The translations under genes and the position numbers were made by a program. From positions 1-55,868 of IMG/VR virus record IMGVR_UViG_3300036781_000517: a stretch of 55,868 nt of DNA; one strand, 5' to 3'. Position 1 is the stretch's first letter. Every line of letters begins with the position of its first letter. Shown here piece after piece: positions 1 to 55,868 of this stretch. The DNA comes from a virus. The notes below the pieces were generated by a model, which did not search any database, was not told where the DNA came from, and saw only the letters and a program-made list of their open reading frames with translations.

Positions 1-112
1 GCGAGGGGGGGGGGGGCAGGACTGATGCCGTATTGGAAGGAGCAAATCGATGAAGACGTGCGAGATGTGCGGTTGCACGGACAACCGGGCGTGCGACGGC
101 GGGTGTTTCTGG
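1..112. repeat. Left copy of terminal direct repeat
   Basis: These 112 bases recur at 55758-55868. Apart from the G run (12 G here, 11 G there) the copies are identical. This is what remains when a circular or circularly permuted phage genome is assembled into a linear contig. It supports completeness and means that the gene at 55521-55781 lies directly upstream of the genes at 50 and 310. Confidence 0.95.
5..16 (+). repeat. Poly-G tract, 12 G (11 in the right copy)
   Basis: A run of 12 G follows gcga. The equivalent run at 55762-55772 has 11 G. The tract lies at the 3' end of the gene starting at 55521. With 11 G that gene stops nine bases after the tract (cag gac tga). With 12 G its frame continues through position 25 into the frame of the gene at 310-561 and stops only at 561. 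With 13 G it ends at a stop about 30 bases on. Confidence 0.9.
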
Positions 113-313
113 GTGTTCGATCGGCCGGCGCTCTGCAGCCGCTGCGTGCTCAAGGCGTACGCGGATGCCGCGGTGTCGATCGGCGCGGTGGAGGATGCGG
201 CGGCCGACTTGCTGCTAGTGGCGGGCACGCTGTCCCCCGATCTGGGCAACGACGAGTTTATTGCGGGAGACGCTCCCGAGCTCCCCAGCATCTGGCAGCC
301 GGGGCAGCCATGA
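50..313 (+). CDS. Small Cys-rich putative zinc-binding protein
   Basis: This 87-residue protein has an N-terminal cluster of cysteines (CEMCGCTDNRACDGGC near residues 4-19, then CSRC near 29-32). They could hold one or two zinc ions in a compact knuckle. Small phage proteins with a CxxCGC...ACxGGC pattern are common in tailed phages and have no settled function. The remaining 55 residues are acidic and lack a recognisable domain. A purine-rich GGAAGGAG ribosome-binding site stands about 8 bases before the ATG. The stop overlaps the next start as ATGA, so translation is probably coupled. Confidence 0.85.
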   Translation: MKTCEMCGCTDNRACDGGCFWVFDRPALCSRCVLKAYADAAVSIGAVEDAAADLLLVAGTLSPDLGNDEFIAGDAPELPSIWQPGQP

Positions 314-561
314 AGCGCCCGCAGAAATTCCCTGCCTTCCCCGGTGCCGTCGGAACGTGGCGAGAGGGCAAGTCCGCCGCGTCGATCGACGTGTGCGAAA
401 CCTCCCTCATCGTCCTCGGCCGCGGCCGGCGCCGCTTTTACGTCCAGATCCTCAGGGGGCCTCAATACATGCAGAGCATCCATTCGCGAAGCCGCACAGA
501 GGGCCTGGCCGTGAGCTGGCGTTTTCGCGAACGAAGACAACCCAACGCAGGAGTCGCATGA
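310..561 (+). CDS. Small basic protein, unknown function
   Basis: This is an 83-residue, arginine-rich protein. The ATG overlaps the stop of the preceding gene (ATGA) and the stop overlaps the next ATG in the same way, which fixes the start here. The frame stays open back to position 25, so a 12-G version of the upstream tract would fuse the 55521 gene to this one. No domain is recognised. Confidence 0.65.
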   Translation: MKRPQKFPAFPGAVGTWREGKSAASIDVCETSLIVLGRGRRRFYVQILRGPQYMQSIHSRSRTEGLAVSWRFRERRQPNAGVA

Positions 562-794
562 GCCGCGAATTGACAATCGTCCTGGACTACGTCGCGGGCA
601 AGCCCGAGCGGGTCGTCGTGCGCAGTGTCTGGCCCAATGGCCAGGTGCCGAAACATCTCCTGGGCGGCGAGCCCGCCGGCGTGAGTCGATGCCTCGCGCA
701 TTGCGAGCTCGCCGTCGGCGTCTCCATCCCCGCGTTTCAAATCAGAACCCGCGATGCGCGGGAGAAGGCGGCCGCCCATGCCGACGTTACCTGA
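558..794 (+). CDS. Small hypothetical protein
   Basis: A 78-residue protein coupled to its upstream neighbour by ATGA. It begins with a short beta-rich stretch (ELTIVLDYVAGKPERVVV). No family is recognised. The 3' end overlaps the next gene by 17 bases, consistent with a co-transcribed early train. Confidence 0.65.
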   Translation: MSRELTIVLDYVAGKPERVVVRSVWPNGQVPKHLLGGEPAGVSRCLAHCELAVGVSIPAFQIRTRDAREKAAAHADVT

Positions 795-1068
795 TCCGTT
801 CCTCACGCTGCCGGAGCGGTTCGCCCGTCTTTCGGAAATCGCTCACGGCTTGAGCGCCGAGGCCAAGGCCGAAGCCCGCGCCAAGCGCTACAGCTTCACG
901 CACCTGACCCGCCTCGAATGCCAGATGCTGCTGAAGATGCTCCAGAGCGTCAACGCCGGCGAAGGGGACGAGGTCCTGGTGGCGCTGACCGAGCACATGG
1001 CCAGTGCCGAGCGTCGCCGGGCCCGCGGCCGCTCGATCGCCCGCAAGCGGCGGGAAGGAGATCAGTGA
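778..1068 (+). CDS. Small helical hypothetical protein
   Basis: A 96-residue, mostly alpha-helical, strongly basic protein. I chose the ATG at 778, which has an AGAAGG site about 8 bases upstream, over the in-frame ATG at 754. The C-terminus (RRRARGRSIARKRREGDQ) is very basic and may touch nucleic acid; this is inference. Its stop overlaps the next start (TGATG). Confidence 0.75.
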   Translation: MPTLPDPFLTLPERFARLSEIAHGLSAEAKAEARAKRYSFTHLTRLECQMLLKMLQSVNAGEGDEVLVALTEHMASAERRRARGRSIARKRREGDQ

Positions 1069-1424
1069 TGCAGTGGCGTGGAATCGAACTTGTGACCAAA
1101 GAGGACTGGGCGCAGGCGTTGCGCGGCCTGCGCTCGACCGAAGAAGCCGCGGCGTTCCTGGCTCGGTATCGCGAGGAGCAACCTGAGTGGGCCGACCTGG
1201 TCGTCGCCTACCTGACCGCCGAGCTCCCGCCGGCGGCCGCGAAACATGCCCGCAAGTTGCTCAACCTTGTCCACCCGCTCAATCCGAAGGACGAGCCGCG
1301 TACGCCGGCGGAAGACTTCGCCGACGGGTTGCGTCTGTCGGCAAACCCGCCGGCCTGGCTGGCGTTCGCTGCGGCGATCCCGCGGCGGTCGTTTGGAATG
1401 TTTCACCCGCACGAGGACGCCTGA
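1068..1424 (+). CDS. Hypothetical protein
   Basis: A 118-residue protein that starts at the ATG overlapping the previous stop, behind a strong GGAAGGAG site. The sequence is helical and Ala- and Leu-rich, with no recognised domain. It is coupled by TGATG to the J-domain gene, so the two products may be made in similar amounts. Confidence 0.75.
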   Translation: MQWRGIELVTKEDWAQALRGLRSTEEAAAFLARYREEQPEWADLVVAYLTAELPPAAAKHARKLLNLVHPLNPKDEPRTPAEDFADGLRLSANPPAWLAFAAAIPRRSFGMFHPHEDA

Positions 1425-2065
1425 TGGGAATCCGAATCGAATGCCGCCCGCTGGAGCGCTGGCCCGGTGAGTTCACCAATCCGCGCCGCACCAGCCCTTT
1501 CAAGACCACCTTCGACGGGACGATCCGCAAGCTCAAGCACGAGCTGGCGGCGCTGGACGCCAAAGGGGTAATCCTCCAGGTTGCGGTGACCGAGCGGCAG
1601 ATCTCCGTCACCACCAGCATGCCCATGCCCGAGATCAGGCCTGCCCACCCGGGCGTGATACTCGCGGCCGACACCCGCCACGGCGCGCTCAAGTGGATGT
1701 GTGACGCCTGCCCTCCGTGGCGGGCCAACGTGCATGCGATCGCGTTGACCCTGGAGCGGCTTCGCTTGGCTGACTTGTACGGGGTGACCCGCAAGGGCGA
1801 GCAGTACCTGGGCTGGAAGATGCTGCCCGGCCCGATCACCGCCGGCGCCCCGACGATGAGCATGGAGGACGCGGCGCGATTCGTCGCGGGATTCGGTGAT
1901 GCGACGGCCGCACAGTTGATCAACAGGCGCCAAGCCTGGGAGCGAGCCTACCAGCAGGCGGTGAAGATCCTCCACCCCGACCGCCACAAAGGCCAGGTCA
2001 CGCCCGGATGGTCCAAGCTCCAGGAAGCGGCCACGCTCCTGAATTCTCTCCACAACCGCAAATGA
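1424..2065 (+). CDS. J-domain-like (DnaJ-type) phage protein
   Basis: This 213-residue protein carries a J-domain signature at its C-terminus. Residues 184-186 are HPD, the tripeptide by which J-proteins stimulate Hsp70 ATPase. They sit after a basic helix (AYQQAVKIL) and before a second helix (WSKLQEAATLL), the order expected for helices II and III. The first 170 residues form a separate region that includes a CDAC pair and a hydrophobic helix around RANVHAIALTLERLR. By family knowledge the protein would recruit host DnaK to a phage-specific client; the client is unknown. It lies in the early gene train, tightly coupled to the gene before it. Confidence 0.8.
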   Translation: MGIRIECRPLERWPGEFTNPRRTSPFKTTFDGTIRKLKHELAALDAKGVILQVAVTERQISVTTSMPMPEIRPAHPGVILAADTRHGALKWMCDACPPWRANVHAIALTLERLRLADLYGVTRKGEQYLGWKMLPGPITAGAPTMSMEDAARFVAGFGDATAAQLINRRQAWERAYQQAVKILHPDRHKGQVTPGWSKLQEAATLLNSLHNRK

Positions 2066-2078
2066 CAGGCGTGTAGTT

Positions 2079-2387
2079 ATGCCCCCAAGTCAAACCACCT
2101 TCGTGTTGTTCGCCCTGTTTTTCGTTTTGGTCGGCCTCGCCCTGGGGATCTCGATCGGGCGGCGGCTTCTGCGCCGCCGAGCGGTGGCCGACCTCAGCGC
2201 GACGCAGACGCGCCTGCTGCGGACGATCGGCGAGATGGATCGGTGGATCAGCCGCAACCGGCGGCTCGCACAAGAGCTCGAAACTTCGCTCGCGCCGTGT
2301 CGGTGCGGGCACCAACGAACGGCCGAACCGAAGGAGCAACGTGAAGACAGCAAATCCCAAGCGGGCGGTCATCCGCCTGCAGCTTGA
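2079..2387 (+). CDS. Small single-pass membrane protein
   Basis: A 102-residue protein with one strong N-terminal transmembrane helix (FVLFALFFVLVGLALGISIG), a basic stop-transfer patch (RRLLRRR) and a helical cytoplasmic tail. The 3' end overlaps the next gene by 47 bases, and the last 15 or so residues are low-complexity. The function is unknown. Confidence 0.65.
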   Translation: MPPSQTTFVLFALFFVLVGLALGISIGRRLLRRRAVADLSATQTRLLRTIGEMDRWISRNRRLAQELETSLAPCRCGHQRTAEPKEQREDSKSQAGGHPPAA

Positions 2388-2589
2388 CGTGGCGGCGAAG
2401 GACGCGCTCGACAGTTTGTGCGAGCGACGCGGCATGACGCAGATCGCGGCGCTGAGCCGTACGGTCAAATGGCTGGTCGCCCAGGACGAAGTGATCCAGG
2501 CGACGATTCTCAACCTCCTGTCTGCGGAGAATGCCGGCGAGCTGGCCGCGATCATCCTCCAGCGGATCCAGGCGAAGGGAGCGAAGTAA
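2341..2589 (+). CDS. Putative ribbon-helix-helix-like small protein
   Basis: An 82-residue protein beginning with GTG behind a GGAGC site. The pattern of a short strand (RAVIRLQLDV) followed by two helices (AAKDALDSLCERRG, then TQIAALSRTVKWLVAQ) resembles the RHH fold of small DNA-binding regulators. The C-terminus is a longer helix. No recognisable operator lies nearby, so a regulatory role is only inferred from the fold. Confidence 0.65.
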   Translation: MKTANPKRAVIRLQLDVAAKDALDSLCERRGMTQIAALSRTVKWLVAQDEVIQATILNLLSAENAGELAAIILQRIQAKGAK

Positions 2590-3200
2590 TGTCGCAGGAG
2601 ATCCATATTGATTTGACGGGAGCCTGGCCCGAGGACCTGTCGCTCGTACACCGATGTGACCTTGGGGTGCATCTTTCCCAGACGGCGCAGGGGCGCACGA
2701 GCGTGCTGATTTCCTTCACTGACGGGACGGGTCGGCGGGCGATAGAGGTCACCGGCCGCAACCTGATGTCCATCGCCGGCGCCGTCCGCGGGCACATGAT
2801 TCAGCGCGGCGAGATCAGCGTCGCGCTCAACCCCGGCATCGCCATGACGGCCGACGCGCTGGCCGGAACCGTGCAATTCGTCTCCGAGGCCCCGCTGAAA
2901 GAATGGGATTACACGGCGCCGCACGCCCTGGCCTGGGCGCGGATCGTCGGGATGTATGCCCGCCGGGCCCGCGGCGTCGAAGAGCTGGTGCCGTCGCTCC
3001 GCGACGTCCAGGAGATCGAGCGCGTCATCAGTGACCCGCGGGAGAATCACTTCTCGGCCTGGCTCTTCCGGCTGATCAAGAAGGCCGACTTCGAAAACCG
3101 CGAGCGGTTGCGCGACGTCTACCCGCTCCACGTCGAGGCGCTGGTGCGTTGGGAGCAATCGCCCCACCCGTCTCAGCCAGGGGAAGGAGCCCAGCCATGA
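2589..3200 (+). CDS. Hypothetical protein, 203 residues
   Basis: The start ATG overlaps the previous stop (TAATG). The N-terminal 100 residues look beta-rich and the C-terminal half helical. No catalytic motif or family is recognised. Its stop overlaps the ATG of the next small membrane gene. Confidence 0.7.
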   Translation: MSQEIHIDLTGAWPEDLSLVHRCDLGVHLSQTAQGRTSVLISFTDGTGRRAIEVTGRNLMSIAGAVRGHMIQRGEISVALNPGIAMTADALAGTVQFVSEAPLKEWDYTAPHALAWARIVGMYARRARGVEELVPSLRDVQEIERVISDPRENHFSAWLFRLIKKADFENRERLRDVYPLHVEALVRWEQSPHPSQPGEGAQP

Positions 3201-3367
3201 GGCAAGGCGGACAAAACATTCGGGGGTTCGTCCTGCTGTGGGCCGCGTTCGCGCTGCTGTGCGTCGCGATCTGGGTGCTCAACGAAGAGATCGGCCGACT
3301 GCGGGCCAAGCTGGAGCCGCCGCGGTCGTCGAGTGTCCACCGGCATGACCCCTTTTCGGATAGGTGA
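3197..3367 (+). CDS. Small membrane protein
   Basis: A 56-residue protein with one transmembrane helix (FVLLWAAFALLCVAIWVL) and a short charged tail. The start is fixed by the ATGA overlap with the gene before it and by a GGGAAGGAG site. The function is unknown; single-helix proteins of this size act variously as holin partners or morons. Confidence 0.65.
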   Translation: MRQGGQNIRGFVLLWAAFALLCVAIWVLNEEIGRLRAKLEPPRSSSVHRHDPFSDR

Positions 3368-3370
3368 CGC

Positions 3371-4090
3371 ATGAATCGAATCGGAAACTGGCTCATCGAG
3401 CGAGGCCAAGCGTCGAATCACTCGCCTACCTTGTGGTGGTGCGGCGGTAATGAACGCGCGGAGAGCGACGAATCCGAAATGAGAAACTGGACGACGGAAG
3501 CTAACAAGGCGCGTAGGTTTGATACGCGGCAAGAGGCCCAGGAACTCGCTCAGCGACTCTTTGCACCCGGCCTTTATTCTGTCACCGAGCATTTGTTCAT
3601 TCCGAAGAAGGAGAGTCCGATGGATCAAACGAAAAATGAAATCCCCGGGATGCTCGCGGTGCTGCTTGATTTCCAGCAGGCCGCCGAGTCGATCGCCGAC
3701 GCGGCACGTCGATACGCCGAAGCGATCGGGTCGCACGGCCCAGTCGAGCCCGTGATCGGGAAACAGTACGCCACGTTCGACGGCAGCCTCGTGTACGTGC
3801 TGGGCGCCCACACGCCGTGCAACTGTAAGTTCTGCGCACAGCATGCCTCCGCGTGGGGATCGCACCACCTGCCCGCAAAGATCTTCGAGACGGCTGTGCT
3901 CCGCGGCGGCCACGGCTACCGCGGCTACCCCGGCGACCGGCCGGGGTCGGTCTATCCCATTGACGCCGAGGGCCGCACCTCCGTCTTCCGCACAACAGAA
4001 AGCCGGCGCATCGGCATCGTGTCGCTGGCGGACTTGTCGCTCGCGGGGCTCTGCTTGAAGTCCGGGGAAGAGGCCAGGATCACCTCGTAG
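3371..4090 (+). CDS. Probable in-frame fusion of two small phage proteins
   Basis: A 239-residue frame that reads like two genes joined. The first 80 or so residues match a pattern I know from many separate small phage proteins: an N-terminal LIERG, then a Trp-rich patch (LWWCGG), then WTTEANKARRF and VTEH. At 3620 there is an internal ATG with a good GAAGGAGAG site 5 bases upstream. The second part (from residue 84) has a possible zinc site (CNCKFC near residues 150-155) and a basic, Gly-rich C-terminus. The second protein could be made alone from 3620. The biological function of either part is unknown. Confidence 0.7.
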   Translation: MNRIGNWLIERGQASNHSPTLWWCGGNERAESDESEMRNWTTEANKARRFDTRQEAQELAQRLFAPGLYSVTEHLFIPKKESPMDQTKNEIPGMLAVLLDFQQAAESIADAARRYAEAIGSHGPVEPVIGKQYATFDGSLVYVLGAHTPCNCKFCAQHASAWGSHHLPAKIFETAVLRGGHGYRGYPGDRPGSVYPIDAEGRTSVFRTTESRRIGIVSLADLSLAGLCLKSGEEARITS

Positions 4091-4102
4091 GGAGAAATCG
4101 AT

Positions 4103-4504
4103 ATGGAAGGCGCAGTCACCATAATCCTCGACGAAGAATTGCGGCACACGCTCAACCGAATTTCATTCCGGAACTCGGTGCTAGATCTCGGCTGGAGGTT
4201 CTGCTTCGAACCCCTGCCCGTGGCCCTTGGCCACAAGCGCTGCTGGCGCATCTGGGCCGAATTCCGTCGGCCAGATACCCATACAGGCGTGATGGGCATC
4301 GGCCGCGGGCGCGACGAGATCGTGTGGGCTGGCGCCACCGCCGACGGCGTGATCAAGACGTGCTGGCTGCTGGTGGAGCTGCTCGTGCGGCACGAATTGA
4401 TGGAAGGCTTCCGCGTCGATGGCCTGCGCGTCTTCGACCCGCATGCAACGATCGAGGACCTGCAGCTTTCGCAAACGATTGGTACCCGCAAGGGCGTTCA
4501 ATAA
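4103..4504 (+). CDS. Hypothetical protein, 133 residues
   Basis: A well-formed gene with a GGGAGAAAT site before its ATG. It is a mixed alpha/beta protein with a conserved-looking Trp/Cys-rich middle. No domain is recognised. It sits between two genes that look rearranged, but shows no defect itself. Confidence 0.7.
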   Translation: MEGAVTIILDEELRHTLNRISFRNSVLDLGWRFCFEPLPVALGHKRCWRIWAEFRRPDTHTGVMGIGRGRDEIVWAGATADGVIKTCWLLVELLVRHELMEGFRVDGLRVFDPHATIEDLQLSQTIGTRKGVQ

Positions 4505-4533
4505 CGTCCGCACCAGGCCAGAAAGGAATTCCG

Positions 4534-5591
4534 ATGACACTCGCAAATGACCCAGCGGCCACTTCGACCGATCCCATGCCCCTCTGCCCCGAGTGCGGGC
4601 GGGAGGCGGAGCTTGAGCCCAACGCCTACGTGGTGTGCCTGCGCTGTGGCACATTGCTTGTGGTGCAGGCCGACGGCGTTGCTCGCCGTCTCGCTGACGG
4701 GGAGCTGCTCGACCTTCAGGCAAGGCCGGCCTTCGCGCGGCTAAGCGACACCTCGCAGCGCGTGCGGCAGATCTGGAGCGGTACGTATGACTCCGAGGGC
4801 GGCAGATCGACCGTCATGCGGCGAATCATCGAAGATATCCCCTCGGCGGTCGATCGCCTCCTGGAGGATTGCCGCCAGCGCAAGAACTTCGAAGCGCAGA
4901 TGCTCGCCGAAGCGTTCCTGGAGCGCAACGCCGGGATCGAACAAGTGCTGGAGGCAATGCAGGACTTGGTCTCGGCCGACGTCCTGGCCAACTACGCCGC
5001 ATCTGGGGCGAGCAGGCCCGCCGCGTCGAGGCATACGTCGCGGAGCTTCACGGCCGAGCCGTCCAGAGAGCGGAGGCCGCCAAAGAACGCCCGGAGGTCC
5101 TTTCGGGTTGCACGGCCGCGCAACTTTTCGTGGACGCCGCGCCCGAGCTCTTTGATCCTGCCGGCGACGGCATCCGATTTTTCGGGATCGACGGCAAAGG
5201 GGAAATCACCGCCTTCGCGTTCGCATTGGACCTTACGAAAGACCAGATCGCCCACTCGGTGCGATCGTGGGCTGCGTCCAATGACGCAATGGCGTTGGCG
5301 ATGGTGAGCGAGATATGGGTGGCCAAGATGGCCACGCCGGGGGCAAAGCAGGCGGCGGCCTTCGACCAGGTGAGCCTGAACGACGCCGCGCAGTGCAAGC
5401 GGCTGGGGATCGAGCGTGCCGAGGTTTTCGCGGTGCAGGTGGAAACGGCCGTTGGGTGCGCGGCCTGGCACTGGCCGATCATTCGGGACGGGGCGGGCAA
5501 GGGGCGACTGGGCGAAAGAACCGGTCCGCAGCTAATGGGACCGGAACGATTCACTGGGCTGCTGCCGCGCCGGCCGGAGCGAGTGAACTGA
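4534..5591 (+). pseudogene. Zinc-ribbon protein gene interrupted by a frameshift
   Basis: Reading from the ATG at 4534 (AAAGGAAT site) gives a zinc ribbon (CPEC near residues 18-21, CLRC near 35-38) followed by a helical region that stays convincing up to about position 5000. From there the same frame turns into Ser/Arg/Pro-rich nonsense and stops at 5307. A sensible sequence continues in the -1 frame from about 5000 to the stop at 5591 (for example WGEQARRVEAYVAEL, then FFGIDGKGEITAFAFALDL). The second part has no plausible start of its own near the switch. A one-base loss near the GGGG at 5005-5008 would explain it; no canonical slippery heptamer is visible. Intact, the protein would have about 350 residues. 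Function unknown. Confidence 0.65.
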
Positions 5592-5695
5592 GGCCGGGGT
5601 ATCGATCGACCCTCGCCGTCCCTGGCGATAACCGCGGCCATCGTCAATTCCGGCGATGCGGTCCTCATCGCCATTCCTGACGTTAAGCGATCGCC

Positions 5696-6448
5696 ATGGC
5701 TTACCCCGGCGGAAAGAACGGACACGGGACGTTGCAGCGCCTGCTCGGGCTGATGCCGTTGCACGTCAATTACTTCGAGCCGTTCCTCGGCGGCGGCGCG
5801 ATCGCCAAGGCCAAGACTCGCGCACCTGGTGTCACCGTCGGAAGCGACGTGGACGCCGGCGTCATCGCCATGCACGGCGGTGAGGGCCTCAAGCCTTGGG
5901 GTGAGTGCCGCCGCCATGACGCGCTTCAGCTGATCTCGTCAGAACGGGCGATGGCGGATCCCGACACGTTGGTCTATCTCGACCCGCCGTACCTGCGATC
6001 GACGCGCACGCGACTTTTCTACCGCCACGAATTCGCCACGCCGCAGCAACACAGCCGCCTCCTCTCGCGCACCGTTCGGCTGCGCTGCATGGTGATGATC
6101 AGCGGTTACGAGTCCTCGCTGTATGAGACGAGGCTCGAGCATCGTCACGGCTGGCGAGTCGTGAAATTCATCGGCACCACCCGGGGCGGCCCGCGCGTGG
6201 AATGTGTGTGGCTGAACTTCCCCGAGCCGAAGTGGTATCACGACCCGGTATTCGCGGCGGTGGGTTTCAGGGCGCGGGAGCGGGTGAAGAGACGGTCGCA
6301 GCGGTGGGCCAAACGATTCGCGGCAATGAGCCCGGACGAACGCCAGGTGGTCTGGGCCTCGCTGCTGCCGGCGATGGCGGATCCCGGTACCACCTCGTCA
6401 TGTTTGGCGAGCCCGGCCGAGACAAGGAGCTTGAAATGTCGGACGTGA
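5696..6448 (+). CDS. DNA adenine methylase, D12 class (Dam-like)
   Basis: This 250-residue enzyme should transfer a methyl group from S-adenosylmethionine to the N6 of adenine in DNA. It shows the D12-class order of motifs: YPGGK at residues 3-7, FEPFLGGGA at about 28-36 (SAM binding) and DPPY at 96-99 (catalytic). Length is typical for compact phage Dam-like enzymes. Likely roles are protection against host restriction or marking of phage DNA; the target site cannot be read from sequence. The 3' end overlaps the next gene by 13 bases. Confidence 0.92.
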   Translation: MAYPGGKNGHGTLQRLLGLMPLHVNYFEPFLGGGAIAKAKTRAPGVTVGSDVDAGVIAMHGGEGLKPWGECRRHDALQLISSERAMADPDTLVYLDPPYLRSTRTRLFYRHEFATPQQHSRLLSRTVRLRCMVMISGYESSLYETRLEHRHGWRVVKFIGTTRGGPRVECVWLNFPEPKWYHDPVFAAVGFRARERVKRRSQRWAKRFAAMSPDERQVVWASLLPAMADPGTTSSCLASPAETRSLKCRT

Positions 6449-6720
6449 ATCCGTTCAAGAAAGGCGACAGGGTGAGAATCAGCCCCCAGAAGCGTCCCAC
6501 GCCCCCGCCGCGTGGGCTGCGTGCAGTTAGCAGCGGCGCAGGCACCGTCGCTCGCAATCCCAGATCGGACCTGGTGTGCGTGATGTGGGACAGGTCGAAG
6601 CCGGGGACGAAGAACCCTGACGCTTGGCACTTTAGTTACTTCGAAAAGGTCGAACAGCCTGAATCGTTCGATCCATTTGTGCCCCGATCTGACTGGCCCG
6701 AGCCGGCAAGCTCTGGCTGA
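6436..6720 (+). CDS. Small SH3/KOW-like protein
   Basis: A 94-residue protein starting at an ATG behind AAGGAG. It begins GDRVRIS and continues with GTVARNPRSDLVCVMWD, a strand pattern like small beta-barrel (SH3/KOW) modules often encoded by phages. It overlaps the methylase gene, so the two are probably translated together. The function is not known. Confidence 0.75.
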   Translation: MSDVNPFKKGDRVRISPQKRPTPPPRGLRAVSSGAGTVARNPRSDLVCVMWDRSKPGTKNPDAWHFSYFEKVEQPESFDPFVPRSDWPEPASSG

Positions 6721-6779
6721 ACAGCCGCTGCATCAAGGTCTCATTTGCGCGACCAGGCCGTCGCGAGGGGTGAATTCCC

Positions 6780-6808
6780 TTGGGTGTCGTGGTCCTCTGT
6801 GGTAACTT
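6780..6808 (+). promoter_or_regulatory. Accessory-gene promoter, copy 1
   Basis: TTGGGT at 6780-6785, 17 bases, then TAACTT at 6803-6808. The whole block, including the spacer text GTCGTGGTC...GTGG, is nearly repeated at 11498-11526 ahead of another plus-strand accessory gene. The spacing and hexamers fit a sigma-70 promoter. It would drive the two genes at 6887-8436. Confidence 0.7.
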
Positions 6809-6886
6809 GGCCTACGAAACGGGTCCTTAGGCATCCCGCCCGGGGTGGCGGCTGGCGAAGGGCATGTCTGGCACGGGGTAGCCAAA

Positions 6887-7705
6887 ATGATCACCGGCAA
6901 CTGTCCGAGGTGCGGGGTCCGGATGAACCTCCGCAACTCGTCCTTGGGGACGATGCGGCGGTGCCAGGCGTGTGGGTTCAAGTTTGTAGCGCAGCGTGCG
7001 CCGCTGTCGCTCGCCGGCCTGATCGTGGGCGCGGTCATGATCGGCGTATGCGTGTTGGTGTGCTCGGGCCTGGTGAGCGTTGGAAGCAAGGCCCCGACCG
7101 TCCAAACCGTTACTCCATCGCCGCCCCCAACTCCGTCATTGACGCGCGCGGCACCGCATGCGGTGCAGGTGAAGGTATTGCCACCGTCGCCGGTGCTGCT
7201 GGCCGAAGCCGACCGGAAGCTCCGCGCCGCCGAGGGCGTTGTCGCCAAGCAGGTTCAGAGGGATCCAGCCTACCTGGCCCTGGTACACGAGCGAGACCGA
7301 CTCAAGGTAGCGCTGGACTCGGCGCGGTTGGCCGGCACGGGGCAGCTCACGCTCGACGCCAGCGCAGCATGGAACACGGCTCGATTGGCGGTGGACAAAG
7401 CCTGGGCGAAGGCAGTCAACGCCGACGTCGATGTCCTGGCGGCCCGCGCGACTAAGGCAGCGCTGGCTGAGCAGGTCGCAGCAGCAGCACAGGCAGATCG
7501 GGTGGAAGCGCCCGCGATCACCGCGGCCGCCCATGTCGACGAAGGCAACGGCGCATCGGATGCGACCGGCTATTCGGGGACCTACAGCGGGTCTGGATCC
7601 AAGGACGTGCATGTGAATGGGTACACCCGCAAGGACGGAACGTACGTCCATTCTCACGAGCGCAGCTCACCCGGTTCGGGCAGCAGTCACGGTGGGCACA
7701 AATGA
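6887..7705 (+). CDS. Zinc-ribbon, membrane-anchored protein with secreted C-terminus
   Basis: A 272-residue protein, probably an accessory (moron) gene. Domains in order: a zinc ribbon (CPRC near residue 5, CQAC near 26), a transmembrane helix (LIVGAVMIGVCVLVCSGLV), a Pro-rich linker, a long Ala-rich helical or coiled-coil region, and a C-terminal tail with GYTRKDGTYVHSHERSSP, a motif that also ends many bacterial proteins. I chose ATG 6887 rather than the in-frame ATG at 6845 because the zinc ribbon follows it directly. It lies behind its own promoter and before a second secreted-protein gene, and so may be expressed from the prophage. Function unknown. Confidence 0.75.
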   Translation: MITGNCPRCGVRMNLRNSSLGTMRRCQACGFKFVAQRAPLSLAGLIVGAVMIGVCVLVCSGLVSVGSKAPTVQTVTPSPPPTPSLTRAAPHAVQVKVLPPSPVLLAEADRKLRAAEGVVAKQVQRDPAYLALVHERDRLKVALDSARLAGTGQLTLDASAAWNTARLAVDKAWAKAVNADVDVLAARATKAALAEQVAAAAQADRVEAPAITAAAHVDEGNGASDATGYSGTYSGSGSKDVHVNGYTRKDGTYVHSHERSSPGSGSSHGGHK

Positions 7706-7719
7706 AGAAAGGCGGAGAT

Positions 7720-8436
7720 ATGAAACGGTGGGTGAAGAGCGTGATTTTCGCGGGCCTCTGCGCCATCGCGAGCGCGAATGCGGCGGCCGCACAGGTAACG
7801 CCCGAGGAGGCAAACACCAAACTCCGGGAGAAGCAGCAGCAGCGCGCCGCGGCGGCAACTCAACCCAGCACGATTACTCAAAAGGAGGCTGACGACCTGC
7901 GCCGACTGGTAGTGCAACTGCGCGCGGAGAACGAGGCGTTGAAGCGAGAGATCGCGGCGATGAAAGCCACTGCGGCAGCTCCGGCCGCACCGCCGCCGGC
8001 AACTAAATCAGGAGTGGGGAAATACGCTGTCAGCGGGCTGAATCGAAATGGCCAAGGCATCTCGACGGTGGTAACGGCGACGAGTCGGGCCGAGGCGATC
8101 AAGCAGATGGAGGGCAAGGGATTTACCAAGGTCAGTGCTCACGAGGCAACAACCGCGGACCTTGATGCACATCCGACACTTGCAAGCGCGGGCGTGGGGT
8201 CGAAGGCGGGGATGTCCAAATACGAGGACTGGTGCGCGAATTTGGTAGGGATGACAGTGGACGACGCGTATCGGGCAGCGGGGAAGGTCGTTGCAAGGGG
8301 CGCAATCTCGCCCAGCGAGCCCACCCTCGTAGGTGCGGAAGCTGACGGAATTAAGACCTATTCGATGGCATGGGATCGCGCGAAATACATCTTCACCGTC
8401 GAAGGCGGGAAGATCATCGCATTTGAAAAGCACTGA
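7720..8436 (+). CDS. Secreted protein with coiled coil, putative moron
   Basis: A 238-residue protein with a clear signal peptide (basic start, hydrophobic core, cleavage after ANAAAA), a Gln/Glu-rich coiled coil around residues 45-85, an Ala/Pro linker, and a compact C-terminal domain of about 80 residues. The start at 7720 is preferred to 7702 because the signal peptide begins there. It follows the zinc-ribbon membrane gene from the same promoter and should act in the host envelope or periplasm. It converges with the tail gene ending at 8473. Confidence 0.75.
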   Translation: MKRWVKSVIFAGLCAIASANAAAAQVTPEEANTKLREKQQQRAAAATQPSTITQKEADDLRRLVVQLRAENEALKREIAAMKATAAAPAAPPPATKSGVGKYAVSGLNRNGQGISTVVTATSRAEAIKQMEGKGFTKVSAHEATTADLDAHPTLASAGVGSKAGMSKYEDWCANLVGMTVDDAYRAAGKVVARGAISPSEPTLVGAEADGIKTYSMAWDRAKYIFTVEGGKIIAFEKH

Positions 8437-8472
8437 TCGACATCGCGGCAAAACGGGAAGCCGGCGTAATGG

Positions 8473-9978
8473 CTAGGTGGGAGTGAGCCGGCTGAATGCA
8501 AATCCGTTCGTGGAACTTGCCCAGTCGAAGATGACGGCGGCGTCGAAGACATCATAGCCGCGGGCGGTCTTTTCCTTCGTGTCTTCAACCGGCGTATCGC
8601 TCCAGGGGGTTGGAATGGTCAGCGCTCCGATCTGGGCGGTGATGAACGTGGCGTCGGAGTTGGTGACGCGCGTCCCATACTCATGCCAGCCGACGATGAC
8701 CGGATCGCCGTAGTCGTCGAAGACGTTGTAGCCGTCCAGCGTGGTCGGCTGCGAGCAGAGCCAGACGGAGATCTCCCGCTCAATGCTGTCGGGGTTCTGC
8801 ACCGGCTGGTAGCTGTCGTCGCTGCTCCAGACGGTCAGCGGAAACTCGACCTTTGTCGTATCGCGCCGCAACTGGTATTTGGGGCTCAGGGAAAAGAGCT
8901 GCGTTGTACTGGCTCCCAGCGCACCGGTCTGGTCGCTGCCTGGCGTGAATGTCGAAGCCGTGAAATCCGACTCCGCGGCCGCCTGGCTGGTGTTCGAAGA
9001 TCCCGTTCGCTCCGCCGCCGTGCCGCTCTTCCACACGAGACCAGCCGTGACCGACGACAGGGCGCAGAGGTAATGATCGGTATCGCCGTTGGGGATCCCT
9101 GCCCCATAGGTTCGGCCGAGGCTGTTGATGTAGTCGCGGATGTTGTTCAGCAGGTCGCCATCGACGATTTGGCCGGGGTTGTAAAACCCGCGCGTGTGGG
9201 CGATGTAGTCACCGTCGGCGTCAAAATACCCCTCCCACCCGGCGGTCTGCTCGGTGACGACGTCGGCGGGACTTATCTGGTCGTCGCTTAAATTCCAGCT
9301 CGTGCCGTCATGCTCAAAAAAAAGCGTGCTGTGTTGCTCTTCATCTGATGGCGTGGTGACGTACGTGTTCCACAGCGCCCCATCGGCGTCGTCGTTGAAG
9401 AACTTGCGGTGGAACAGCCCTCGATAGACCGCGAAGCGGGCGCGTTGCCCGTCACTGCCCGCCTGCGAGAGGGTGTAGATCTCCCGCCGCCATTTGCGCA
9501 GGACCGGTGCGAAATCGTACGGCTCGTGCCCGCTCTCGAAATCAGCATTGAATTTGAATGCCGCCCCGTCGATCTGGACCGGAATGTAGGGGCCGTCGTT
9601 GGCGGCATCTCCGCTGTTGATCGTCACCGGCGACTTGTCGCTGGCCAGAAACCCGAGTCCTTCCGGACTGTAGTCGCTCCAATCGTCGTTGAATTTTCGT
9701 ACGTACCAGGTGGCAACCGTATTGATCGCGCACTCGCGAAGCTGGGCCAGTCCGGCGACGTCGATCGCACCGCCTCCGCCCGGCGGAAGGAGCCCAAGAC
9801 ACACCTTGTCGCCGGGTGACAGGGCTGCAACGACGCCCGAGAGCTCCCCTACCCGGTCGGCACGGAGGGCCAGTGCGTTACGAAAATTCACGATCAGGCA
9901 GTCCTGCGCAGCGCCGGTCTGCTTGAGGAATTTATTGCCGGATTGAGCTGTCCAATCCTGGTTCCACCACTCGGCCAC
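8473..9978 (-). CDS. Probable distal tail or adsorption protein
   Basis: A 501-residue protein, last of the minus-strand virion operon. It is acidic and beta-rich, with many Asp, Asn, Thr and Trp residues, as in baseplate and receptor-binding proteins. I recognise no specific family. Position downstream of the tape measure and of two other tail genes, together with the composition, supports a role at the tail tip. Confidence in the gene is high; confidence in the role is moderate. Confidence 0.8.
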   Translation of the reverse strand: MAEWWNQDWTAQSGNKFLKQTGAAQDCLIVNFRNALALRADRVGELSGVVAALSPGDKVCLGLLPPGGGGAIDVAGLAQLRECAINTVATWYVRKFNDDWSDYSPEGLGFLASDKSPVTINSGDAANDGPYIPVQIDGAAFKFNADFESGHEPYDFAPVLRKWRREIYTLSQAGSDGQRARFAVYRGLFHRKFFNDDADGALWNTYVTTPSDEEQHSTLFFEHDGTSWNLSDDQISPADVVTEQTAGWEGYFDADGDYIAHTRGFYNPGQIVDGDLLNNIRDYINSLGRTYGAGIPNGDTDHYLCALSSVTAGLVWKSGTAAERTGSSNTSQAAAESDFTASTFTPGSDQTGALGASTTQLFSLSPKYQLRRDTTKVEFPLTVWSSDDSYQPVQNPDSIEREISVWLCSQPTTLDGYNVFDDYGDPVIVGWHEYGTRVTNSDATFITAQIGALTIPTPWSDTPVEDTKEKTARGYDVFDAAVIFDWASSTNGFAFSRLTPT

Positions 9979-9981
9979 GAC

Positions 9982-10482
9982 TTACTCCAGCTCGACGCTG
10001 TCAACCATCAGCTTGCCGGTGTCATCGGCAACCTGAACCACCTGGTGCGCGGTGAAGGCGGGGGCGATCGTGAGGATTTCGAGCCAAAGCAAATCCTCGA
10101 AGGCGTCGGTATCGGCATTGAAGCCTTGGCCACCGGCACCGTTGGCGACCTTCATCGCGAAGATCTCGCCGCCCACGGGATGCCCTTGCACCACTCGGAT
10201 ATAGACGTCGTCTCCATCGAGGGTGGCATCGGCCACACTGATGCTGCTGCCATCGGTGGTGCCGACGATTCTTTGGGCGATGCAGTATTGGCCGGTCTGG
10301 ATGTTGTCGATGTTCGTGACCTTCATCCGAACCAGTTGCGGCGGGAACGGCTTGCGGTAGGGCTGGCGGTCGCCAACGCGATTGGTGGGAAGGTCGTTCT
10401 CAACGCGCCGGACTGCGGCGCCGATGCGCACGGCCGACGCACGGTTGAAATTAACGGGATCATCGGAGCTTTCGGCGGACAT
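9982..10482 (-). CDS. Probable tail protein
   Basis: A 166-residue beta-rich protein four bases upstream of the 501-residue gene. It has no signal peptide or membrane helix and no recognised motif. Operon position alone suggests a distal-tail component. Confidence 0.7.
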   Translation of the reverse strand: MSAESSDDPVNFNRASAVRIGAAVRRVENDLPTNRVGDRQPYRKPFPPQLVRMKVTNIDNIQTGQYCIAQRIVGTTDGSSISVADATLDGDDVYIRVVQGHPVGGEIFAMKVANGAGGQGFNADTDAFEDLLWLEILTIAPAFTAHQVVQVADDTGKLMVDSVELE

Positions 10483-10487
10483 GGTGA

Positions 10488-11429
10488 TCAGATACCAGAG
10501 AGCAGCACGCCGAGATTAGCGGGCTCGTCTTCGTCGTAATCCATTGTCACTACTTGGACCGTATCCGGGGGGTCCGGCATGTCCAGGACGTTTCCGCTTC
10601 CATCAAGTAGGCGCGGCCCAGTCACTGGGTCTTTCTTGGCGTCGAGTATCGGCTTGTGCTCCCGGTGACCGTCATCCTCCTCCGTGTCCAAGAAGTAGAA
10701 GCCTCGGTCAACGATCTTGTGAGTCCAACCGGTCGACCGATAGTGCAGCATCAGCGACACCTGCCAGAATTGGATGCCGTTCCCAACGGTCGTGCTGTAA
10801 TCCGCCTTGGCCAGCTTGATGTTTCCGGACGCGAATGATCGGGTTTGGCCGTACACTGTCAGCGTGATGCTGTCTTTGCTCACCTTGCCGCGCAGCGACG
10901 CGATCAAATCACCGTCGATGCTCCGGGTTTTGTACTGGACGCTGATTTGTTCGTCGTAATAAGTCCTTTTCTCGGTCGGATCAAATGGGTCGTTGGCGGA
11001 ATTGGCCACCGGCACCCGCTTCGAATAGTCGCCGGTTCCGCTGGTGACCCGATATCCGTCGTGCATGTCCTCGGTGCGCTCACAGCCCGTCACGTCGAGT
11101 TGGATATCCCACTTGTCATTCTCGCCGGGCTTGATGGTGGTGTAGGTGACTGTGACGTTGAAGACGGTCGGGCCATCTTCTGACCGCGACGGCTCGACGC
11201 CAGAGCAGCGCAGAATCAGCGGGTAGCGTGGATGCAGGTCGCCGATCTGTGGGACGCGATTGCTATCTCCGTCCACGGCGACCACAGCGCCGGTGGTGGT
11301 CATCTCGCCGATGGTTTCGACGCCCACCTGCCAGAGCTGGACCTCGGTGTATTCGATCAGGCCGTCCTGGCCGAGCGCGACCGTGGTCTTCTCGGAAAAC
11401 GGGCGTTGTCGGACGAATAAAGTGGCCAT
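10488..11429 (-). CDS. Probable tail protein
   Basis: A 313-residue protein that follows the tape measure in the virion operon, interrupted only by a plus-strand accessory gene. The sequence is beta-rich with charged loops and ends in an acidic stretch (DYDEDEPANLGVLLSGI). Distal-tail or tail-tip role is inferred from position. Confidence 0.75.
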   Translation of the reverse strand: MATLFVRQRPFSEKTTVALGQDGLIEYTEVQLWQVGVETIGEMTTTGAVVAVDGDSNRVPQIGDLHPRYPLILRCSGVEPSRSEDGPTVFNVTVTYTTIKPGENDKWDIQLDVTGCERTEDMHDGYRVTSGTGDYSKRVPVANSANDPFDPTEKRTYYDEQISVQYKTRSIDGDLIASLRGKVSKDSITLTVYGQTRSFASGNIKLAKADYSTTVGNGIQFWQVSLMLHYRSTGWTHKIVDRGFYFLDTEEDDGHREHKPILDAKKDPVTGPRLLDGSGNVLDMPDPPDTVQVVTMDYDEDEPANLGVLLSGI

Positions 11430-11497
11430 GGGGTGGGGAGGGTTGAATCGCGATCAGGGGTGACGGCCGCCGGGGCGGTCGCCGGCGATTAATTTCC

Positions 11498-11526
11498 TTG
11501 GGTGCCGTGGTCGCGTGTGGTAGATT
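11498..11526 (+). promoter_or_regulatory. Accessory-gene promoter, copy 2
   Basis: TTGGGT at 11498-11503, 17 bases, then TAGATT at 11521-11526. It shares most of its spacer (CCGTGGTC, GTGTGG) with the copy at 6780-6808. It lies 58 bases before the ATG of the accessory gene at 11584 and points away from the flanking tail genes. Confidence 0.7.
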
Positions 11527-11583
11527 TCCCCACATCCCCACATCATTGCATGGGGTCAGGCCCAGATACCCAAGAGGCATCGC

Positions 11584-12297
11584 ATGAAATCACGCTGGAC
11601 GGTGGCGCGGGGTTGCTTCGTCGCGGCAATGGTCGCGCTCGCGGCGTTTATGTTTTGGTCTCTGCTCTCTGGGAGCAGCAAGGGTCGGCCTGCGCCTGCG
11701 GCGCCGCCGTCGCCCCGCGACATCGCGCAGCGCAGCTTCGACGACACGAAGTTGAAACTTGCGAAGGAAATGACTCGCTCGCACCTGCTGTCGGCCATAT
11801 TCTCGGGCTTCTCGCTCCAGTTCGTCGGCTACGATGACGCGGGCAATGCGACTTATCGAGGCAAAGATCGTATCGGGGAAATTCGCGTCACCACGGATGC
11901 TGGCGGAATGATCCTGGTGGCTACGGTGGACGGGACGACGGCAACCCGGAAGGAGCCTGCGGAATCGCGAGTCGCCGACGCGCTTCCCGCCCCCCTCATG
12001 CCATATGGAGCGAGACACGTCGGCGAAGACGACGCGGGCCGAATCATCAAAATCTTCGGTCCGGCGGACAAGGACTGGACAACGCTCCATGACTCCCCGC
12101 GACCGAAAGCGTTCACGCGCTTCATGCTGTACGCCAAAGAGCACGTCCAAATGATCTTTGTTCCGAATGACCTCGATGCCACATCGCGGTCGCCTGGACC
12201 GTTCAACGCATGGCGAGTTTTGGGTTATGGAGATGACCGCGATGATCGGAAGCTGGCGATCGATGAGGTAATGACGCGGATGGCGAAGAAGCAATGA
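11584..12297 (+). CDS. Signal-anchored accessory (moron) protein
   Basis: A 237-residue protein with an N-terminal hydrophobic segment (FVAAMVALAAFMFWSLLSG) after a basic start, so it is secreted or membrane-anchored. The remainder is a mixed domain without a known motif. It is encoded opposite to the tail genes that surround it (tape measure on one side, tail genes on the other) and has its own promoter, the usual arrangement of a lysogenic-conversion or moron gene. An AAGAGG site precedes the ATG. Confidence 0.8.
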   Translation: MKSRWTVARGCFVAAMVALAAFMFWSLLSGSSKGRPAPAAPPSPRDIAQRSFDDTKLKLAKEMTRSHLLSAIFSGFSLQFVGYDDAGNATYRGKDRIGEIRVTTDAGGMILVATVDGTTATRKEPAESRVADALPAPLMPYGARHVGEDDAGRIIKIFGPADKDWTTLHDSPRPKAFTRFMLYAKEHVQMIFVPNDLDATSRSPGPFNAWRVLGYGDDRDDRKLAIDEVMTRMAKKQ

Positions 12298-12324
12298 TTC
12301 CTTCGCTCGACTGGCAAATGAGCC

Positions 12325-14490
12325 TCAGACACCGACAACGACCGGCGGAACGCCGAGCTTCCGGGCGAGGTCGGCGTTGACGGTGTAGGATTTGGTTTGC
12401 ACGTCGAGTTGCTGCTTGGCTACGGAGAGCGCGTCGTTGGCGATCGGGGATTGGGCACTGACGACGTACTTCTGGGAGATTTCTTCGGCGCCGACGTGCT
12501 GATCGCCGCCATGGTGCTGAGACTTGTTGAAATCGTTCTGGGTTTTAGCGACGGCCTTGTTGTACTGATCGTTGGTGAGCATTCCGGCCATCAGCATGTC
12601 GTCGAGCTTGCCAATTTGTTCCTGGTATTTCTCTACCGGCGTCATGATGTCTTCGAGGATCTTCTTCCGCTCGTCGAGCATCTTGTTTTCCTGCTGCAAG
12701 CGGTCGAGTGCGGCAGCGTGCTCCGGGTCAGCCTGCTGCATCTGGTACACCTTGGGGTCAATACCGGCCCGCTTGGCGGCGATCTCGTTTTGGAGCTTGG
12801 CAATTTCCTCGGCCGCCTTGTGTTGCTCCTTCATGGCGTTCAACTTGTCCACTTCACCTTGGACCTGCTGTTGTGTTGCGGGATCTGCGTATTTTGCTGC
12901 TTCAGGGCCCAAGCCCCTCTGAAGCGCTTCCATTTCGGCGTGGAGTTTCTTAACGGCCGCGGCGGCCTCATTGAATTGCTTGTAGCCTTCAGCCGACTTG
13001 GCCGAATCGATCATCTTCTGAATGAACTCGTCAGACGCGCCATCTCGCATGGCCTCCCAGATCGCTTTGATCGCTTCGACCGGAAGCCCGAGGTCGGCCA
13101 GCTTATTGCCATCGAAGGCCAGGAACCGCTGGAAGTCGAGCCCCTGGTCCATCTTGTCCTTAAGCTCCAGGAGCTTCATCGACGACTCGAACATTTCATC
13201 CATCGCGGCGGCCCAGTTGTCAGCGCCTTCCGCCATGTTCCTGCCGAGTTCCTCCATCCTCTTTTTGATCCCGCCGGCGGCGGCGTCGAGCTTAGCCTGG
13301 AGCCCGTCCATTTTTGCATCCCATCCGGCCGAGACGCTGCTGTTCGCGGTGGCGCCCATGACGGCCTCTGCGACTTTTTCGATTCCGTACAACACAGCGA
13401 GCAGCGGAAGGAACGGCGTGATTGCCGCGGCGCCCACGACCATCGCCACCGTCCCCCAGTCGTGCCAGAGGTCGATAAGGAGGGCGACGACGTGCCCGAC
13501 CTCACGAATGACGGTGATCACGCCGTTGGCGAACGTTTGTGCGCTGGGCAAGGCGTCCAAAAACATTTGGCCAACGACCTCAATGTACGGCGCAAGAGAC
13601 AGGGTCAGTTGATTTTTCAGTCCGTCCAGCCGCGAGGAGAACTTTTCCCACTCCTCGCCGGCCGCGACGAGTCGGGCAGAGTCCATGTTGTCGAGGACCT
13701 CTTTCGTAGATAGGGACGCCTCGTGCAGCTTTTGCATCCCTTCAACACCGTCGTCTGCGAACGTCTTGATCATCGCCATCCCGCCGGTTTTTCCGAAAAC
13801 ATCCCCAGCAGACCGCATGCGGTCGGTCTGACTCTCAATATGAGCGAGAGCGTTCACCACGTCGGACAGGGCTTTCTCTGCTCCTTCGCCGGCCAGTTTT
13901 TCCGGATCGAGATGAAGTCGGTCAAACGCGGCGGCGGCTTCGGCGCTGCCGCCGGCGGCTTTCGAGATCGCGACCTCCATTTTCCTAAGCGCTCCATCCA
14001 CCTCGCCGCCATCCACGGCCATGCGGTGGGCTGCAATGTGCAGTGTGCCCAGCATGTCGCTGGAAACTCCAAGGGCGCTGGCGGTGATTAGTGTTTGCTT
14101 GGCGGTTTCGATCTGCGCCTCAGCGATCTCCTTGATGGCCATTCCAAGGCCAACTACCCCGACCACAGCAGCCGCCGCTGCAGCGCCGACGACGCCGATG
14201 GCAACTCCTACGGGCCCCATCGAACTTAGGGCCTCGGCTCCCTTGCCAGCCAGGCCGCTGAGACTTTCGGCCGCACCAGAGATCATCGACTCGATGCCGC
14301 TGCCGGAGAGCAGGCCGCCAAGCCCTTCGGCATGGCCGGCCAGTCCTTCCAAATGCTCTCTGATTTTTTCGCCGGCGTGCTCCGCATGTTCAGAGAAATG
14401 ATCGAGATCCTCCTGCGCCTTGTGGACGCCCTTGGAGAAGGCTTCGCTGTGCGCGGAGAGGACAACGTCGATAGCGCCAATGGTGCTCAT
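12325..14490 (-). CDS. Tape measure protein
   Basis: A 721-residue protein with the features of a siphovirus tape measure: a long helical N-terminus, a Gly/Ala-rich hydrophobic patch (about residues 90-130), further hydrophobic helices near residue 330-370, then long charged coiled coils. It fixes tail length and is ejected through the tail. At about 0.15 nm per residue it implies a tail of roughly 110 nm. It follows directly after the tail-assembly chaperone genes and overlaps the second by four bases, the classical order. Confidence 0.88.
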   Translation of the reverse strand: MSTIGAIDVVLSAHSEAFSKGVHKAQEDLDHFSEHAEHAGEKIREHLEGLAGHAEGLGGLLSGSGIESMISGAAESLSGLAGKGAEALSSMGPVGVAIGVVGAAAAAAVVGVVGLGMAIKEIAEAQIETAKQTLITASALGVSSDMLGTLHIAAHRMAVDGGEVDGALRKMEVAISKAAGGSAEAAAAFDRLHLDPEKLAGEGAEKALSDVVNALAHIESQTDRMRSAGDVFGKTGGMAMIKTFADDGVEGMQKLHEASLSTKEVLDNMDSARLVAAGEEWEKFSSRLDGLKNQLTLSLAPYIEVVGQMFLDALPSAQTFANGVITVIREVGHVVALLIDLWHDWGTVAMVVGAAAITPFLPLLAVLYGIEKVAEAVMGATANSSVSAGWDAKMDGLQAKLDAAAGGIKKRMEELGRNMAEGADNWAAAMDEMFESSMKLLELKDKMDQGLDFQRFLAFDGNKLADLGLPVEAIKAIWEAMRDGASDEFIQKMIDSAKSAEGYKQFNEAAAAVKKLHAEMEALQRGLGPEAAKYADPATQQQVQGEVDKLNAMKEQHKAAEEIAKLQNEIAAKRAGIDPKVYQMQQADPEHAAALDRLQQENKMLDERKKILEDIMTPVEKYQEQIGKLDDMLMAGMLTNDQYNKAVAKTQNDFNKSQHHGGDQHVGAEEISQKYVVSAQSPIANDALSVAKQQLDVQTKSYTVNADLARKLGVPPVVVGV

Positions 14491-14804
14491 GGGTTTTGCT
14501 TCTTCACGAATGCGAGCATGCCCGCCTTGATCTCGGCGGCGAGGGCTTGGCGGGCGGCTTCTTCGTCTTCTTCTTTGGCTTGCGGTTCGGGATCCGGTTC
14601 AGGGTCGCGCCACTTGATCATGCAGCGGCCGGGGGTGAACGGCTCGGCATCCGGCTTGCGATTGACGTTGTAGATGGCCGAGACGATCTGCCCGGCGAGG
14701 ACGTCAAGCCGCTGATCGCCGATCGGCTCGATTTCCTGATCGAAGGCTTCCCACTCGGACAGCTCACGGCTGTCGATTTCTTCAAGCAGCCGGCGGACGG
14801 TCAT
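14487..14804 (-). CDS. Tail-assembly chaperone, second frame (gpT-like)
   Basis: Read alone from the ATG at 14804, this is a 105-residue protein. The frame is open upstream and meaningful (FYFRLAANLG precedes the ATG), and a -1 slip from the upstream gene would enter it, giving a fusion of about 242 residues (14487-15214). This is the arrangement of lambda G and GT, in which the long form bridges tape measure and tail tube. The pattern LSEWEAFDQEIEPIGDQRLD is typical of the T-like part. Confidence 0.8.
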   Translation of the reverse strand: MTVRRLLEEIDSRELSEWEAFDQEIEPIGDQRLDVLAGQIVSAIYNVNRKPDAEPFTPGRCMIKWRDPEPDPEPQAKEEDEEAARQALAAEIKAGMLAFVKKQNP

Positions 14805-15214
14805 GCCGAGATTGGCGGCGAGTCGGAAGTAGAATCGCCGGCCTGGCCGGCACCGGAGTTTTTTGCGAGGTCCTCGACGTCGGCCTTGGTCAGGCCATTG
14901 ATTTTCTGGGCGAGGTCGAAGAGGCGAGTTATGACTGGCGAGGCCTTCTCGCCGAGCGCCGCGGCGTCGGCGTCGGTGAAGAGGCGGGCACCCTTTTCGT
15001 CGCACAGGCAAATCGCCAGCAGCCGCGCGCGGATGTTTGTTCGGTTCAGCTCGACGGTCTTTCCGCGGACCTTGTAGGTTTCGTCCTCGAACTGGTCGCG
15101 TTCCGTGCCGCTGAGAATGCGGAGGTAGACGTCGCCGCCCCACTCGGGCACGGGGACCTTTTCGAGCTTGGCGCGGTCCTGCGCTTTGAGGATCTGGGAT
15201 TTAGACAGGGACAA
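14801..15214 (-). CDS. Tail-assembly chaperone, first frame (gpG-like)
   Basis: A 137-residue protein upstream of the tape measure. It coats the tape measure during tail assembly in related phages and is not part of the finished virion. Near its 3' end the codons gcA AAA AAC form a classical slippery heptamer (14858-14864), so some ribosomes should shift to the -1 frame and make the long form. The stop overlaps the next ATG (ATGA). A TAAAGGAGAA site precedes the start. Confidence 0.85.
   Translation of the reverse strand: MSLSKSQILKAQDRAKLEKVPVPEWGGDVYLRILSGTERDQFEDETYKVRGKTVELNRTNIRARLLAICLCDEKGARLFTDADAAALGEKASPVITRLFDLAQKINGLTKADVEDLAKNSGAGQAGDSTSDSPPISA
14858..14864 (-). promoter_or_regulatory. 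-1 programmed frameshift site A AAA AAC
   Basis: On the minus strand the in-frame codons are gca aaa aac. The heptamer A AAA AAC lets both tRNAs re-pair after a one-base backward slip. The new frame has no stop and runs into the 14487-14804 gene. The site lies about 57 bases before the zero-frame stop. Confidence 0.85.
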
Positions 15215-15237
15215 GGGTTCTCCTTTAGGATTGGGTG

Positions 15238-15753
15238 ATGCCGACGAGCAAAAAGATTCACCGCGGCCCCGGCTGGTCTGCGGTCGAGTTTCAGGAATTC
15301 GTGGATGTCACGATGAGCAGCGAGCCGGACCCGGAATGGGTCTTCACGGATCCCGCTGGCCATGTTCACCGCTACCACCAGCGGCCTGGCAACTGGGGTC
15401 GGATGGTGGTTCCGACGGCGATTTGGAAATCGATCCCCGCCATCGATGAGGAGGGGCAAGAGTACGACCGCGGCTACTTTGCCTGCCTGGAGTGCGGAGC
15501 GAGGGTCGATCCGGGAATGCGTCCGACAACTTCACAAAAACTGTCGCCGGGACTCAACGGATTCGACGGGTCATTTCTCTGCAAGAAGCCACCGCAGGTT
15601 GGGGAGACCTTTGATCTCGCGAAATTCATTCAAGGCTTGGAAGGGTCGGCGGTCTGCGTCTCGGTTGGCAAGTCGATCAGCTCCGATTCCGAGGTCAACT
15701 TCGATGTTGGCTGGCGAAGCCTCGGACCCATCACGACTACGTCCCAGCCGTGA
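15238..15753 (+). CDS. Plus-strand accessory gene with Cys pair
   Basis: A 171-residue protein encoded opposite to the tail genes on either side. Its middle carries CLEC (near residues 84-87) and a later single Cys, and the domain around it (ARVDPGMRPTTSQKLSPG) looks structured. The start at 15238 has AGGA eight bases upstream. No promoter like those at 6780 and 11498 is visible. The last 17 bases overlap the 3' end of the second tail-tube gene. Function unknown; probably a moron. Confidence 0.6.
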   Translation: MPTSKKIHRGPGWSAVEFQEFVDVTMSSEPDPEWVFTDPAGHVHRYHQRPGNWGRMVVPTAIWKSIPAIDEEGQEYDRGYFACLECGARVDPGMRPTTSQKLSPGLNGFDGSFLCKKPPQVGETFDLAKFIQGLEGSAVCVSVGKSISSDSEVNFDVGWRSLGPITTTSQP

Positions 15754-16171
15754 ACACAACCGGCCCGCTCACCTTGATGGTGATCTTCCGGTTGATCTTG
15801 TCTTCGTTGGGGATTTCGTCGCCGAGTTCCTTGATGTAGCCGGGGAAGGCGAACGTCGAGCCGGAAGTCGAGTTGCTGCCGTCCGGCAATTGGATCTTGT
15901 AGAAGTGGGCGACACCGAGCAGGCCCTGGAGGATCGTCTCCTGAGCCTTGAGGTAGTTGGCCTCATATTCGACCGTCCCCGGCTCGATCCAGCCGGGGAT
16001 GTACTCCTTCACTCCACTGTCCGAGACATAATGGGTGACGTCGACGTCCTTAACGCTTTGCTTGGGTGAACCGACCTTCGTCACTTCGAGCAGCGTCGTG
16101 TAGCTGCCTCCCGACGTGGTCGAGTGGGCGACGGTGGTACCCTTACCGATTTTCGCGGCTGATGCGGACAT
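15737..16171 (-). CDS. Tail tube protein, short paralog
   Basis: A 144-residue protein of the siphovirus tail-tube type. Its diagnostic stretch (KDVDVTHYVSDSGVKEYIPG, then EYEANY and IPNEDK) is shared with the gene just upstream, so the two are paralogs. It would polymerise to form the inner tail tube around the tape measure. The other copy carries an extra C-terminal domain; this one ends just after the core fold. It lies between the longer copy and the chaperone genes. Confidence 0.85.
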   Translation of the reverse strand: MSASAAKIGKGTTVAHSTTSGGSYTTLLEVTKVGSPKQSVKDVDVTHYVSDSGVKEYIPGWIEPGTVEYEANYLKAQETILQGLLGVAHFYKIQLPDGSNSTSGSTFAFPGYIKELGDEIPNEDKINRKITIKVSGPVVFTAGT

Positions 16172-16220
16172 GGCGCGTTCTCCGTTGGTTGCTGGTTTGC
16201 GTGAAGAATTTCGGGCAGGA

Positions 16221-16916
16221 CTACGAAGTTCCTGTGACGGTGATCGTGTTTGAATCTACGCCGTTGATGCGAATGAGCAGCGTGTGGGGGCTGGCAGTGT
16301 CTTCGATGCCGATGTCCACCATCGTCCCGATGTCGTAGGGCGTGTCGCCGAAATTGAGACTCGTCTCGCCTTCAGTGCCGGCGTCCAGAATGACTTCGCC
16401 GCGCGTGTAGCCGGTATCGCTGGTCCAGACGAGCGTGATCCGATCCGCTGACGGGTCGATCGTCATTCCGTCCTGCGGACTGGTCAGCGTGATGGAGGTG
16501 ATCGCTTCGATGAAGTTGACCGGCCCCGTCACTTTGATCTGGGCCTTGGTCATCATCTTGTCTTCGTTGGGCAGGTCGTCGGACAGGTCTTTAAGGAAGC
16601 CCGCGAACTTGAATCCCGCCGCATCGGGCATGGTGATGCGCCAGAAAGCCGGCACGCCGAGCAGCGCCTTCACCGCATCGCGATCCGATTGGATGTAGTT
16701 CGCCTCGTACTCGACCAAGCCGGGATCGATGAAGACGCCGGGGATGTACTCTTTGGTGTTGTTCGGCGAGAGATAGTGCGTGACGTCGACGTCCTTCACG
16801 GCCTGCTTGGGGGGATTGAGCTTCGTCAGCTCGAGCAGCGGGGTATAGGTCCCGTCTACGGAGTCGCTGTGGGCGAGGAATGTCCCGCGTCCGATGATGG
16901 CGGATGATGCGCTCAT
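16221..16916 (-). CDS. Tail tube protein, long paralog with C-terminal Ig-like domain
   Basis: A 231-residue paralog of the 15737-16171 gene. Residues 1-135 align with it (MSAS start, KDVDVTHYLSPNNTKEYIPG, EYEANY, LPNEDK). Residues 140-231 form a separate beta-sandwich-like domain (SITLTSPQDGMTIDPSADRI, ending in HTLLIRINGVDSNTITVTG), as in tail-tube proteins such as lambda gpV that carry an Ig-like domain on the outside of the tail. The two copies may mix in one tail, or one may have a special position. Start overlaps the previous stop (ATGA). Confidence 0.85.
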   Translation of the reverse strand: MSASSAIIGRGTFLAHSDSVDGTYTPLLELTKLNPPKQAVKDVDVTHYLSPNNTKEYIPGVFIDPGLVEYEANYIQSDRDAVKALLGVPAFWRITMPDAAGFKFAGFLKDLSDDLPNEDKMMTKAQIKVTGPVNFIEAITSITLTSPQDGMTIDPSADRITLVWTSDTGYTRGEVILDAGTEGETSLNFGDTPYDIGTMVDIGIEDTASPHTLLIRINGVDSNTITVTGTS

Positions 16917-17212
16917 TTCGTTTCCGGGTGGATTGGTACAATTGGGCGGTGAAGCAGCGCGACGAGATCAGCCACGTTCAAATCAGAAACCCCAAGGTCC
17001 GCCGCCAATGGGTTCCGATTCGGGAATGCGAGGTCCGCGAGCATCGAGACGAGCCGCTTGATCCCGCCGAGTCCAAGTACTTTCTGCCTCGGCGTTTTGA
17101 GGGGTTCTTCCGGGTAAAACGTCGGCTGGCGAATCGAATCCTTCAGTCGAGCAACGTTGACTGCCTGGTCTTTTTCCCCGAAGACGGAAGCGGATTGCAG
17201 GTGACGCTTCAC
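16913..17212 (-). CDS. Small protein in the tail operon (strand uncertain)
   Basis: A 99-residue frame starting with GTG at 17212. It overlaps the long tail-tube start by ATGA, the usual junction in this operon, which is the best argument for it. No good ribosome-binding site is visible. A competing plus-strand frame (16904-17263, possible GTG start at 16950 just after an extended -10 TGGTACAAT) covers the same bases. Only one is likely to be real. No function is recognised. Confidence 0.45.
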   Translation of the reverse strand: MKRHLQSASVFGEKDQAVNVARLKDSIRQPTFYPEEPLKTPRQKVLGLGGIKRLVSMLADLAFPNRNPLAADLGVSDLNVADLVALLHRPIVPIHPETK

Positions 17213-17308
17213 CTGTCGAAAGGAGGCCTTGTGGCAGAGGACGCAAACCCGCTCCCCCGGTAGCCGCGCCGACAGGACCAGGGCGTCCTGTTCGGGTTTG
17301 TCGCAAAA

Positions 17309-17719
17309 TCACAGCTCGTACCAGAGCCGGACGGATAGATCGGCTTCGTATCGCTGCCCGAGGTCCGGTCCGGCATCGCCGATGGGAACGGCACTCTCGG
17401 GGTTACCGGTGACGAACGCACCTTGCACGACGATCCCGCCCCAGGTCCCAGATTGATTGTCGAGTGCTTTGCGCACGGCGGTCGCCAGCGCTACGGCGTC
17501 GGCATAACTGCCGGCGACGCAGGCGATGTCGATCTCCGCGTCTGCCAGCCCGCTCGAACCGGTGTAGGACCGTGGGAAGTCCGCGCCGGTGGTGTCGTAT
17601 TCGACGTAGGGAATTGCCGGATTGGTCGGAGCCGAGCCAACCGGGTAGACGCGCGTCGCCACCAGGTCGGCGACCGCGCCGTTGCCTCTCAGTTGTGCAA
17701 AAATCGCCTTGCCGCTCAC
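17309..17719 (-). CDS. Tail completion/terminator-like protein
   Basis: A 136-residue protein of the type annotated as DUF3168 or tail completion. It has a start region on the pattern FAQLRGNGAVADLVATRVYP, a middle YVEYDTTG, and a beta-rich end on the pattern RYEADLSVRLWYE. Such proteins cap the head-proximal end of the tail. It starts with GTG overlapping the previous stop (GTGA) and follows the gp10-like gene as expected. Confidence 0.85.
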   Translation of the reverse strand: MSGKAIFAQLRGNGAVADLVATRVYPVGSAPTNPAIPYVEYDTTGADFPRSYTGSSGLADAEIDIACVAGSYADAVALATAVRKALDNQSGTWGGIVVQGAFVTGNPESAVPIGDAGPDLGQRYEADLSVRLWYEL

Positions 17720-18213
17720 GTCTTTGCCTCGGCTTGAATCTTGGCCCAGAGAAAGGCGACGGCGAGATCGGTGGCCTGCTGGGCCTTGGCGGCAAAGCCG
17801 CGCTGCATGAAATGCTGACCAGGGATGAACTTTCGACCCGCGGCGAGGCTCAGCTCGTGATACCGCCGCTTGGCGCCGGCGCCCTTGCCCTCCGCTCCCT
17901 TGGCCAGACGCTTCCCGGTGAAGTGGCCGCCCTCGACCCAATCCGTGTAGAACGCGCCGGACTTACTCTTTGCGGACGGGGTCGTGATCAGCACGGAGAC
18001 CTCGCCCTTCCTGCGCCGACCCGCGCGAATCTTGATTCCCCTCTGGAGCTTGCCGGTGCGATCCGGCGCTTCACGGACCTGTTCGGCCTGGATGATTTTC
18101 GCGCCGGTCTTGAGCGCATCCTTGGCGAACTGGCTGGCGACCTTCCGTTCGAGCTCGCGCAGTGCCCGATCGAGTTCGTTGACGCCTCGAACTTCAATCG
18201 CTTTAGCGGCCAT
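17716..18213 (-). CDS. HK97 gp10-like neck protein
   Basis: A 165-residue basic protein resembling the HK97 gp10 family: N-terminal GVNELDRALRELERKV, then a helix ending in GAKIIQAEQVREAP and a beta region. It is expected at the head-tail junction. The ATG overlaps the stop of the head-closure gene (ATGA). The frame is open further upstream, but that part is a shadow of the neighbour. Confidence 0.82.
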   Translation of the reverse strand: MAAKAIEVRGVNELDRALRELERKVASQFAKDALKTGAKIIQAEQVREAPDRTGKLQRGIKIRAGRRRKGEVSVLITTPSAKSKSGAFYTDWVEGGHFTGKRLAKGAEGKGAGAKRRYHELSLAAGRKFIPGQHFMQRGFAAKAQQATDLAVAFLWAKIQAEAKT

Positions 18214-18557
18214 CAGGCGGGCAATTCGGTTGCGAACACAGCGAGCGAGTGATTGCGCTCTTCGACGTTGAGGACAGTGTTGATGGAGAACGATCGATCG
18301 CCCCAGATGATCAGGTCCGTGGGCTTTACCGGCTGCGTCGAGTTGTAGCGCATCGTGATCTTGTGGCTGACGCTGGCGGCGAACGACTTGGCGTACTCCG
18401 CCTCGCGCCCACTCACGGGCTCGATCTTGCACCACGGCCGCGCGTAGGTGATCTGATTGGGGATCGGCGCACCGTATTCGTCCTGCGCGGATTCCGCCGC
18501 TTCGTTGCGCTGCAACTCGACGCGGTGGCGAAGTTCGCCGGCTTGGATGCGCTCCAT
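18213..18557 (-). CDS. Head closure / head-tail joining protein
   Basis: A 114-residue protein of the SPP1 gp16-like head-tail joining family. Diagnostic features are the start on the pattern LRHRVELQR, the middle on the pattern YARPWCKIEPVSGRE, and the strand-rich C-terminus with SFSINTVLNVEERN. It seals the connector beneath the portal and lies immediately before the gp10-like gene. Confidence 0.88.
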   Translation of the reverse strand: MERIQAGELRHRVELQRNEAAESAQDEYGAPIPNQITYARPWCKIEPVSGREAEYAKSFAASVSHKITMRYNSTQPVKPTDLIIWGDRSFSINTVLNVEERNHSLAVFATELPA

Positions 18558-20284
18558 CAGTCCTCAACGATGTGGAATTCCAGCACGCATGCCGCCGTGT
18601 GAGCGCGGGCGTATGGCGCGTTGGTCCCGAGCCGGCCCTGCATCGACTCTCCGGGCTTGAGTTTGCCGAACGGATAGAACGTGCCGGCGACCTGAATGCC
18701 GATCTCGATGTAGTTCGTCGCGTCGGTATTGAGCAGGGAGTAGACCCCGGCCGTCGAAAGATCGCCGACCGGAATCGCGACGCCTTCGCTGCCGGCGGCG
18801 ACGCTGAAGGCGCCCTCGGATGAGCGGTTTCCCGTCATGTCGATCGTCGTCGGGATTTTCCGGGAAATGCTCAGTGCCCCCTTGCTGACGGTGAGCTGCT
18901 GCAACATTGTGATTTCGCGTGCCATGCCGATTCCTTGTTCAACGAACCAGAGTCCGATCGCGCCGGCCGGACGAACGAACGTCCGGGCTTGCAGCTCGTC
19001 GGGAAGGGTCAAGTCCGCCGAGTCCACGCCCGGCGCGAAGGTGATGCGGTAGACCCGCCAATGACCGGCGGGACCGACGCAAAGGGCGCCGCTCACGAGC
19101 GCCGATGCGTCGAAGAGGACAGTTGTTTTCGTCAGCGGCCGGACAGACGTCGCAGATCGGGCCAACCACTGGTACTCGGCGAGCAGATCGCTCATCACGC
19201 CGTCGTCGCCCGCGCCTTTCGCCGTGCTGAGGGCGTCGGTCGGTGGATTGAAGTAAAGAAAATTCGTCGTCCCACACGTCAGAAGCAGGTGGTAGAGCAG
19301 CTCCTGGTAGTAGTCCGTGTCGTGCAGGACCTCGTTAAATCTGATGTCCTTGTACGCTCGATATTGCACCCAAGGCAGAATCGGAACGCTACTGGCCCGG
19401 ACCAGCGCCCGCATGTTGCTGATCTGCCAGCCCAGCGTCGCCATCGGGTTGGTCCATACTGGCGTCCCAACCTCACGGCTGTGGGGAGGTCTGCCCAGAG
19501 GGTAAAACACGACGCCCCCGAGATTGGTGTATGTCGCGGGCGACTGATGCGTGCCGGGTACGTCGTAGCCAATAGTTTCCCACCCGTTGTAATCGACCAG
19601 AGGGTCGGACTCTGGCGCGATGATGTAGGCGCCGCTGTCGTCACCGCCGAATTGCGAGTAACCCGCGTCGGGGAAAACACTGACGAGGCTGTCATAGATC
19701 GCGGCCCGCAACGCCTGCCCGAGCAGATGCGTCATTACCGCGTTCCATCGCTTGGCTTCGAGGTCGCTTCCGGGTGGGACCTCGCGATCGACCACGACGC
19801 CGTCGTACAGTGCTCGGGCCGACGGCGAGCCCTCGGCGAAGCGAGGGTCCGCAGCGATCGCCTCGTATTGTGGATTGCCGCCTGTTACCGAAATTACAAA
19901 GTCGGACAGGTTGAAGCCGGCTTGCTCAATATCTGTAACGACAAAATCAATCGTCGCTCCGGCGTCTTTCACAGCCTGGAGCAGCGGGACGAGCCACGCC
20001 TGTACTGCGGCGGTGCCGGTCGGAAACCACGGGCTGATAAAATCTACAAAGTCGCCGTCGGCGTCCTTGCACCGATCCTCCGTGTGCCCGAGCAGCAGCG
20101 TGTGGAAGTCCGAAAGGACGATCACCCGCTTGCCGATCGGCATCGTCAGGAGCTGGGTCGCAACGTTGCCAGGGTCATCCGCCACATGCACGAACGGCAT
20201 CGTGACGACGTGATCCAGACCGCTCGCTGTCGGCGTCAGCGTGTCGGCGGTGAAGGCGAAGGCGGTGTAGCCGGAGATCACCAC
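18557..20284 (-). CDS. Large putative glycosidase-like virion protein
   Basis: A 575-residue protein inserted between the head-tail connector and head-closure genes, where most siphophages have nothing of this size. The first 350 residues have alternating hydrophobic strands and helices with acidic strand ends (KRVIVLSDFHTLL, TIDFVVTDIEQAGF) that suggest a TIM-barrel such as a glycoside hydrolase. The last 90 residues form a beta domain (YSLLNTDATNYIEIGI, then KLKPGESMQGRL) like small virion-surface modules. No family is proven. It could decorate the neck or head, or bind or cleave surface sugars. Overlaps its upstream neighbour by seven bases. Confidence 0.75.
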   Translation of the reverse strand: MVISGYTAFAFTADTLTPTASGLDHVVTMPFVHVADDPGNVATQLLTMPIGKRVIVLSDFHTLLLGHTEDRCKDADGDFVDFISPWFPTGTAAVQAWLVPLLQAVKDAGATIDFVVTDIEQAGFNLSDFVISVTGGNPQYEAIAADPRFAEGSPSARALYDGVVVDREVPPGSDLEAKRWNAVMTHLLGQALRAAIYDSLVSVFPDAGYSQFGGDDSGAYIIAPESDPLVDYNGWETIGYDVPGTHQSPATYTNLGGVVFYPLGRPPHSREVGTPVWTNPMATLGWQISNMRALVRASSVPILPWVQYRAYKDIRFNEVLHDTDYYQELLYHLLLTCGTTNFLYFNPPTDALSTAKGAGDDGVMSDLLAEYQWLARSATSVRPLTKTTVLFDASALVSGALCVGPAGHWRVYRITFAPGVDSADLTLPDELQARTFVRPAGAIGLWFVEQGIGMAREITMLQQLTVSKGALSISRKIPTTIDMTGNRSSEGAFSVAAGSEGVAIPVGDLSTAGVYSLLNTDATNYIEIGIQVAGTFYPFGKLKPGESMQGRLGTNAPYARAHTAACVLEFHIVED

Positions 20285-20949
20285 TGCACCGGGACACTGA
20301 AGGAATCCACGAGCGAGCTAAACGCCAGGGCAATCTCATCGCCGATGGAGCCGACGGCGTTGCGGTTGTCGTACCAGGACCCGATCAGCAGTTTGATCGC
20401 GTGCTTGGCGGCCGCCGGCACCAGGTCAGCGGATGGGTATCCGGCGGTGAAGCAGATCTGCACGGCGTTGGGCCGGAACTGAGCCGACGGCCAGGACGCC
20501 CCCGACGAAGGCGCAATCCGCGGCGGCTCGGAGTCGCCGTCGGCGATGTACGCCGAGGGATCCAGCGTTTGCAGCACCCCGTTGACGTCATAGTAGGAAA
20601 AGGACGTCACCGCGATCAGGGGCGAGCGCGGCAAAAGGATCCCCCACGCCGTCGGGTCCAGCGGCCAGACGTTGTTGATCACCGGCGTGACAACGTTGGG
20701 GTTGCCCGGCGCGAACTGAGTGTTGGGCAGCAACGGGAATCGGTCCAGCGACAGCCGGTAGGTCGCCTCCATCAAGGCCCGGCCCGACTGGGCAACGACC
20801 AGCTCGCGGGCGGTGGAGATCAGGCCCGAGATCAGATCGTTGTCGTAGTCCCCATCGATGCGGAGGTGCTGCTGGGCCTCTATCACCGACACCGGCTCGG
20901 ACGCCGGTGGGGTGAGGATCTTGGTGGCAAAGTGGGACTGCGTCGGCAT
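20278..20949 (-). CDS. Head-tail connector protein (gp6-like)
   Basis: A 223-residue protein of the HK97 gp6 / phiE125 gp8 connector family. It shows the usual beginning (SEPVSVIEAQQHLRIDG, then DLISGLISTARELV), a TYRLSLDRFP-like strand, and the C-terminal helix (VPAAAKHAIKLLIGSWYDNR). It forms a ring under the portal. It precedes head-closure and gp10-like genes in the same operon. Confidence 0.9.
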   Translation of the reverse strand: MPTQSHFATKILTPPASEPVSVIEAQQHLRIDGDYDNDLISGLISTARELVVAQSGRALMEATYRLSLDRFPLLPNTQFAPGNPNVVTPVINNVWPLDPTAWGILLPRSPLIAVTSFSYYDVNGVLQTLDPSAYIADGDSEPPRIAPSSGASWPSAQFRPNAVQICFTAGYPSADLVPAAAKHAIKLLIGSWYDNRNAVGSIGDEIALAFSSLVDSFSVPVQW

Positions 20950-21053
20950 GAACTACCTTGCTACCATTCCGGCCAACCTGCCACTTTGGCACCCTCGGCC
21001 GCCACCCTCGTTTTTCGCACGCGAACGCGGCCCCCGGACGGCTCGCCTTTCGC

Positions 21054-21305
21054 CTAGGATCGCGTTTGCGGCGTTTGCCCGCCCGCGGACATCCTCACAC
21101 TCGTTTCAGGATGCGCCAATCGCCCTGAGGGCCATTGCCGGCCAACGGTACTGGCCGCGACGCCCCCCCCCCCTTCGCAGTTCAGACCGGCCCGCATACT
21201 CAGGTACGCGTCCGGCGGAATCCTGAACTCCCCGAATTTGTGGGGCTCCGGCTCCGGCGGCTCCGGCGCCGGCGCGACGGGCTGGCCATTGCTGTCCAGG
21301 ATCAT
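21054..21305 (-). CDS. Small Pro/Glu-rich protein with G-tract-dependent C-terminus
   Basis: An 83-residue protein starting at the ATG that overlaps the previous stop (TGATG). It begins MILDSNGQPVAP, has a Pro-Glu repeat (PAPEPPEPEPH) and then a short folded-looking segment on the pattern FRIPPDAYLSMRAG. The codons after residue 43 lie in an 11-base G run (21163-21173), which encodes Gly4. One base more or fewer would give different C-termini (about 65 residues in either case). Which form is real cannot be decided from one sequence. Confidence 0.6.
   Translation of the reverse strand: MILDSNGQPVAPAPEPPEPEPHKFGEFRIPPDAYLSMRAGLNCEGGGGVAASTVGRQWPSGRLAHPETSVRMSAGGQTPQTRS
21163..21173 (-). repeat. 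Poly-G tract (11 C on the plus strand)
   Basis: Eleven C on the plus strand, that is 11 G in the coding direction of the 21054-21305 gene, in the middle of its second half. Ten, eleven and twelve G give three different open C-termini of about 19-36 residues after the glycines. Confidence 0.9.
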
Positions 21306-22222
21306 CAGATCGTGGAGGCCGTTCCGGCGGTAACACCGGCGGCCGCCGAGTAGGTGTTGCCGGCCACGAACCCCGCCGCGGCTGTGATCGGGGTCGTGCC
21401 GCTGGGCACGTTGATGCGGTTGTTGACGATGAATGGGGTTGATGCCGCGTTCACAGAGATCGCCAGCGTCCCCGTCGCGATCACGAAGCGGTTGCTGTCG
21501 ATTAACCCCCGCAAGTTCGCGGTGGCGTTGAGGATGGCCTGAGTCATCTTCCCGGTGAAGTAGCACTCTCGGATGATGTAATCGACGCCGACCTCGTGCT
21601 TGATGCACGCGGTGACGGTGGCCGTCGAGGTTGCCGGACCGAGGAAGCGGCACCGCTCGATGCGGAGCCGATCGGCCGTCGCGGCGGTGAGGATCCCCAG
21701 GACCGGAGCACTGGTGCCATCGGAGATGATGAAGTCGCAGTCCTGGATGGCCACGTCGGCGCCGGTGATGCTGATGGCGGCGACGATGGCGGTGATGCCG
21801 GTCAGGTTGAACACCACGTTGGCCACCAGCACGTTGGCGGCACTGAAGATCGCCTGAGCCGCGGTGGAAGTGGAGAAGGTGAGCGTGGGCCGCTTGGCGC
21901 CATTGCCCAGGCCAAAGATCGAGACGCCGGCGACGGCCACGGTCAGCCCGGCGGCGGCAACAACGGACTCCGCATGGCCGGGCATAAGAAAGACGCGATC
22001 GCCCTTGTCGGCGGTGCACAGGGCCAAGGCCTGCGTCAGCGTCGCAACGGGAGAGGCGAAGGAGAGGCCATCATTGCTGGCGGATCCGGCGACGGAGGAA
22101 ACAAAGAAATCCGTCCCGGGTGCGAGCCCGCGCACGGCGCCCTGGACGAGCAGCGTGCCGCTGGGGGCAATCACCTGGGTGTTGCCATCAAGGTTGTAGA
22201 CCTTGGTGTTGGGAAAGTTCAC
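21305..22222 (-). CDS. Parallel beta-helix-like virion protein
   Basis: A 305-residue protein, poor in charge and rich in Ala, Thr, Val and Ile, with repeating short strands of the right-handed parallel beta-helix type (e.g. VSIFGLGNGAK, VAIQDCDFIISDG, LRIERCRFLG, YIIRECYFTG). The alternating I/V with N or D turns is typical of pectate-lyase-like coils. It lies in the head gene cluster after the capsid, so a head fibre or decoration is likely; an enzyme is less so. Confidence 0.8.
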   Translation of the reverse strand: MNFPNTKVYNLDGNTQVIAPSGTLLVQGAVRGLAPGTDFFVSSVAGSASNDGLSFASPVATLTQALALCTADKGDRVFLMPGHAESVVAAAGLTVAVAGVSIFGLGNGAKRPTLTFSTSTAAQAIFSAANVLVANVVFNLTGITAIVAAISITGADVAIQDCDFIISDGTSAPVLGILTAATADRLRIERCRFLGPATSTATVTACIKHEVGVDYIIRECYFTGKMTQAILNATANLRGLIDSNRFVIATGTLAISVNAASTPFIVNNRINVPSGTTPITAAAGFVAGNTYSAAAGVTAGTASTI

Positions 22223-22449
22223 GGTGGCTCCTGTTGAGGTTTGAGGGAATCAAGCCCGACGGACGATCGCCGCCCGCGGCGGGTGTCGCTGAGAAACGCC
22301 TGGGGCGCGACGCACGCATAGACGATCAAAATCGTCCACGCGATCGCCGATTTCACCAGCGAGACAAACAGCATCAAGGTAAGCGGCGCGGAAGCGCGTC
22401 TCCGACGAGGGCGGCTACTTCTTGGCCGGTTCGGTCTTCTCTTCGACAA
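22219..22449 (-). CDS. Small basic membrane protein
   Basis: A 76-residue frame with an Arg-rich start (RRPNRPRSSRPRRRR) and one hydrophobic helix (LTLMLFVSLVKSAIAWTILIVY). It overlaps the next gene by ATGA and the previous one by 35 bases. The gene is plausible from these junctions, but it has no recognised family. Confidence 0.5.
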   Translation of the reverse strand: MSKRRPNRPRSSRPRRRRASAPLTLMLFVSLVKSAIAWTILIVYACVAPQAFLSDTRRGRRSSVGLDSLKPQQEPP

Positions 22450-22570
22450 CGAGCGTGGCGTTGCCGTTGGCGATATGCCGCTCGGCTTCCGCCTTGGGAA
22501 GGTCGAGGATGTCGCCGGGCTTCCAGGAACGGGCTTCGCTCGCGAGCGAGGTGGTCAGTTGGATCTTCAA
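22415..22570 (-). CDS. Very small phage protein with TTG start
   Basis: A 51-residue protein starting with TTG six bases after a CCGGAG site. Its pattern (KIQLTTSLASEARSWKPGDI, then LPKAEAERHIANGNA) is that of a widespread class of tiny phage proteins encoded next to capsid or connector genes, in which a short strand-turn-helix ends in an Ile or Leu-ala-Gly-x-Ala loop. Function is unknown. Confidence 0.75.
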   Translation of the reverse strand: MKIQLTTSLASEARSWKPGDILDLPKAEAERHIANGNATLVVEEKTEPAKK

Positions 22571-22650
22571 GGGATGCTCCGGAAAGAGATAAGTAAAAAA
22601 CAGCGGGGCGATCGCCCCACGTCGGCCGTGGCGATGAGGACCGCCGATGC

Positions 22651-23079
22651 TTACGCCGTGCCGGCGATGGGGTCCTTGAGGAAGACGCCGGTGACCAGGC
22701 TGACGAAGTTGGTCAGCGGCAGCGGAGCCTTGCCGTTCCAGCGGATCACCCAGACGACCGAGATGGTGCTCGTCGCGCCGGCGCGGACCGCGGAGAGCCC
22801 GAGATAACGAAGGGTGGGGCGTTCGACGGCGATGACGATCGCGCCGTTGTCGGCAATGGGGGTGATCTTGGAGCCGGCCAGGTCCGCGATCGTGCCCAGG
22901 GCCGAATCGGTGTCCTGCCCGAGCTTGACGTAGTTGCCGGCGTTGAAGCTGCCCAGGCTCAGCAGGATCAGGCAGTTGTCGTATTCCGCCATGTCGATCG
23001 AGGTGAACGCGATCGTGCTGGTGCCAGTCGCCGTGGCGTTGGCGAGCTTGTCGATTTTCACGTCAGTGTGGAGATTCAC
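22651..23079 (-). CDS. Probable head decoration or capsid-associated protein
   Basis: A 142-residue beta-rich protein that starts with GTG behind an AAAGGA site. It is the first complete gene after the major capsid protein and is separated from it by a strong hairpin. Size, composition and position suggest a capsid decoration or stabilising protein. I recognise no family. Confidence 0.7.
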   Translation of the reverse strand: MNLHTDVKIDKLANATATGTSTIAFTSIDMAEYDNCLILLSLGSFNAGNYVKLGQDTDSALGTIADLAGSKITPIADNGAIVIAVERPTLRYLGLSAVRAGATSTISVVWVIRWNGKAPLPLTNFVSLVTGVFLKDPIAGTA

Positions 23080-23117
23080 GGGAAATCCTTTCGGAGAGGA
23101 GTCATTCGGATGAAGAG

Positions 23118-23153
23118 ACGAGCGCCCGCTGCGTCGCCGCAGCGGGCGCTCGT
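23118..23153 (-). terminator. Strong hairpin after the capsid gene
   Basis: A perfect 15-bp stem (ACGAGCGCCCGCTGC with its complement) around a six-base loop, between the capsid stop and the next start. No U run follows on the minus strand, so it may be a partial terminator or an RNA-stabilising structure that raises capsid mRNA over downstream genes. Confidence 0.65.
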
Positions 23154-23227
23154 GCGATCGGTTTGAAGGGGCAAAGGGGAGTCCGGTACCGCCTCGTCTT
23201 TTTTGACGATCACGGCCGACAGGATGG

Positions 23228-24553
23228 CTACGGGTGGACCAGGTAGCGGACCGGGTGCTGCCCGGAATCAATCAGGTTCCCGTCGAAGCGCTGGTAGAGC
23301 ATGAACCCGATCTGCAGCTTGTCCATGAACCGCTCGCCGAAGCGCACCATCTGAGCCTGGCGAACGCGGCGGATCTTGTACTTGCTCAGATCGCCGAAAG
23401 TCACCGTCTTCTGTCCGGTGGCGACGCTGGGCATGTCCTGGTTGATCACGTACGGGAAGCCGTCGACGGTGTCGGGGCGGCGGTTCTGAACGCCTTCGGC
23501 GGTGCCGCCCGCGATCCAGAGGGGCCGGCCGTTTCCGTCGGTCAGCTTCTTGAGCAGCTTGAGGGTGCTGTCGTTGTACATGAACTTCGCGTTGGGCCGG
23601 TAGGCCGGATCAACGCTGTGCTCCAGGTCGAGCAGTTCGTTGTACGCGATCGCCGAGGTGCTGGCGGCGATGACGCCGGAAGTGGCGGCGACCAGGAGGC
23701 CGGTCATGTCGTTCGTGCCGGTGCCGACGGTGGCCAGGTTGTTGACCCGACGGCCCAGTCGGGTGCGGGCCGCATCCGACAGGAAGGTCTCGGGATCGAA
23801 GGCGCTGTCCTGCAGGAGCTGAACGGGAACGAGGATGATCCCCGAGTCCTTCATGTAGGCGCGCAGGGTGATCACGCCGAAGCTGGGATCCTGCGTCTCC
23901 GTCGCAGCGGCGTTCTCCGCGAGGTTCTCGCCGCTGTTGGCGGTGTCGTTGAAGGTCGGCCAGGGAAGGTCGTTGCCCTGATCGGTGTCCACGAAGCTGG
24001 CGTTTTCCAGCATGCCGCCGTACGCCTTGAGGGCGATGTCCAGGGTGTATTGAAATCCCTGGGGCACGGTATAGGCGCCAGCCGAACCCGTCGAAGCGGA
24101 CAGGGCTCGCAGTTCGAGCTCCTTGGGATCGTTGGGGTTGGTGACGTACAGCGACGTGGACAGGAGCGAGCGTTGTTCCTGGGTGAGGCCATTGTCTCCG
24201 GCGGTCATCCACTGGCGATAGACGCCGCGGTATTCCCGGTCCTTGGCCTTGCGGTCTTCGTCGGTGGTGGTGGCGCCCCCTTCACGGGTGACGTCCTCCC
24301 GGCCGGCGGGGCGCGGGTCGGAGCGGATCTCGCTCATTTGCTTCTCGACGCCAAGCTGCTTCTCGAAGCGGCCGATCTCCGCCAGCATGGCGTCGCCGTC
24401 GGTGTGGCGCTTCTCGAACTCCTGCGTCTCCTCGGGGGTGAGGGAGCGTTTCTCGACGGACCGGGCCGCGGCGGCGGTCAGGATGGCGCCGGCGGCGTCG
24501 AGGGTCCGCTTGCGCTCTTCGATCTTGTCCTTGAGCATCTGTCGCAGTGACAT
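23228..24553 (-). CDS. Major capsid protein, HK97 fold
   Basis: A 441-residue HK97 gp5-like protein. The first 115 residues form the charged coiled-coil delta domain that acts as internal scaffold (MLKDKIEERKRTLDAAG). The mature part begins near residue 145 and shows the E-loop and P-domain features (ASTGSAGAYTVPQGF, DLPWPTFNDTAN, then FMYNDSTLKLLKKLTDGNG, IRRVRQAQMVRFGERF). The matching prohead protease lies just upstream and should remove the delta domain. A GAGAA site precedes the ATG. Confidence 0.93.
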   Translation of the reverse strand: MSLRQMLKDKIEERKRTLDAAGAILTAAAARSVEKRSLTPEETQEFEKRHTDGDAMLAEIGRFEKQLGVEKQMSEIRSDPRPAGREDVTREGGATTTDEDRKAKDREYRGVYRQWMTAGDNGLTQEQRSLLSTSLYVTNPNDPKELELRALSASTGSAGAYTVPQGFQYTLDIALKAYGGMLENASFVDTDQGNDLPWPTFNDTANSGENLAENAAATETQDPSFGVITLRAYMKDSGIILVPVQLLQDSAFDPETFLSDAARTRLGRRVNNLATVGTGTNDMTGLLVAATSGVIAASTSAIAYNELLDLEHSVDPAYRPNAKFMYNDSTLKLLKKLTDGNGRPLWIAGGTAEGVQNRRPDTVDGFPYVINQDMPSVATGQKTVTFGDLSKYKIRRVRQAQMVRFGERFMDKLQIGFMLYQRFDGNLIDSGQHPVRYLVHP

Positions 24554-24726
24554 GGTTCTTCTCCGTTGGTCGTGCGGGGTGAAGCAGCGGCAGCGCCACG
24601 TCGCGCGTGCTGCAAATCAGTCCCGGTCGCCCGTCGTCTCGGCGGGGGTCGATCGGCGCGAACAACCGGCCAGCCATCCGGCTCGGCGGCCGGCTGTCGA
24701 TTGGTTCGCTGTGGTGACGTTGGGAA

Positions 24727-24795
24727 CGCAGCCGGGAGGGATCGAACCTCCGCGCGGGGGTACAACCCCCTGCTCTACCGCTGAGCTACAGCCGC
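24727..24795 (-). tRNA. tRNA-like gene, anticodon probably UGU (Thr), contracted
   Basis: The minus strand shows an acceptor stem GCGGCTG paired with CGGCTGC (24795-24789 with 24734-24728), D arm GCTC...GAGC, and T arm GGAGG-TTCGATC-CCTCC. The anticodon region GGGGG-TTGTA-CCCCC is two to three bases short: it gives either a five-base loop, or a seven-base loop GUUGUAC with anticodon UGU and a four-pair stem. CCA is not encoded. It lies between the prohead-protease side of the operon and the capsid gene, in the same direction, so it would be cut from the late transcript. It may be functional or decayed. Confidence 0.6.
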
Positions 24796-24838
24796 TTGGT
24801 TTCCTGGGTTTTTGGAGGGAACCCGAGAATCGAAACCC

Positions 24839-25048
24839 TTACCGTGGAGTGTTCAGTTTCCCGCGTACGATCAAGTTGTCCCGGACGATCTCGGCGAGGC
24901 ATTTCCGCCGCTCGTCCAGCTCGCGACGCTCGGCCTCGTGCCACTGAGGGATCAGTTCGAGTAGTTCGCCGGCCAGCTCCAGCACGTCGAGCGCCGTCCG
25001 CATGGTTGGGCCGACGCGGATTTCGACGGTGAGGTTGCTGGCGGCCAT
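24839..25048 (-). CDS. Small helical hypothetical protein
   Basis: A 69-residue protein between protease and tRNA-like gene. It consists of a short strand (NLTVEIRVGPTM) and two amphipathic helices (ALDVLELAGELLELIPQW, AERRELDERRKCLAEIVRDN). Similar short helical proteins occur near capsid genes. Function unknown. Confidence 0.75.
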   Translation of the reverse strand: MAASNLTVEIRVGPTMRTALDVLELAGELLELIPQWHEAERRELDERRKCLAEIVRDNLIVRGKLNTPR

Positions 25049-25055
25049 ACGAGTG

Positions 25056-26465
25056 TTAGTCCTCGTCTTCGTCCTCGTCGGCCGCCTCGGCTTCGGTGTC
25101 GAAGGGGCCGGCCAGGTCCTTGCCGTCGGAATCGACGACGTAGAACTTGCCGCCGCGACTGACGACGGACCGCTTTTCGGTCTTCGTTGCCGCCCCCTTG
25201 GCCCGGACCTCGGCCGCTTTGGGCAGCAACGCCCGCAGTTCCGCCGTGGACTGCTGCTTCTCGGCCATCGTCTGGATCAGCTTGAGGTGACGGAGGGTGG
25301 AATCGACGTCGCCGGCGGCGGGGACGTCCTCTTCGTCGACGGCGCCCAGCTCCTGGAGCACGACCTTCACGCGACGGGCCTTGGCGATGAGGTTGAGGAC
25401 CTGGTCGAGGTAGTCGTCGATCGCCTCCTGATCGCGCTCGCTCAAATCGCCGGTGATGCGCGAGGCGACGTCCATCACGTTTTGGCAGGAGTCGAACGCG
25501 CTCCGCAGGCTTTCGATTCCCCAGCGGCAGGTGTACACCAGGCTGTCGTCTTCAATCTCCATCGTGGCCCGCTTCTCGGTCCCGCGGTGTGCGCCTCTGC
25601 TGGCCGCGGTGTCCGGCAGGCGGGCGATCGCCTTTTCGATGCTGCGGACGTCCACGGTCGTGCCGTCGTAGGCCGGGTAGGGTGTCGGGCTGATGTGCCC
25701 GAGCATCATGCTGTTGAGCGTCCGGACCGGAACGCCGTCGGCGCCGCGCTCCCAGGTGTCATCCGGTTCGTCGAATCCAAACGACATGCCGGGGATGTTG
25801 CGGTGCTCGACGTCTCCGACGAGATCGCGGGCAGCGGTGGTGTCGGGGAGGGCTGCCTCGAAGGCCAGGCCCTTGGCGTCTTCGCGGAGCTGGAGCGTGC
25901 CGGCTGTCGTGCGGGCGAGGACCGGGCCGGTATGGTCGATGCACATCGTGATGTCATCGCCGCTGGCCAGGGCACGCTGGAACGCGCCGGGGGCGATCTT
26001 CTCGACGAACTCCTTGCCGCTCTTGGTCTTGAGGGGCTTGGAAGTCTTGTCGAACACGGCGGCATAACCGACGAGTTTTTTCTTTCCGTCTGCGGTGGTT
26101 TCGACGCGCACCTCTGAGCAATGGAGCGTCCGTTTTTCCATTTCGCGGGCAGGAGCGGAGCGGACTTCAAGCGTGCCCATGTGTCGCGAGCTCCCGGCGA
26201 ACTCCTCCCAGCTCTGGCGAAGCTCTTCTGCCTGTGCCGGGGTGGGATCCGCGGTAATGGTGATGGCCTCGGCCACCGCATAGGCATCCATCTGTTCGTC
26301 AATGACCAAGACTCTGACGCCAGGCAGCGCCGCCGCGACAGTGTCTCGGAGCGCCGCGAGCTGTTCGCGCGCGGCTCTTGCCCTCACCTTGAGGATCAGA
26401 AATTCACCAGGCTCGATCACGACGCCGGCGAGAGACCCGTCGGCGGGGAGTGCGATAACTTTCAT
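25056..26465 (-). CDS. Prohead protease (HK97 family) with extra N- and C-terminal parts
   Basis: A 469-residue protein. Residues 112-300 are a prohead protease of the U35/S78 type: LVGYAAVFDK at 131-140, the His region CIDHTG (His178) and the Ser region GMSFGF (Ser228). It cleaves capsid delta domain, portal or scaffold during head maturation. Residues 1-95 are an extra domain (PGEFLILKVRARAAREQ, then LPGVRVLVIDEQ), a pattern I know as a separate small protein in other phages. The final 150 residues are helical and charged, and end in Glu/Asp repeats. The C-terminus may serve as scaffold. Start overlaps the portal stop (ATGA). Confidence 0.88.
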   Translation of the reverse strand: MKVIALPADGSLAGVVIEPGEFLILKVRARAAREQLAALRDTVAAALPGVRVLVIDEQMDAYAVAEAITITADPTPAQAEELRQSWEEFAGSSRHMGTLEVRSAPAREMEKRTLHCSEVRVETTADGKKKLVGYAAVFDKTSKPLKTKSGKEFVEKIAPGAFQRALASGDDITMCIDHTGPVLARTTAGTLQLREDAKGLAFEAALPDTTAARDLVGDVEHRNIPGMSFGFDEPDDTWERGADGVPVRTLNSMMLGHISPTPYPAYDGTTVDVRSIEKAIARLPDTAASRGAHRGTEKRATMEIEDDSLVYTCRWGIESLRSAFDSCQNVMDVASRITGDLSERDQEAIDDYLDQVLNLIAKARRVKVVLQELGAVDEEDVPAAGDVDSTLRHLKLIQTMAEKQQSTAELRALLPKAAEVRAKGAATKTEKRSVVSRGGKFYVVDSDGKDLAGPFDTEAEAADEDEDED

Positions 26466-28141
26466 ACGATTGCCTCATAGATGCGGCGAAGCAGCTCGCC
26501 GGCGACGGCCGCGGGGGGTTCGGCCGTGGATTCGGTATGACGCTGCGACGCAAACTGATCGATCACGCCGGCCACCACCTTCGTTCGGATTTCCCCGACC
26601 CTGCCCGAAAGGTGCATCAGGGCGCGAGCGGCCGGCCAGAGCGCTTCGGCCACGTGGCTGCGGTGCTCGGCATAGAACCGATCGTCCGCCTTCCCGCGCG
26701 ACGCGGCATTGGCTTCCTTGCGGAGCATCCGTCCGACGGCATCTTCGAAGACGCCGCTGATCGCCTGGAGCGACCGTTGACCCGAGTCATCGGCGGCCGG
26801 TGGTGGCGGCGGGGTGGCTGTGGGCGATCCCGCCGGCGGCGGTACGGGAGGCGGGACCTGGCCGAGCCGATCGACAGGCGTCATGTTGATCGGCGAGAGG
26901 TAGACGTCCCCGTCTTTTCCGATGCCGGGCAGCCCCTCGGCTTTGAGGACGTCGTTGGCGCTGAACCATCCCCACTGGCGGCCGGCGGCGTAGAACTCGC
27001 GGCGGGCGGCGACGTCGGCCCGTTGGATTAGTCGGATGTCGAACTCCACGAAGTATCCCGATCCGGCCGGGAAGAGTTTTCGCGTGAGCTCTTGCTCCCA
27101 CTTTGTCAGCCAGGGGCTGAGCGTGTAGAGCAGAAATTCCAGGCTCATCTGCTCGATATTCGAAAAGGTTGCGCGCTCCAGGTCCGCCAGCATGTGGGGC
27201 GGGATGCGGAAGATCCGAGCCACCTCGGTCACGCCGAACTTACGGGTCTCGATGAATTGCGCGTCTTCCGGCGGGATCCCGACCTTGGACCACTTCGTGC
27301 CGTTCTGCAGGATGCCGGTCTTGTGCGAGTTGCCCGGACCCGCGTGCATCGCGTTCCAGCTCTCGCGCATCGTGTTGAGCTGCTCGGGATTGAGCTTGCC
27401 GGGAACCTCCAGGACGCCGCCGAGCTGGGCTCCGTTGCCGAAGAAGGTGGCGCCGAAGATCTCGGCGGCCTTGCCAACCGCCAGGCTCTCGCGAGCCAGC
27501 GCGATCGGACCGTAGCCGCGGATGCCGTTGAAACCGAGGCCGGGCACGTGCACCAGCTCGTCGGCGGCGAAGATCCCACCGCCGTCATCGACGGTGTATC
27601 GAAGCTGCCCGCCATAGCGCTCGGGATGGGTGCGGTCCGGCGCCAACGGCAGGAGTTGGCGCGGCTGGCCGCGATAGTCTTCCAGGATCCGGGCATATCC
27701 GTTCCCCCAGCCGGCGAGGTGGCCCTGGAGCGTCTCTTTGAACGTGACGGCGGACATCTCGGGGTTGGGCTCATGGCGCAGGACGCCGTACAGCGGGTGC
27801 CAGGTGGCCCGGACCCGCTCGTTGCTGTCGGGGTCACCCTGGTACACGACCAGGGGGAGCATCCCGATCGACTCGGCCAGCACGCGGATGGCGGCGAACA
27901 CCGCGGTGTGCGTCAGGGCGGTGTGTTCGTTGATCTGCACGCCCGACCGAGTCGGGCCGTAGCCCCAGATCATGCTGAGCTGCTCGGCCGTGATCGGGAT
28001 GTTGGGATTTTCCAGCGAACGCGTTTCGGTTTCGGCCGAGGCCCCGCTCACCGCAAATGACGAGGGCGGCCGCGAGCCTGAAACATCCGGACCGTCCACC
28101 ATCTCGTGGAGGCGCTGGGCGTAAGTCTGTGCGTCCTGCAT
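26462..28141 (-). CDS. Portal protein, HK97 family
   Basis: A 559-residue HK97-type portal. Typical segments are TAVFAAIRVLAESIGMLPL near residue 85, HPLYGVLRHEPNPEMSAVTF, GIRGYGPIALARESL, FGVTEVARIFRIPPHMLADL and ANDVLKAEGLPG. It forms the dodecameric channel at one vertex of the head. The ATG at 28141 lies four bases after the terminase stop and is preferred to an upstream in-frame ATG inside it. A Pro-rich linker (PPPVPPPAGS) near residue 430 leads to a helical C-terminal extension. Confidence 0.93.
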   Translation of the reverse strand: MQDAQTYAQRLHEMVDGPDVSGSRPPSSFAVSGASAETETRSLENPNIPITAEQLSMIWGYGPTRSGVQINEHTALTHTAVFAAIRVLAESIGMLPLVVYQGDPDSNERVRATWHPLYGVLRHEPNPEMSAVTFKETLQGHLAGWGNGYARILEDYRGQPRQLLPLAPDRTHPERYGGQLRYTVDDGGGIFAADELVHVPGLGFNGIRGYGPIALARESLAVGKAAEIFGATFFGNGAQLGGVLEVPGKLNPEQLNTMRESWNAMHAGPGNSHKTGILQNGTKWSKVGIPPEDAQFIETRKFGVTEVARIFRIPPHMLADLERATFSNIEQMSLEFLLYTLSPWLTKWEQELTRKLFPAGSGYFVEFDIRLIQRADVAARREFYAAGRQWGWFSANDVLKAEGLPGIGKDGDVYLSPINMTPVDRLGQVPPPVPPPAGSPTATPPPPPAADDSGQRSLQAISGVFEDAVGRMLRKEANAASRGKADDRFYAEHRSHVAEALWPAARALMHLSGRVGEIRTKVVAGVIDQFASQRHTESTAEPPAAVAGELLRRIYEAIV

Positions 28142-28145
28142 CCTG

Positions 28146-29882
28146 TCAGATCGCCTCAATGCGGCCGTCCCATTCGTCCTGCGGCGCCGCCAGCGCCCGG
28201 GCCATTCCTGTGAAGGTGGCGACCGGTCCGTCGATACGATTGGCGGACTTCTTTTTGTTGGGCTGGAGGTTTCCGTTTTCGTCGCGCTTCACGCAGAGGT
28301 TTCCGATCATCCAGTCCATAACCGGATTGGACCCATGCTCCAGGCGCCCGGACATCACCATGGCTTCGAACTCTTTCATCGGGTCTGACAGCGACCGGCT
28401 ACCCTGGCGGACGGGCACCATCCGATCGCCGAATCCGTCCTCTTCGCGGAGCTGGCGCGACAGCTCCGTGCCGTCCCACTCGTCATAGCCCACCTCAACG
28501 ATCGGGCACTCGTGATCGATGCGGTTGATCGCTGCCCGGATGGCCTGCGAGTCAATCTCGTTTCCCTCGGTCATCGTCACGAAGCCGGCCCGCTCCCAGG
28601 CGGCGTAGGGGACGTGATCGGCCTTTTCCTTTTCGTGGGCGGTCACGTTGGGGACCCAGAAATGCGGGATGATGATCCAGGGCTCGCCATGAACCTCGGA
28701 CCGGAAGATCTGCACCACGGCGGTCAGGTCGATTTTGCTGGACAGGTCCAGGCCCAGGAAACACGAGCTGCCGCGCAGCTCGTCCAGCTTGCGCTTGCGC
28801 CAGGCCTCGGGGGTCTCGCCGTCTTTCAGGCCACTGGCCTGCGCCCAGCGGTCGCCGCGCAGCCACGCCTCGTCGGCGTCGGTCACGATGTTCATGTGCA
28901 GCCGCAGAAACCCGTTGAGCTCCGACGGCGTCTCCTGCGCCTTCTTGCACTCTCGGGCCATGAACTCCTCGGACACAGTGATGCCGAGGTTGGGGTTGGC
29001 CTTGCTCCAGATCGCCGGGTCGGCGTAGTCGTCATCCTTGGTGGCTTCGTAAACGACCGGGAGAAAGCCCGGGTCAAAGCCAACGCGGGACGGATCGCCC
29101 TTGTTGTCGCGCACCTGACGCGCCCGCTTGAGCATCGTGTTGCACAAGCTCGGGCGGTTGTAGTCGGCGGTCGTCGCGTAGATGACCAGCGGCTGGGCCC
29201 GGGCGGCGGTTGATTTCTGGAGGACGTCGGCCAGCTCCGCATCGGCGTGTCGGTGCACCTCGTCAATGATGACGAAGTGCGGATTGACGCCGTCGGCGGT
29301 ATTCGCGTCGGCGCTGAGGCACTTGTACGCCGACGACTGTGCGTCATAGACGATCGACTTCTGCTGAGATCCGCCCTTGGCGCCGTATACGGTGAGGCGG
29401 CTGGAAAGCTCGGGCTCCTGCCTGACCATGCCGACGGCATGGCTGAAGATCAGCGCCGCCTGCTCCTTGGACGCAGCGGCACTGTAGATCTCCGCGCCGA
29501 CTTCGTTGTCGGTCATCATGACCAGCAGCAGGATCGCCGCGGCCAGTGCTGTTTTTCCGTTTTTCTTTGCCACGTAGATGAAGCACTCTCGGTATCGCCG
29601 CGTTCCGTCGGGACGCTTCCAGCCGAACAGGTTGGCGACGATCGACTTTTGCCAGGGTTGCAGCAGGAACGGCGCGCCGGCCGCTGTGTCGCGCGTCCCC
29701 TTGGCGTGCTTGATGCACTCTTCGATAAACGCGATGGCGTCGGCCGCGGCCGCTTCGTCGAACCAGCAGTCGCCCGCCTGGTCGTGCGGGTCGTAGCCGG
29801 GGAGCAAGAGGATGACGCCGGCGAGGGTCGAATCAGCCGGCTTGGAAGAAGCGGCTCTTGGCCTGCGGCTTATCGTCTTCAC
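28146..29882 (-). CDS. terL: Terminase large subunit
   Basis: A 578-residue packaging motor of the HK97/phage-terminase-1 type. The ATPase shows a Walker A-like AKKNGKT at residues 105-111, Walker B FVIIDE at 203-208 and a coupling ATTAD at 236-240. The nuclease shows LGLDLSSKIDLTA (catalytic Asp379) and later acidic residues (GYDEWDG near 463-469). It cuts and pumps DNA into the prohead with the small subunit, whose gene it overlaps by 50 bases. Confidence 0.95.
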   Translation of the reverse strand: MKTISRRPRAASSKPADSTLAGVILLLPGYDPHDQAGDCWFDEAAAADAIAFIEECIKHAKGTRDTAAGAPFLLQPWQKSIVANLFGWKRPDGTRRYRECFIYVAKKNGKTALAAAILLLVMMTDNEVGAEIYSAAASKEQAALIFSHAVGMVRQEPELSSRLTVYGAKGGSQQKSIVYDAQSSAYKCLSADANTADGVNPHFVIIDEVHRHADAELADVLQKSTAARAQPLVIYATTADYNRPSLCNTMLKRARQVRDNKGDPSRVGFDPGFLPVVYEATKDDDYADPAIWSKANPNLGITVSEEFMARECKKAQETPSELNGFLRLHMNIVTDADEAWLRGDRWAQASGLKDGETPEAWRKRKLDELRGSSCFLGLDLSSKIDLTAVVQIFRSEVHGEPWIIIPHFWVPNVTAHEKEKADHVPYAAWERAGFVTMTEGNEIDSQAIRAAINRIDHECPIVEVGYDEWDGTELSRQLREEDGFGDRMVPVRQGSRSLSDPMKEFEAMVMSGRLEHGSNPVMDWMIGNLCVKRDENGNLQPNKKKSANRIDGPVATFTGMARALAAPQDEWDGRIEAI

Positions 29883-30312
29883 TCGGTACCTGGATCCGGC
29901 TGCGGCTCGATGGGGTCATGCCGAATTGCTCCTCGATCTTCAGGAGCATCGTCGCGCACTTGTGATACTGGGACACCTGCGGCCAGGGCATGACGCACTT
30001 CACGTTCCCCGCGTCATCTTTGAGCGTGTACACCTCGCCGTTTTTTTCGAGGAAGGCGCACGCGGCTTTCCAGCGGACGAAGTATTCGCAGTAGCGGGCC
30101 AGCGTCTTGCCGTCCGCCCGCGTGAGCACGCGCGTCGGGGCAAGGATCGCGACGACTTCTCCCCACACGTCCTTGGCCGCCGTCGACAGCCACATCGGGC
30201 AATCCGGCGCGGTCGCCTCGGGCTGGGGCTCGGCCTTGTTGGCCTTGCCGCGCCACGAGCCGCGCAGCCGCAGGACGGCCGTCGGTGTTGGTTTTGGTCC
30301 CCGCCGGCCCAT
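29833..30312 (-). CDS. terS: Terminase small subunit, P27 family
   Basis: A 159-residue protein with the P27-type opening GRRGPKPTPTAVLRLRGS and a helical body. It recognises the packaging site on phage DNA and recruits the large subunit. It is the first gene of the virion operon; the promoter for this operon should lie in 30313-30400, back to back with the promoter at 30391, but I do not see a convincing minus-strand consensus. Confidence 0.9.
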   Translation of the reverse strand: MGRRGPKPTPTAVLRLRGSWRGKANKAEPQPEATAPDCPMWLSTAAKDVWGEVVAILAPTRVLTRADGKTLARYCEYFVRWKAACAFLEKNGEVYTLKDDAGNVKCVMPWPQVSQYHKCATMLLKIEEQFGMTPSSRSRIQVPSEDDKPQAKSRFFQAG

Positions 30313-30390
30313 TTTTTCTCGGAAATTTTCAGGGCCACGTAACGCCAGACTCCGCGACGGCTTAGGGACGGACGCAACGTAAGTTATTTA

Positions 30391-30419
30391 TTGACAAGCA
30401 GTTGCGTATATGCTCTAAT
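30391..30419 (+). promoter_or_regulatory. Consensus-like promoter for the DUF932 cassette
   Basis: TTGACA at 30391-30396, 17 bases, TCTAAT at 30414-30419. The region around it is distinctly AT-rich compared with the genome (ttatttattgaca). The first gene starts 100 bases downstream. Confidence 0.8.
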
Positions 30420-30428
30420 CCCTTTGTC

Positions 30429-30498
30429 GGGTTGGGAATGGTTCCCGGCCCAACAAAAACAAGACCCCGGTCGCAGGCGGCAAACCAATCGACCGGGG
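30429..30498 (+). promoter_or_regulatory. Structured 5' leader of the DUF932 cassette
   Basis: Between promoter and ATG 30520 lie GGGAA-tgg-TTCCC (30434-30446), which competes with GTTGGG pairing to CCCAAC (30431-30436 with 30449-30454), and a perfect 9-bp inverted repeat CCCCGGTCG / CGACCGGGG (30465-30473, 30490-30498). The last hairpin ends 22 bases before the start codon. Control of translation or mRNA stability is inferred. Confidence 0.5.
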
Positions 30499-30519
30499 CC
30501 AAAGCAAGGAGTCTGCATC

Positions 30520-31515
30520 ATGGCACACGCGATCGATCAGTCAACCGGTAAGGCAGCAGTGTTCGTCACCGGTCAGCCGGCTTGGCACAAGCTGGGCGTC
30601 GTCATCGAGAAGGCAGCGACCAGCGCCCTGGCGATCAAGCTGGCCGGGCTCAATTGGACCGTTGAGCAGTGGCCCGTGCGGGCATTCAACCCGGACAAGC
30701 CCGCCGAGGAAGCGGCATGCACGGAGCGCGTCGCCAACGTCCGGACCGACACCAAGAAAGTGCTGGGGGTCGTCAGCCGCGGCTACAAGGTCTTTCAGAA
30801 CGCCGACGCATTCGACTTCATGGATTCGCTGGTCGGCGACAAGCTGGCCATGTACGAAACGGCTGGCGCCCTGCACGACGGCCGGCGGATCTGGATGCTC
30901 GCCCGGATGCCCAAGGAATACCGCGCCGCCAAGGCCGACCTGGTCAAACCCTACGTCCTGCTCACCACCGGCCACGATGGCAAGAGCCCGGTGCAGATGC
31001 TGGCGACTACGGTGCGGGTCGTCTGCCAGAACACGCTCAATCTGGCCATGAAGGCCGGCGCGGCTCTGACCGTCAGCCACTTCACCAATCTGGACCAGCG
31101 CGTCAGCGAGGCCCGCCAGAAGCTCGGCATCATCGCGGCCCGCTTCGACCAGTTCGACGCCGAGATGCACGCGATGATCAAGCGCCCGCTCAAGTCGGCG
31201 CAGGCGGACAAGTATTTCCGGGCCCAGTTCGGTGTCGACGCCGGCGCCAGCGACCTGGCGAAGAAGCTGGCCGAGCGGAAGCTGGATCAGGTCCGCGCCA
31301 ACTTCGACAACGAACGCAACGCGCTGCCCGGCATCAAGGGCACGGCGTGGGCGGCATACAACGCCGTCAGCGAATACGCCGATCACCAGAAGTCCTGGAT
31401 CGGCAAGACCGCCAAGGACAAGGCCGACACGCAGCTCAATTCGATCTGGTTCGGCGGATCGCACCAGCTCAAGCAAAAGGCGTACGCCGATGCCCTGGCA
31501 TTGACGAAGGCCTGA
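30520..31515 (+). CDS. DUF932 / phage-plasmid-like protein
   Basis: A 331-residue protein of the DUF932 family (TIGR03299-type phage/plasmid-like protein). Characteristic stretches are WHKLGVVIEKA, RVANVRTDTKKVLGVVSRGY, YETAGALHDGRRIWMLARMP, PYVLLTTGHDGKSPVQ and VRVVCQNTLNLA. The biochemical role of the family is not known; genes occur on phages and plasmids, commonly strongly expressed. The ATG at 30520 follows AAGGAG. A perfect GC hairpin with a T-rich tail follows the gene, so it may be transcribed more than the two downstream genes. Confidence 0.9.
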   Translation: MAHAIDQSTGKAAVFVTGQPAWHKLGVVIEKAATSALAIKLAGLNWTVEQWPVRAFNPDKPAEEAACTERVANVRTDTKKVLGVVSRGYKVFQNADAFDFMDSLVGDKLAMYETAGALHDGRRIWMLARMPKEYRAAKADLVKPYVLLTTGHDGKSPVQMLATTVRVVCQNTLNLAMKAGAALTVSHFTNLDQRVSEARQKLGIIAARFDQFDAEMHAMIKRPLKSAQADKYFRAQFGVDAGASDLAKKLAERKLDQVRANFDNERNALPGIKGTAWAAYNAVSEYADHQKSWIGKTAKDKADTQLNSIWFGGSHQLKQKAYADALALTKA

Positions 31516-31525
31516 TCGACTCCAC

Positions 31526-31559
31526 GGGCGGCCGGGCAACCGGCCGCCCTTTCCCTTTT
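31526..31559 (+). terminator. Hairpin terminator/attenuator between DUF932 and ParB-like genes
   Basis: GGGCGGCCGG (31526-31535), loop GCAA, CCGGCCGCCC (31540-31549), then tttccctttt. The GNRA loop and T-rich tail fit an intrinsic terminator that probably works partly, since the ParB-like gene 22 bases later has no other visible promoter. Confidence 0.75.
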
Positions 31560-31580
31560 CAGAGAAAGGCAGGAGCGGTC

Positions 31581-32585
31581 ATGCTACTTTCCAAGATCAC
31601 TACGCGCCCGGAGCTCTACCAGAATCGCGCCGCAGCGTTCAGCGAATCCACCGTCGCCGGCATCGTGGCGGAGGGGCTGGACCTGGCCAAGTTCGATCCG
31701 ATCCCCGTGCTGGCCAGATCCGGCTGCGTCGGCGGCGACGGTCATTCCCGACTCGAAGCAATCCGCCGCCTCGCGAAGGCCGGCCGGCTGCCCAAGTCCT
31801 GGCAGCGCGGCCGGGACTTTGACGTCCCGACGAAGCCGGTCAGCGAAGCCGAAGCGCGACGCCTGGCATGGACGGCCAACCTCTCGCGGGACGGCTTCAC
31901 GCCCGGCGAGGAGGCGAAGGTTTACCAGTCGATGCTCGACGGCGGGCTGACGGCCAAGGAAGCCGGCGAGCTGGCCCACAAGTCCGAGGCCCACGTCAGC
32001 CGGATGCTCATCCTCAATACGCTTTGTCGTGACATCCGCGAGTGCGTGGGCGCCAGCCCGGCTGCCGGCGGGATCGACATCCTCACTGGGCAGGTCCTGG
32101 CCAACGGGTTCGCCCGCTACGGCGTCGAGCCCCAGCAGCAACAGCAGCTCTGGCATTGCGTGCTCAAGCACGCTCTGCTGAATTTCCAATCGGCCAAGCG
32201 GTTCATCGACCGCATCGGCTCACGGCTCGCGGAGAAGTCCTCCGACGGCATGCTCTTCGCCATGCCGGCCAACGCCGTGGCGGTCGTCGCCGAAGCCAAG
32301 GCCCGCGGGCAGGCCGCCCGCACCGCCAAGACGGGGCTGGCCCTTTTACTCAGCGCCCGCAAGCTCGGCGGACTCGACAGCCAACCCGAGCTGGCGATGT
32401 GGCTGGACGACAACGGCCAGACGGTCCTTGAGGACCTGTCGGCCCGCGTCACTGAGGACGCCGATGTCCTCGCTGACCTGGTGGCGCCGCCCAAGCAGTG
32501 GGCGGCACGGCCGGCATCACCGGCCGATGCACGGATCGCGCGTCAATACGACCCCCAAGCAACCCCGATGCTCATCGGAGCCTGA
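31581..32585 (+). CDS. ParB-like nuclease-domain protein
   Basis: A 334-residue protein with a ParB/Spo0J-like N-terminal domain: IPVLARSGCVGGDGHSRLEA (residues 44-63) holds the GDGHSR variant of the ParB CTP/DNA-binding box, followed by a helix-turn-helix around GGLTAKEAGELAHKSEAHVSRML. The C-terminal half is helical. A role in partition, transcription control or nicking is possible; the association with DUF932 and a radical-SAM gene is a phage theme, but the function is not established. Start has AGGAGCGG upstream. Confidence 0.82.
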   Translation: MLLSKITTRPELYQNRAAAFSESTVAGIVAEGLDLAKFDPIPVLARSGCVGGDGHSRLEAIRRLAKAGRLPKSWQRGRDFDVPTKPVSEAEARRLAWTANLSRDGFTPGEEAKVYQSMLDGGLTAKEAGELAHKSEAHVSRMLILNTLCRDIRECVGASPAAGGIDILTGQVLANGFARYGVEPQQQQQLWHCVLKHALLNFQSAKRFIDRIGSRLAEKSSDGMLFAMPANAVAVVAEAKARGQAARTAKTGLALLLSARKLGGLDSQPELAMWLDDNGQTVLEDLSARVTEDADVLADLVAPPKQWAARPASPADARIARQYDPQATPMLIGA

Positions 32586-32596
32586 AAGGAATCGCC

Positions 32597-33445
32597 ATGA
32601 CTCATCTACCCATTATCGAAGAAACGTCGGCACCGCGCGGGCGCCCGACATTGAACCCCGACGGCGTCTCCGTCAAAGGGTGCAGCATGATCTACGCGCC
32701 GGCAGGACAGGCGGGGGAATACTCGCCGCTCGCGGCCAACCCCTACCGCGGATGCGGCCACAAGTGCGCCTACTGCTACGTGCCCAACGTGCTGCGGATG
32801 GACCGCAAGGAGTTCGACGCCGGCGCCGTGCCGCGCGCCGACTTCATCCGGCACCTGACCCGCGACGCCACGAAGTATCAGGCCCTCGGCAGCCGCGAGC
32901 AGGTGATGCTCAGCTTCACCACCGACCCCTACCACCCCGGCGACAACGCGCTCACCCGTCAAACCCTCGAGGTCCTCATCGAGCACGGCCTGGGGATCTG
33001 CACGCTGACCAAGGGCGGCGGTCGGGCCCGGCGCGATCTTGATCTCTTCCGTCCCGATCGCGACGCCTTCGCCAGCACGCTGACGAGCATCGACGACGAG
33101 TTCTCCCGCAAGTGGGAGCGTGGGGCAGCCATGCCGGCGGACCGCATCGACACGCTGCGGCACTTTCACGACGCAGGCATTTTCACGTGGGTCAGCCTGG
33201 AACCGGTGCTCGACACCGCGGCCACCCTGGAAATCATTCGCCAGACCCACGGCTTCGTGGACCTGTTCAAGGTCGGCCGGGTGAACTACTCCGGCCTGAC
33301 CAAGACAACGGATTGGGAGCGCTTCACCGGTGACGTCCTGGAGGTCCTTTCCGCGACGGGCGCCGGGCACTACATCAAAAAGGACCTGCAGCCTTACCTG
33401 CCGGCGGGATACGTGAACCCAATGCGGGTTTCGCAGCATCGCTGA
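32597..33445 (+). CDS. Radical SAM protein (SplB-like)
   Basis: A 282-residue radical S-adenosylmethionine enzyme. Cys53, Cys57 and Cys60 (CGHKCAYC) form the CX3CX2C site for a [4Fe-4S] cluster. Further segments FTTDPYHPGD, LTKGGGRARRD and FTWVSLEPV resemble the barrel strands of the spore-photoproduct-lyase-like / Rv2578c-type group. Reaction and substrate are unknown; DNA or RNA repair or base modification are possibilities by family analogy. An AAAGGAAT site precedes the ATG, and it is the last gene of the cassette. Confidence 0.88.
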   Translation: MTHLPIIEETSAPRGRPTLNPDGVSVKGCSMIYAPAGQAGEYSPLAANPYRGCGHKCAYCYVPNVLRMDRKEFDAGAVPRADFIRHLTRDATKYQALGSREQVMLSFTTDPYHPGDNALTRQTLEVLIEHGLGICTLTKGGGRARRDLDLFRPDRDAFASTLTSIDDEFSRKWERGAAMPADRIDTLRHFHDAGIFTWVSLEPVLDTAATLEIIRQTHGFVDLFKVGRVNYSGLTKTTDWERFTGDVLEVLSATGAGHYIKKDLQPYLPAGYVNPMRVSQHR

Positions 33446-33604
33446 TTTCATAGTCTGGTGTTTCTGCACCAGGCGATGCTCGGAACGGCTTGAAGCAGGC
33501 CAAGCATAGAAATTCAGGCACAATCAGGCATTCGGTCTTAACCAACGACCTCGCAGCGCATGCGGGACAGATCGACCGAGGGCGACCGAAGGGTGGCAAT
33601 GTTT

Positions 33605-34219
33605 TCATGCTGGCGATAGGGCCGATCGCTTCAGTGCGGCCCAGTAGTGGGTCATGTCGCCGCCGTGCCCGCAGTGGTATCCCTTCCAGGACTCGATCGC
33701 GTATCCGGCGGCTTTCACGAGCCGCCGGATCTTTTCTTTGGCGACGGCCATGTAGCAGCCGTAGAGGTCGTTGCCGAACTCCTGCACCAGCTCGCGGAGG
33801 TCGTGGGTCTGCCACGCGCCGCCCAGCTTCACCTTTTGCCGCAGCCCGTCGTTGACGACCAAGTGCATCGACTCGGGGAAGGCCCGCGGCGTTCCGAAGA
33901 AAGCGCCCAGGGCCGGGAACGGTGATCCGTAGGGGTCGCAGTCCAGGAAGTTGAACGACCGCTCCGCACAGCCGCCCGCCTCAAGCACTGTTTCGCAGGG
34001 CGACTGATAGACCGACCAGCTCGGGCGCTGGGCGGCGAGCGTCTCGGCCTTGTCCGGATCCACCTCGAATACGACCCCGCGGGTGAACCGGGAGTAGCAG
34101 GCAGCGAACACCTTGCCGGCGCCGCCATGAGTTTCCAGCACGGTGGGCTCGCGGCAGGAGGCCAGGGCCTCAAGCCGCAGTGCCACCTTTTGCTTGAACG
34201 TTGAGTTGTCCTTTTGCAT
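33605..34219 (-). CDS. TRM1-like SAM-dependent methyltransferase
   Basis: A 204-residue protein with a Rossmann methyltransferase fold: motif I VLETHGGAG (residues 27-35), the acidic strand end VVFEVD (49-54) and motif IV DPYGSP at 95-100. DPxGSP is characteristic of TRM1-type tRNA guanine methyltransferases and not of DNA adenine methylases (DPPY). Substrate could be tRNA or phage nucleic acid; this cannot be read. It overlaps the 3' end of the ParB-domain gene by 50 bases, suggesting a joint function. Confidence 0.75.
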   Translation of the reverse strand: MQKDNSTFKQKVALRLEALASCREPTVLETHGGAGKVFAACYSRFTRGVVFEVDPDKAETLAAQRPSWSVYQSPCETVLEAGGCAERSFNFLDCDPYGSPFPALGAFFGTPRAFPESMHLVVNDGLRQKVKLGGAWQTHDLRELVQEFGNDLYGCYMAVAKEKIRRLVKAAGYAIESWKGYHCGHGGDMTHYWAALKRSALSPA

Positions 34220-34826
34220 ACGACTGGCAGATCTCCACCAGGGCCTCTCCCCGGTTCATGTTGCCGGTCAATACCAGCGCCTTCTCGACGTCGGCCAGGT
34301 CCTTGACGGAGATGACCATCTTCACCTTGGGGTCTCCGCGCTTGCAGATCTCGCTGCGAGCGTCTCCGCCGGCTTTTGGCGGAGTGCCTTGCGCGCCCAG
34401 GCCTTCGACCAGATCGGCGGCCAAGCCACGCAGCGACTCTTGCCCGAAGGTGACGTCGCCCAGCAGCGTCCGCAGATTCGCCTCGTCAGGGACGGCGAGG
34501 CCGGCCAGCGGATCCAGCGTGAGCAGGATCTTCTTTTCCGCCTCCTCCGACCAGGACCCGATCAGCACCGGGATGGGGGTTGACGGATCCACCGAGGCAC
34601 GCCTGGCGTGACCGTCGACCAGTCGCTTGGTCCGTTCGTTCCAGAGACAAGCTCCGGCCCATCCGATTTCCGGATCGTCGAGGACGTCTTTCAGGGCGGC
34701 CATCTGATTGTCCGGATGCCTCCGCCAGTTCAGCGGGTTCTCATCCAGCGACCCTGCTTCGATCCATTCAAGCCGCAAGGGCGGCTGTCCCGGTGGTCGC
34801 GCAGACGGCTTCTTATCTTTGGCCAT
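34170..34826 (-). CDS. ParB-domain protein (methylase-associated type)
   Basis: A 218-residue protein with a ParB-like N-terminal domain of the kind often fused to DNA methylases: NPLNWRRHPDNQMAALKDVL (residues 30-49), then GWAGACLWNERTKRLVDGHA. Here the methylase domain is missing, but a separate methyltransferase gene overlaps its 3' end. The C-terminal region has a VKMVISVKDLADVEKAL segment. The ATG at 34826 is the first after the upstream intergenic region. Confidence 0.8.
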   Translation of the reverse strand: MAKDKKPSARPPGQPPLRLEWIEAGSLDENPLNWRRHPDNQMAALKDVLDDPEIGWAGACLWNERTKRLVDGHARRASVDPSTPIPVLIGSWSEEAEKKILLTLDPLAGLAVPDEANLRTLLGDVTFGQESLRGLAADLVEGLGAQGTPPKAGGDARSEICKRGDPKVKMVISVKDLADVEKALVLTGNMNRGEALVEICQSYAKGQLNVQAKGGTAA

Positions 34827-34993
34827 GGGTCGAGGTCTCCGGAGGCCCGCAGCTTGCCGGCGTAGGGGGGGGCTAGTCAAAACCCGTGAAAATTCACGCA
34901 CGACCGATACGGTCTGGGAGGGGTGTGTCCCCCAGAAATTTAGACCCCCCTGCCCCCTGCCGTCGTTCCGCCGGCGGATTTCATTCTGAAACG

Positions 34994-35314
34994 CTACCTC
35001 CTGGCCCGCCCGAACCCGCCGTCCTCCGTGGCAGTCTTACGGTTGTGGTGGGACTCGCACAGGGCTTGGTGGTTGGCTGGCTCCCAGAACAGTCTCGAGT
35101 CCCCAAGGTGGGGGATCGCGTGGTCAACGACCGTCGCCACCGTCGTCCGTCCATCGGCCAGACATGCGACGCAAAGGGGATGATCCCGCAGGTAGCCCGC
35201 CCGGTACCTCTGCCATCGCGATCCGTAGCCTCGCGCTGCAGCAGTGGGTCGCTTCCCTGCGGAATGCGGCCGGGTCCGTTGCGCGTGGGATCTCGGGCGC
35301 GTGGGCATCGACAT
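34994..35314 (-). CDS. HNH endonuclease
   Basis: A 106-residue HNH nuclease. Zinc knuckles are CVAC (Cys48, Cys51) and CESH (Cys86, His89). The catalytic motif is DHAIPH (Asp64-His65) with N81-H82 and the final H90-N91. Phage HNH proteins of this size usually aid terminase in DNA cutting during packaging, though most lie beside terS and this one is 4.7 kb away. Start at 35314 overlaps the previous stop (TGATG). Confidence 0.92.
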   Translation of the reverse strand: MSMPTRPRSHAQRTRPHSAGKRPTAAARGYGSRWQRYRAGYLRDHPLCVACLADGRTTVATVVDHAIPHLGDSRLFWEPANHQALCESHHNRKTATEDGGFGRARR

Positions 35315-35610
35315 CACCCGAATACGGCCCAACCGATCACCGCGTCGCCGCCGCTACCCTTAACGGTCACGGCGCCATAACCGCTCGCGGCGCTGAGTTG
35401 AAAGCCCTGTGCCTGGCCTGGCTCGATCTCGAAGAACTCATTCGCACCGTGCATGATCTCAATGTTCACCAGCACGGAATTGGAACTGCTCGAATGGCAG
35501 GCGATCACGATCTTGAGTGCGGGTCCCTGATCGCTTGGCGAAGGGTCAAAGCAAACGCCCCCCGTCGAATCGATCGTCTGCTGATTTGCCGCGCGGGCTG
35601 CTGTGACCAT
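35314..35610 (-). CDS. Small virion-type beta protein
   Basis: A 98-residue beta-rich protein (LVNIEIMHGANEFFEIEPGQ, then FQLSAASGYGAVTVKGSGGD). Domains of this kind form small surface modules of virions. It stands just after the 338-residue protein in the same direction. Function is inferred from composition and neighbour only. Confidence 0.65.
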   Translation of the reverse strand: MVTAARAANQQTIDSTGGVCFDPSPSDQGPALKIVIACHSSSSNSVLVNIEIMHGANEFFEIEPGQAQGFQLSAASGYGAVTVKGSGGDAVIGWAVFG

Positions 35611-35619
35611 GGATCAACC

Positions 35620-36636
35620 TCAAAAGAATCTGAGTCCGCCGCCGCGCGATCCGCCCCCGCCCCCCCTTCCACCGACCGCGAACGTCGCCTCCGGCCCGTC
35701 GATCTGCTTTCCGTCCATCGCTGGTGTTGACAACTTGAACGTATGTGAGGCAGTGTTGTTGATTATCCCATCGAAAATGTTACTGCCCCAAGTGCTGCTG
35801 CTGTCGACGAGCAAGCTGCCGTCCTTAAATAACTGTAGGCTGCCGCCGTTGAAAGCGGCACCAAACTGACTCGCAAAAAATGACCCGTTGATCGGCAAGA
35901 CTAGAGCTGGTGCAGGAGCGGGCAGAGGCGTGATGTCACCTGAGTTGATGGTAGCGGCGTCGCTCTCAACGTAAAGCGAGCTGGCGTCGTCACCGAACGT
36001 GCTGTTAAAGCGACACCTGATCTTTATCGAAGTCGCGTCGGCCGGGATCGGTATGTTCCCCGCGCCGTAGCCGCGTCCGTCGTAGGCATTGAACGAGTCC
36101 ATGTCGGCGACTCCACCGCCGTCTTGTGCGTCCATCCAATCGGTGAGCGAATTTCCGGTGGACGTACTGAGATACGCCACTTCGACGCCGGCATAGCTCG
36201 GCGAGTTGCTGTTGTCTGCGTCGCCCATCCAGGTGGGCACGCCGGAGGGGTCAGCCGTCATGGTGATGCCGATCGCCACCGGCTCGCCTGTTACGAGAGT
36301 GAACGTGGGCTTGCCGATGTCGGTTGGGGCCAACGGATGACTTATCGAGTCCACTTGGGTGGCGTCATCCATTACAGCCCGCAGGACTACAGTCCCGGCT
36401 GTGGCGTCCCGCAGAGGCACTAATCCGGATGTTCCGGTGCCTGCAAAGTCGCCGTCGTCAAGGTTGAAGTTGCTCGGATTAAAGTTCACATCGTAAATCG
36501 TCGGGCCAGAAACCAACAATACCCAGTGGTCGATCGTGGTGCTGCTGGCGCTCTGCACGCTGCCGGAGTTGCTGCAAGCCAGAACGAATCCCCTCACGTC
36601 ATTGGTAATGGTGATAATTGGGATGACTGCTGCCAT
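35620..36636 (-). CDS. Virion-type protein with Gly-rich terminus
   Basis: A 338-residue Ser/Thr/Asp/Gly-rich beta protein without signal peptide. It ends in a Gly-rich tail (GGRGGGGGSRGGGLRFF), like the terminal segments of fibre or tail-tip proteins. It lies away from the main virion operon, next to another small beta protein. Candidate tail fibre or head fibre; family not recognised. Confidence 0.75.
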   Translation of the reverse strand: MAAVIPIITITNDVRGFVLACSNSGSVQSASSTTIDHWVLLVSGPTIYDVNFNPSNFNLDDGDFAGTGTSGLVPLRDATAGTVVLRAVMDDATQVDSISHPLAPTDIGKPTFTLVTGEPVAIGITMTADPSGVPTWMGDADNSNSPSYAGVEVAYLSTSTGNSLTDWMDAQDGGGVADMDSFNAYDGRGYGAGNIPIPADATSIKIRCRFNSTFGDDASSLYVESDAATINSGDITPLPAPAPALVLPINGSFFASQFGAAFNGGSLQLFKDGSLLVDSSSTWGSNIFDGIINNTASHTFKLSTPAMDGKQIDGPEATFAVGGRGGGGGSRGGGLRFF

Positions 36637-36661
36637 TTACTTCACCGTTTGGACCGGGCAT

Positions 36662-37993
36662 TTACTTCGTGGCGTCGAAGAGGATCTTCAGGATGGCTGG
36701 CACCTTGGCCGTTCCCTCGGCTCGAAACCGTTTCCACGCCGGCGCGGTGGCGTCGTCGAGCCCAAGCAGTGCCCGCGGATCCGGGGTGCGTGCCGGCGCA
36801 CCGTTGCCGATCACCTGGAGCGATCGAAACCCATTCGCGCCCGCACCCTGTTTCAAGCTGGGATCCACCCGCGCCTCGCCGCCCGCCCAGCCGTAGATCG
36901 CGTTGTTGCTGACCACCAGGCTGTCGATGCCGTTGACCACGCCATCGGGCGAACCCCGCGCGACGTAGCTGTTTGCCGTCAGCAGGCAGGGCGCCACCAT
37001 GATGGCCGGCGCTTGGGATTTCGGGGCCGCGGCGATCAGGTTGTCCGAGACGGTGACGGCGTGGGAGTTGCCGACCAGGATCGCGTCGCCGCCGGGATCC
37101 TTGCCGCAGGGCGGCGCGCCGAAGATCGCGTTGCCGCTGACCGTGCCGACCGTCCCGCCCGCATGCACCGGTCCCTGGCCGTTGACCGCGCCGTGGGACG
37201 CCCCGTTTGGATCGTCGAAGAAAAGGTTGCCGACGACATCGCCGCCGCTGCGGGCCTGCAACCCAAAATTCGAGCTGCGGGAAAAGACGTTGCCCTTCAC
37301 CACCGCGGGGCCGCAGCGGGCACAGATATAGACCCCGTGATTCTGATTCGACTGGCTCTCACCCTTCGGTCCCCACCCGTTGTGATCGAACACGTTGCCG
37401 ATGAGCTGGATGCCGTCGACCAGGTCGAAGTAAAACCCGCTCGATCGACCGCCGGGACACCAGTTGTCGGTGACGACGCAATTGAGGAGCGTGACGCCGG
37501 CGATGCGCGTGTCCGTGCCTGGCCAGCGGTCCACGCCCTCGGCGGTGCCCCCGAAGGTGAAGCCGTGGATTGAGCAGGAGTCGATGAGTATCGCGCCGCC
37601 GCCCCAGCCGATCCCGATTCCTACATTGGTCGGCGTGTCCGCCGCAAATTCGATCCCGCGAATGACCACGTTGCTGCGACCGGCCATGTACACCGCCATG
37701 CCGTCGGCGACGGAGACGATCGGCGCGGGCTTGGTGGGATCTCCGGTCGCTTCGAAGGTCGTGCCGTCCTTGGCGATGCCCAGGTACGTTCCCTTGGCCA
37801 GGCGGTAGACGCCCCCGCGCTGGAGCTGCACGACTCCGCCGGCATTGAGCGCCGCCTGGATGTTTCCGCCGGGCGCGACGATCGCCGGCACCGGCGCGCG
37901 TGGCGGGGGAACCGTCGCGGCAAAGACCCAAGCCAGAGACAGCGCAATGACGAGCGCCCCGAAGAGGGGCTTGATCGGATGGTGGTGTTTCAT
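36662..37993 (-). CDS. Secreted parallel beta-helix protein
   Basis: A 443-residue protein. ATG 37993 gives a signal peptide or signal anchor (PIKPLFGALVIALSLAWVFAA). The remainder has repeating right-handed beta-helix coils of the pectate-lyase or PbH1 type (NVVIRGIEFAADTPTN, ILIDSCSIHGF, VTLLNCVVTDNW, IQLIGNVFDHNG, AVVKGNVFSRSSNFG). Such folds are found in polysaccharide depolymerases and in surface adhesins. Tailspikes normally lack a signal peptide, so export by the host, for example as a lysogenic surface protein or envelope enzyme, is more likely. Confidence 0.82.
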   Translation of the reverse strand: MKHHHPIKPLFGALVIALSLAWVFAATVPPPRAPVPAIVAPGGNIQAALNAGGVVQLQRGGVYRLAKGTYLGIAKDGTTFEATGDPTKPAPIVSVADGMAVYMAGRSNVVIRGIEFAADTPTNVGIGIGWGGGAILIDSCSIHGFTFGGTAEGVDRWPGTDTRIAGVTLLNCVVTDNWCPGGRSSGFYFDLVDGIQLIGNVFDHNGWGPKGESQSNQNHGVYICARCGPAVVKGNVFSRSSNFGLQARSGGDVVGNLFFDDPNGASHGAVNGQGPVHAGGTVGTVSGNAIFGAPPCGKDPGGDAILVGNSHAVTVSDNLIAAAPKSQAPAIMVAPCLLTANSYVARGSPDGVVNGIDSLVVSNNAIYGWAGGEARVDPSLKQGAGANGFRSLQVIGNGAPARTPDPRALLGLDDATAPAWKRFRAEGTAKVPAILKILFDATK

Positions 37994-38006
37994 TTTTGAA
38001 GTGGGA

Positions 38007-38381
38007 TCAGGTGTCTTCGTCGTCGTCGAGGTCCTGGATGGCGTTGACGACGTAAATGATGGCCGTGTCCGGCCAGCACTCGGCGGCGTGATCCTCGAAG
38101 GTTCCGATGTACCAGCCATCGGGCCAGCCGTCGGCGTAGACGTAGTAACCCTCGCGGCGGATCACGCAGACGCTTCGCCAGCCTTCCGCGACGGCCGCCT
38201 TGCGCACCGCCGGGATCAGGTCCCGGCAATCCTCGGACAGGCAGACGATCTTCGGACCGGTGCTAGCACTTTCTCCCAGGGCCGCCTCGTCCCGCGCGAG
38301 AATCGGGCGGCTCGGCCGCGTCGCCGGCGATGCCGCGACGCACAGGACCAGCAGCGTGGGGATGATTCGGTTGAGGATCAT
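38007..38381 (-). CDS. Small secreted protein
   Basis: A 124-residue protein with a signal peptide (RIIPTLLVLCVAASPA) and a compact domain with two Cys (VCLSEDC) and an acidic end (DLDDDEDT). The ATG overlaps the previous stop (ATGA). It belongs to a run of membrane, lipoprotein and secreted genes. Confidence 0.75.
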   Translation of the reverse strand: MILNRIIPTLLVLCVAASPATRPSRPILARDEAALGESASTGPKIVCLSEDCRDLIPAVRKAAVAEGWRSVCVIRREGYYVYADGWPDGWYIGTFEDHAAECWPDTAIIYVVNAIQDLDDDEDT

Positions 38382-38608
38382 GCGCCGGAGGCCTTGGCCG
38401 CGGCGGCCACGTCTTTTTCCGCCCAGCGTCGCTCGCACGCTTCCACGCGGGCCCGCAGTTGGGCGATTTCGATTTGCTGGTTTTCCACGATCTTGAAAAG
38501 CTCGGCCCGCAGCTTGGCCGAGTCCTGGTCGCGGTAGGCGAGCAGCTCGACCAGCTTGGTGCCGATGCCGCCGCCGGCGAAAGTCAGAACGAACTGCAGC
38601 CAGGACAT
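38378..38608 (-). CDS. Small membrane/coiled-coil protein
   Basis: A 76-residue protein with an N-terminal hydrophobic helix (WLQFVLTFAGGGIGTKLVELL) and a long amphipathic coiled coil (KLRAELFKIVENQQIEIAQL). The topology fits a phage lysis accessory such as a holin-like or spanin-like subunit, or a membrane anchor. Followed by a secreted protein and preceded by a lipoprotein. Confidence 0.7.
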   Translation of the reverse strand: MSWLQFVLTFAGGGIGTKLVELLAYRDQDSAKLRAELFKIVENQQIEIAQLRARVEACERRWAEKDVAAAAKASGA

Positions 38609-38643
38609 GAGCTCTCCCCTGGTACGAACGAGTGCGGATCGGG

Positions 38644-38883
38644 TCAGCGTGCCGGCGACGTCGCGGGCCGGTGCAGCAGCGCCGGCGGGAACGCGACATA
38701 TCCGGCCGGAATGGTCTGTCGGTTGGTCCCGCGCACCTCTTTTTTGGTTTCGGGATCCACGACGTAGGTGTACGCCTGGACGTCCTCAGCGAGCCGCACC
38801 GGCGCGTCGCCGGGAACGAAGATGGTTCGGCTGCCGCAGCCAGCCATCAGTGCCGCGAGGATCAGCAATGGTGCGAGCTTCAT
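38644..38883 (-). CDS. Small lipoprotein
   Basis: A 79-residue protein with a lipoprotein signal: hydrophobic core LAPLLILAALMAG ending in a lipobox LMAGC. The rest is short (AYTYVVDPETKKEVRGTNRQ). Small lipoproteins adjacent to membrane proteins are often outer-membrane spanins, but a Pro-rich or coiled body is missing, so this is only a possibility. Overlaps the upstream gene by ATGA. Confidence 0.72.
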   Translation of the reverse strand: MKLAPLLILAALMAGCGSRTIFVPGDAPVRLAEDVQAYTYVVDPETKKEVRGTNRQTIPAGYVAFPPALLHRPATSPAR

Positions 38884-39104
38884 AGCGATTCGGCCTTTCC
38901 CGCTGCGACCGCGTCGTAGTACGCGTCTTGCGCGGCTTTGATTTGCTCCGGCGTCGCCGCCGGCGCCTCGACGGCCGTGCTGGCCATCGCCTGACGCCAA
39001 GCCGCGGCGATCGCAGGGAGGTTCTTGAGGACCTCCCGCACGGTCGCGGCGACGGCTTGGGCGATCAGGTCGATGATCCAGGGCGGAAGGACCATGGGTT
39101 GCAT
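38880..39104 (-). CDS. Small helical protein
   Basis: A 74-residue protein starting at the ATG at 39104. An amphipathic to hydrophobic helix (PPWIIDLIAQAVAATVREVL) is followed by an Ala-rich helix and a short polar tail. It may attach to the membrane. Part of the small-gene run. Confidence 0.6.
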   Translation of the reverse strand: MQPMVLPPWIIDLIAQAVAATVREVLKNLPAIAAAWRQAMASTAVEAPAATPEQIKAAQDAYYDAVAAGKAESL

Positions 39105-39129
39105 CGCGCTTCTATGGCGCGATCCATGC

Positions 39130-39303
39130 TTACTTGGCCGGGACGGCTGCCTTCTCCGCGCGTGCAGCCTGGACAGCGGCAAACACGGCGACGGCGGCAT
39201 TTGCGAGCGAGCTCGCAGCGCCCTCAATGGCGGTGACGGTCGCCGGCTGGCTCAGGCCCAGGGCCTTGGCTGCCAGGTCGGCGAGGAATTTCGCGAGATC
39301 CAT
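39130..39303 (-). CDS. Very small Ala-rich helical protein
   Basis: A 57-residue gene with a clear CAGGAG site before its ATG at 39303. The protein is Ala-rich and helical (MDLAKFLADLAAKALGLSQ, then AASSLANAAVAVFAAVQAAR) and ends at a TAA. It resembles short amphipathic or membrane-active phage peptides. It fills the gap between the two neighbouring small genes. Confidence 0.65.
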   Translation of the reverse strand: MDLAKFLADLAAKALGLSQPATVTAIEGAASSLANAAVAVFAAVQAARAEKAAVPAK

Positions 39304-39321
39304 CGGGGACTCCTGTGCGGC

Positions 39322-39567
39322 TCACGGCCGCGGCTTGGACTTGGGGGTCAAGAGGGAAACAGTTGCAGACACGAGCCACCCGATCGGCCCGCACGTCTTG
39401 ATGATCGCGCGGGCCAGGACGTACATGACCGCGACGATCGTCAGCCCGACGACGGCGGCGAGACGCAGCGACAGGGGATTGCCGTGGTCCATCGCCAGAT
39501 AGGCCAGCCCGCCGCCGGTGCCGGCGGAGAAGTGGAACCCGGAGGATTTCCAGCCGGGCCTGTTCAC
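39322..39567 (-). CDS. Small membrane protein, holin-like
   Basis: An 81-residue protein with KSSGFHFSAGTGGGLAYLAM, then a transmembrane helix (LAAVVGLTIVAVMYVLARA) and a second hydrophobic stretch (IGWLVSATVSLL). This arrangement, with two hydrophobic segments and a charged end (SKPRP), is like small phage proteins often listed as holins. It starts with GTG overlapping the previous stop (GTGA). Confidence 0.65.
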   Translation of the reverse strand: MNRPGWKSSGFHFSAGTGGGLAYLAMDHGNPLSLRLAAVVGLTIVAVMYVLARAIIKTCGPIGWLVSATVSLLTPKSKPRP

Positions 39568-39833
39568 GCGTTCGGGCTTTCGTAGGCGTTCAGTCCGACC
39601 GCTTGCATGAGCCCCGACTCCACGGCTTCCACAACGCGCTCGACGCCGGCGAACACTTCGATCGATTGACCGCTGCGAAGATGAATGACGGAATACACCT
39701 GGCCCGGCCGGAAGGAGTGATAGCGATGCTCGCGTGGCTCGACTGCGACGACCGCGGAAGGGTTGAGATACACGTTGGGCCCGTAGCCCCACGGGTCGTC
39801 GCCTGTCTTGGTGATGCCCGGGAGCTTGATCAT
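39564..39833 (-). CDS. Small hypothetical protein
   Basis: An 89-residue mixed alpha/beta protein (YLNPSAVVAVEPREHRYHSF, then VYSVIHLRSGQSIEVFAGV), similar in pattern to small phage or bacterial proteins that have a short barrel. Coupled both ways through ATGA/GTGA junctions. Confidence 0.7.
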   Translation of the reverse strand: MIKLPGITKTGDDPWGYGPNVYLNPSAVVAVEPREHRYHSFRPGQVYSVIHLRSGQSIEVFAGVERVVEAVESGLMQAVGLNAYESPNA

Positions 39834-40093
39834 TTCTGGGAGGCAGCCTGCGCAACCTGGAACGGCATCCAGACGCAGTAGCAGCCGGCGTCCGGCGCCG
39901 GCTCGTCATCCTGGAGCAACCGCACCGAAGTTGGGGGATTCGACACGGCGTTTCCGTTGCCGTCGAAAATGGCGAGATTCACGCAGCGGTCACCCCAAAC
40001 ATGGGCGACCAAAGCGGCTTGGGGCTGGATGTTTTCGTGCGCGGGTTTCTTTTCGTAGAACCACACGACGCGACCGACTGTTGGCTTGATCAT
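39830..40093 (-). CDS. Small conserved-type phage protein
   Basis: An 87-residue protein, starting at 40093 with GAGGAGCAAC upstream. The sequence pattern (IKPTVGRVVWFYEKKPAHEN, then LVAHVWGDRCVNLAIFDGNG and TSVRLLQDDEPAPDAGCYCV) is one found in many phage genomes. Function unknown. Confidence 0.78.
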   Translation of the reverse strand: MIKPTVGRVVWFYEKKPAHENIQPQAALVAHVWGDRCVNLAIFDGNGNAVSNPPTSVRLLQDDEPAPDAGCYCVWMPFQVAQAASQK

Positions 40094-40101
40094 GTTGCTC
40101 C

Positions 40102-40551
40102 TCATTTCCTGTCGGCGGCCGTGCGGATGGCCTCTTCGTCGAGCCCCTTCACCGCGTCGACCAGAGCGAGCTCGGCACCCTTGATCCGCACGATGTTGAG
40201 CTTGTTGATCGGCTCACCCTCTTCGGAAATCTCCGCGAGCTGATCGCGAGACAGGAACTCCAAAGCTGCGTCGCGCTTGACCGAGATGGCGGAAAGGAAT
40301 TGGGCTCGCGTGATCTTCTCGCGCTGCAGGAGGCGAAAGAGCTTCTCGGGGCTGGTCGTCGACGGCGTGTACCCAACGAGCAGCGACTCGAAATAGAGTC
40401 CGGTTGCCCGCTTGGCATCCCGCTCGATTTGCCGGGCCTTGATGCTCTTCTGGAGCGGATCCCTGTACTTCTTCACCAGCTCGTCGACGAAGCCCACCTG
40501 GTCAATGCGCTGGTCTTGGGAGACCGGGGATTCGGTTGCCGACGTTAGCAT
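40102..40551 (-). CDS. Helical hypothetical protein
   Basis: A 149-residue, charged, mainly helical protein (VDELVKKYRDPLQKSIKARQ, LFRLLQREKITRAQFLSAIS). ATG 40551 is preferred to an upstream in-frame ATG because it overlaps the previous gene and follows GAAGGGAAA. No family recognised. Confidence 0.65.
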   Translation of the reverse strand: MLTSATESPVSQDQRIDQVGFVDELVKKYRDPLQKSIKARQIERDAKRATGLYFESLLVGYTPSTTSPEKLFRLLQREKITRAQFLSAISVKRDAALEFLSRDQLAEISEEGEPINKLNIVRIKGAELALVDAVKGLDEEAIRTAADRK

Positions 40552-40733
40552 GCAAATTTCCCTTCGGGGGGGAGCGGGGGGATGCGGCGTTTCATCCACG
40601 GCACACGATGCCGTTGATGCCGCTGCTTTGGTCGTCGATCTCGGTCGTCGGTGGTTCGTCCGGATCGTCCACGGTCGGCCCGGCCGGCCTCGTCAAAATC
40701 AAAGAGGAGTTGCACGTTGCCGCGACGCTTCAT
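40545..40733 (-). CDS. Small protein, possibly frameshifted
   Basis: The ATG at 40733 overlaps the previous stop (ATGA). The first 18 residues (MKRRGNVQLLFDFDEAGR) look real, but the remainder is Arg/Asp-rich nonsense up to 40545. The other frame gives a sensible acidic tail (TVDDPDEPPTTEIDDQSSG) ending at 40592. A one-base indel near the GGCCGGGCC run at about 40675-40685 would join them into a protein of about 47 residues. Confidence 0.5.
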   Translation of the reverse strand: MKRRGNVQLLFDFDEAGRADRGRSGRTTDDRDRRPKQRHQRHRVPWMKRRIPPLPPEGKFAC

Positions 40734-40852
40734 CGCGCGAAAAAACGGCCGAGCAGGTTCCACCATCTGGGCCGCGCGGCGCATGGGCCGCCGTGGTGCG
40801 GCCGCCGGGTGCAGTACCAGCCGCAAGGTGGACGCTTGCAATGACGGGGCAT
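40730..40852 (-). CDS. Tiny Cys/Trp-rich phage protein
   Basis: A 40-residue protein with three Cys and aromatic residues (CGWYCTRRPHHGGPCAARPR, then WWNLLGRFF). The pattern, a Cys/His knot followed by RPRWWN, is one I know from many phages as an uncharacterised mini-protein. It begins eight bases after the previous gene and ends in ATGA. Confidence 0.75.
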   Translation of the reverse strand: MPRHCKRPPCGWYCTRRPHHGGPCAARPRWWNLLGRFFAR

Positions 40853-40859
40853 GGATTTC

Positions 40860-41183
40860 TTAAAAGCCGCGACAGGGCACGATCTGTACGACGCCCGTCA
40901 GGCGGACCTTGTCTGCGAATGGATCGATCAGGAAAGCGAAGCCCAAGGGTGCGCGGCTTGTCGGTCGGGTTCGGGTCAGCGTCGGCTCCGGATGGCAGAG
41001 CACCCAGCCCGCGACGTCGGAGGCGGCGAAGGCCAGCAGCACCGGGCAACCGTCGAGCAGGACCTTCAGTTGGTCGCTCTTCGGCGTCAGACCCGCCTGC
41101 CACACGGCGCCGGGGACAGCCTGCGGCCGCGGTGGCTCGATCGCGACGATCGGGCCGCGGAAGCTGCTGGCGAGTTGGCGCAT
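40860..41183 (-). CDS. Conserved-type small phage protein
   Basis: A 107-residue beta-rich protein: GPIVAIEPPRP at the start, KSDQLKVLLDGCPVLLAFAA in the middle and AGWVLCHPEPT near the end. The pattern occurs in small proteins of many phages. Function unknown. Lies three bases after the HTH gene. Confidence 0.75.
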   Translation of the reverse strand: MRQLASSFRGPIVAIEPPRPQAVPGAVWQAGLTPKSDQLKVLLDGCPVLLAFAASDVAGWVLCHPEPTLTRTRPTSRAPLGFAFLIDPFADKVRLTGVVQIVPCRGF

Positions 41184-41186
41184 CGG

Positions 41187-41405
41187 TCAGAGGTCGTCGG
41201 CGTCGGACAGTGAGAGCAGGCGCACCCGGATCCGCGGGAGTGCCCGCGGCCGTGGAGGAATCCCCAGCACCTTGCGGCCCGCACGAACACGATGCGCTAC
41301 GGCCGATCGGGTGATCCCCCAATCGCGTCCGAGCTGCTCTTGTGTCACATGGCCGTACCGATACTCGCGGAGTGCCAGGGCTTGCCGGCGCGTCAGTCGC
41401 GTCAC
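41187..41405 (-). CDS. HTH (sigma-region-4-like) protein
   Basis: A 72-residue protein that is mainly one helix-turn-helix: LTRRQALALREYRYGHVTQE, then LGRDWGITRSAVAHRVRAGR. This resembles sigma-70 region 4 or a small activator. It is near the upstream end of the minus-strand accessory operon, so it may control that operon or late genes. Confidence 0.78.
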   Translation of the reverse strand: MTRLTRRQALALREYRYGHVTQEQLGRDWGITRSAVAHRVRAGRKVLGIPPRPRALPRIRVRLLSLSDADDL

Positions 41406-41474
41406 AGGTCCCTCTATAAGTGACCCTTTTCGAGTGTGAAGTTTCCGCGTTTGCGATCCAAAAACGCGGGCGTC

Positions 41475-42158
41475 TCATACGACGATCGAGCGAGTCTTGC
41501 TCTTGCCCAGGTACCGCCGCATCTGCGCCTCGTACACCTCGCGGTCCTCACCCCTGTCCTCTCCCGCCAGGATCCCGGCGGCGATCTCCCGCTGTAGCGC
41601 GGCCTTGGTTTCAGGGAGCAGCTCGGGCTCGACCAGGTCGATGCCGCGGAGTCGGCCGGCCTCGTCACGGAGGGCGGTGACGCCGGCAAGCTCGATCGCG
41701 CGGCCGCTTGCCGAGGGATCGGCTGCCGCCGGCGCGTCGGCCAGCACGTCGTCGGCCGCGGGCTGGACGCCGTCGGCCCGGCCATACCCCTGCTCGATCG
41801 ACCATCTGATCTGTTGCGCGAGCAGCTCGTTGTTGTGGCAGTCCAGGCAGATCCGCTTGGCGCGCGGGCGGCCGCGGCTGGTAAAGCGAACCTCGTGCGC
41901 GAGGTAGTAGTGGGGATAGTGGGCCGGGGCGAAGCCGGAGAATGGGGACCAAGGCAAGCTGGCGTCGTGATACGCCGGCCCATTCCGCTCCCCTTGGCCA
42001 CGGCACCGGCGTGGTTGCGTCCGTGGACAAACGGTGGATCGATAGCCGCCCGGATCGTACGGCCGGAATTGCCCGTCCGCCGTGCGCGGAGCGGTACCCT
42101 GACGACGGGGCTTGCCGGCGCGGACGCGCGCAGCGGCGTGGGAAGTCACTTCGCCCAT
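41475..42158 (-). CDS. Hypothetical protein with Cys pair
   Basis: A 227-residue protein with ATG at 42158 behind CTCGTGAGG. N-terminal 80 residues are basic and Gly/Pro-rich; the middle has a CLDCHNN motif near residue 130 and a SIEQGYGRADG segment; the C-terminus is helical and charged (ETKAALQREIAAGILAGEDR). It is the first gene of the minus-strand accessory operon, back to back with the RHH gene at 42312. Confidence 0.7.
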   Translation of the reverse strand: MGEVTSHAAARVRAGKPRRQGTAPRTADGQFRPYDPGGYRSTVCPRTQPRRCRGQGERNGPAYHDASLPWSPFSGFAPAHYPHYYLAHEVRFTSRGRPRAKRICLDCHNNELLAQQIRWSIEQGYGRADGVQPAADDVLADAPAAADPSASGRAIELAGVTALRDEAGRLRGIDLVEPELLPETKAALQREIAAGILAGEDRGEDREVYEAQMRRYLGKSKTRSIVV

Positions 42159-42299
42159 GGCGACCTCACGAGGGGATGACACAGGTGGGAAATGCCGCCG
42201 GGGAAAACGCCCGCCCCGCGCGGTCAGCCCGATCGCTCTATTCGACCGTCGCGGCCACAAATCGCAATCAAAAATGCCGTCCGATGTTAGGTAGGTGTG

Positions 42300-42305
42300 T
42301 ATAGT
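42300..42305 (+). promoter_or_regulatory. Possible -10 element (TATAGT) of the RHH gene
   Basis: TATAGT in a locally AT-richer intergenic region, six bases before the GTG at 42312. If used, the mRNA would be leaderless or nearly so. No convincing -35 hexamer lies 17 bases upstream, so support is moderate. Confidence 0.4.
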
Positions 42306-42311
42306 GTCCGC

Positions 42312-42608
42312 GTGCCGCGGCACAACGTGTATTTCGACGCGGGGACGGATCGCCGGCTGACCGACTTTGCAGCCTCATTGGGGGTTGGGCGGGGCGCGGC
42401 GATTCGGGCGCTACTGGACTTGGCCGAGGGGATCGAGACGGCGCGGACGCGGCTGCGGCGCGAGAAGCTGACCGAGATCGCGGGCGCCGCGGCGAACCTC
42501 TATGAAGCCCTGAGTCTCCCCGCCAACCGCCAGCTCGTCTTGCAAATCCGGGCCGCCGTTTGGGCGCTCCAGGCGACACTCCCCAAGCCGCCGGCATCGA
42601 CGAAATAA
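42312..42608 (+). CDS. RHH-type regulator
   Basis: A 98-residue protein. It opens with PRHNVYFDAGTDRRLTDFAA, then SLGVGRGAAIRALLDLAEGI, the strand-helix-helix of a ribbon-helix-helix DNA-binding protein; the second half is helical. The frame is also open from a GTG at 42297. Fifteen bases after its stop begins a TTGACA promoter that overlaps two near-palindromes, so it is a good candidate repressor of the next gene. Confidence 0.72.
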   Translation: MPRHNVYFDAGTDRRLTDFAASLGVGRGAAIRALLDLAEGIETARTRLRREKLTEIAGAAANLYEALSLPANRQLVLQIRAAVWALQATLPKPPASTK

Positions 42609-42621
42609 TTCGAGAATTAGG

Positions 42622-42649
42622 TTGACAAAGGTATTACCAAGGTAGTACC
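42622..42649 (+). promoter_or_regulatory. Promoter with tandem operator GGTA-n-TACC
   Basis: TTGACA at 42622-42627 is followed by GGTATTACC (42630-42638) and GGTAGTACC (42641-42649), two nine-base near-palindromes spaced 11 bases apart, about one helical turn. Such tandem short palindromes are typical RHH operators. The -10 is weak (TAGTAC). The repressor would block the start of the 42733 gene. Confidence 0.65.
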
Positions 42650-42732
42650 ATCCGCAAATCAAGGTTGGGTCGTCCAACCGGAACGCGTCCTGAAACGACA
42701 CCGGCAAGCCCGGAAGTCGAAAGGAGCCTTAG

Positions 42733-43638
42733 ATGTCCGCTACTTTTTCTCCCGCCGTTGCCACAGCCGCAGTCGCCCTCTTGGCCGATCAGAAGTACGC
42801 CCCGAACCGAAAGCACGCCGCCGAACTGGCCAAGACCGCTCCACGAGGCAATCGCGGCAAGATTGCCGATGCCATCTACGCAATCGCCCAGCTCCGCCTG
42901 GATCGGGCGGCACTCAAGCCAACCGGTCGCACCATCCGCGAGCTACTGCGGGCCAGCTACGCCAAGCGGATCGGTAAATTGATTCGGACGCATGGGCCAG
43001 TACCAGCTAAGAGCGGCGCCGGAGATTTGACCGAAACCGTCGTCCTTGATGCGGGCCGACGCGAGCCGCACACCAGCACGATAACGGGCCAAGGCGACCG
43101 CTCTTCGGTCGCCAACAGCTACGGTTACGCCATAATCGATCACCACGTCACTCACCACCTTCCAGCCGATTCGGTCGTGCGAGTGGTCGGCGGCCTCGTA
43201 ACCGTCCTGCATTACCGCGACCGCAATAACGTCGTCGCCGGGTGCTGGTGGGCCGTCAAGGGCCGCGGCTACTCGTGCAACTGGCAGCACGGGTATTTGA
43301 TCCGCGGGCACCACGCCAAGGCGAAGTCCCTGGAGGCGGCCGTTAAGGCCGAGCGGAAGGCCCGCAAAGCGGCGCACCTGGCGTACTGGGAATCCCGCCG
43401 GCGCGAGTCGCTCAAATCCATGCCGCTCACGCACCGCTGGCTCACCTATGCCGACTCGTTGGCCTCGGGCAATTGCCCGGCCGGCACGCGTCGGGCCGCC
43501 GAGCGTCTGGCCGAGTCTCTCGGGATCCCCGCCGGCGACTTGGAACTCGGTGTCGCGGTCCGCGCCGACGTCGTGGCCGAGCGACTCACTGACCTCGCGC
43601 CGTTTGTGGGCCGCGCACTCAATGCGGCCGCGCACTGA
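42733..43638 (+). CDS. Hypothetical early protein
   Basis: A 301-residue protein with an AAAGGAGCCTTAG ribosome-binding region. N-terminal 90 residues are helical and basic; the middle (SYGYAIIDHHVTHHLPADSV, then LHYRDRNNVVAGCWWAVKGR) looks like a compact beta domain; and the C-terminus is helical. Located behind the operator-promoter, it is probably an early gene. A double hairpin terminator follows. Confidence 0.75.
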   Translation: MSATFSPAVATAAVALLADQKYAPNRKHAAELAKTAPRGNRGKIADAIYAIAQLRLDRAALKPTGRTIRELLRASYAKRIGKLIRTHGPVPAKSGAGDLTETVVLDAGRREPHTSTITGQGDRSSVANSYGYAIIDHHVTHHLPADSVVRVVGGLVTVLHYRDRNNVVAGCWWAVKGRGYSCNWQHGYLIRGHHAKAKSLEAAVKAERKARKAAHLAYWESRRRESLKSMPLTHRWLTYADSLASGNCPAGTRRAAERLAESLGIPAGDLELGVAVRADVVAERLTDLAPFVGRALNAAAH

Positions 43639-43650
43639 TCCTGCAGGAGG

Positions 43651-43710
43651 CCGCCCGAGAAAATCGGGCGGTCGCGACCCGGCCCGCACCTTGCGGGCCG
43701 GGAATTTTTT
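43651..43710 (+). terminator. Double hairpin terminator
   Basis: First hairpin CCGCCCGA-gaaaa-TCGGGCGG (43651-43671), then CCCGGCCCGC-acctt-GCGGGCCGGG (43678-43702) followed by aatttttt. The second has all features of an intrinsic terminator. It ends 10 bases before the next start codon, so downstream genes need readthrough or a promoter inside. Confidence 0.88.
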
Positions 43711-43720
43711 GGGAGTCCAA

Positions 43721-43954
43721 ATGCCCCGCGAAGACAACCAATCCGTCACCGAAACACATGTCCTCTACACCTACGCCGACAAGCGCGAAGTTGGGACATC
43801 CGAGCTGACAGCAAAGCAGTATCGCCACTACGTGGCGATGAGCGACCAGCACACGGGAGCGATCAGGCTCGGGGCTCTGCCGCATGACTACTACGACCTT
43901 GCCCCCGAGTTCCAGGATTTGCCCGAGAACACCACCGTCTACATCGAGGAGTAG
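43721..43954 (+). CDS. Small hypothetical protein
   Basis: A 77-residue protein with a GGGAGTCCAA site. It begins MPREDN, like the next gene, and the DNA ATGCCCCGCGAAGACAA is repeated at both starts. Helix-strand mixture, no known motif. Confidence 0.68.
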   Translation: MPREDNQSVTETHVLYTYADKREVGTSELTAKQYRHYVAMSDQHTGAIRLGALPHDYYDLAPEFQDLPENTTVYIEE

Positions 43955-43959
43955 TGCCG

Positions 43960-44379
43960 ATGCCCCGCGAAGACAATAACCGCCGATCCGTCTACCTGTC
44001 CGAAGAGGCACTCAAGCTGCTCAAGGGATTCGACAGCCTTTCCGGCCGGCTCAACAACGTGCTGGAGCGCTACGACGCTTCATGGCGCGAGTCGCTGCCC
44101 GAGCTCTCGAAAAACGAGTGGTGTGCCATCTGCGACGCCAACAACGGGACCATCTTCGATCAGCCATCGATCATGATCGTCTGGGCCAACGTCGCCGATT
44201 CTCCAGACCTCGAAGAAAAGTGGGGGATCAAGCTCGCTCCGCTGGTGAAGAAACTGCGCGCACTCGCCAAACCCCAGGCTGTCGCGGTGATCGAGGCGAT
44301 CGAAACATTCTGGCGGAATCACGAATTGCCGACAGACGAGGCGTTGGCCGTGGCCGGGGTAATCCCTCGTGAAAAGTGA
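43960..44379 (+). CDS. Hypothetical protein
   Basis: A 139-residue protein. ATG 43960 lies behind GAGGAG, the 3' end of the preceding gene. After MPREDN it continues with YLSEEALKLLKGFDSLSGRL and NNVLERYDASWRESLPELSK, an RHH-like or helical start, then a helical body with NEWCAICDANNGTI. Similar proteins with a NVLERY...EW...DA.NG pattern occur in phages. It might be a regulator. 3' end overlaps the zinc-finger gene by 11 bases. Confidence 0.72.
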   Translation: MPREDNNRRSVYLSEEALKLLKGFDSLSGRLNNVLERYDASWRESLPELSKNEWCAICDANNGTIFDQPSIMIVWANVADSPDLEEKWGIKLAPLVKKLRALAKPQAVAVIEAIETFWRNHELPTDEALAVAGVIPREK

Positions 44380-45499
44380 ACCGCGTCATTGCATCGTCTG
44401 CGGCAAGGCTTTCGCCGCATCCGGCCGGCAATTGATCCGCAAGATCACTTGCTCGACCGCCTGCGCTTCGGTGCGGGCTCGGCAGCTCCGCGGCCAGCGC
44501 GAGGGCGGCGACCGGGACGCCGAAGCCCGACTGCTGCGGGCGTGCGTCCTCTGTGGCGCGAAATACCCTGCCGACCGGAGCAGCCGCTACTGCGGTGACC
44601 TGTGCCGGGACGCCGTGCGTCGCGAAAAGGATCGAGCGCACTACTACCGGATGACGTCCGAGCAGAAGGCCAAAGGTGTCGCCGCCCGTCGCGAGTATCG
44701 AAAGCAGAATCCCGAATGGGCCAAGCGAGTCGATCGCCGGAAGAACGAGCGAATCAAAAACGATCCGATCCGGCGGGCAAAGACCCGGGAGCAGGCAAGG
44801 AACTCCTACGCCGCCAGACGGCTGCAAGCGGGCCTGAGCTATCAGACCGCCGAGGAAAGATCGGCCGGGGCGGCCCAGAAATCCGCATCCTCGCCGAGGC
44901 CGACGCGGCCATGCCAGTTTTGTGGCCGTCCCGTACGAAAGCCGCAAGCCAGATACTGCTCGCCGCAGTGTCGGCAGTGGGCGGCGCGAAAGCCGAAGGT
45001 TTCGCCGATCTTCAGTGGGCTGGAGGTCGCCATGCTCGCCGACCCGCCTGGGCCGCGGGCGTATTTTCGCGATTGCGAGGTGTGCAAGACGCGATTTGCC
45101 TCTAGCGCTTCGCACGCCCGCTTTTGCAGCGATGCCTGCCGCCAGGTGTCACACGCCGAACGCAAACGCCGTGGGCCAGCGCAGATCCCGGCGACCTGCG
45201 ATATCTGCGGCAACGCCTTTACCGCCGGCAAACGGAACCAGAAACGTTGCTCGCCCGAATGCGCGGCCGAGTGGAAGCGCCGCGATGCATTGGCGCGAAT
45301 TACCCATGAGTCGAAGCAGGCGGCAAAGTTCCGGTCGCGCCAGCGACTTGGCATCACCGCGGCCTGCATCATCTGCAGTCGGGATATGAGCGATTTCGAG
45401 GACCTGCGTCACTTTCGATACACCTGCTCGGCCGAGTGCCGCGCGGAGGCCATGCGCCGCAAGAACCGGCGCAGCTACGAGAACCGGAGAGCAAAATGA
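44369..45499 (+). CDS. Tandem six-zinc-finger protein
   Basis: A 376-residue basic protein starting with GTG. It has six treble-clef or ribbon-like modules, each with CxxC, a 12-20 residue loop and CxxxC or CSxxC, at roughly residues 8-32, 59-79, 183-201, 236-255, 276-296 and 333-357 (for example CIVCGKAF...CSTAC, CDICGNAF...CSPEC). Between fingers 2 and 3 lies a basic helical stretch of 100 residues (EYRKQNPEWAKRVDRRKNER). Single modules of this type are common phage mini-proteins; six in one protein is unusual. DNA or RNA binding is likely. Stop overlaps the next ATG. Confidence 0.78.
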   Translation: MKSEPRHCIVCGKAFAASGRQLIRKITCSTACASVRARQLRGQREGGDRDAEARLLRACVLCGAKYPADRSSRYCGDLCRDAVRREKDRAHYYRMTSEQKAKGVAARREYRKQNPEWAKRVDRRKNERIKNDPIRRAKTREQARNSYAARRLQAGLSYQTAEERSAGAAQKSASSPRPTRPCQFCGRPVRKPQARYCSPQCRQWAARKPKVSPIFSGLEVAMLADPPGPRAYFRDCEVCKTRFASSASHARFCSDACRQVSHAERKRRGPAQIPATCDICGNAFTAGKRNQKRCSPECAAEWKRRDALARITHESKQAAKFRSRQRLGITAACIICSRDMSDFEDLRHFRYTCSAECRAEAMRRKNRRSYENRRAK

Positions 45500-46251
45500 G
45501 CGCCGCATTACTTGCCCCCGAGAGGCATCCCATCCCCCTGGCAACCGCGATCGAGCAAATCGAAAAGCTCAAGGACAAGGAGGTGGAGGAACGATTCGCC
45601 CGCGCGACGCTTCGGACCGCCGAGGGCCTCACCGAAATGGCCGCATGCGTGCGCGTGCTGGAGAGCCGCGGTAGAGACCTATCCTCACTCAGGATGGCGA
45701 TCCTGCCGTACCTGCGGCTGATCGCCCATGGACAGCTCGCGCCAGAGGCACTCCTGAAATTCGCCGCCAGCCCATACCTGTTGAGCGCGATTTCCAGGCT
45801 TCCGATGGACGCCCAAAGGCACCTGATCGATTCCGGTATGGTCCGTGTCGCGGTCGTCGAAGCCGACAGGTCGATCGGCACGCGGGAGGTCGATCCTCGC
45901 GTGCTTTCCCACACGGAGATCTCGCGGGTCTTCTCCTCCTCGGGAATCGTCCCGCCGGAATCCCAACTAACCAGCAAGCCGCGAAAGCAGCAGCGCAAGC
46001 GGCGGGTCCGAGTGGACGCCAAGGCTCGGGTGATGCACGTGGCAAATGCCAAGATCCCGCTTGCTGACGTGCTGGCCGCTTTGGCCGAAGCGGCCGGTCG
46101 GCAAGGCGACATACTCGACATCACCGGCGGTCCATCAGTTGGCGCCGTCGTCACGCAGGAGGAGATGGATCGGCTTCGCGCGGCGTGCAAGGCAATGCGC
46201 CTCGAGGAGAGGGAGTTTGTCCGACGGGCGATCCTCAGTTGGTTGATCTGA
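45496..46251 (+). CDS. Hypothetical protein
   Basis: A 251-residue protein, coupled by ATGA. The middle (EVEERFARATLRTAEGLTEM, LPYLRLIAHGQLAPEALLKF) is helical; a basic stretch (SKPRKQQRKRRVRVDAKARV) follows; the end (VTQEEMDRLRAACKAMRLEE, then FVRRAILSWL) looks like an RHH or HTH tail. A nucleic-acid role is suggested. Not recognised. Confidence 0.7.
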   Translation: MSAALLAPERHPIPLATAIEQIEKLKDKEVEERFARATLRTAEGLTEMAACVRVLESRGRDLSSLRMAILPYLRLIAHGQLAPEALLKFAASPYLLSAISRLPMDAQRHLIDSGMVRVAVVEADRSIGTREVDPRVLSHTEISRVFSSSGIVPPESQLTSKPRKQQRKRRVRVDAKARVMHVANAKIPLADVLAALAEAAGRQGDILDITGGPSVGAVVTQEEMDRLRAACKAMRLEEREFVRRAILSWLI

Positions 46252-46634
46252 TGATCCGCTCGACCGATCACCTGATCTTCTTGGACATCGACGGCGTAAT
46301 GGTGCCGCACGGTGAATCCGAATTCTCGACGAGAGCCGTTGCCGCGATCAGGTCGATGACGGGCCACGTCGTGCTCATCTCAACCTGGCGGTCACGGCCC
46401 GAGTCCCGCGAGCGCGCAGAACTCATGTTCAAGGAGGCGAACGTTCCCATCGCAGGATGGGTGGACTTCGCAACTCCTAGGAAGGGTGGCGCCATCGCCG
46501 CCTGGCTGTATGAAAATTTCGGCTCCGAATCTGATTGGCCGACTGTCACGATCATTGACGACCAAGCCACACCGGATTGGTTGCCCGGGGCGAATCTGAT
46601 CGTGCCCGATAGCCGGGTGGGCCTCGTTGGTTGA
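46251..46634 (+). CDS. HAD-family phosphatase-like protein
   Basis: A 127-residue protein with a HAD core: motif I LIFLDIDGVM (Asp12 and Asp14), motif II VLISTWRSRPE (Ser/Thr), and an acidic VTIIDDQ near residues 102-108. It is similar to the small HAD domains of nucleic-acid repair proteins. It would hydrolyse a phosphate, perhaps from nucleotides or RNA ends. Coupled to the preceding gene by TGATG. Confidence 0.83.
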   Translation: MIRSTDHLIFLDIDGVMVPHGESEFSTRAVAAIRSMTGHVVLISTWRSRPESRERAELMFKEANVPIAGWVDFATPRKGGAIAAWLYENFGSESDWPTVTIIDDQATPDWLPGANLIVPDSRVGLVG

Positions 46635-46704
46635 CGGCACGCCGAAAACCACCGCACCGCCGGGGGTCGCATCAAAGCTCGCAGACTGTCCGAAGCGAAT
46701 TGAT

Positions 46705-46733
46705 TTGCGCCACGCGCCGGGCCGTGCTACAAT
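46705..46733 (+). promoter_or_regulatory. Extended -10 promoter
   Basis: TTGCGC at 46705-46710, 17 bases, then TGCTACAAT, an extended -10 (TACAAT at 46728-46733). No gene starts downstream before the terminator at 46785-46816, so it would give a short RNA. Confidence 0.6.
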
Positions 46734-46739
46734 CGGAGC

Positions 46740-46816
46740 GCCAGCCGTCGCGGGCCTCCCCTCCACCGCGATCGAGCCAGCCCCGGCCACCCTCACACCC
46801 CAGGGTGGCCTTTTTT
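46740..46816 (+). ncRNA. Candidate small RNA between promoter and terminator
   Basis: A transcript from the extended -10 promoter would run about 77 bases to an intrinsic terminator. No convincing open reading frame with a ribosome-binding site lies inside. It sits between the HAD gene and an RHH regulator in the lysogeny region, which suits a regulatory RNA. The existence of the RNA is inferred. Confidence 0.4.
46785..46816 (+). terminator. Intrinsic terminator
   Basis: GGCCACCCT (46785-46793), loop CACACCCC, AGGGTGGCC (46802-46810), then TTTTTT. A perfect nine-bp stem and six U. It ends both the HAD gene transcript and the possible small RNA, and separates them from the RHH promoter. Confidence 0.92.
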
Positions 46817-46834
46817 ATTGCGCCGATTTTTCGT

Positions 46835-46872
46835 TTGACAACAGGTGTGGAAGTGCGCACACTCCCACACCT
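46835..46872 (+). promoter_or_regulatory. Promoter with 30-bp palindromic operator
   Basis: TTGACA (46835-46840), 17 bases, CACACT (46858-46863). From 46843 to 46872 the sequence is an imperfect palindrome: AGGTGTGG...CCACACCT arms and GTGCGCAC centre, 26 of 30 positions symmetric. It covers spacer, -10 and start site, and ends directly before the ATG. Autorepression by the RHH protein that follows is the natural reading. Confidence 0.75.
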
Positions 46873-47082
46873 ATGCCGTCCACCGAAAAGGATCTCCACG
46901 TACGAATGGGCAGGGTGTTCCGCCCGTTGCTCGACGCTTATGTAAGCCTCGCCTTTTCGGAGCCGCGGCCGTCGCAGAGTTCAATCGTCCGCGAAGTGAT
47001 CAAGGCCGGGCTGGAAGTGAAAATCTCCGGCCTGACCAAGGATATGCAGAAGCGGATCCGGACAGCGGCGAAGACCGATTGA
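46873..47082 (+). CDS. RHH-type regulator, probably leaderless
   Basis: A 69-residue protein: EKDLHVRMGRVFRPLLDAYV, then SQSSIVREVIKAGLEVKISG, the strand-helix-helix layout of small RHH or CopG-like repressors. The ATG directly follows the palindromic operator, ten bases after the -10, with no ribosome-binding site, so the mRNA is probably leaderless. Neighbouring integrase and excisionase genes suggest a role in the lysis-lysogeny decision or in integration control. Confidence 0.72.
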   Translation: MPSTEKDLHVRMGRVFRPLLDAYVSLAFSEPRPSQSSIVREVIKAGLEVKISGLTKDMQKRIRTAAKTD

Positions 47083-47119
47083 CGATTCAATCCCGCGCAG
47101 GGGTGCGTGGGGCTAACGG

Positions 47120-47142
47120 GCAGCCTCCAGGGTAGAGGCTGC
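47120..47142 (+). promoter_or_regulatory. Leader hairpin before excisionase-like gene
   Basis: GCAGCCTC-cagggta-GAGGCTGC, a perfect eight-bp stem with a seven-base loop, between the RHH stop and the excisionase-like start. No U run; possibly an RNA element or protein site. Confidence 0.4.
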
Positions 47143-47265
47143 GAGAGGGAGCCATGTCTCGTTTCGACCGGCGGAGCCGGGCCAACGCGCCGCCGATTAT
47201 TTCCGACCCACCAATTTACCGGCGACCGCTGCGCGCCTTTTGGGCCAGCGCGGGAGACCCGAGGG

Positions 47266-47595
47266 GTGATCAGACTGGTGGACAAGCCGACGTTGGCGTC
47301 GCATCTCGGGGTGACGGTGCGGACGCTAAACAAGGAGATCCAACGCCACGAGTTGCCCAAGCCGTTTCGGCTGGGCCGCAAGGCGTACTGGCAGGAGGCC
47401 ACGATCGAGGCGCACTTCGCCGACCTGGAGCGTCGCGGCCAGCGCCCAAAAAGGAGAGCGGAGAACACGGACGAACTGAAGGCCAGGAATGGCCCGGCCC
47501 TTTGTTCGCCGGGTTGTCCATGCGTCGACGAGGGATCCCGAACGTCTCCATCTACAAGCCCAAGAGCCGGTCCACCGCCCGCCACAAATGGCTAG
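47266..47595 (+). CDS. Excisionase-like HTH protein
   Basis: A 109-residue protein starting with GTG (47266, GAGGG upstream; another GTG at 47278 is possible). The first 60 residues form a MerR/AlpA-like winged helix: DKPTLASHLGVTVRTLNKEI, then QRHELPKPFRLGRKAYWQEA. Small proteins of this fold next to an integrase direct excision or act as transcription factors. The C-terminal 40 residues overlap the integrase start by 76 bases and look like shadow coding. Confidence 0.8.
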   Translation: MIRLVDKPTLASHLGVTVRTLNKEIQRHELPKPFRLGRKAYWQEATIEAHFADLERRGQRPKRRAENTDELKARNGPALCSPGCPCVDEGSRTSPSTSPRAGPPPATNG

Positions 47596-49199
47596 TGGCG
47601 TACCTGGCCAACCCCGACGACCTGCACCGCACCGTCGAAAGCGTAAGCACCGATTACGAGGTGACGCGCCAGTACGCCTGCGAGCTGTCGCGCAAGCTCG
47701 ACCGCCGGCGGCTGGGCCTCATCACCGCCGATGACGACAAACTCGCCGCCGCCGCCGCGATCCCTCTGGCCGATCACATCACCGACTTTGCCGACTGGCT
47801 CATTGCCCGGGGCGTGACGGAGAAACAATCCGGCGAGGTAAAGAGCCGGCTGACCAAGCTCGCTGAATGGTGCGAGTTCCATCGCCTCGGCGAGCTGTCC
47901 GCCAGCAAGGTGCAATCCGGAGTGAACGACTGGCGAGACGAAAACGGCCGGGCGGCAGAGACCTGCAACAAGTACCTCAAAGCCGCCAAGCAGTTCTCGA
48001 AATGGGCGTCGTCTAAGGCCGAACGGAAGATCACGGAGCACGTGTTTTCCGACCTGACCAGCTACAACGTCGAGGCCGATCGTCGGCACGTCCGCCGATC
48101 GCTGACCGGCGATGAATTGGCGGCGCTCCTCGCGGCCACGGAGCGAGGCGAAGTGTGGGTCAGGGACGGGCGGAGGATGTCGGGCCCGGACCGCCGCATC
48201 CTGTACACGCTTGCGGCCTACACCGGCCTGCGTCGCAGCGAGCTGGCCAGCCTGACCCCCGAGAGCTTCGACTTGGGCGAGCGTACTCCGACCGTCACCG
48301 TCGACGCCGCTCACAGCAAGCACCGGCGCACGGACGTCCTCTTCGTTCGCGCCGACGTCGCCGCCCTGCTCAGGCCCTGGCTCGACACCAAGGCGGCCGG
48401 CAAGCGCATCTTCGCCGTCCCCGACAAAGCGTTCCTGATGCTCTACGCCGACATGGCCGCCGCGGGTGTAGCCATCAGCACCACCAGCGGCATTGCCGAC
48501 TTCCACAGTCTGCGGCACACGTTCGGCACGATCCTCGCCGCCAGCGGGGCGCCCATCACAGTGCTCCGCGAGCTGATGCGGCACACCGACATCCGCCTCA
48601 CGATGCGTTACGTGCATCCGACGCTGCACGACCAGGTCAAAGCCCTCGACGGCCTGCCAGGGCTCGCCCAGCCGCGGCAACAGCAGCAGCTACGCGCGAC
48701 GGGCACCTACGGAGGCGCGGCCCCGGATAGCGCTGCGCCGGGCGCTGAAAACGAAACAGGCCCGCTTAAAAAGCGGGCCGGCTTCAACCGCAAGGGCGTG
48801 TCCAACGCTGCACTTACCGAATGTTCCCGGCAGGTCTCGAACCTGCAACCTTCGGCTTCGGAGGCCGACGCCACAACACCCCCCCCATCCGACGCGCAAG
48901 TACCAGCCGCGGCGCGACTTTGCAATCATGAAAACCCAATAGGCGCGTCAGCGCGATCGGGTCCCTCAGGGACGCCTGGGGACGAGCAGGGACGACCCGA
49001 GAACGCAGAGCGCTGCGCCACGCGCTTACCAGGGAGCGACGCACCGCCGCCAACTTCGGTCTACGGAACCGACGCCGCGATCACGCCTGCCGCGCCTGCC
49101 GCCCCATTGGATCTGGACGAAATTCGGGCCGCCTACGAGCAGCTCGGCCGCCTCCTCGGCAAGGCCCCGCCACCCCCCGTCACGGAGGACGAAGATTGA
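47520..49199 (+). CDS. int: Tyrosine integrase with attP-containing C-terminal extension
   Basis: A 559-residue tyrosine recombinase. It has an N-terminal arm-binding region, a SAM-like core-binding domain (about residues 85-175) and a catalytic domain with Arg238 (TGLRRSE), His329-x-x-Arg332 (HSLRHT), His355 and Tyr364 (RYVHP). Catalytic domain ends near residue 385. The remaining 170 residues are atypical: low complexity, then the translation of a tRNA 3' half (residues 435-450, with SRQVSNLQPSASEADA). ATG 47520 is chosen because the N-terminal domain begins there; the open frame further upstream is a shadow of the excisionase-like gene. It integrates phage DNA into a host tRNA-Arg gene. 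Confidence 0.92.
   Translation: MRRRGIPNVSIYKPKSRSTARHKWLVAYLANPDDLHRTVESVSTDYEVTRQYACELSRKLDRRRLGLITADDDKLAAAAAIPLADHITDFADWLIARGVTEKQSGEVKSRLTKLAEWCEFHRLGELSASKVQSGVNDWRDENGRAAETCNKYLKAAKQFSKWASSKAERKITEHVFSDLTSYNVEADRRHVRRSLTGDELAALLAATERGEVWVRDGRRMSGPDRRILYTLAAYTGLRRSELASLTPESFDLGERTPTVTVDAAHSKHRRTDVLFVRADVAALLRPWLDTKAAGKRIFAVPDKAFLMLYADMAAAGVAISTTSGIADFHSLRHTFGTILAASGAPITVLRELMRHTDIRLTMRYVHPTLHDQVKALDGLPGLAQPRQQQQLRATGTYGGAAPDSAAPGAENETGPLKKRAGFNRKGVSNAALTECSRQVSNLQPSASEADATTPPPSDAQVPAAARLCNHENPIGASARSGPSGTPGDEQGRPENAERCATRLPGSDAPPPTSVYGTDAAITPAAPAAPLDLDEIRAAYEQLGRLLGKAPPPPVTEDED
48759..48779. terminator. Hairpin beside attP
   Basis: GGCCCGCTT-aaa-AAGCGGGCC, a perfect nine-bp stem. On the minus strand it follows the tRNA-like 3' end by about 40 bases, and has U residues in the loop and in the region after (TGTTTCGTTTTC), like a tRNA terminator carried with the attachment site. 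On the plus strand it would lie inside the integrase frame. Confidence 0.5.
48822..48868 (-). other. attP: Probable attP core: 3' half of tRNA-Arg(CCG)
   Basis: On the minus strand: anticodon arm UCGGC-CUCCGAA-GCCGA (anticodon CCG, arginine), variable loop, T arm GCAGG-UUCGAGA-CCUGC, acceptor strand CGGGAAC and discriminator A. The D arm and the 5' acceptor strand are missing; upstream is unrelated sequence with a C run. A tRNA 3' half next to a tyrosine integrase is the classical attP, which restores the host tRNA upon integration. It lies inside the integrase frame. Confidence 0.85.
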
Positions 49200-50431
49200 G
49201 CGATCACACGCCAATTCCGCGTACGCACTGCGGCTCCAAATTCCTCCCCGACCAGCCGACCTACTCGATCCAACGGCGCATCGCGGAAATGTTCGGCGAC
49301 CTTGGAGCCCACCTGCTGCATCAGCTCGACTGGTACCTCACCAACCTCGGCGAGATCCGCGACGGGACCGAGCCTGACGAGCGGCGGTGGATTCTGGCGA
49401 CCTACGAGGACTGGCACGACGAGTTTTCCTGGTACCACGAGGGCACGATCCGGGTTGCCTTCAAGAAGCTCGAAGCACTAGGGATAGTCGTTGGCGTCCA
49501 GGTCTTCGGGGCGCGGTCCGCCAAGTGGTACACGATCGATTACGCCGAGCTCGACGCGGCCATCGCCGCTCAACCCGAATCAAAGCGCACGCGGGGCGTG
49601 ATGCGCCGCCTGCTAGATTTGCGCAGCCGGCCTTGTCCGCCCCCTGAAGACGATGATCGTAAGTGCGCGCGGGCGCGCGCTTTACACACCCGCGGGCGCG
49701 CGCTGCGCGCGCCCGCGGGTGCGCAAAACGCGCAGGCGGTCGGCGACCGGGTGCGCATTTCTAACGCCTCCGGGCGCGCGCAAATAGCAGCTCCGCCTGT
49801 TCAAAATGCGCGCCCGCTTAATAAGGAATTGGATAAGGGAGAATTGGATAACGTCGTCGTCGACGACGGGTCGGGTGGGTCCACGCCAGGCCCCACCCCT
49901 ACCGATGGTGCCCCCGCCCCGCCGCTCGCCCCGCCGGAACTAATCGCCGCGCTCAACGCCGCAGGCGTCTCAGACGCCGCACAGATGGCGGCGATGTACC
50001 CCCGCGCAACGGTGAGCCAGGTGCGCAAGCTCCACGCCGACGCCGAACGCCTGCGACGCAACGGCAAGCTGCGCGGCACGATGACCGGCGTGGTGATCAG
50101 CGGGCTCAAAAAGGGTTGGCAGGCCGACCGACCGCCTGAACCACCCGCCCCGGCAGCGGCAAAAGTGCGACCTTCCGGGCCTTTGCCTTCCGACACCAAC
50201 ATCGCCCTGGCAAAACTTCACCCTGACGACTTCGACGCGCTGGCCGCCGCCGCGTTGGCCAGCATCCCGGAGAATTTTCGCGCGACCTTTGCCCGCACCG
50301 GCCCTAGCGGCCCGGCACTCCGCGGAGTGATGCACACGCTTTTGGATCGCGGCTGGCGACGCGAGTCGTCGACTTCGCCCCTCGTCTCGCCGTCGGCCGA
50401 CCCCGAAGGAGGTGCCCCATGTCCGCAATGA
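49196..50431 (+). CDS. Replication initiator-like protein
   Basis: A 411-residue protein starting with TTG that overlaps the integrase stop (TTGA). The first 140 residues resemble the winged-helix domain of phage replication initiators (LGAHLLHQLDWYLTNLGEIR, TIRVAFKKLEALGIVVGVQV, then KWYTIDY). Residues about 150-220 are low-complexity Arg/Ala-rich and coincide with GC palindromes and iterons in the DNA. The C-terminal half contains a helical domain (LIAALNAAGVSDAAQMAAMY, then LRGTMTGVVISGLKKGW), as in helicase-loader regions. An analogue of lambda O is likely. No helicase or primase gene is recognised, so host replication proteins would be recruited. Confidence 0.72.
   Translation: MSDHTPIPRTHCGSKFLPDQPTYSIQRRIAEMFGDLGAHLLHQLDWYLTNLGEIRDGTEPDERRWILATYEDWHDEFSWYHEGTIRVAFKKLEALGIVVGVQVFGARSAKWYTIDYAELDAAIAAQPESKRTRGVMRRLLDLRSRPCPPPEDDDRKCARARALHTRGRALRAPAGAQNAQAVGDRVRISNASGRAQIAAPPVQNARPLNKELDKGELDNVVVDDGSGGSTPGPTPTDGAPAPPLAPPELIAALNAAGVSDAAQMAAMYPRATVSQVRKLHADAERLRRNGKLRGTMTGVVISGLKKGWQADRPPEPPAPAAAKVRPSGPLPSDTNIALAKLHPDDFDALAAAALASIPENFRATFARTGPSGPALRGVMHTLLDRGWRRESSTSPLVSPSADPEGGAPCPQ
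49664..49852 (+). other. Candidate replication origin inside the initiator gene
   Basis: A perfect 35-bp palindrome at 49687-49721 (17-bp arms CACCCGCGGGCGCGCGC around a single T) is flanked by further copies of GGGCGCGCGC, at 49671-49680, 49694-49703 and 49772-49781, with inverted copies at 49705-49714 and partly at 49808-49815. It is followed by an AT-richer stretch with the direct repeat GAATTGGATAA (49827-49852). Iterons plus AT-rich region inside an initiator gene is the plan of lambdoid origins. Confidence 0.55.
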
Positions 50432-50805
50432 ACCTTCCCTTCCCGCCGCCGCGCGGGGAGCTGAGCGAGCTCGAACGATTCATGCACGACCTGACCGCGG
50501 AGGGCGCCCGCCTGATCTCGCGCGGGTCGTCGATCGTCGGCCAGGAGCAACAGGCGTGGGTGCTGTGGGATCGGATCGTGCTGGTCGTGGTTTACTCGCC
50601 GGCGTCGTTCGAGGTCTTCACCGCGATCGGACGTGACGGCGCCGCGTCGATCGCCGCCTCCCTGGTCAAGGTCTTTCGCGCGGATCGAACAGCCACGCCG
50701 CCGGGCATGACGCTGGTACCAGAGCACATCGCAGAGCCACTTCCGCCGCCCGTTGACACCCCGATTCTTCGAGTTCTGCGCAAGGGAAAGTCGGGTGCCC
50801 GATGA
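50419..50805 (+). CDS. Hypothetical protein
   Basis: A 128-residue protein with a GAAGGAGGTGCCCC region before its ATG. It is mixed alpha/beta with a buried strand (WVLWDRIVLVVVYSPASFEV) and a Pro-rich C-terminus. Unrecognised; probably a replication-module protein. Overlaps neighbours by 13 and 4 bases. Confidence 0.68.
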   Translation: MSAMNLPFPPPRGELSELERFMHDLTAEGARLISRGSSIVGQEQQAWVLWDRIVLVVVYSPASFEVFTAIGRDGAASIAASLVKVFRADRTATPPGMTLVPEHIAEPLPPPVDTPILRVLRKGKSGAR

Positions 50806-51113
50806 GCCGTGCCGCACGAGGCCCGCAGTTCTGCCACGCCGCGCGGCACTGCCGGCGCCAGCTCGGGATCAAGCTCACCAAGAACCTCTACGCCGACGTG
50901 CTCAATCAAATTCGATCGGGCCGCGCGGACTTCATCGCGGCCAGTCGAGACGGGAAAGCAGAGATGTGGGTCGTCGCACTCGGCCGGCGGTACGCCCTGG
51001 CGATTTACGCCGTCCACGAACACGCGGTCAGGGCGTTCCTGCACCGCAGCCAGGCCAGCAACTTTCGTGTCCAGGCGATCGCCTGCGACGCGGCAATGGG
51101 AGGTGCGTCTTGA
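50802..51113 (+). CDS. Hypothetical protein
   Basis: A 103-residue protein coupled by ATGA. It begins with a short Cys/His-rich stretch (GPQFCHAARHCRRQL) and continues helix-strand (KAEMWVVALGRRYALAIYAV). No family recognised. Confidence 0.68.
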   Translation: MSRAARGPQFCHAARHCRRQLGIKLTKNLYADVLNQIRSGRADFIAASRDGKAEMWVVALGRRYALAIYAVHEHAVRAFLHRSQASNFRVQAIACDAAMGGAS

Positions 51114-51580
51114 GCGCCTATCAACCGGTAACCGTCGACGCCGCCGGCGAGATCAGCGACCGCTTTGAAAAGAACGTCGTCGTGATCGTGACCTGGGACC
51201 GCTTCCACGACAAACTCCACGTGACGACCTACGGCCGGTCGGCATCCGAGAAGGCCTTCGCGGCCAACCTCGGAGAGACGCTCTGCAAAGCCGCCGGAGC
51301 CGATCTGGCGAAGGCGGAATCGTTTGAAGATTTCCGCACCCGATCGCAGGCGCAGTGGGCTCTCGAAAGAGACCAATTGCTGCGCATCACGCCCGCGCAA
51401 CTGACGGCCGCCGCCGCCGCGATCGCCAACGCCCGGGGTGGCCGCCGCGGCCTTCCACCAATCAGCAACATCCTTGAGGCCCTGCCGGCCAACCTGGTAG
51501 CCGAGGTTACCGCGGACGCCGAGGCGGCGATTGCCGCCGCACGGTCGCTCCAAGTGCAGGTGCGGGGAGGTGGCTCGTGA
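51110..51580 (+). CDS. Hypothetical protein with TTG start
   Basis: A 156-residue protein starting with TTG that overlaps the previous stop (TTGA) with GGGAGG upstream. N-terminal half is a beta/helix domain (NVVVIVTWDRFHDKLHVTTY); the C-terminal half is Ala-rich and helical. Unknown. Confidence 0.68.
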   Translation: MSAYQPVTVDAAGEISDRFEKNVVVIVTWDRFHDKLHVTTYGRSASEKAFAANLGETLCKAAGADLAKAESFEDFRTRSQAQWALERDQLLRITPAQLTAAAAAIANARGGRRGLPPISNILEALPANLVAEVTADAEAAIAAARSLQVQVRGGGS

Positions 51581-51765
51581 AGTCACTCGTACGGCGCGTC
51601 GCCTGCCCGTTATGCGGCAGCCTCGTCATCGTCACTGATCCCGGCACCGCCTCTCCCTGGTTACGGCGACACCGAGTTGGAAAAGCTGCGGACAGCCGGA
51701 GTGGCCAGACACCCCGAACTATCTGTCCAGGGTCCTTGATGGCCGCACCCGGAGGTGCTTCGTGA
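51577..51765 (+). CDS. Tiny zinc-ribbon-like protein
   Basis: A 62-residue protein, GTG start overlapping the previous stop (GTGA). It begins with a CPLC knuckle (VACPLCGSLVIVTD), half a zinc ribbon, followed by a basic, low-order stretch. It may be a remnant. Stop overlaps the next GTG. Confidence 0.55.
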   Translation: MKSLVRRVACPLCGSLVIVTDPGTASPWLRRHRVGKAADSRSGQTPRTICPGSLMAAPGGAS

Positions 51766-52532
51766 GTATCGCCAGCGTCCAGCGGGCAAAGAAAGCGCGA
51801 GCTGCGGCCGCGAAGAACGCGCGCAAGCCCGTGGCCCGTCCGTCCCTCGGCTCCTACCTCCCTGGGCATGTCGTGCTGGAGCTGCCGATCTCGCCCGCGT
51901 ACGTGAGTGCGGATGCGGCCGAGCTGGTCGCCCGCGGGATCAAATCACGCCCGGGCCCGCACGTGGCGCCGCTGCGCCCGCCGGTGCTCATCCGCGTGAC
52001 GTGCCACTACGGCGCGGCGGGTGAAGCCGTCGGCTGGTTGGGCAAAGGGTGGCCGCTGGATTTCCTGCCGATCGTCCGCGTCCTGGTCGAGCGCGGGTAC
52101 GTCGCTAACGCCGGCCACATCGCCCTGGCGATCGTGGCCAAGCGCTGGGGTCCGCTGACGGGGATGCGGATCTATCTCCGCAGCCTGGTGGGTGCCGACG
52201 ACGTCGGCGCGGAGTACCCGATACCGGGCCAGTCCCTGGGGCAAATCTGCCCGCTCCCCGAACTGGCCGAAAGGGACGCCCGCACGCTGGCCCTTATCGC
52301 CGGCGAAGCGCCCATCGGAGCATCGCAGAAATCGGGGGGGGGGGGGGAATTTGAGGCTGGCTCGCTGAACCAACCGCTCGAAGAGGAGGAGAAAAACAAT
52401 GACCGCAGTCACGAAGAAAAGTCCCTGGCGCCAGACCGCCGCCCACGTCCGCGAACGCGGCCGGCTTCGGCCGATCGTCGTCGCGCTCGAGCCCGGCGTG
52501 CTGGTGATGCGCGTGAAGCAGTGTCGCGGTGA
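51762..52532 (+). CDS. Hypothetical protein with G-tract-dependent C-terminus
   Basis: A 256-residue frame (GTG start). Residues 1-190 are a believable alpha/beta protein (GSYLPGHVVLELPISPAYVS, VLIRVTCHYGAAGEAVGWLG). A run of 14 G at 52334-52347 then encodes Gly4. With 14 G the frame continues 61 residues into the next gene; with 13 or 15 G it stops within a few codons, just before the next gene's ribosome-binding site. The shorter forms look more natural. Function unknown. Confidence 0.65.
   Translation: MSIASVQRAKKARAAAAKNARKPVARPSLGSYLPGHVVLELPISPAYVSADAAELVARGIKSRPGPHVAPLRPPVLIRVTCHYGAAGEAVGWLGKGWPLDFLPIVRVLVERGYVANAGHIALAIVAKRWGPLTGMRIYLRSLVGADDVGAEYPIPGQSLGQICPLPELAERDARTLALIAGEAPIGASQKSGGGGEFEAGSLNQPLEEEEKNNDRSHEEKSLAPDRRPRPRTRPASADRRRARARRAGDAREAVSR
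52334..52347 (+). repeat. Poly-G tract, 14 G
   Basis: The longest homopolymer in the window, in the 3' part of the 51762 gene. Its length selects between a long form overlapping the next gene (14 G) and short forms (13 G: stop seven codons later; 15 G: stop two codons later). Confidence 0.92.
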
Positions 52533-52638
52533 GCTGCGCCTGCCGTGGGCGTTGCTGTACACGCTCGCCGCCCAGGCGGAGGCCGACGCGCGCCGCTCGC
52601 AGCGGAAGTCGTCCGTCCGAAGGGGGGCGATCTCGTGA
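52399..52638 (+). CDS. Small hypothetical protein
   Basis: A 79-residue basic protein with a perfect GAGGAGGAG site seven bases before its ATG. Sequence is beta then helix (LRPIVVALEPGVLVMRVKQC, then RLPWALLYTLAAQAEADARR). Overlapped by the long form of the upstream gene; its strong ribosome-binding site indicates that this is where the next gene really begins. Confidence 0.72.
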   Translation: MTAVTKKSPWRQTAAHVRERGRLRPIVVALEPGVLVMRVKQCRGELRLPWALLYTLAAQAEADARRSQRKSSVRRGAIS

Positions 52639-53354
52639 GAGGAATCACCCCACCATCCGCCGGCCTGCAATCGCCCCAGGTCCTGCGCGCCGCGCACGAC
52701 AGTCTGGCGAGAGCGCTCGGCGAAACCTGCCAGGCCATGGAGCTCTGCGGGGACGTCCGCCGCGGCGAGCCGGCCCGCGAGATCGTGAGCCTGATTGTCC
52801 CGGCGATCGCCAGCAGCCGGGAGACCGTCGCAGAGCGAATCAGCGGCCTCGGGCCGTGTCTGTCGGGACGGCCCCAGGAACCGATCGTGCTCAAGTGGCA
52901 GGGCCAGCTCTGCCAGCTCTATTTCGCCGACCTGGACAACTGGGGCCTGCGATTCGCCGAATTGACCGGCCCGGCCGGCTACTGGTCCATGCTCGCACAT
53001 CGCCTCTGCGCCGCCGCCACGCTGCGACTGCACGACGGCCGCGCGTGCTGGATTGAGCGTCGTGGTGATCGCTGTGAGCTCCACGCGATCGCCTGCCCGT
53101 CCGAGCGGGATTTCTTCCGCCTGTGCCGCACCCCGTACGTCGCGCCGCACCTGCGCTTCGAGACTGGCAAGCGGCCGTGGCGCAAGGGCATGGGCCCGGA
53201 GTGGTATCCCGACTTCGTCCCTTACGCGCCGTCGCACCCGCCGCTGTTTCGCAAGCGACGCGCGGTCCTCGGTACACAACCGTCCCGTCGGGTCGAGCCA
53301 GATGGCTCCGGCCGGCCCGATGGGATTTTTCCCCAACCTCAAACCGAAAGGTGA
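52635..53354 (+). CDS. Hypothetical protein
   Basis: A 239-residue protein (GTG start, GTGA overlap). N-terminal 90 residues are helical; the middle (EPIVLKWQGQLCQLYFADLD) is beta-rich; and the C-terminus is basic, with WYPDFVPYAPSHPP. No domain recognised. Upstream of the largest gene of the early region. Confidence 0.68.
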   Translation: MRGITPPSAGLQSPQVLRAAHDSLARALGETCQAMELCGDVRRGEPAREIVSLIVPAIASSRETVAERISGLGPCLSGRPQEPIVLKWQGQLCQLYFADLDNWGLRFAELTGPAGYWSMLAHRLCAAATLRLHDGRACWIERRGDRCELHAIACPSERDFFRLCRTPYVAPHLRFETGKRPWRKGMGPEWYPDFVPYAPSHPPLFRKRRAVLGTQPSRRVEPDGSGRPDGIFPQPQTER

Positions 53355-53359
53355 TTTTC

Positions 53360-55510
53360 ATGGCGTCGACGAAATCAAAGACTTCCAAGCCCACGTCCGC
53401 CGACTCAGCCCGCAAAGCGCTAAATGAAATCCGCAACCTCCAATGGCAGGCGCAGGAGATCGATTCGATTGCTCGGCGAGGCGTCGACAAGGCACGCAAG
53501 GCGCTTGCGGAAGCCGAAGCGCATCAAGCCTTCATCGCCGGGCAACTCTCGAAGTTACCGAATGCGACGCTCGCTCAGGCAAGGAAGGTCCTCGACGCCA
53601 AGGCCACCGACGTGGAGCTGCTCAAGCTTGTCCGCGCCTGCAAGCAGGCGCCGTGGGCGAAGCTTCAACGCGATGGCGCCAGTGACGATCAGATCACCAC
53701 GATTCTGAAAGTCGGCTGGCCTCAATACACGTACAGCGACCGGCAGACCCGATGCGAGGCCGAAGGGCCGCGCGTCTGGATCCGGAACACGAGCCACGCG
53801 CCAACCTTCTCGGGCAAGGCACTGATCGCCGAGGTCCGCCGGGTGATGGAGATCCCTCAGCCCAAGGCCACCCCCGCACCCAAGCCGCCGGCGAAGAAGA
53901 AACCCGATGGCGGCAAGAAGGGGCCGACGGGGCCGGCACTCGCCGAGGCGAAAGCCCCGGCGTCACCGGCTCCGAAGGCGAAGAGCAAGGCCGCCAAGAA
54001 GCCAGCGGCGAAGGTCGGCGCCGCCGCGGCCGCCGATGCGCATAGGGCGGTCGTTGCCAAGGGTGGCACGCTCGAAGAGGCACTCGACGCCGGCATGAAG
54101 CTGCTGCTGGTCCGGCCGGGCCAAACCTACACGCCCGACCAGCTCGGCCTCGCCGACGAGGACCTGGAGGCGTCTATGCCACCGGTCGAGCTGGGCGGAC
54201 TCGCTGGCAACCATCCTGACGATGAGCGCGGCGGCAACATTGGCCGGCCGCTGACCGCCGACGGCATAAAGTGGGCAGTGATCGACGCGTCGCAGCAGAC
54301 GGGGTCGATCACCTACACGCTCCAGCCTTTGCACACCCCAGACAAACCGCCGGCCGGGGTGCAGATCGAGACCTGGCAAAAGCGCCGCAGCCGCCACGCG
54401 AACAAGCCTCCGGAGGATGTGCCTCTCGCCGGCGTCAACGTTTTCGATCGCTCGTCCCTCACGGACTGGATCCTCGGACACGACGATCGGCGGATTTACT
54501 GCAAAGTGAGCAAAGCCGCCGCCGGCGTGATCGGAGATCCCGCGGCATGGGCGGACACGTTCGACGCGAACGTCAACGAGCACGGCGTGTACGTCCGTGG
54601 TATCCGCACGATCAACGTGCCGGGGATCGCGAAGAGCCACAAGCGCACCTGGGCGAAGATCAGAGTCGCCAAGGACGCGGACGGTTACCGCGCGGGCCAC
54701 GACTTTGGACTGAACTACGCCGGCAGTTCCGGCGATCCTTCGATCAGCAGCCGAGCCTTTGCCAGTGAAGCCGAGGCTGTCCGATCCGTCGCCGAAAGCG
54801 CACTCCAGTGGTTCGCTGGAAAGCGATCGCACGGCGCAAAAGCGGAGAAGGCCGCCGCGATCGCTGCAGCCGCCGCCGTGCAGGACTTTCTTGATCACAA
54901 CCCCGCCGCGCAACCAGCGGCCAAGAAATCCGGCGCCGCCGTTGTCGATCGCCTCATCAGCGAATCCGAGGCGAGGGTGAAGAAGGAAGGCACGACGGCG
55001 TGGGCCAAGGCCGAAGGCTTTGGAGACGTCTCGACCGTCCGCGCCAAGAAGATCGCAAGCCTGCCGGCGGACAAACGCCACCTGATGAAGGACCAGCGGG
55101 TGAACGACGCCGGAGAATTCACCGAATTCGACGGGCATCTGATCAGGTGCGACGCCGGCAGGATTGCGCTTTGCGTGGTACAGGACGGGTCCGGGAGATG
55201 GCACAGTGGATTCAAGCTGCACTGGGAAAGCAGTCGGCTTACGGAGACATATCGCGCTCCGACCGTCGAAGACGGTTGCGGTTCGCGCGAGCTGGCGTTG
55301 AAGGTTTCGTCCGCGTGGGCAGAGGAGGAAATCCTCAAGACCAATGCGGGCGGATCGGGCCACCTCGCCACACTGGACGAGCAGGACGTCCATGCGATGC
55401 GTGAGGCGCTGAAGCGAGCGCGGTCCAAGGGCTTCAAAGACGACACCCAACCGGCCAAGAAACTCAACGGCGCCGGCGACAGCACGCTCGCGGCCGTGGC
55501 GTTCGCGTGA
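53360..55510 (+). CDS. Large unknown protein with histone-H1-like linker
   Basis: A 716-residue protein starting at the ATG 53360. Order: N-terminal coiled coil (residues 15-75), a small basic domain (about 85-170), a Lys/Ala/Pro-rich linker (about 175-235, such as KPPAKKKPDGGKKGPTGPA) like eukaryotic H1 tails, a large globular region (about 240-510), an Ala-rich helix, and a C-terminal domain with FDGHLIRCDAGRIALCVVQD. The largest early protein and unrecognised, it may be a DNA-binding protein for replication or host takeover. Confidence 0.75.
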   Translation: MASTKSKTSKPTSADSARKALNEIRNLQWQAQEIDSIARRGVDKARKALAEAEAHQAFIAGQLSKLPNATLAQARKVLDAKATDVELLKLVRACKQAPWAKLQRDGASDDQITTILKVGWPQYTYSDRQTRCEAEGPRVWIRNTSHAPTFSGKALIAEVRRVMEIPQPKATPAPKPPAKKKPDGGKKGPTGPALAEAKAPASPAPKAKSKAAKKPAAKVGAAAAADAHRAVVAKGGTLEEALDAGMKLLLVRPGQTYTPDQLGLADEDLEASMPPVELGGLAGNHPDDERGGNIGRPLTADGIKWAVIDASQQTGSITYTLQPLHTPDKPPAGVQIETWQKRRSRHANKPPEDVPLAGVNVFDRSSLTDWILGHDDRRIYCKVSKAAAGVIGDPAAWADTFDANVNEHGVYVRGIRTINVPGIAKSHKRTWAKIRVAKDADGYRAGHDFGLNYAGSSGDPSISSRAFASEAEAVRSVAESALQWFAGKRSHGAKAEKAAAIAAAAAVQDFLDHNPAAQPAAKKSGAAVVDRLISESEARVKKEGTTAWAKAEGFGDVSTVRAKKIASLPADKRHLMKDQRVNDAGEFTEFDGHLIRCDAGRIALCVVQDGSGRWHSGFKLHWESSRLTETYRAPTVEDGCGSRELALKVSSAWAEEEILKTNAGGSGHLATLDEQDVHAMREALKRARSKGFKDDTQPAKKLNGAGDSTLAAVAFA

Positions 55511-55520
55511 AGGGGGATCC

Positions 55521-55781
55521 ATGTGGACGTTCGAGCTCGGGCAATCCATCAACTGGCCACCGGCGCCCATGGCACTCGCGCAGGTCGTCGAGCTGCGACG
55601 CTCGCGGGTGCGCGTCCTGTACCGCTGCCGGACGGGCCGCGTTCGCCAGCCGCTGGTACCAGCAAGGGACCTGGCGGCGCTTCAAGAGATCGAGCCGCCC
55701 CTCCCGCTTCCGAACGCCATGGACCGCGCGGCCATGCGCGGGCGCAAGACGTTCGTTGCGAGGGGGGGGGGGCAGGACTGA
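55521..55781 (+). CDS. Small beta protein ending in a G tract
   Basis: An 86-residue protein (FELGQSINWPPAPMALAQVV, RRSRVRVLYRCRTGRVRQPL), a short beta-barrel-like core. The 3' end carries the G11 tract (55762-55772) followed by cag gac tga. In the left copy of the terminal repeat the tract has 12 G, and then this frame would run on into the 310-561 gene. An AAGGGGGATCC site precedes the ATG. Confidence 0.72.
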   Translation: MWTFELGQSINWPPAPMALAQVVELRRSRVRVLYRCRTGRVRQPLVPARDLAALQEIEPPLPLPNAMDRAAMRGRKTFVARGGGQD

Positions 55782-55868
55782 TGCCGTATTGGAAGGAGCA
55801 AATCGATGAAGACGTGCGAGATGTGCGGTTGCACGGACAACCGGGCGTGCGACGGCGGGTGTTTCTGG
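55758..55868. repeat. Right copy of terminal direct repeat
   Basis: These 111 bases equal 1-112 except for one G fewer in the homopolymer. The contig therefore closes on itself. The gene at 50-313 begins again here at 55805 and is cut by the end of the window. Confidence 0.95.
55762..55772 (+). repeat. Poly-G tract, 11 G
   Basis: Right-hand counterpart of the 12-G tract at 5-16. The difference of one base within one assembly directly shows length heterogeneity, biological or technical. Confidence 0.9.

Follow-up and report, generated by a model that had tools for sequence, protein, structure and literature searches.

The viral record analysed here (the window, all 55,868 bp of it, with 64% GC and 36% AT) very probably contains, within the phage's own initiator gene, an origin of theta replication at positions 49668-49852. 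This reading is well supported by the anatomy of the sequence, by the homology of the encoded protein, and by a layout and period that are conserved in relatives. The predicted origin is composed of six 23-bp iterons followed by an AT-rich block (Table 1). The homology of the initiator, together with the iterons of the same period and the AT-rich repeats that follow them in relatives, points to the layout of lambda gene O and SPP1 gene 38. The window appears to be a new, unusually GC-rich example of this in-gene iteron origin layout already known from lambda and SPP1, and it provides a concrete, predicted pair of origin and initiator for a GC-rich phage known from sequence alone. It also suggests that the spacing and place of iterons survive while their sequence shifts to high GC.

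Table 1. Coordinates of the putative origin, its repeats and the initiator gene in the window
Feature	Position	Strand	Basis
Replication initiator gene (411 aa, TTG start)	49196..50431	+	PHROG 6493 and 428; tblastn matches to phage initiators of the DnaD-like and O-like kinds
N-terminal winged-helix DNA-binding domain (about aa 14-125)	49235..49570	+	alignments; structure model
Iteron 1, CGCGGGCGCGCGCTTTACACACC	49668..49690	+	23-bp register
Perfect palindrome of 35 bp (core of iteron 2, flanked on each side by a CCCGCGGG junction)	49687..49721	.	inverted-repeat search
Iteron 2, CGCGGGCGCGCGCTGCGCGCGCC; holds the palindrome axis (49704)	49691..49713	+	23-bp register
Iteron 3, CGCGGGTGCGCAAAACGCGCAGG; A-centred; encodes AQNA, which aligns with the conserved QN of relatives	49714..49736	+	23-bp register, alignment
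Iteron 4, ACCGGGTGCGCATTTCTAACGCC	49746..49768	+	23-bp register
Iteron 5, TCCGGGCGCGCGCAAATAGCAGC	49769..49791	+	23-bp register
Iteron 6, TCCGCCTGTTCAAAATGCGCGCC; retains the family core CTGTTCAAAATG	49792..49814	+	motif from relatives matches at 49797
Putative DNA-unwinding element, AT-rich	49815..49852	+	direct repeats GAATTGGATAA at 49826 and 49841
Helical C-terminal region (aa 241-385)	49916..50350	+	structure model, moderate confidence; helices after aa 245

Six 23-bp iterons within the initiator gene

The array consists of six quasi-palindromic units, three in tandem from 49668 and three from 49746, with a 32-bp step between the starts of the third and fourth. Exact copies of GGGCGCGC were found on the plus strand at 49671, 49694 and 49772 and on the minus strand at 49707 and 49808, two of them within the palindrome, and this cluster holds five of the six copies in the genome. 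The variant GGGTGCGC gave further copies at 49717 and 49749. An earlier note on this DNA had counted at least four more copies of the core around the palindrome; the cluster is real, but only three exact extra copies of GGGCGCGC lie outside the palindrome, to which GGGTGCGC adds two. Of the 93 GCGCGC/CGCGCG words in the record, 15 fall inside the 200 bp from 49651, and the 13-bp repeat CGCGGGCGCGCGC of the array has no other occurrence in the record.

The autocorrelation of the array peaked at lag 23 (z 5.1), and this value was equalled by 0 of 2000 Markov sequences. Among synonymous recodings drawn with the codons of the genome, 0 of 2000 reached the value at lag 23 and 17 of 2000 at some lag, compared to 5 and 26 of 2000, respectively, when the linker's own codons were used. 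In the register 0/23/46/78/101/124, the mean pairwise identity was 13.1 of 23 positions compared to 6.2 (sd 0.6) across 55,707 start positions, a six-unit score approximately 11 standard deviations above the genome mean, which is a descriptive figure because the register was picked after viewing the sequence. Only five positions reached this score, and the genome maximum, at 49670, falls within the array.

Successive units fall in different reading frames, 23 not being divisible by three, and the 23-bp period is therefore no protein repeat. The repeats encode an Arg/Ala-rich stretch (RKCARARALHTRGRALRAPAGAQNAQ...), in agreement with its earlier description as low-complexity Arg/Ala, and this stretch is predicted to be a disordered tether whose sequence is largely dictated by the DNA. 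A literature search on CAGAGACTAC gave no phage origin among the matches listed.

The perfect palindrome and the AT-rich block

The palindrome that was first noticed in this region is exact, reading CACCCGCGGGCGCGCGC-T-GCGCGCGCCCGCGGGTG with 17-bp arms around a single central T, and is the longest short-loop inverted repeat in all 55,868 bp of the record. Local Markov models of order 1, 2 and 3 produced arms of at least 17 bp in 0, 1 and 3 of 3000 sequences, respectively, and when the protein was recoded synonymously 2000 times, the longest arm obtained was 13. Tandem palindromic units give dyads both at the unit centres and at the junctions, so the iteron register accounts for the palindrome: the functional unit is best taken to be the 23-bp iteron, with the perfect palindrome arising as a by-product of palindromic units set in tandem. 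The 21-bp core of the palindrome was absent from the viral collection searched.

The AT-richer block with two repeats was likewise found as described, the repeats being the two copies of GAATTGGATAA. The 38 bp from 49814 are 63% AT compared to 36% in the whole record, with 0.09% of 38-bp stretches equally AT-rich, and the AT maximum of the initiator gene begins at 49817. The first GAATTGGATAA repeat lies about 12 bp past the last iteron, compared to a median gap of 10 in relatives. By eye, the reverse complement of GAATTGGATAA, TTATCCAATTC, has TTATCCA in common with TTATNCACA, which might allow a DnaA-box reading.

The initiator protein

The product of the gene matched the PHROG profiles 6493 (DnaD-like helicase loader, E 3.7e-12) and 428 (replication initiation protein, E 2.4e-8), compared to E 0.18 only for PHROG 678 ('replication initiation O-like'). 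These profiles, and the replication genes that adjoin its relatives, bear out the earlier description of the gene as initiator-like. In Pfam and NCBIfam, the lambda O family model gave no match to the window protein at E up to 1, and neither the DnaD/DnaB_2 (PF07261) nor the Phg_2220_C (PF09524) C-terminal domain was found in it; one or the other was found in the relatives L001, L002 and L039 but not in the window protein. It is therefore grouped with the winged-helix initiators, outside the DnaD and Phg_2220_C C-terminal families.

The first approximately 125 residues were about 22-36% identical to phage and prophage initiators. Five columns of the winged-helix alignment (42 rows) were invariant, and the winged helix was modelled confidently, with a pLDDT of about 90-97 across much of aa 30-130. 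The linker (aa 167-240) was predicted to be disordered (pLDDT <50), and the iteron and AT-rich DNA codes for about aa 158-219, mostly within the predicted disordered segment. A 'QN' pair that is conserved in the protein alignment (Q177) derives from the CAAAAY at an iteron's centre. No known domain was found in the C-terminal region (aa 241-385) in Pfam or NCBIfam, and this region is expected to be the helicase or loader contact. Among solved structures, the window protein had no direct sequence match and one weak regulator match by profile. A fold search of the PDB returned generic winged-helix regulators only, with E above 0.02, and a fold search against viral models returned some replication initiators with low TM-scores.

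Iterons and AT-rich repeats in relatives

Two scans, together with annotated phages and plasmids, yielded 169 loci with the domain, and the 110 non-redundant relatives compared come from phages and prophages of several phyla. Most of the annotated relatives examined adjoin genes for a DnaB helicase, for a helicase loader or for replication protein P; in the window, the genes searched included none recognisable as a helicase or loader gene. Direct repeats at about 22-24 bp were visible in 7 of the 9 annotated genes examined, L038 having two repeat copies 45 bp apart and L002 no direct repeat. In the linker DNA of the 110 non-redundant relatives, the best autocorrelation lag was 22 or 23 in 44, and a significant period was found in 59 (33 of them at 22-23 bp), compared to 4 for the adjacent winged-helix DNA.

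A palindromic A-centred motif, CnGnTCAAAATGAnCAG, which was trained on the relatives only from a seed chosen by eye, had a density of 10.4 per kb across the 200 bp that follow the winged helix, compared to 0.29 per kb elsewhere (approximately 35-fold), with sites spaced at 22 (44), 23 (44) and 24 bp (9). Only two of the six window iterons matched it, namely iteron 6 (CTGTTCAAAATGCGCGC, at 49797, ranked 18th in the record) and iteron 3 (GTGCGCAAAACGCGCAG, at 49719, ranked 34th), and 17 sites elsewhere in the record outscored the better of these. Because the best CnGnTCAAAATGAnCAG sites lie elsewhere, the match supports homology of position and not a unique genome-wide call. Judged from their letters, the window iterons are best read as GC-rich versions of the family's iterons that have diverged from the consensus. 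No close relative was found in a single-protein scan of viral contigs or in a DNA-level phage search, and none near enough for DNA alignment among the viral contigs and phages searched. The initiator also had no match in 21 records, many of them fragments, that share the terminase at 27-45% identity.

AT-rich AGAGANTAC repeats were spotted by eye in the DnaD-type relative L003 and the Phg_2220_C-type relative L039. The motif AGAGANTA(C/A) was present after the winged helix in the initiator genes of 77 of the 110 relatives, often repeated at 12 or 11 bp, and had a background density of 0.10 per kb. Within the motif, the Glu codons were GAG 114 times and GAA 9 times, compared to 712 and 1136 times, respectively, in the remainder of the genes (Fisher P about 1e-34), a count that is partly built in, as AGAGANTA spells GAG in its commonest frame. 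The frame-breaking 11-bp spacings and the low background are apparently cleaner signs of selection on the AGAGANTAC repeat at the DNA level. Of the 61 linkers in which both parts were scored, 54 had the iterons before the repeats, and the median gap was 10 bp. DnaA-box-like copies of TTATCCACA, noted by eye, flank the iterons after the winged-helix match in two viral contigs (L040 and L042).

The earlier note had named conservation of the repeats in relatives as a check. The 22-23-bp period and the layout were indeed conserved; the letters have diverged, and none of the family's AGAGANTAC repeats is present in the window. We tentatively propose, as something a little less likely than not, that the linker of phage initiators carries a two-part cassette, with A-centred palindromic iterons at 22-23 bp and then, approximately 10 bp on, AGAGANTAC repeats at 11-12 bp, and that its conservation as DNA extends over phages of several bacterial phyla and over different C-terminal domains. 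The window phage would then be a derivative in which the letters were rewritten and the period and layout kept, and AGAGANTAC would act as a signal for strand opening that is widespread and apparently undescribed. This element is perhaps the more interesting by-product of the analysis, and a conserved repeat of this kind beside iterons could turn the prediction of origins in temperate phages into a routine task.

Comparison with known origins and proposed mechanism

The lambda origin lies in gene O and has four 18-bp iterons and 38 bp of AT-rich DNA (PMC3349717), and some lambdoid relatives have six iterons with A-stretches of three or four inside them (PMC7466680). The window is like lambda in having iterons and an adjoining AT-rich tract within the initiator gene. 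Unlike in lambda, the period is 23 bp, the iterons are GC-rich, the protein has no match to the lambda O family, and no P-like loader was recognised downstream in the window genes searched. In SPP1, oriL lies in gene 38 and gp38 binds direct repeats inside its own gene, an AT-rich region being the unwinding element and a helicase loader and a DnaB-type helicase taking part; a second origin, oriR, is found about 13 kb away (PMC6316719). Repeats within the initiator's own gene and an AT-rich region are common to SPP1 and the window. In contrast, SPP1 has oriR besides oriL, whereas the CGCGGGCGCGCGC repeat of the window is found nowhere else in the record.

A putative lambda-like origin has been placed in the Phg_2220_C gene of the Francisella phage KIRK (PMC7924643). 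With the DnaD-like and Phg_2220_C initiators of an Enterobacter plasmid-prophage (L039), the Bacillus phage BhaS-171 (L034) and the Hafnia phage yong2 (L001), the window shares a homologous winged helix and the order of winged helix, 22-23-bp iterons, AT-rich repeats and C-terminal region. It differs from them in that most of its units have GCGC arms and not those of the family, in that it has GAATTGGATAA repeats where the family has AGAGANTAC, and in that its C-terminal region is without a known domain. The proposal of a lambda O-like origin in the initiator gene is thus supported by comparison and refined in two respects: the unit is the 23-bp iteron, and the nearest kin are of the DnaD-like/Phg_2220_C type and not lambda O itself.

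The binding, melting and loading steps proposed here are modelled on those of lambda O and SPP1 gp38. Dimers of the winged-helix domain of the initiator would bind the six mostly A/T-centred 23-bp iterons, and the 23-bp spacing, about two helical turns, would place these near one face of the DNA in a nucleoprotein complex. This complex may strain and open the AT-rich block 3' of the array, and the C-terminal region could recruit the replicative helicase of the host or the phage. The cumulative GC skew, which had been suggested as a check, had its raw minimum at the record start and its detrended minimum at 54,967, about 5 kb off, with the extremes outside 49664-49852. Since the skew follows switches in gene direction, it is uninformative on the origin and speaks neither for nor against it.

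Alternative explanations

Arrays of iterons are also bound by winged-helix proteins such as TubR, which is among the weak fold matches of the window protein (TM-score to the target about 0.55), and genes for ParB-like proteins lie at 31563-32585 and 34170-34901. The array might on these grounds be an autoregulatory operator or a partition (centromere-like) site of the winged-helix protein and not an origin. This is unlikely, since the array lies inside the gene and 3' of the DNA-binding domain, no sigma-70-type promoter was found, the relatives adjoin helicase and loader genes, and the array is followed by an AT-rich block like that of known origins.

Two other explanations are still less probable. 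The palindrome could be an RNA or DNA hairpin with a role of its own that overlaps the gene (terminator, attenuator, cruciform, packaging or recombination signal), and the segment does fold more stably than shuffled sequences as DNA (z -3.4, 0 of 200 as stable) and moderately so as RNA (z -2.5). However, the iteron register explains the dyad, and what the relatives retain is the iterons and the period. A terminator at the palindrome was rejected, as no T-run follows it and no terminator was called there. The genome is 64% GC, and some 23-bp signal persisted when the linker's own codons were reshuffled, as might be seen if the GC repeats had no function and either arose through drift or slippage within a linker of low-complexity Arg/Ala or belonged to a mobile palindromic (REP-like) element. 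We regard this as very improbable, given that CGCGGGCGCGCGC is confined to the array and the palindrome core was not found in the viral collection, that the six-unit register is exceptional genome-wide, and that iterons of the same period occupy the same place in relatives.

Genome setting

The window appears to be the genome of a GC-rich temperate tailed phage, whose minus strand encodes terminase, portal, capsid and tape-measure proteins. Its termini (1-112 and 55757-55868) have an exact overlap of 107 bp, and the genome is therefore circular or circularly permuted; the poly-G run beside the overlap is 12 in length at one end and 11 at the other, probably because the assembly of a circular genome broke at this homopolymer. 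A tyrosine integrase gene (47154-49199) immediately precedes the initiator gene.

Within the 3' end of the integrase ORF, a tRNA-like sequence was found on the minus strand at 48822-48880 (Rfam tRNA, 30.9 bits). Its anticodon-stem and T-arm are present, the D-arm is mostly gone, and the anticodon was read by eye as CCG (Arg); it is likely the attP core, corresponding to the 3' portion of a tRNA gene in the host. A tRNA-Thr (tgt) gene lies at 24727-24795 on the minus strand, between the capsid gene (23228-24553) and the ORF at 25056-26465, both also on the minus strand. The second-longest hairpin of the record (23118-23153, 16-bp arms and a 4-base loop) lies approximately 75 bp beyond the 3' end of the capsid gene and is possibly a terminator or processing site.
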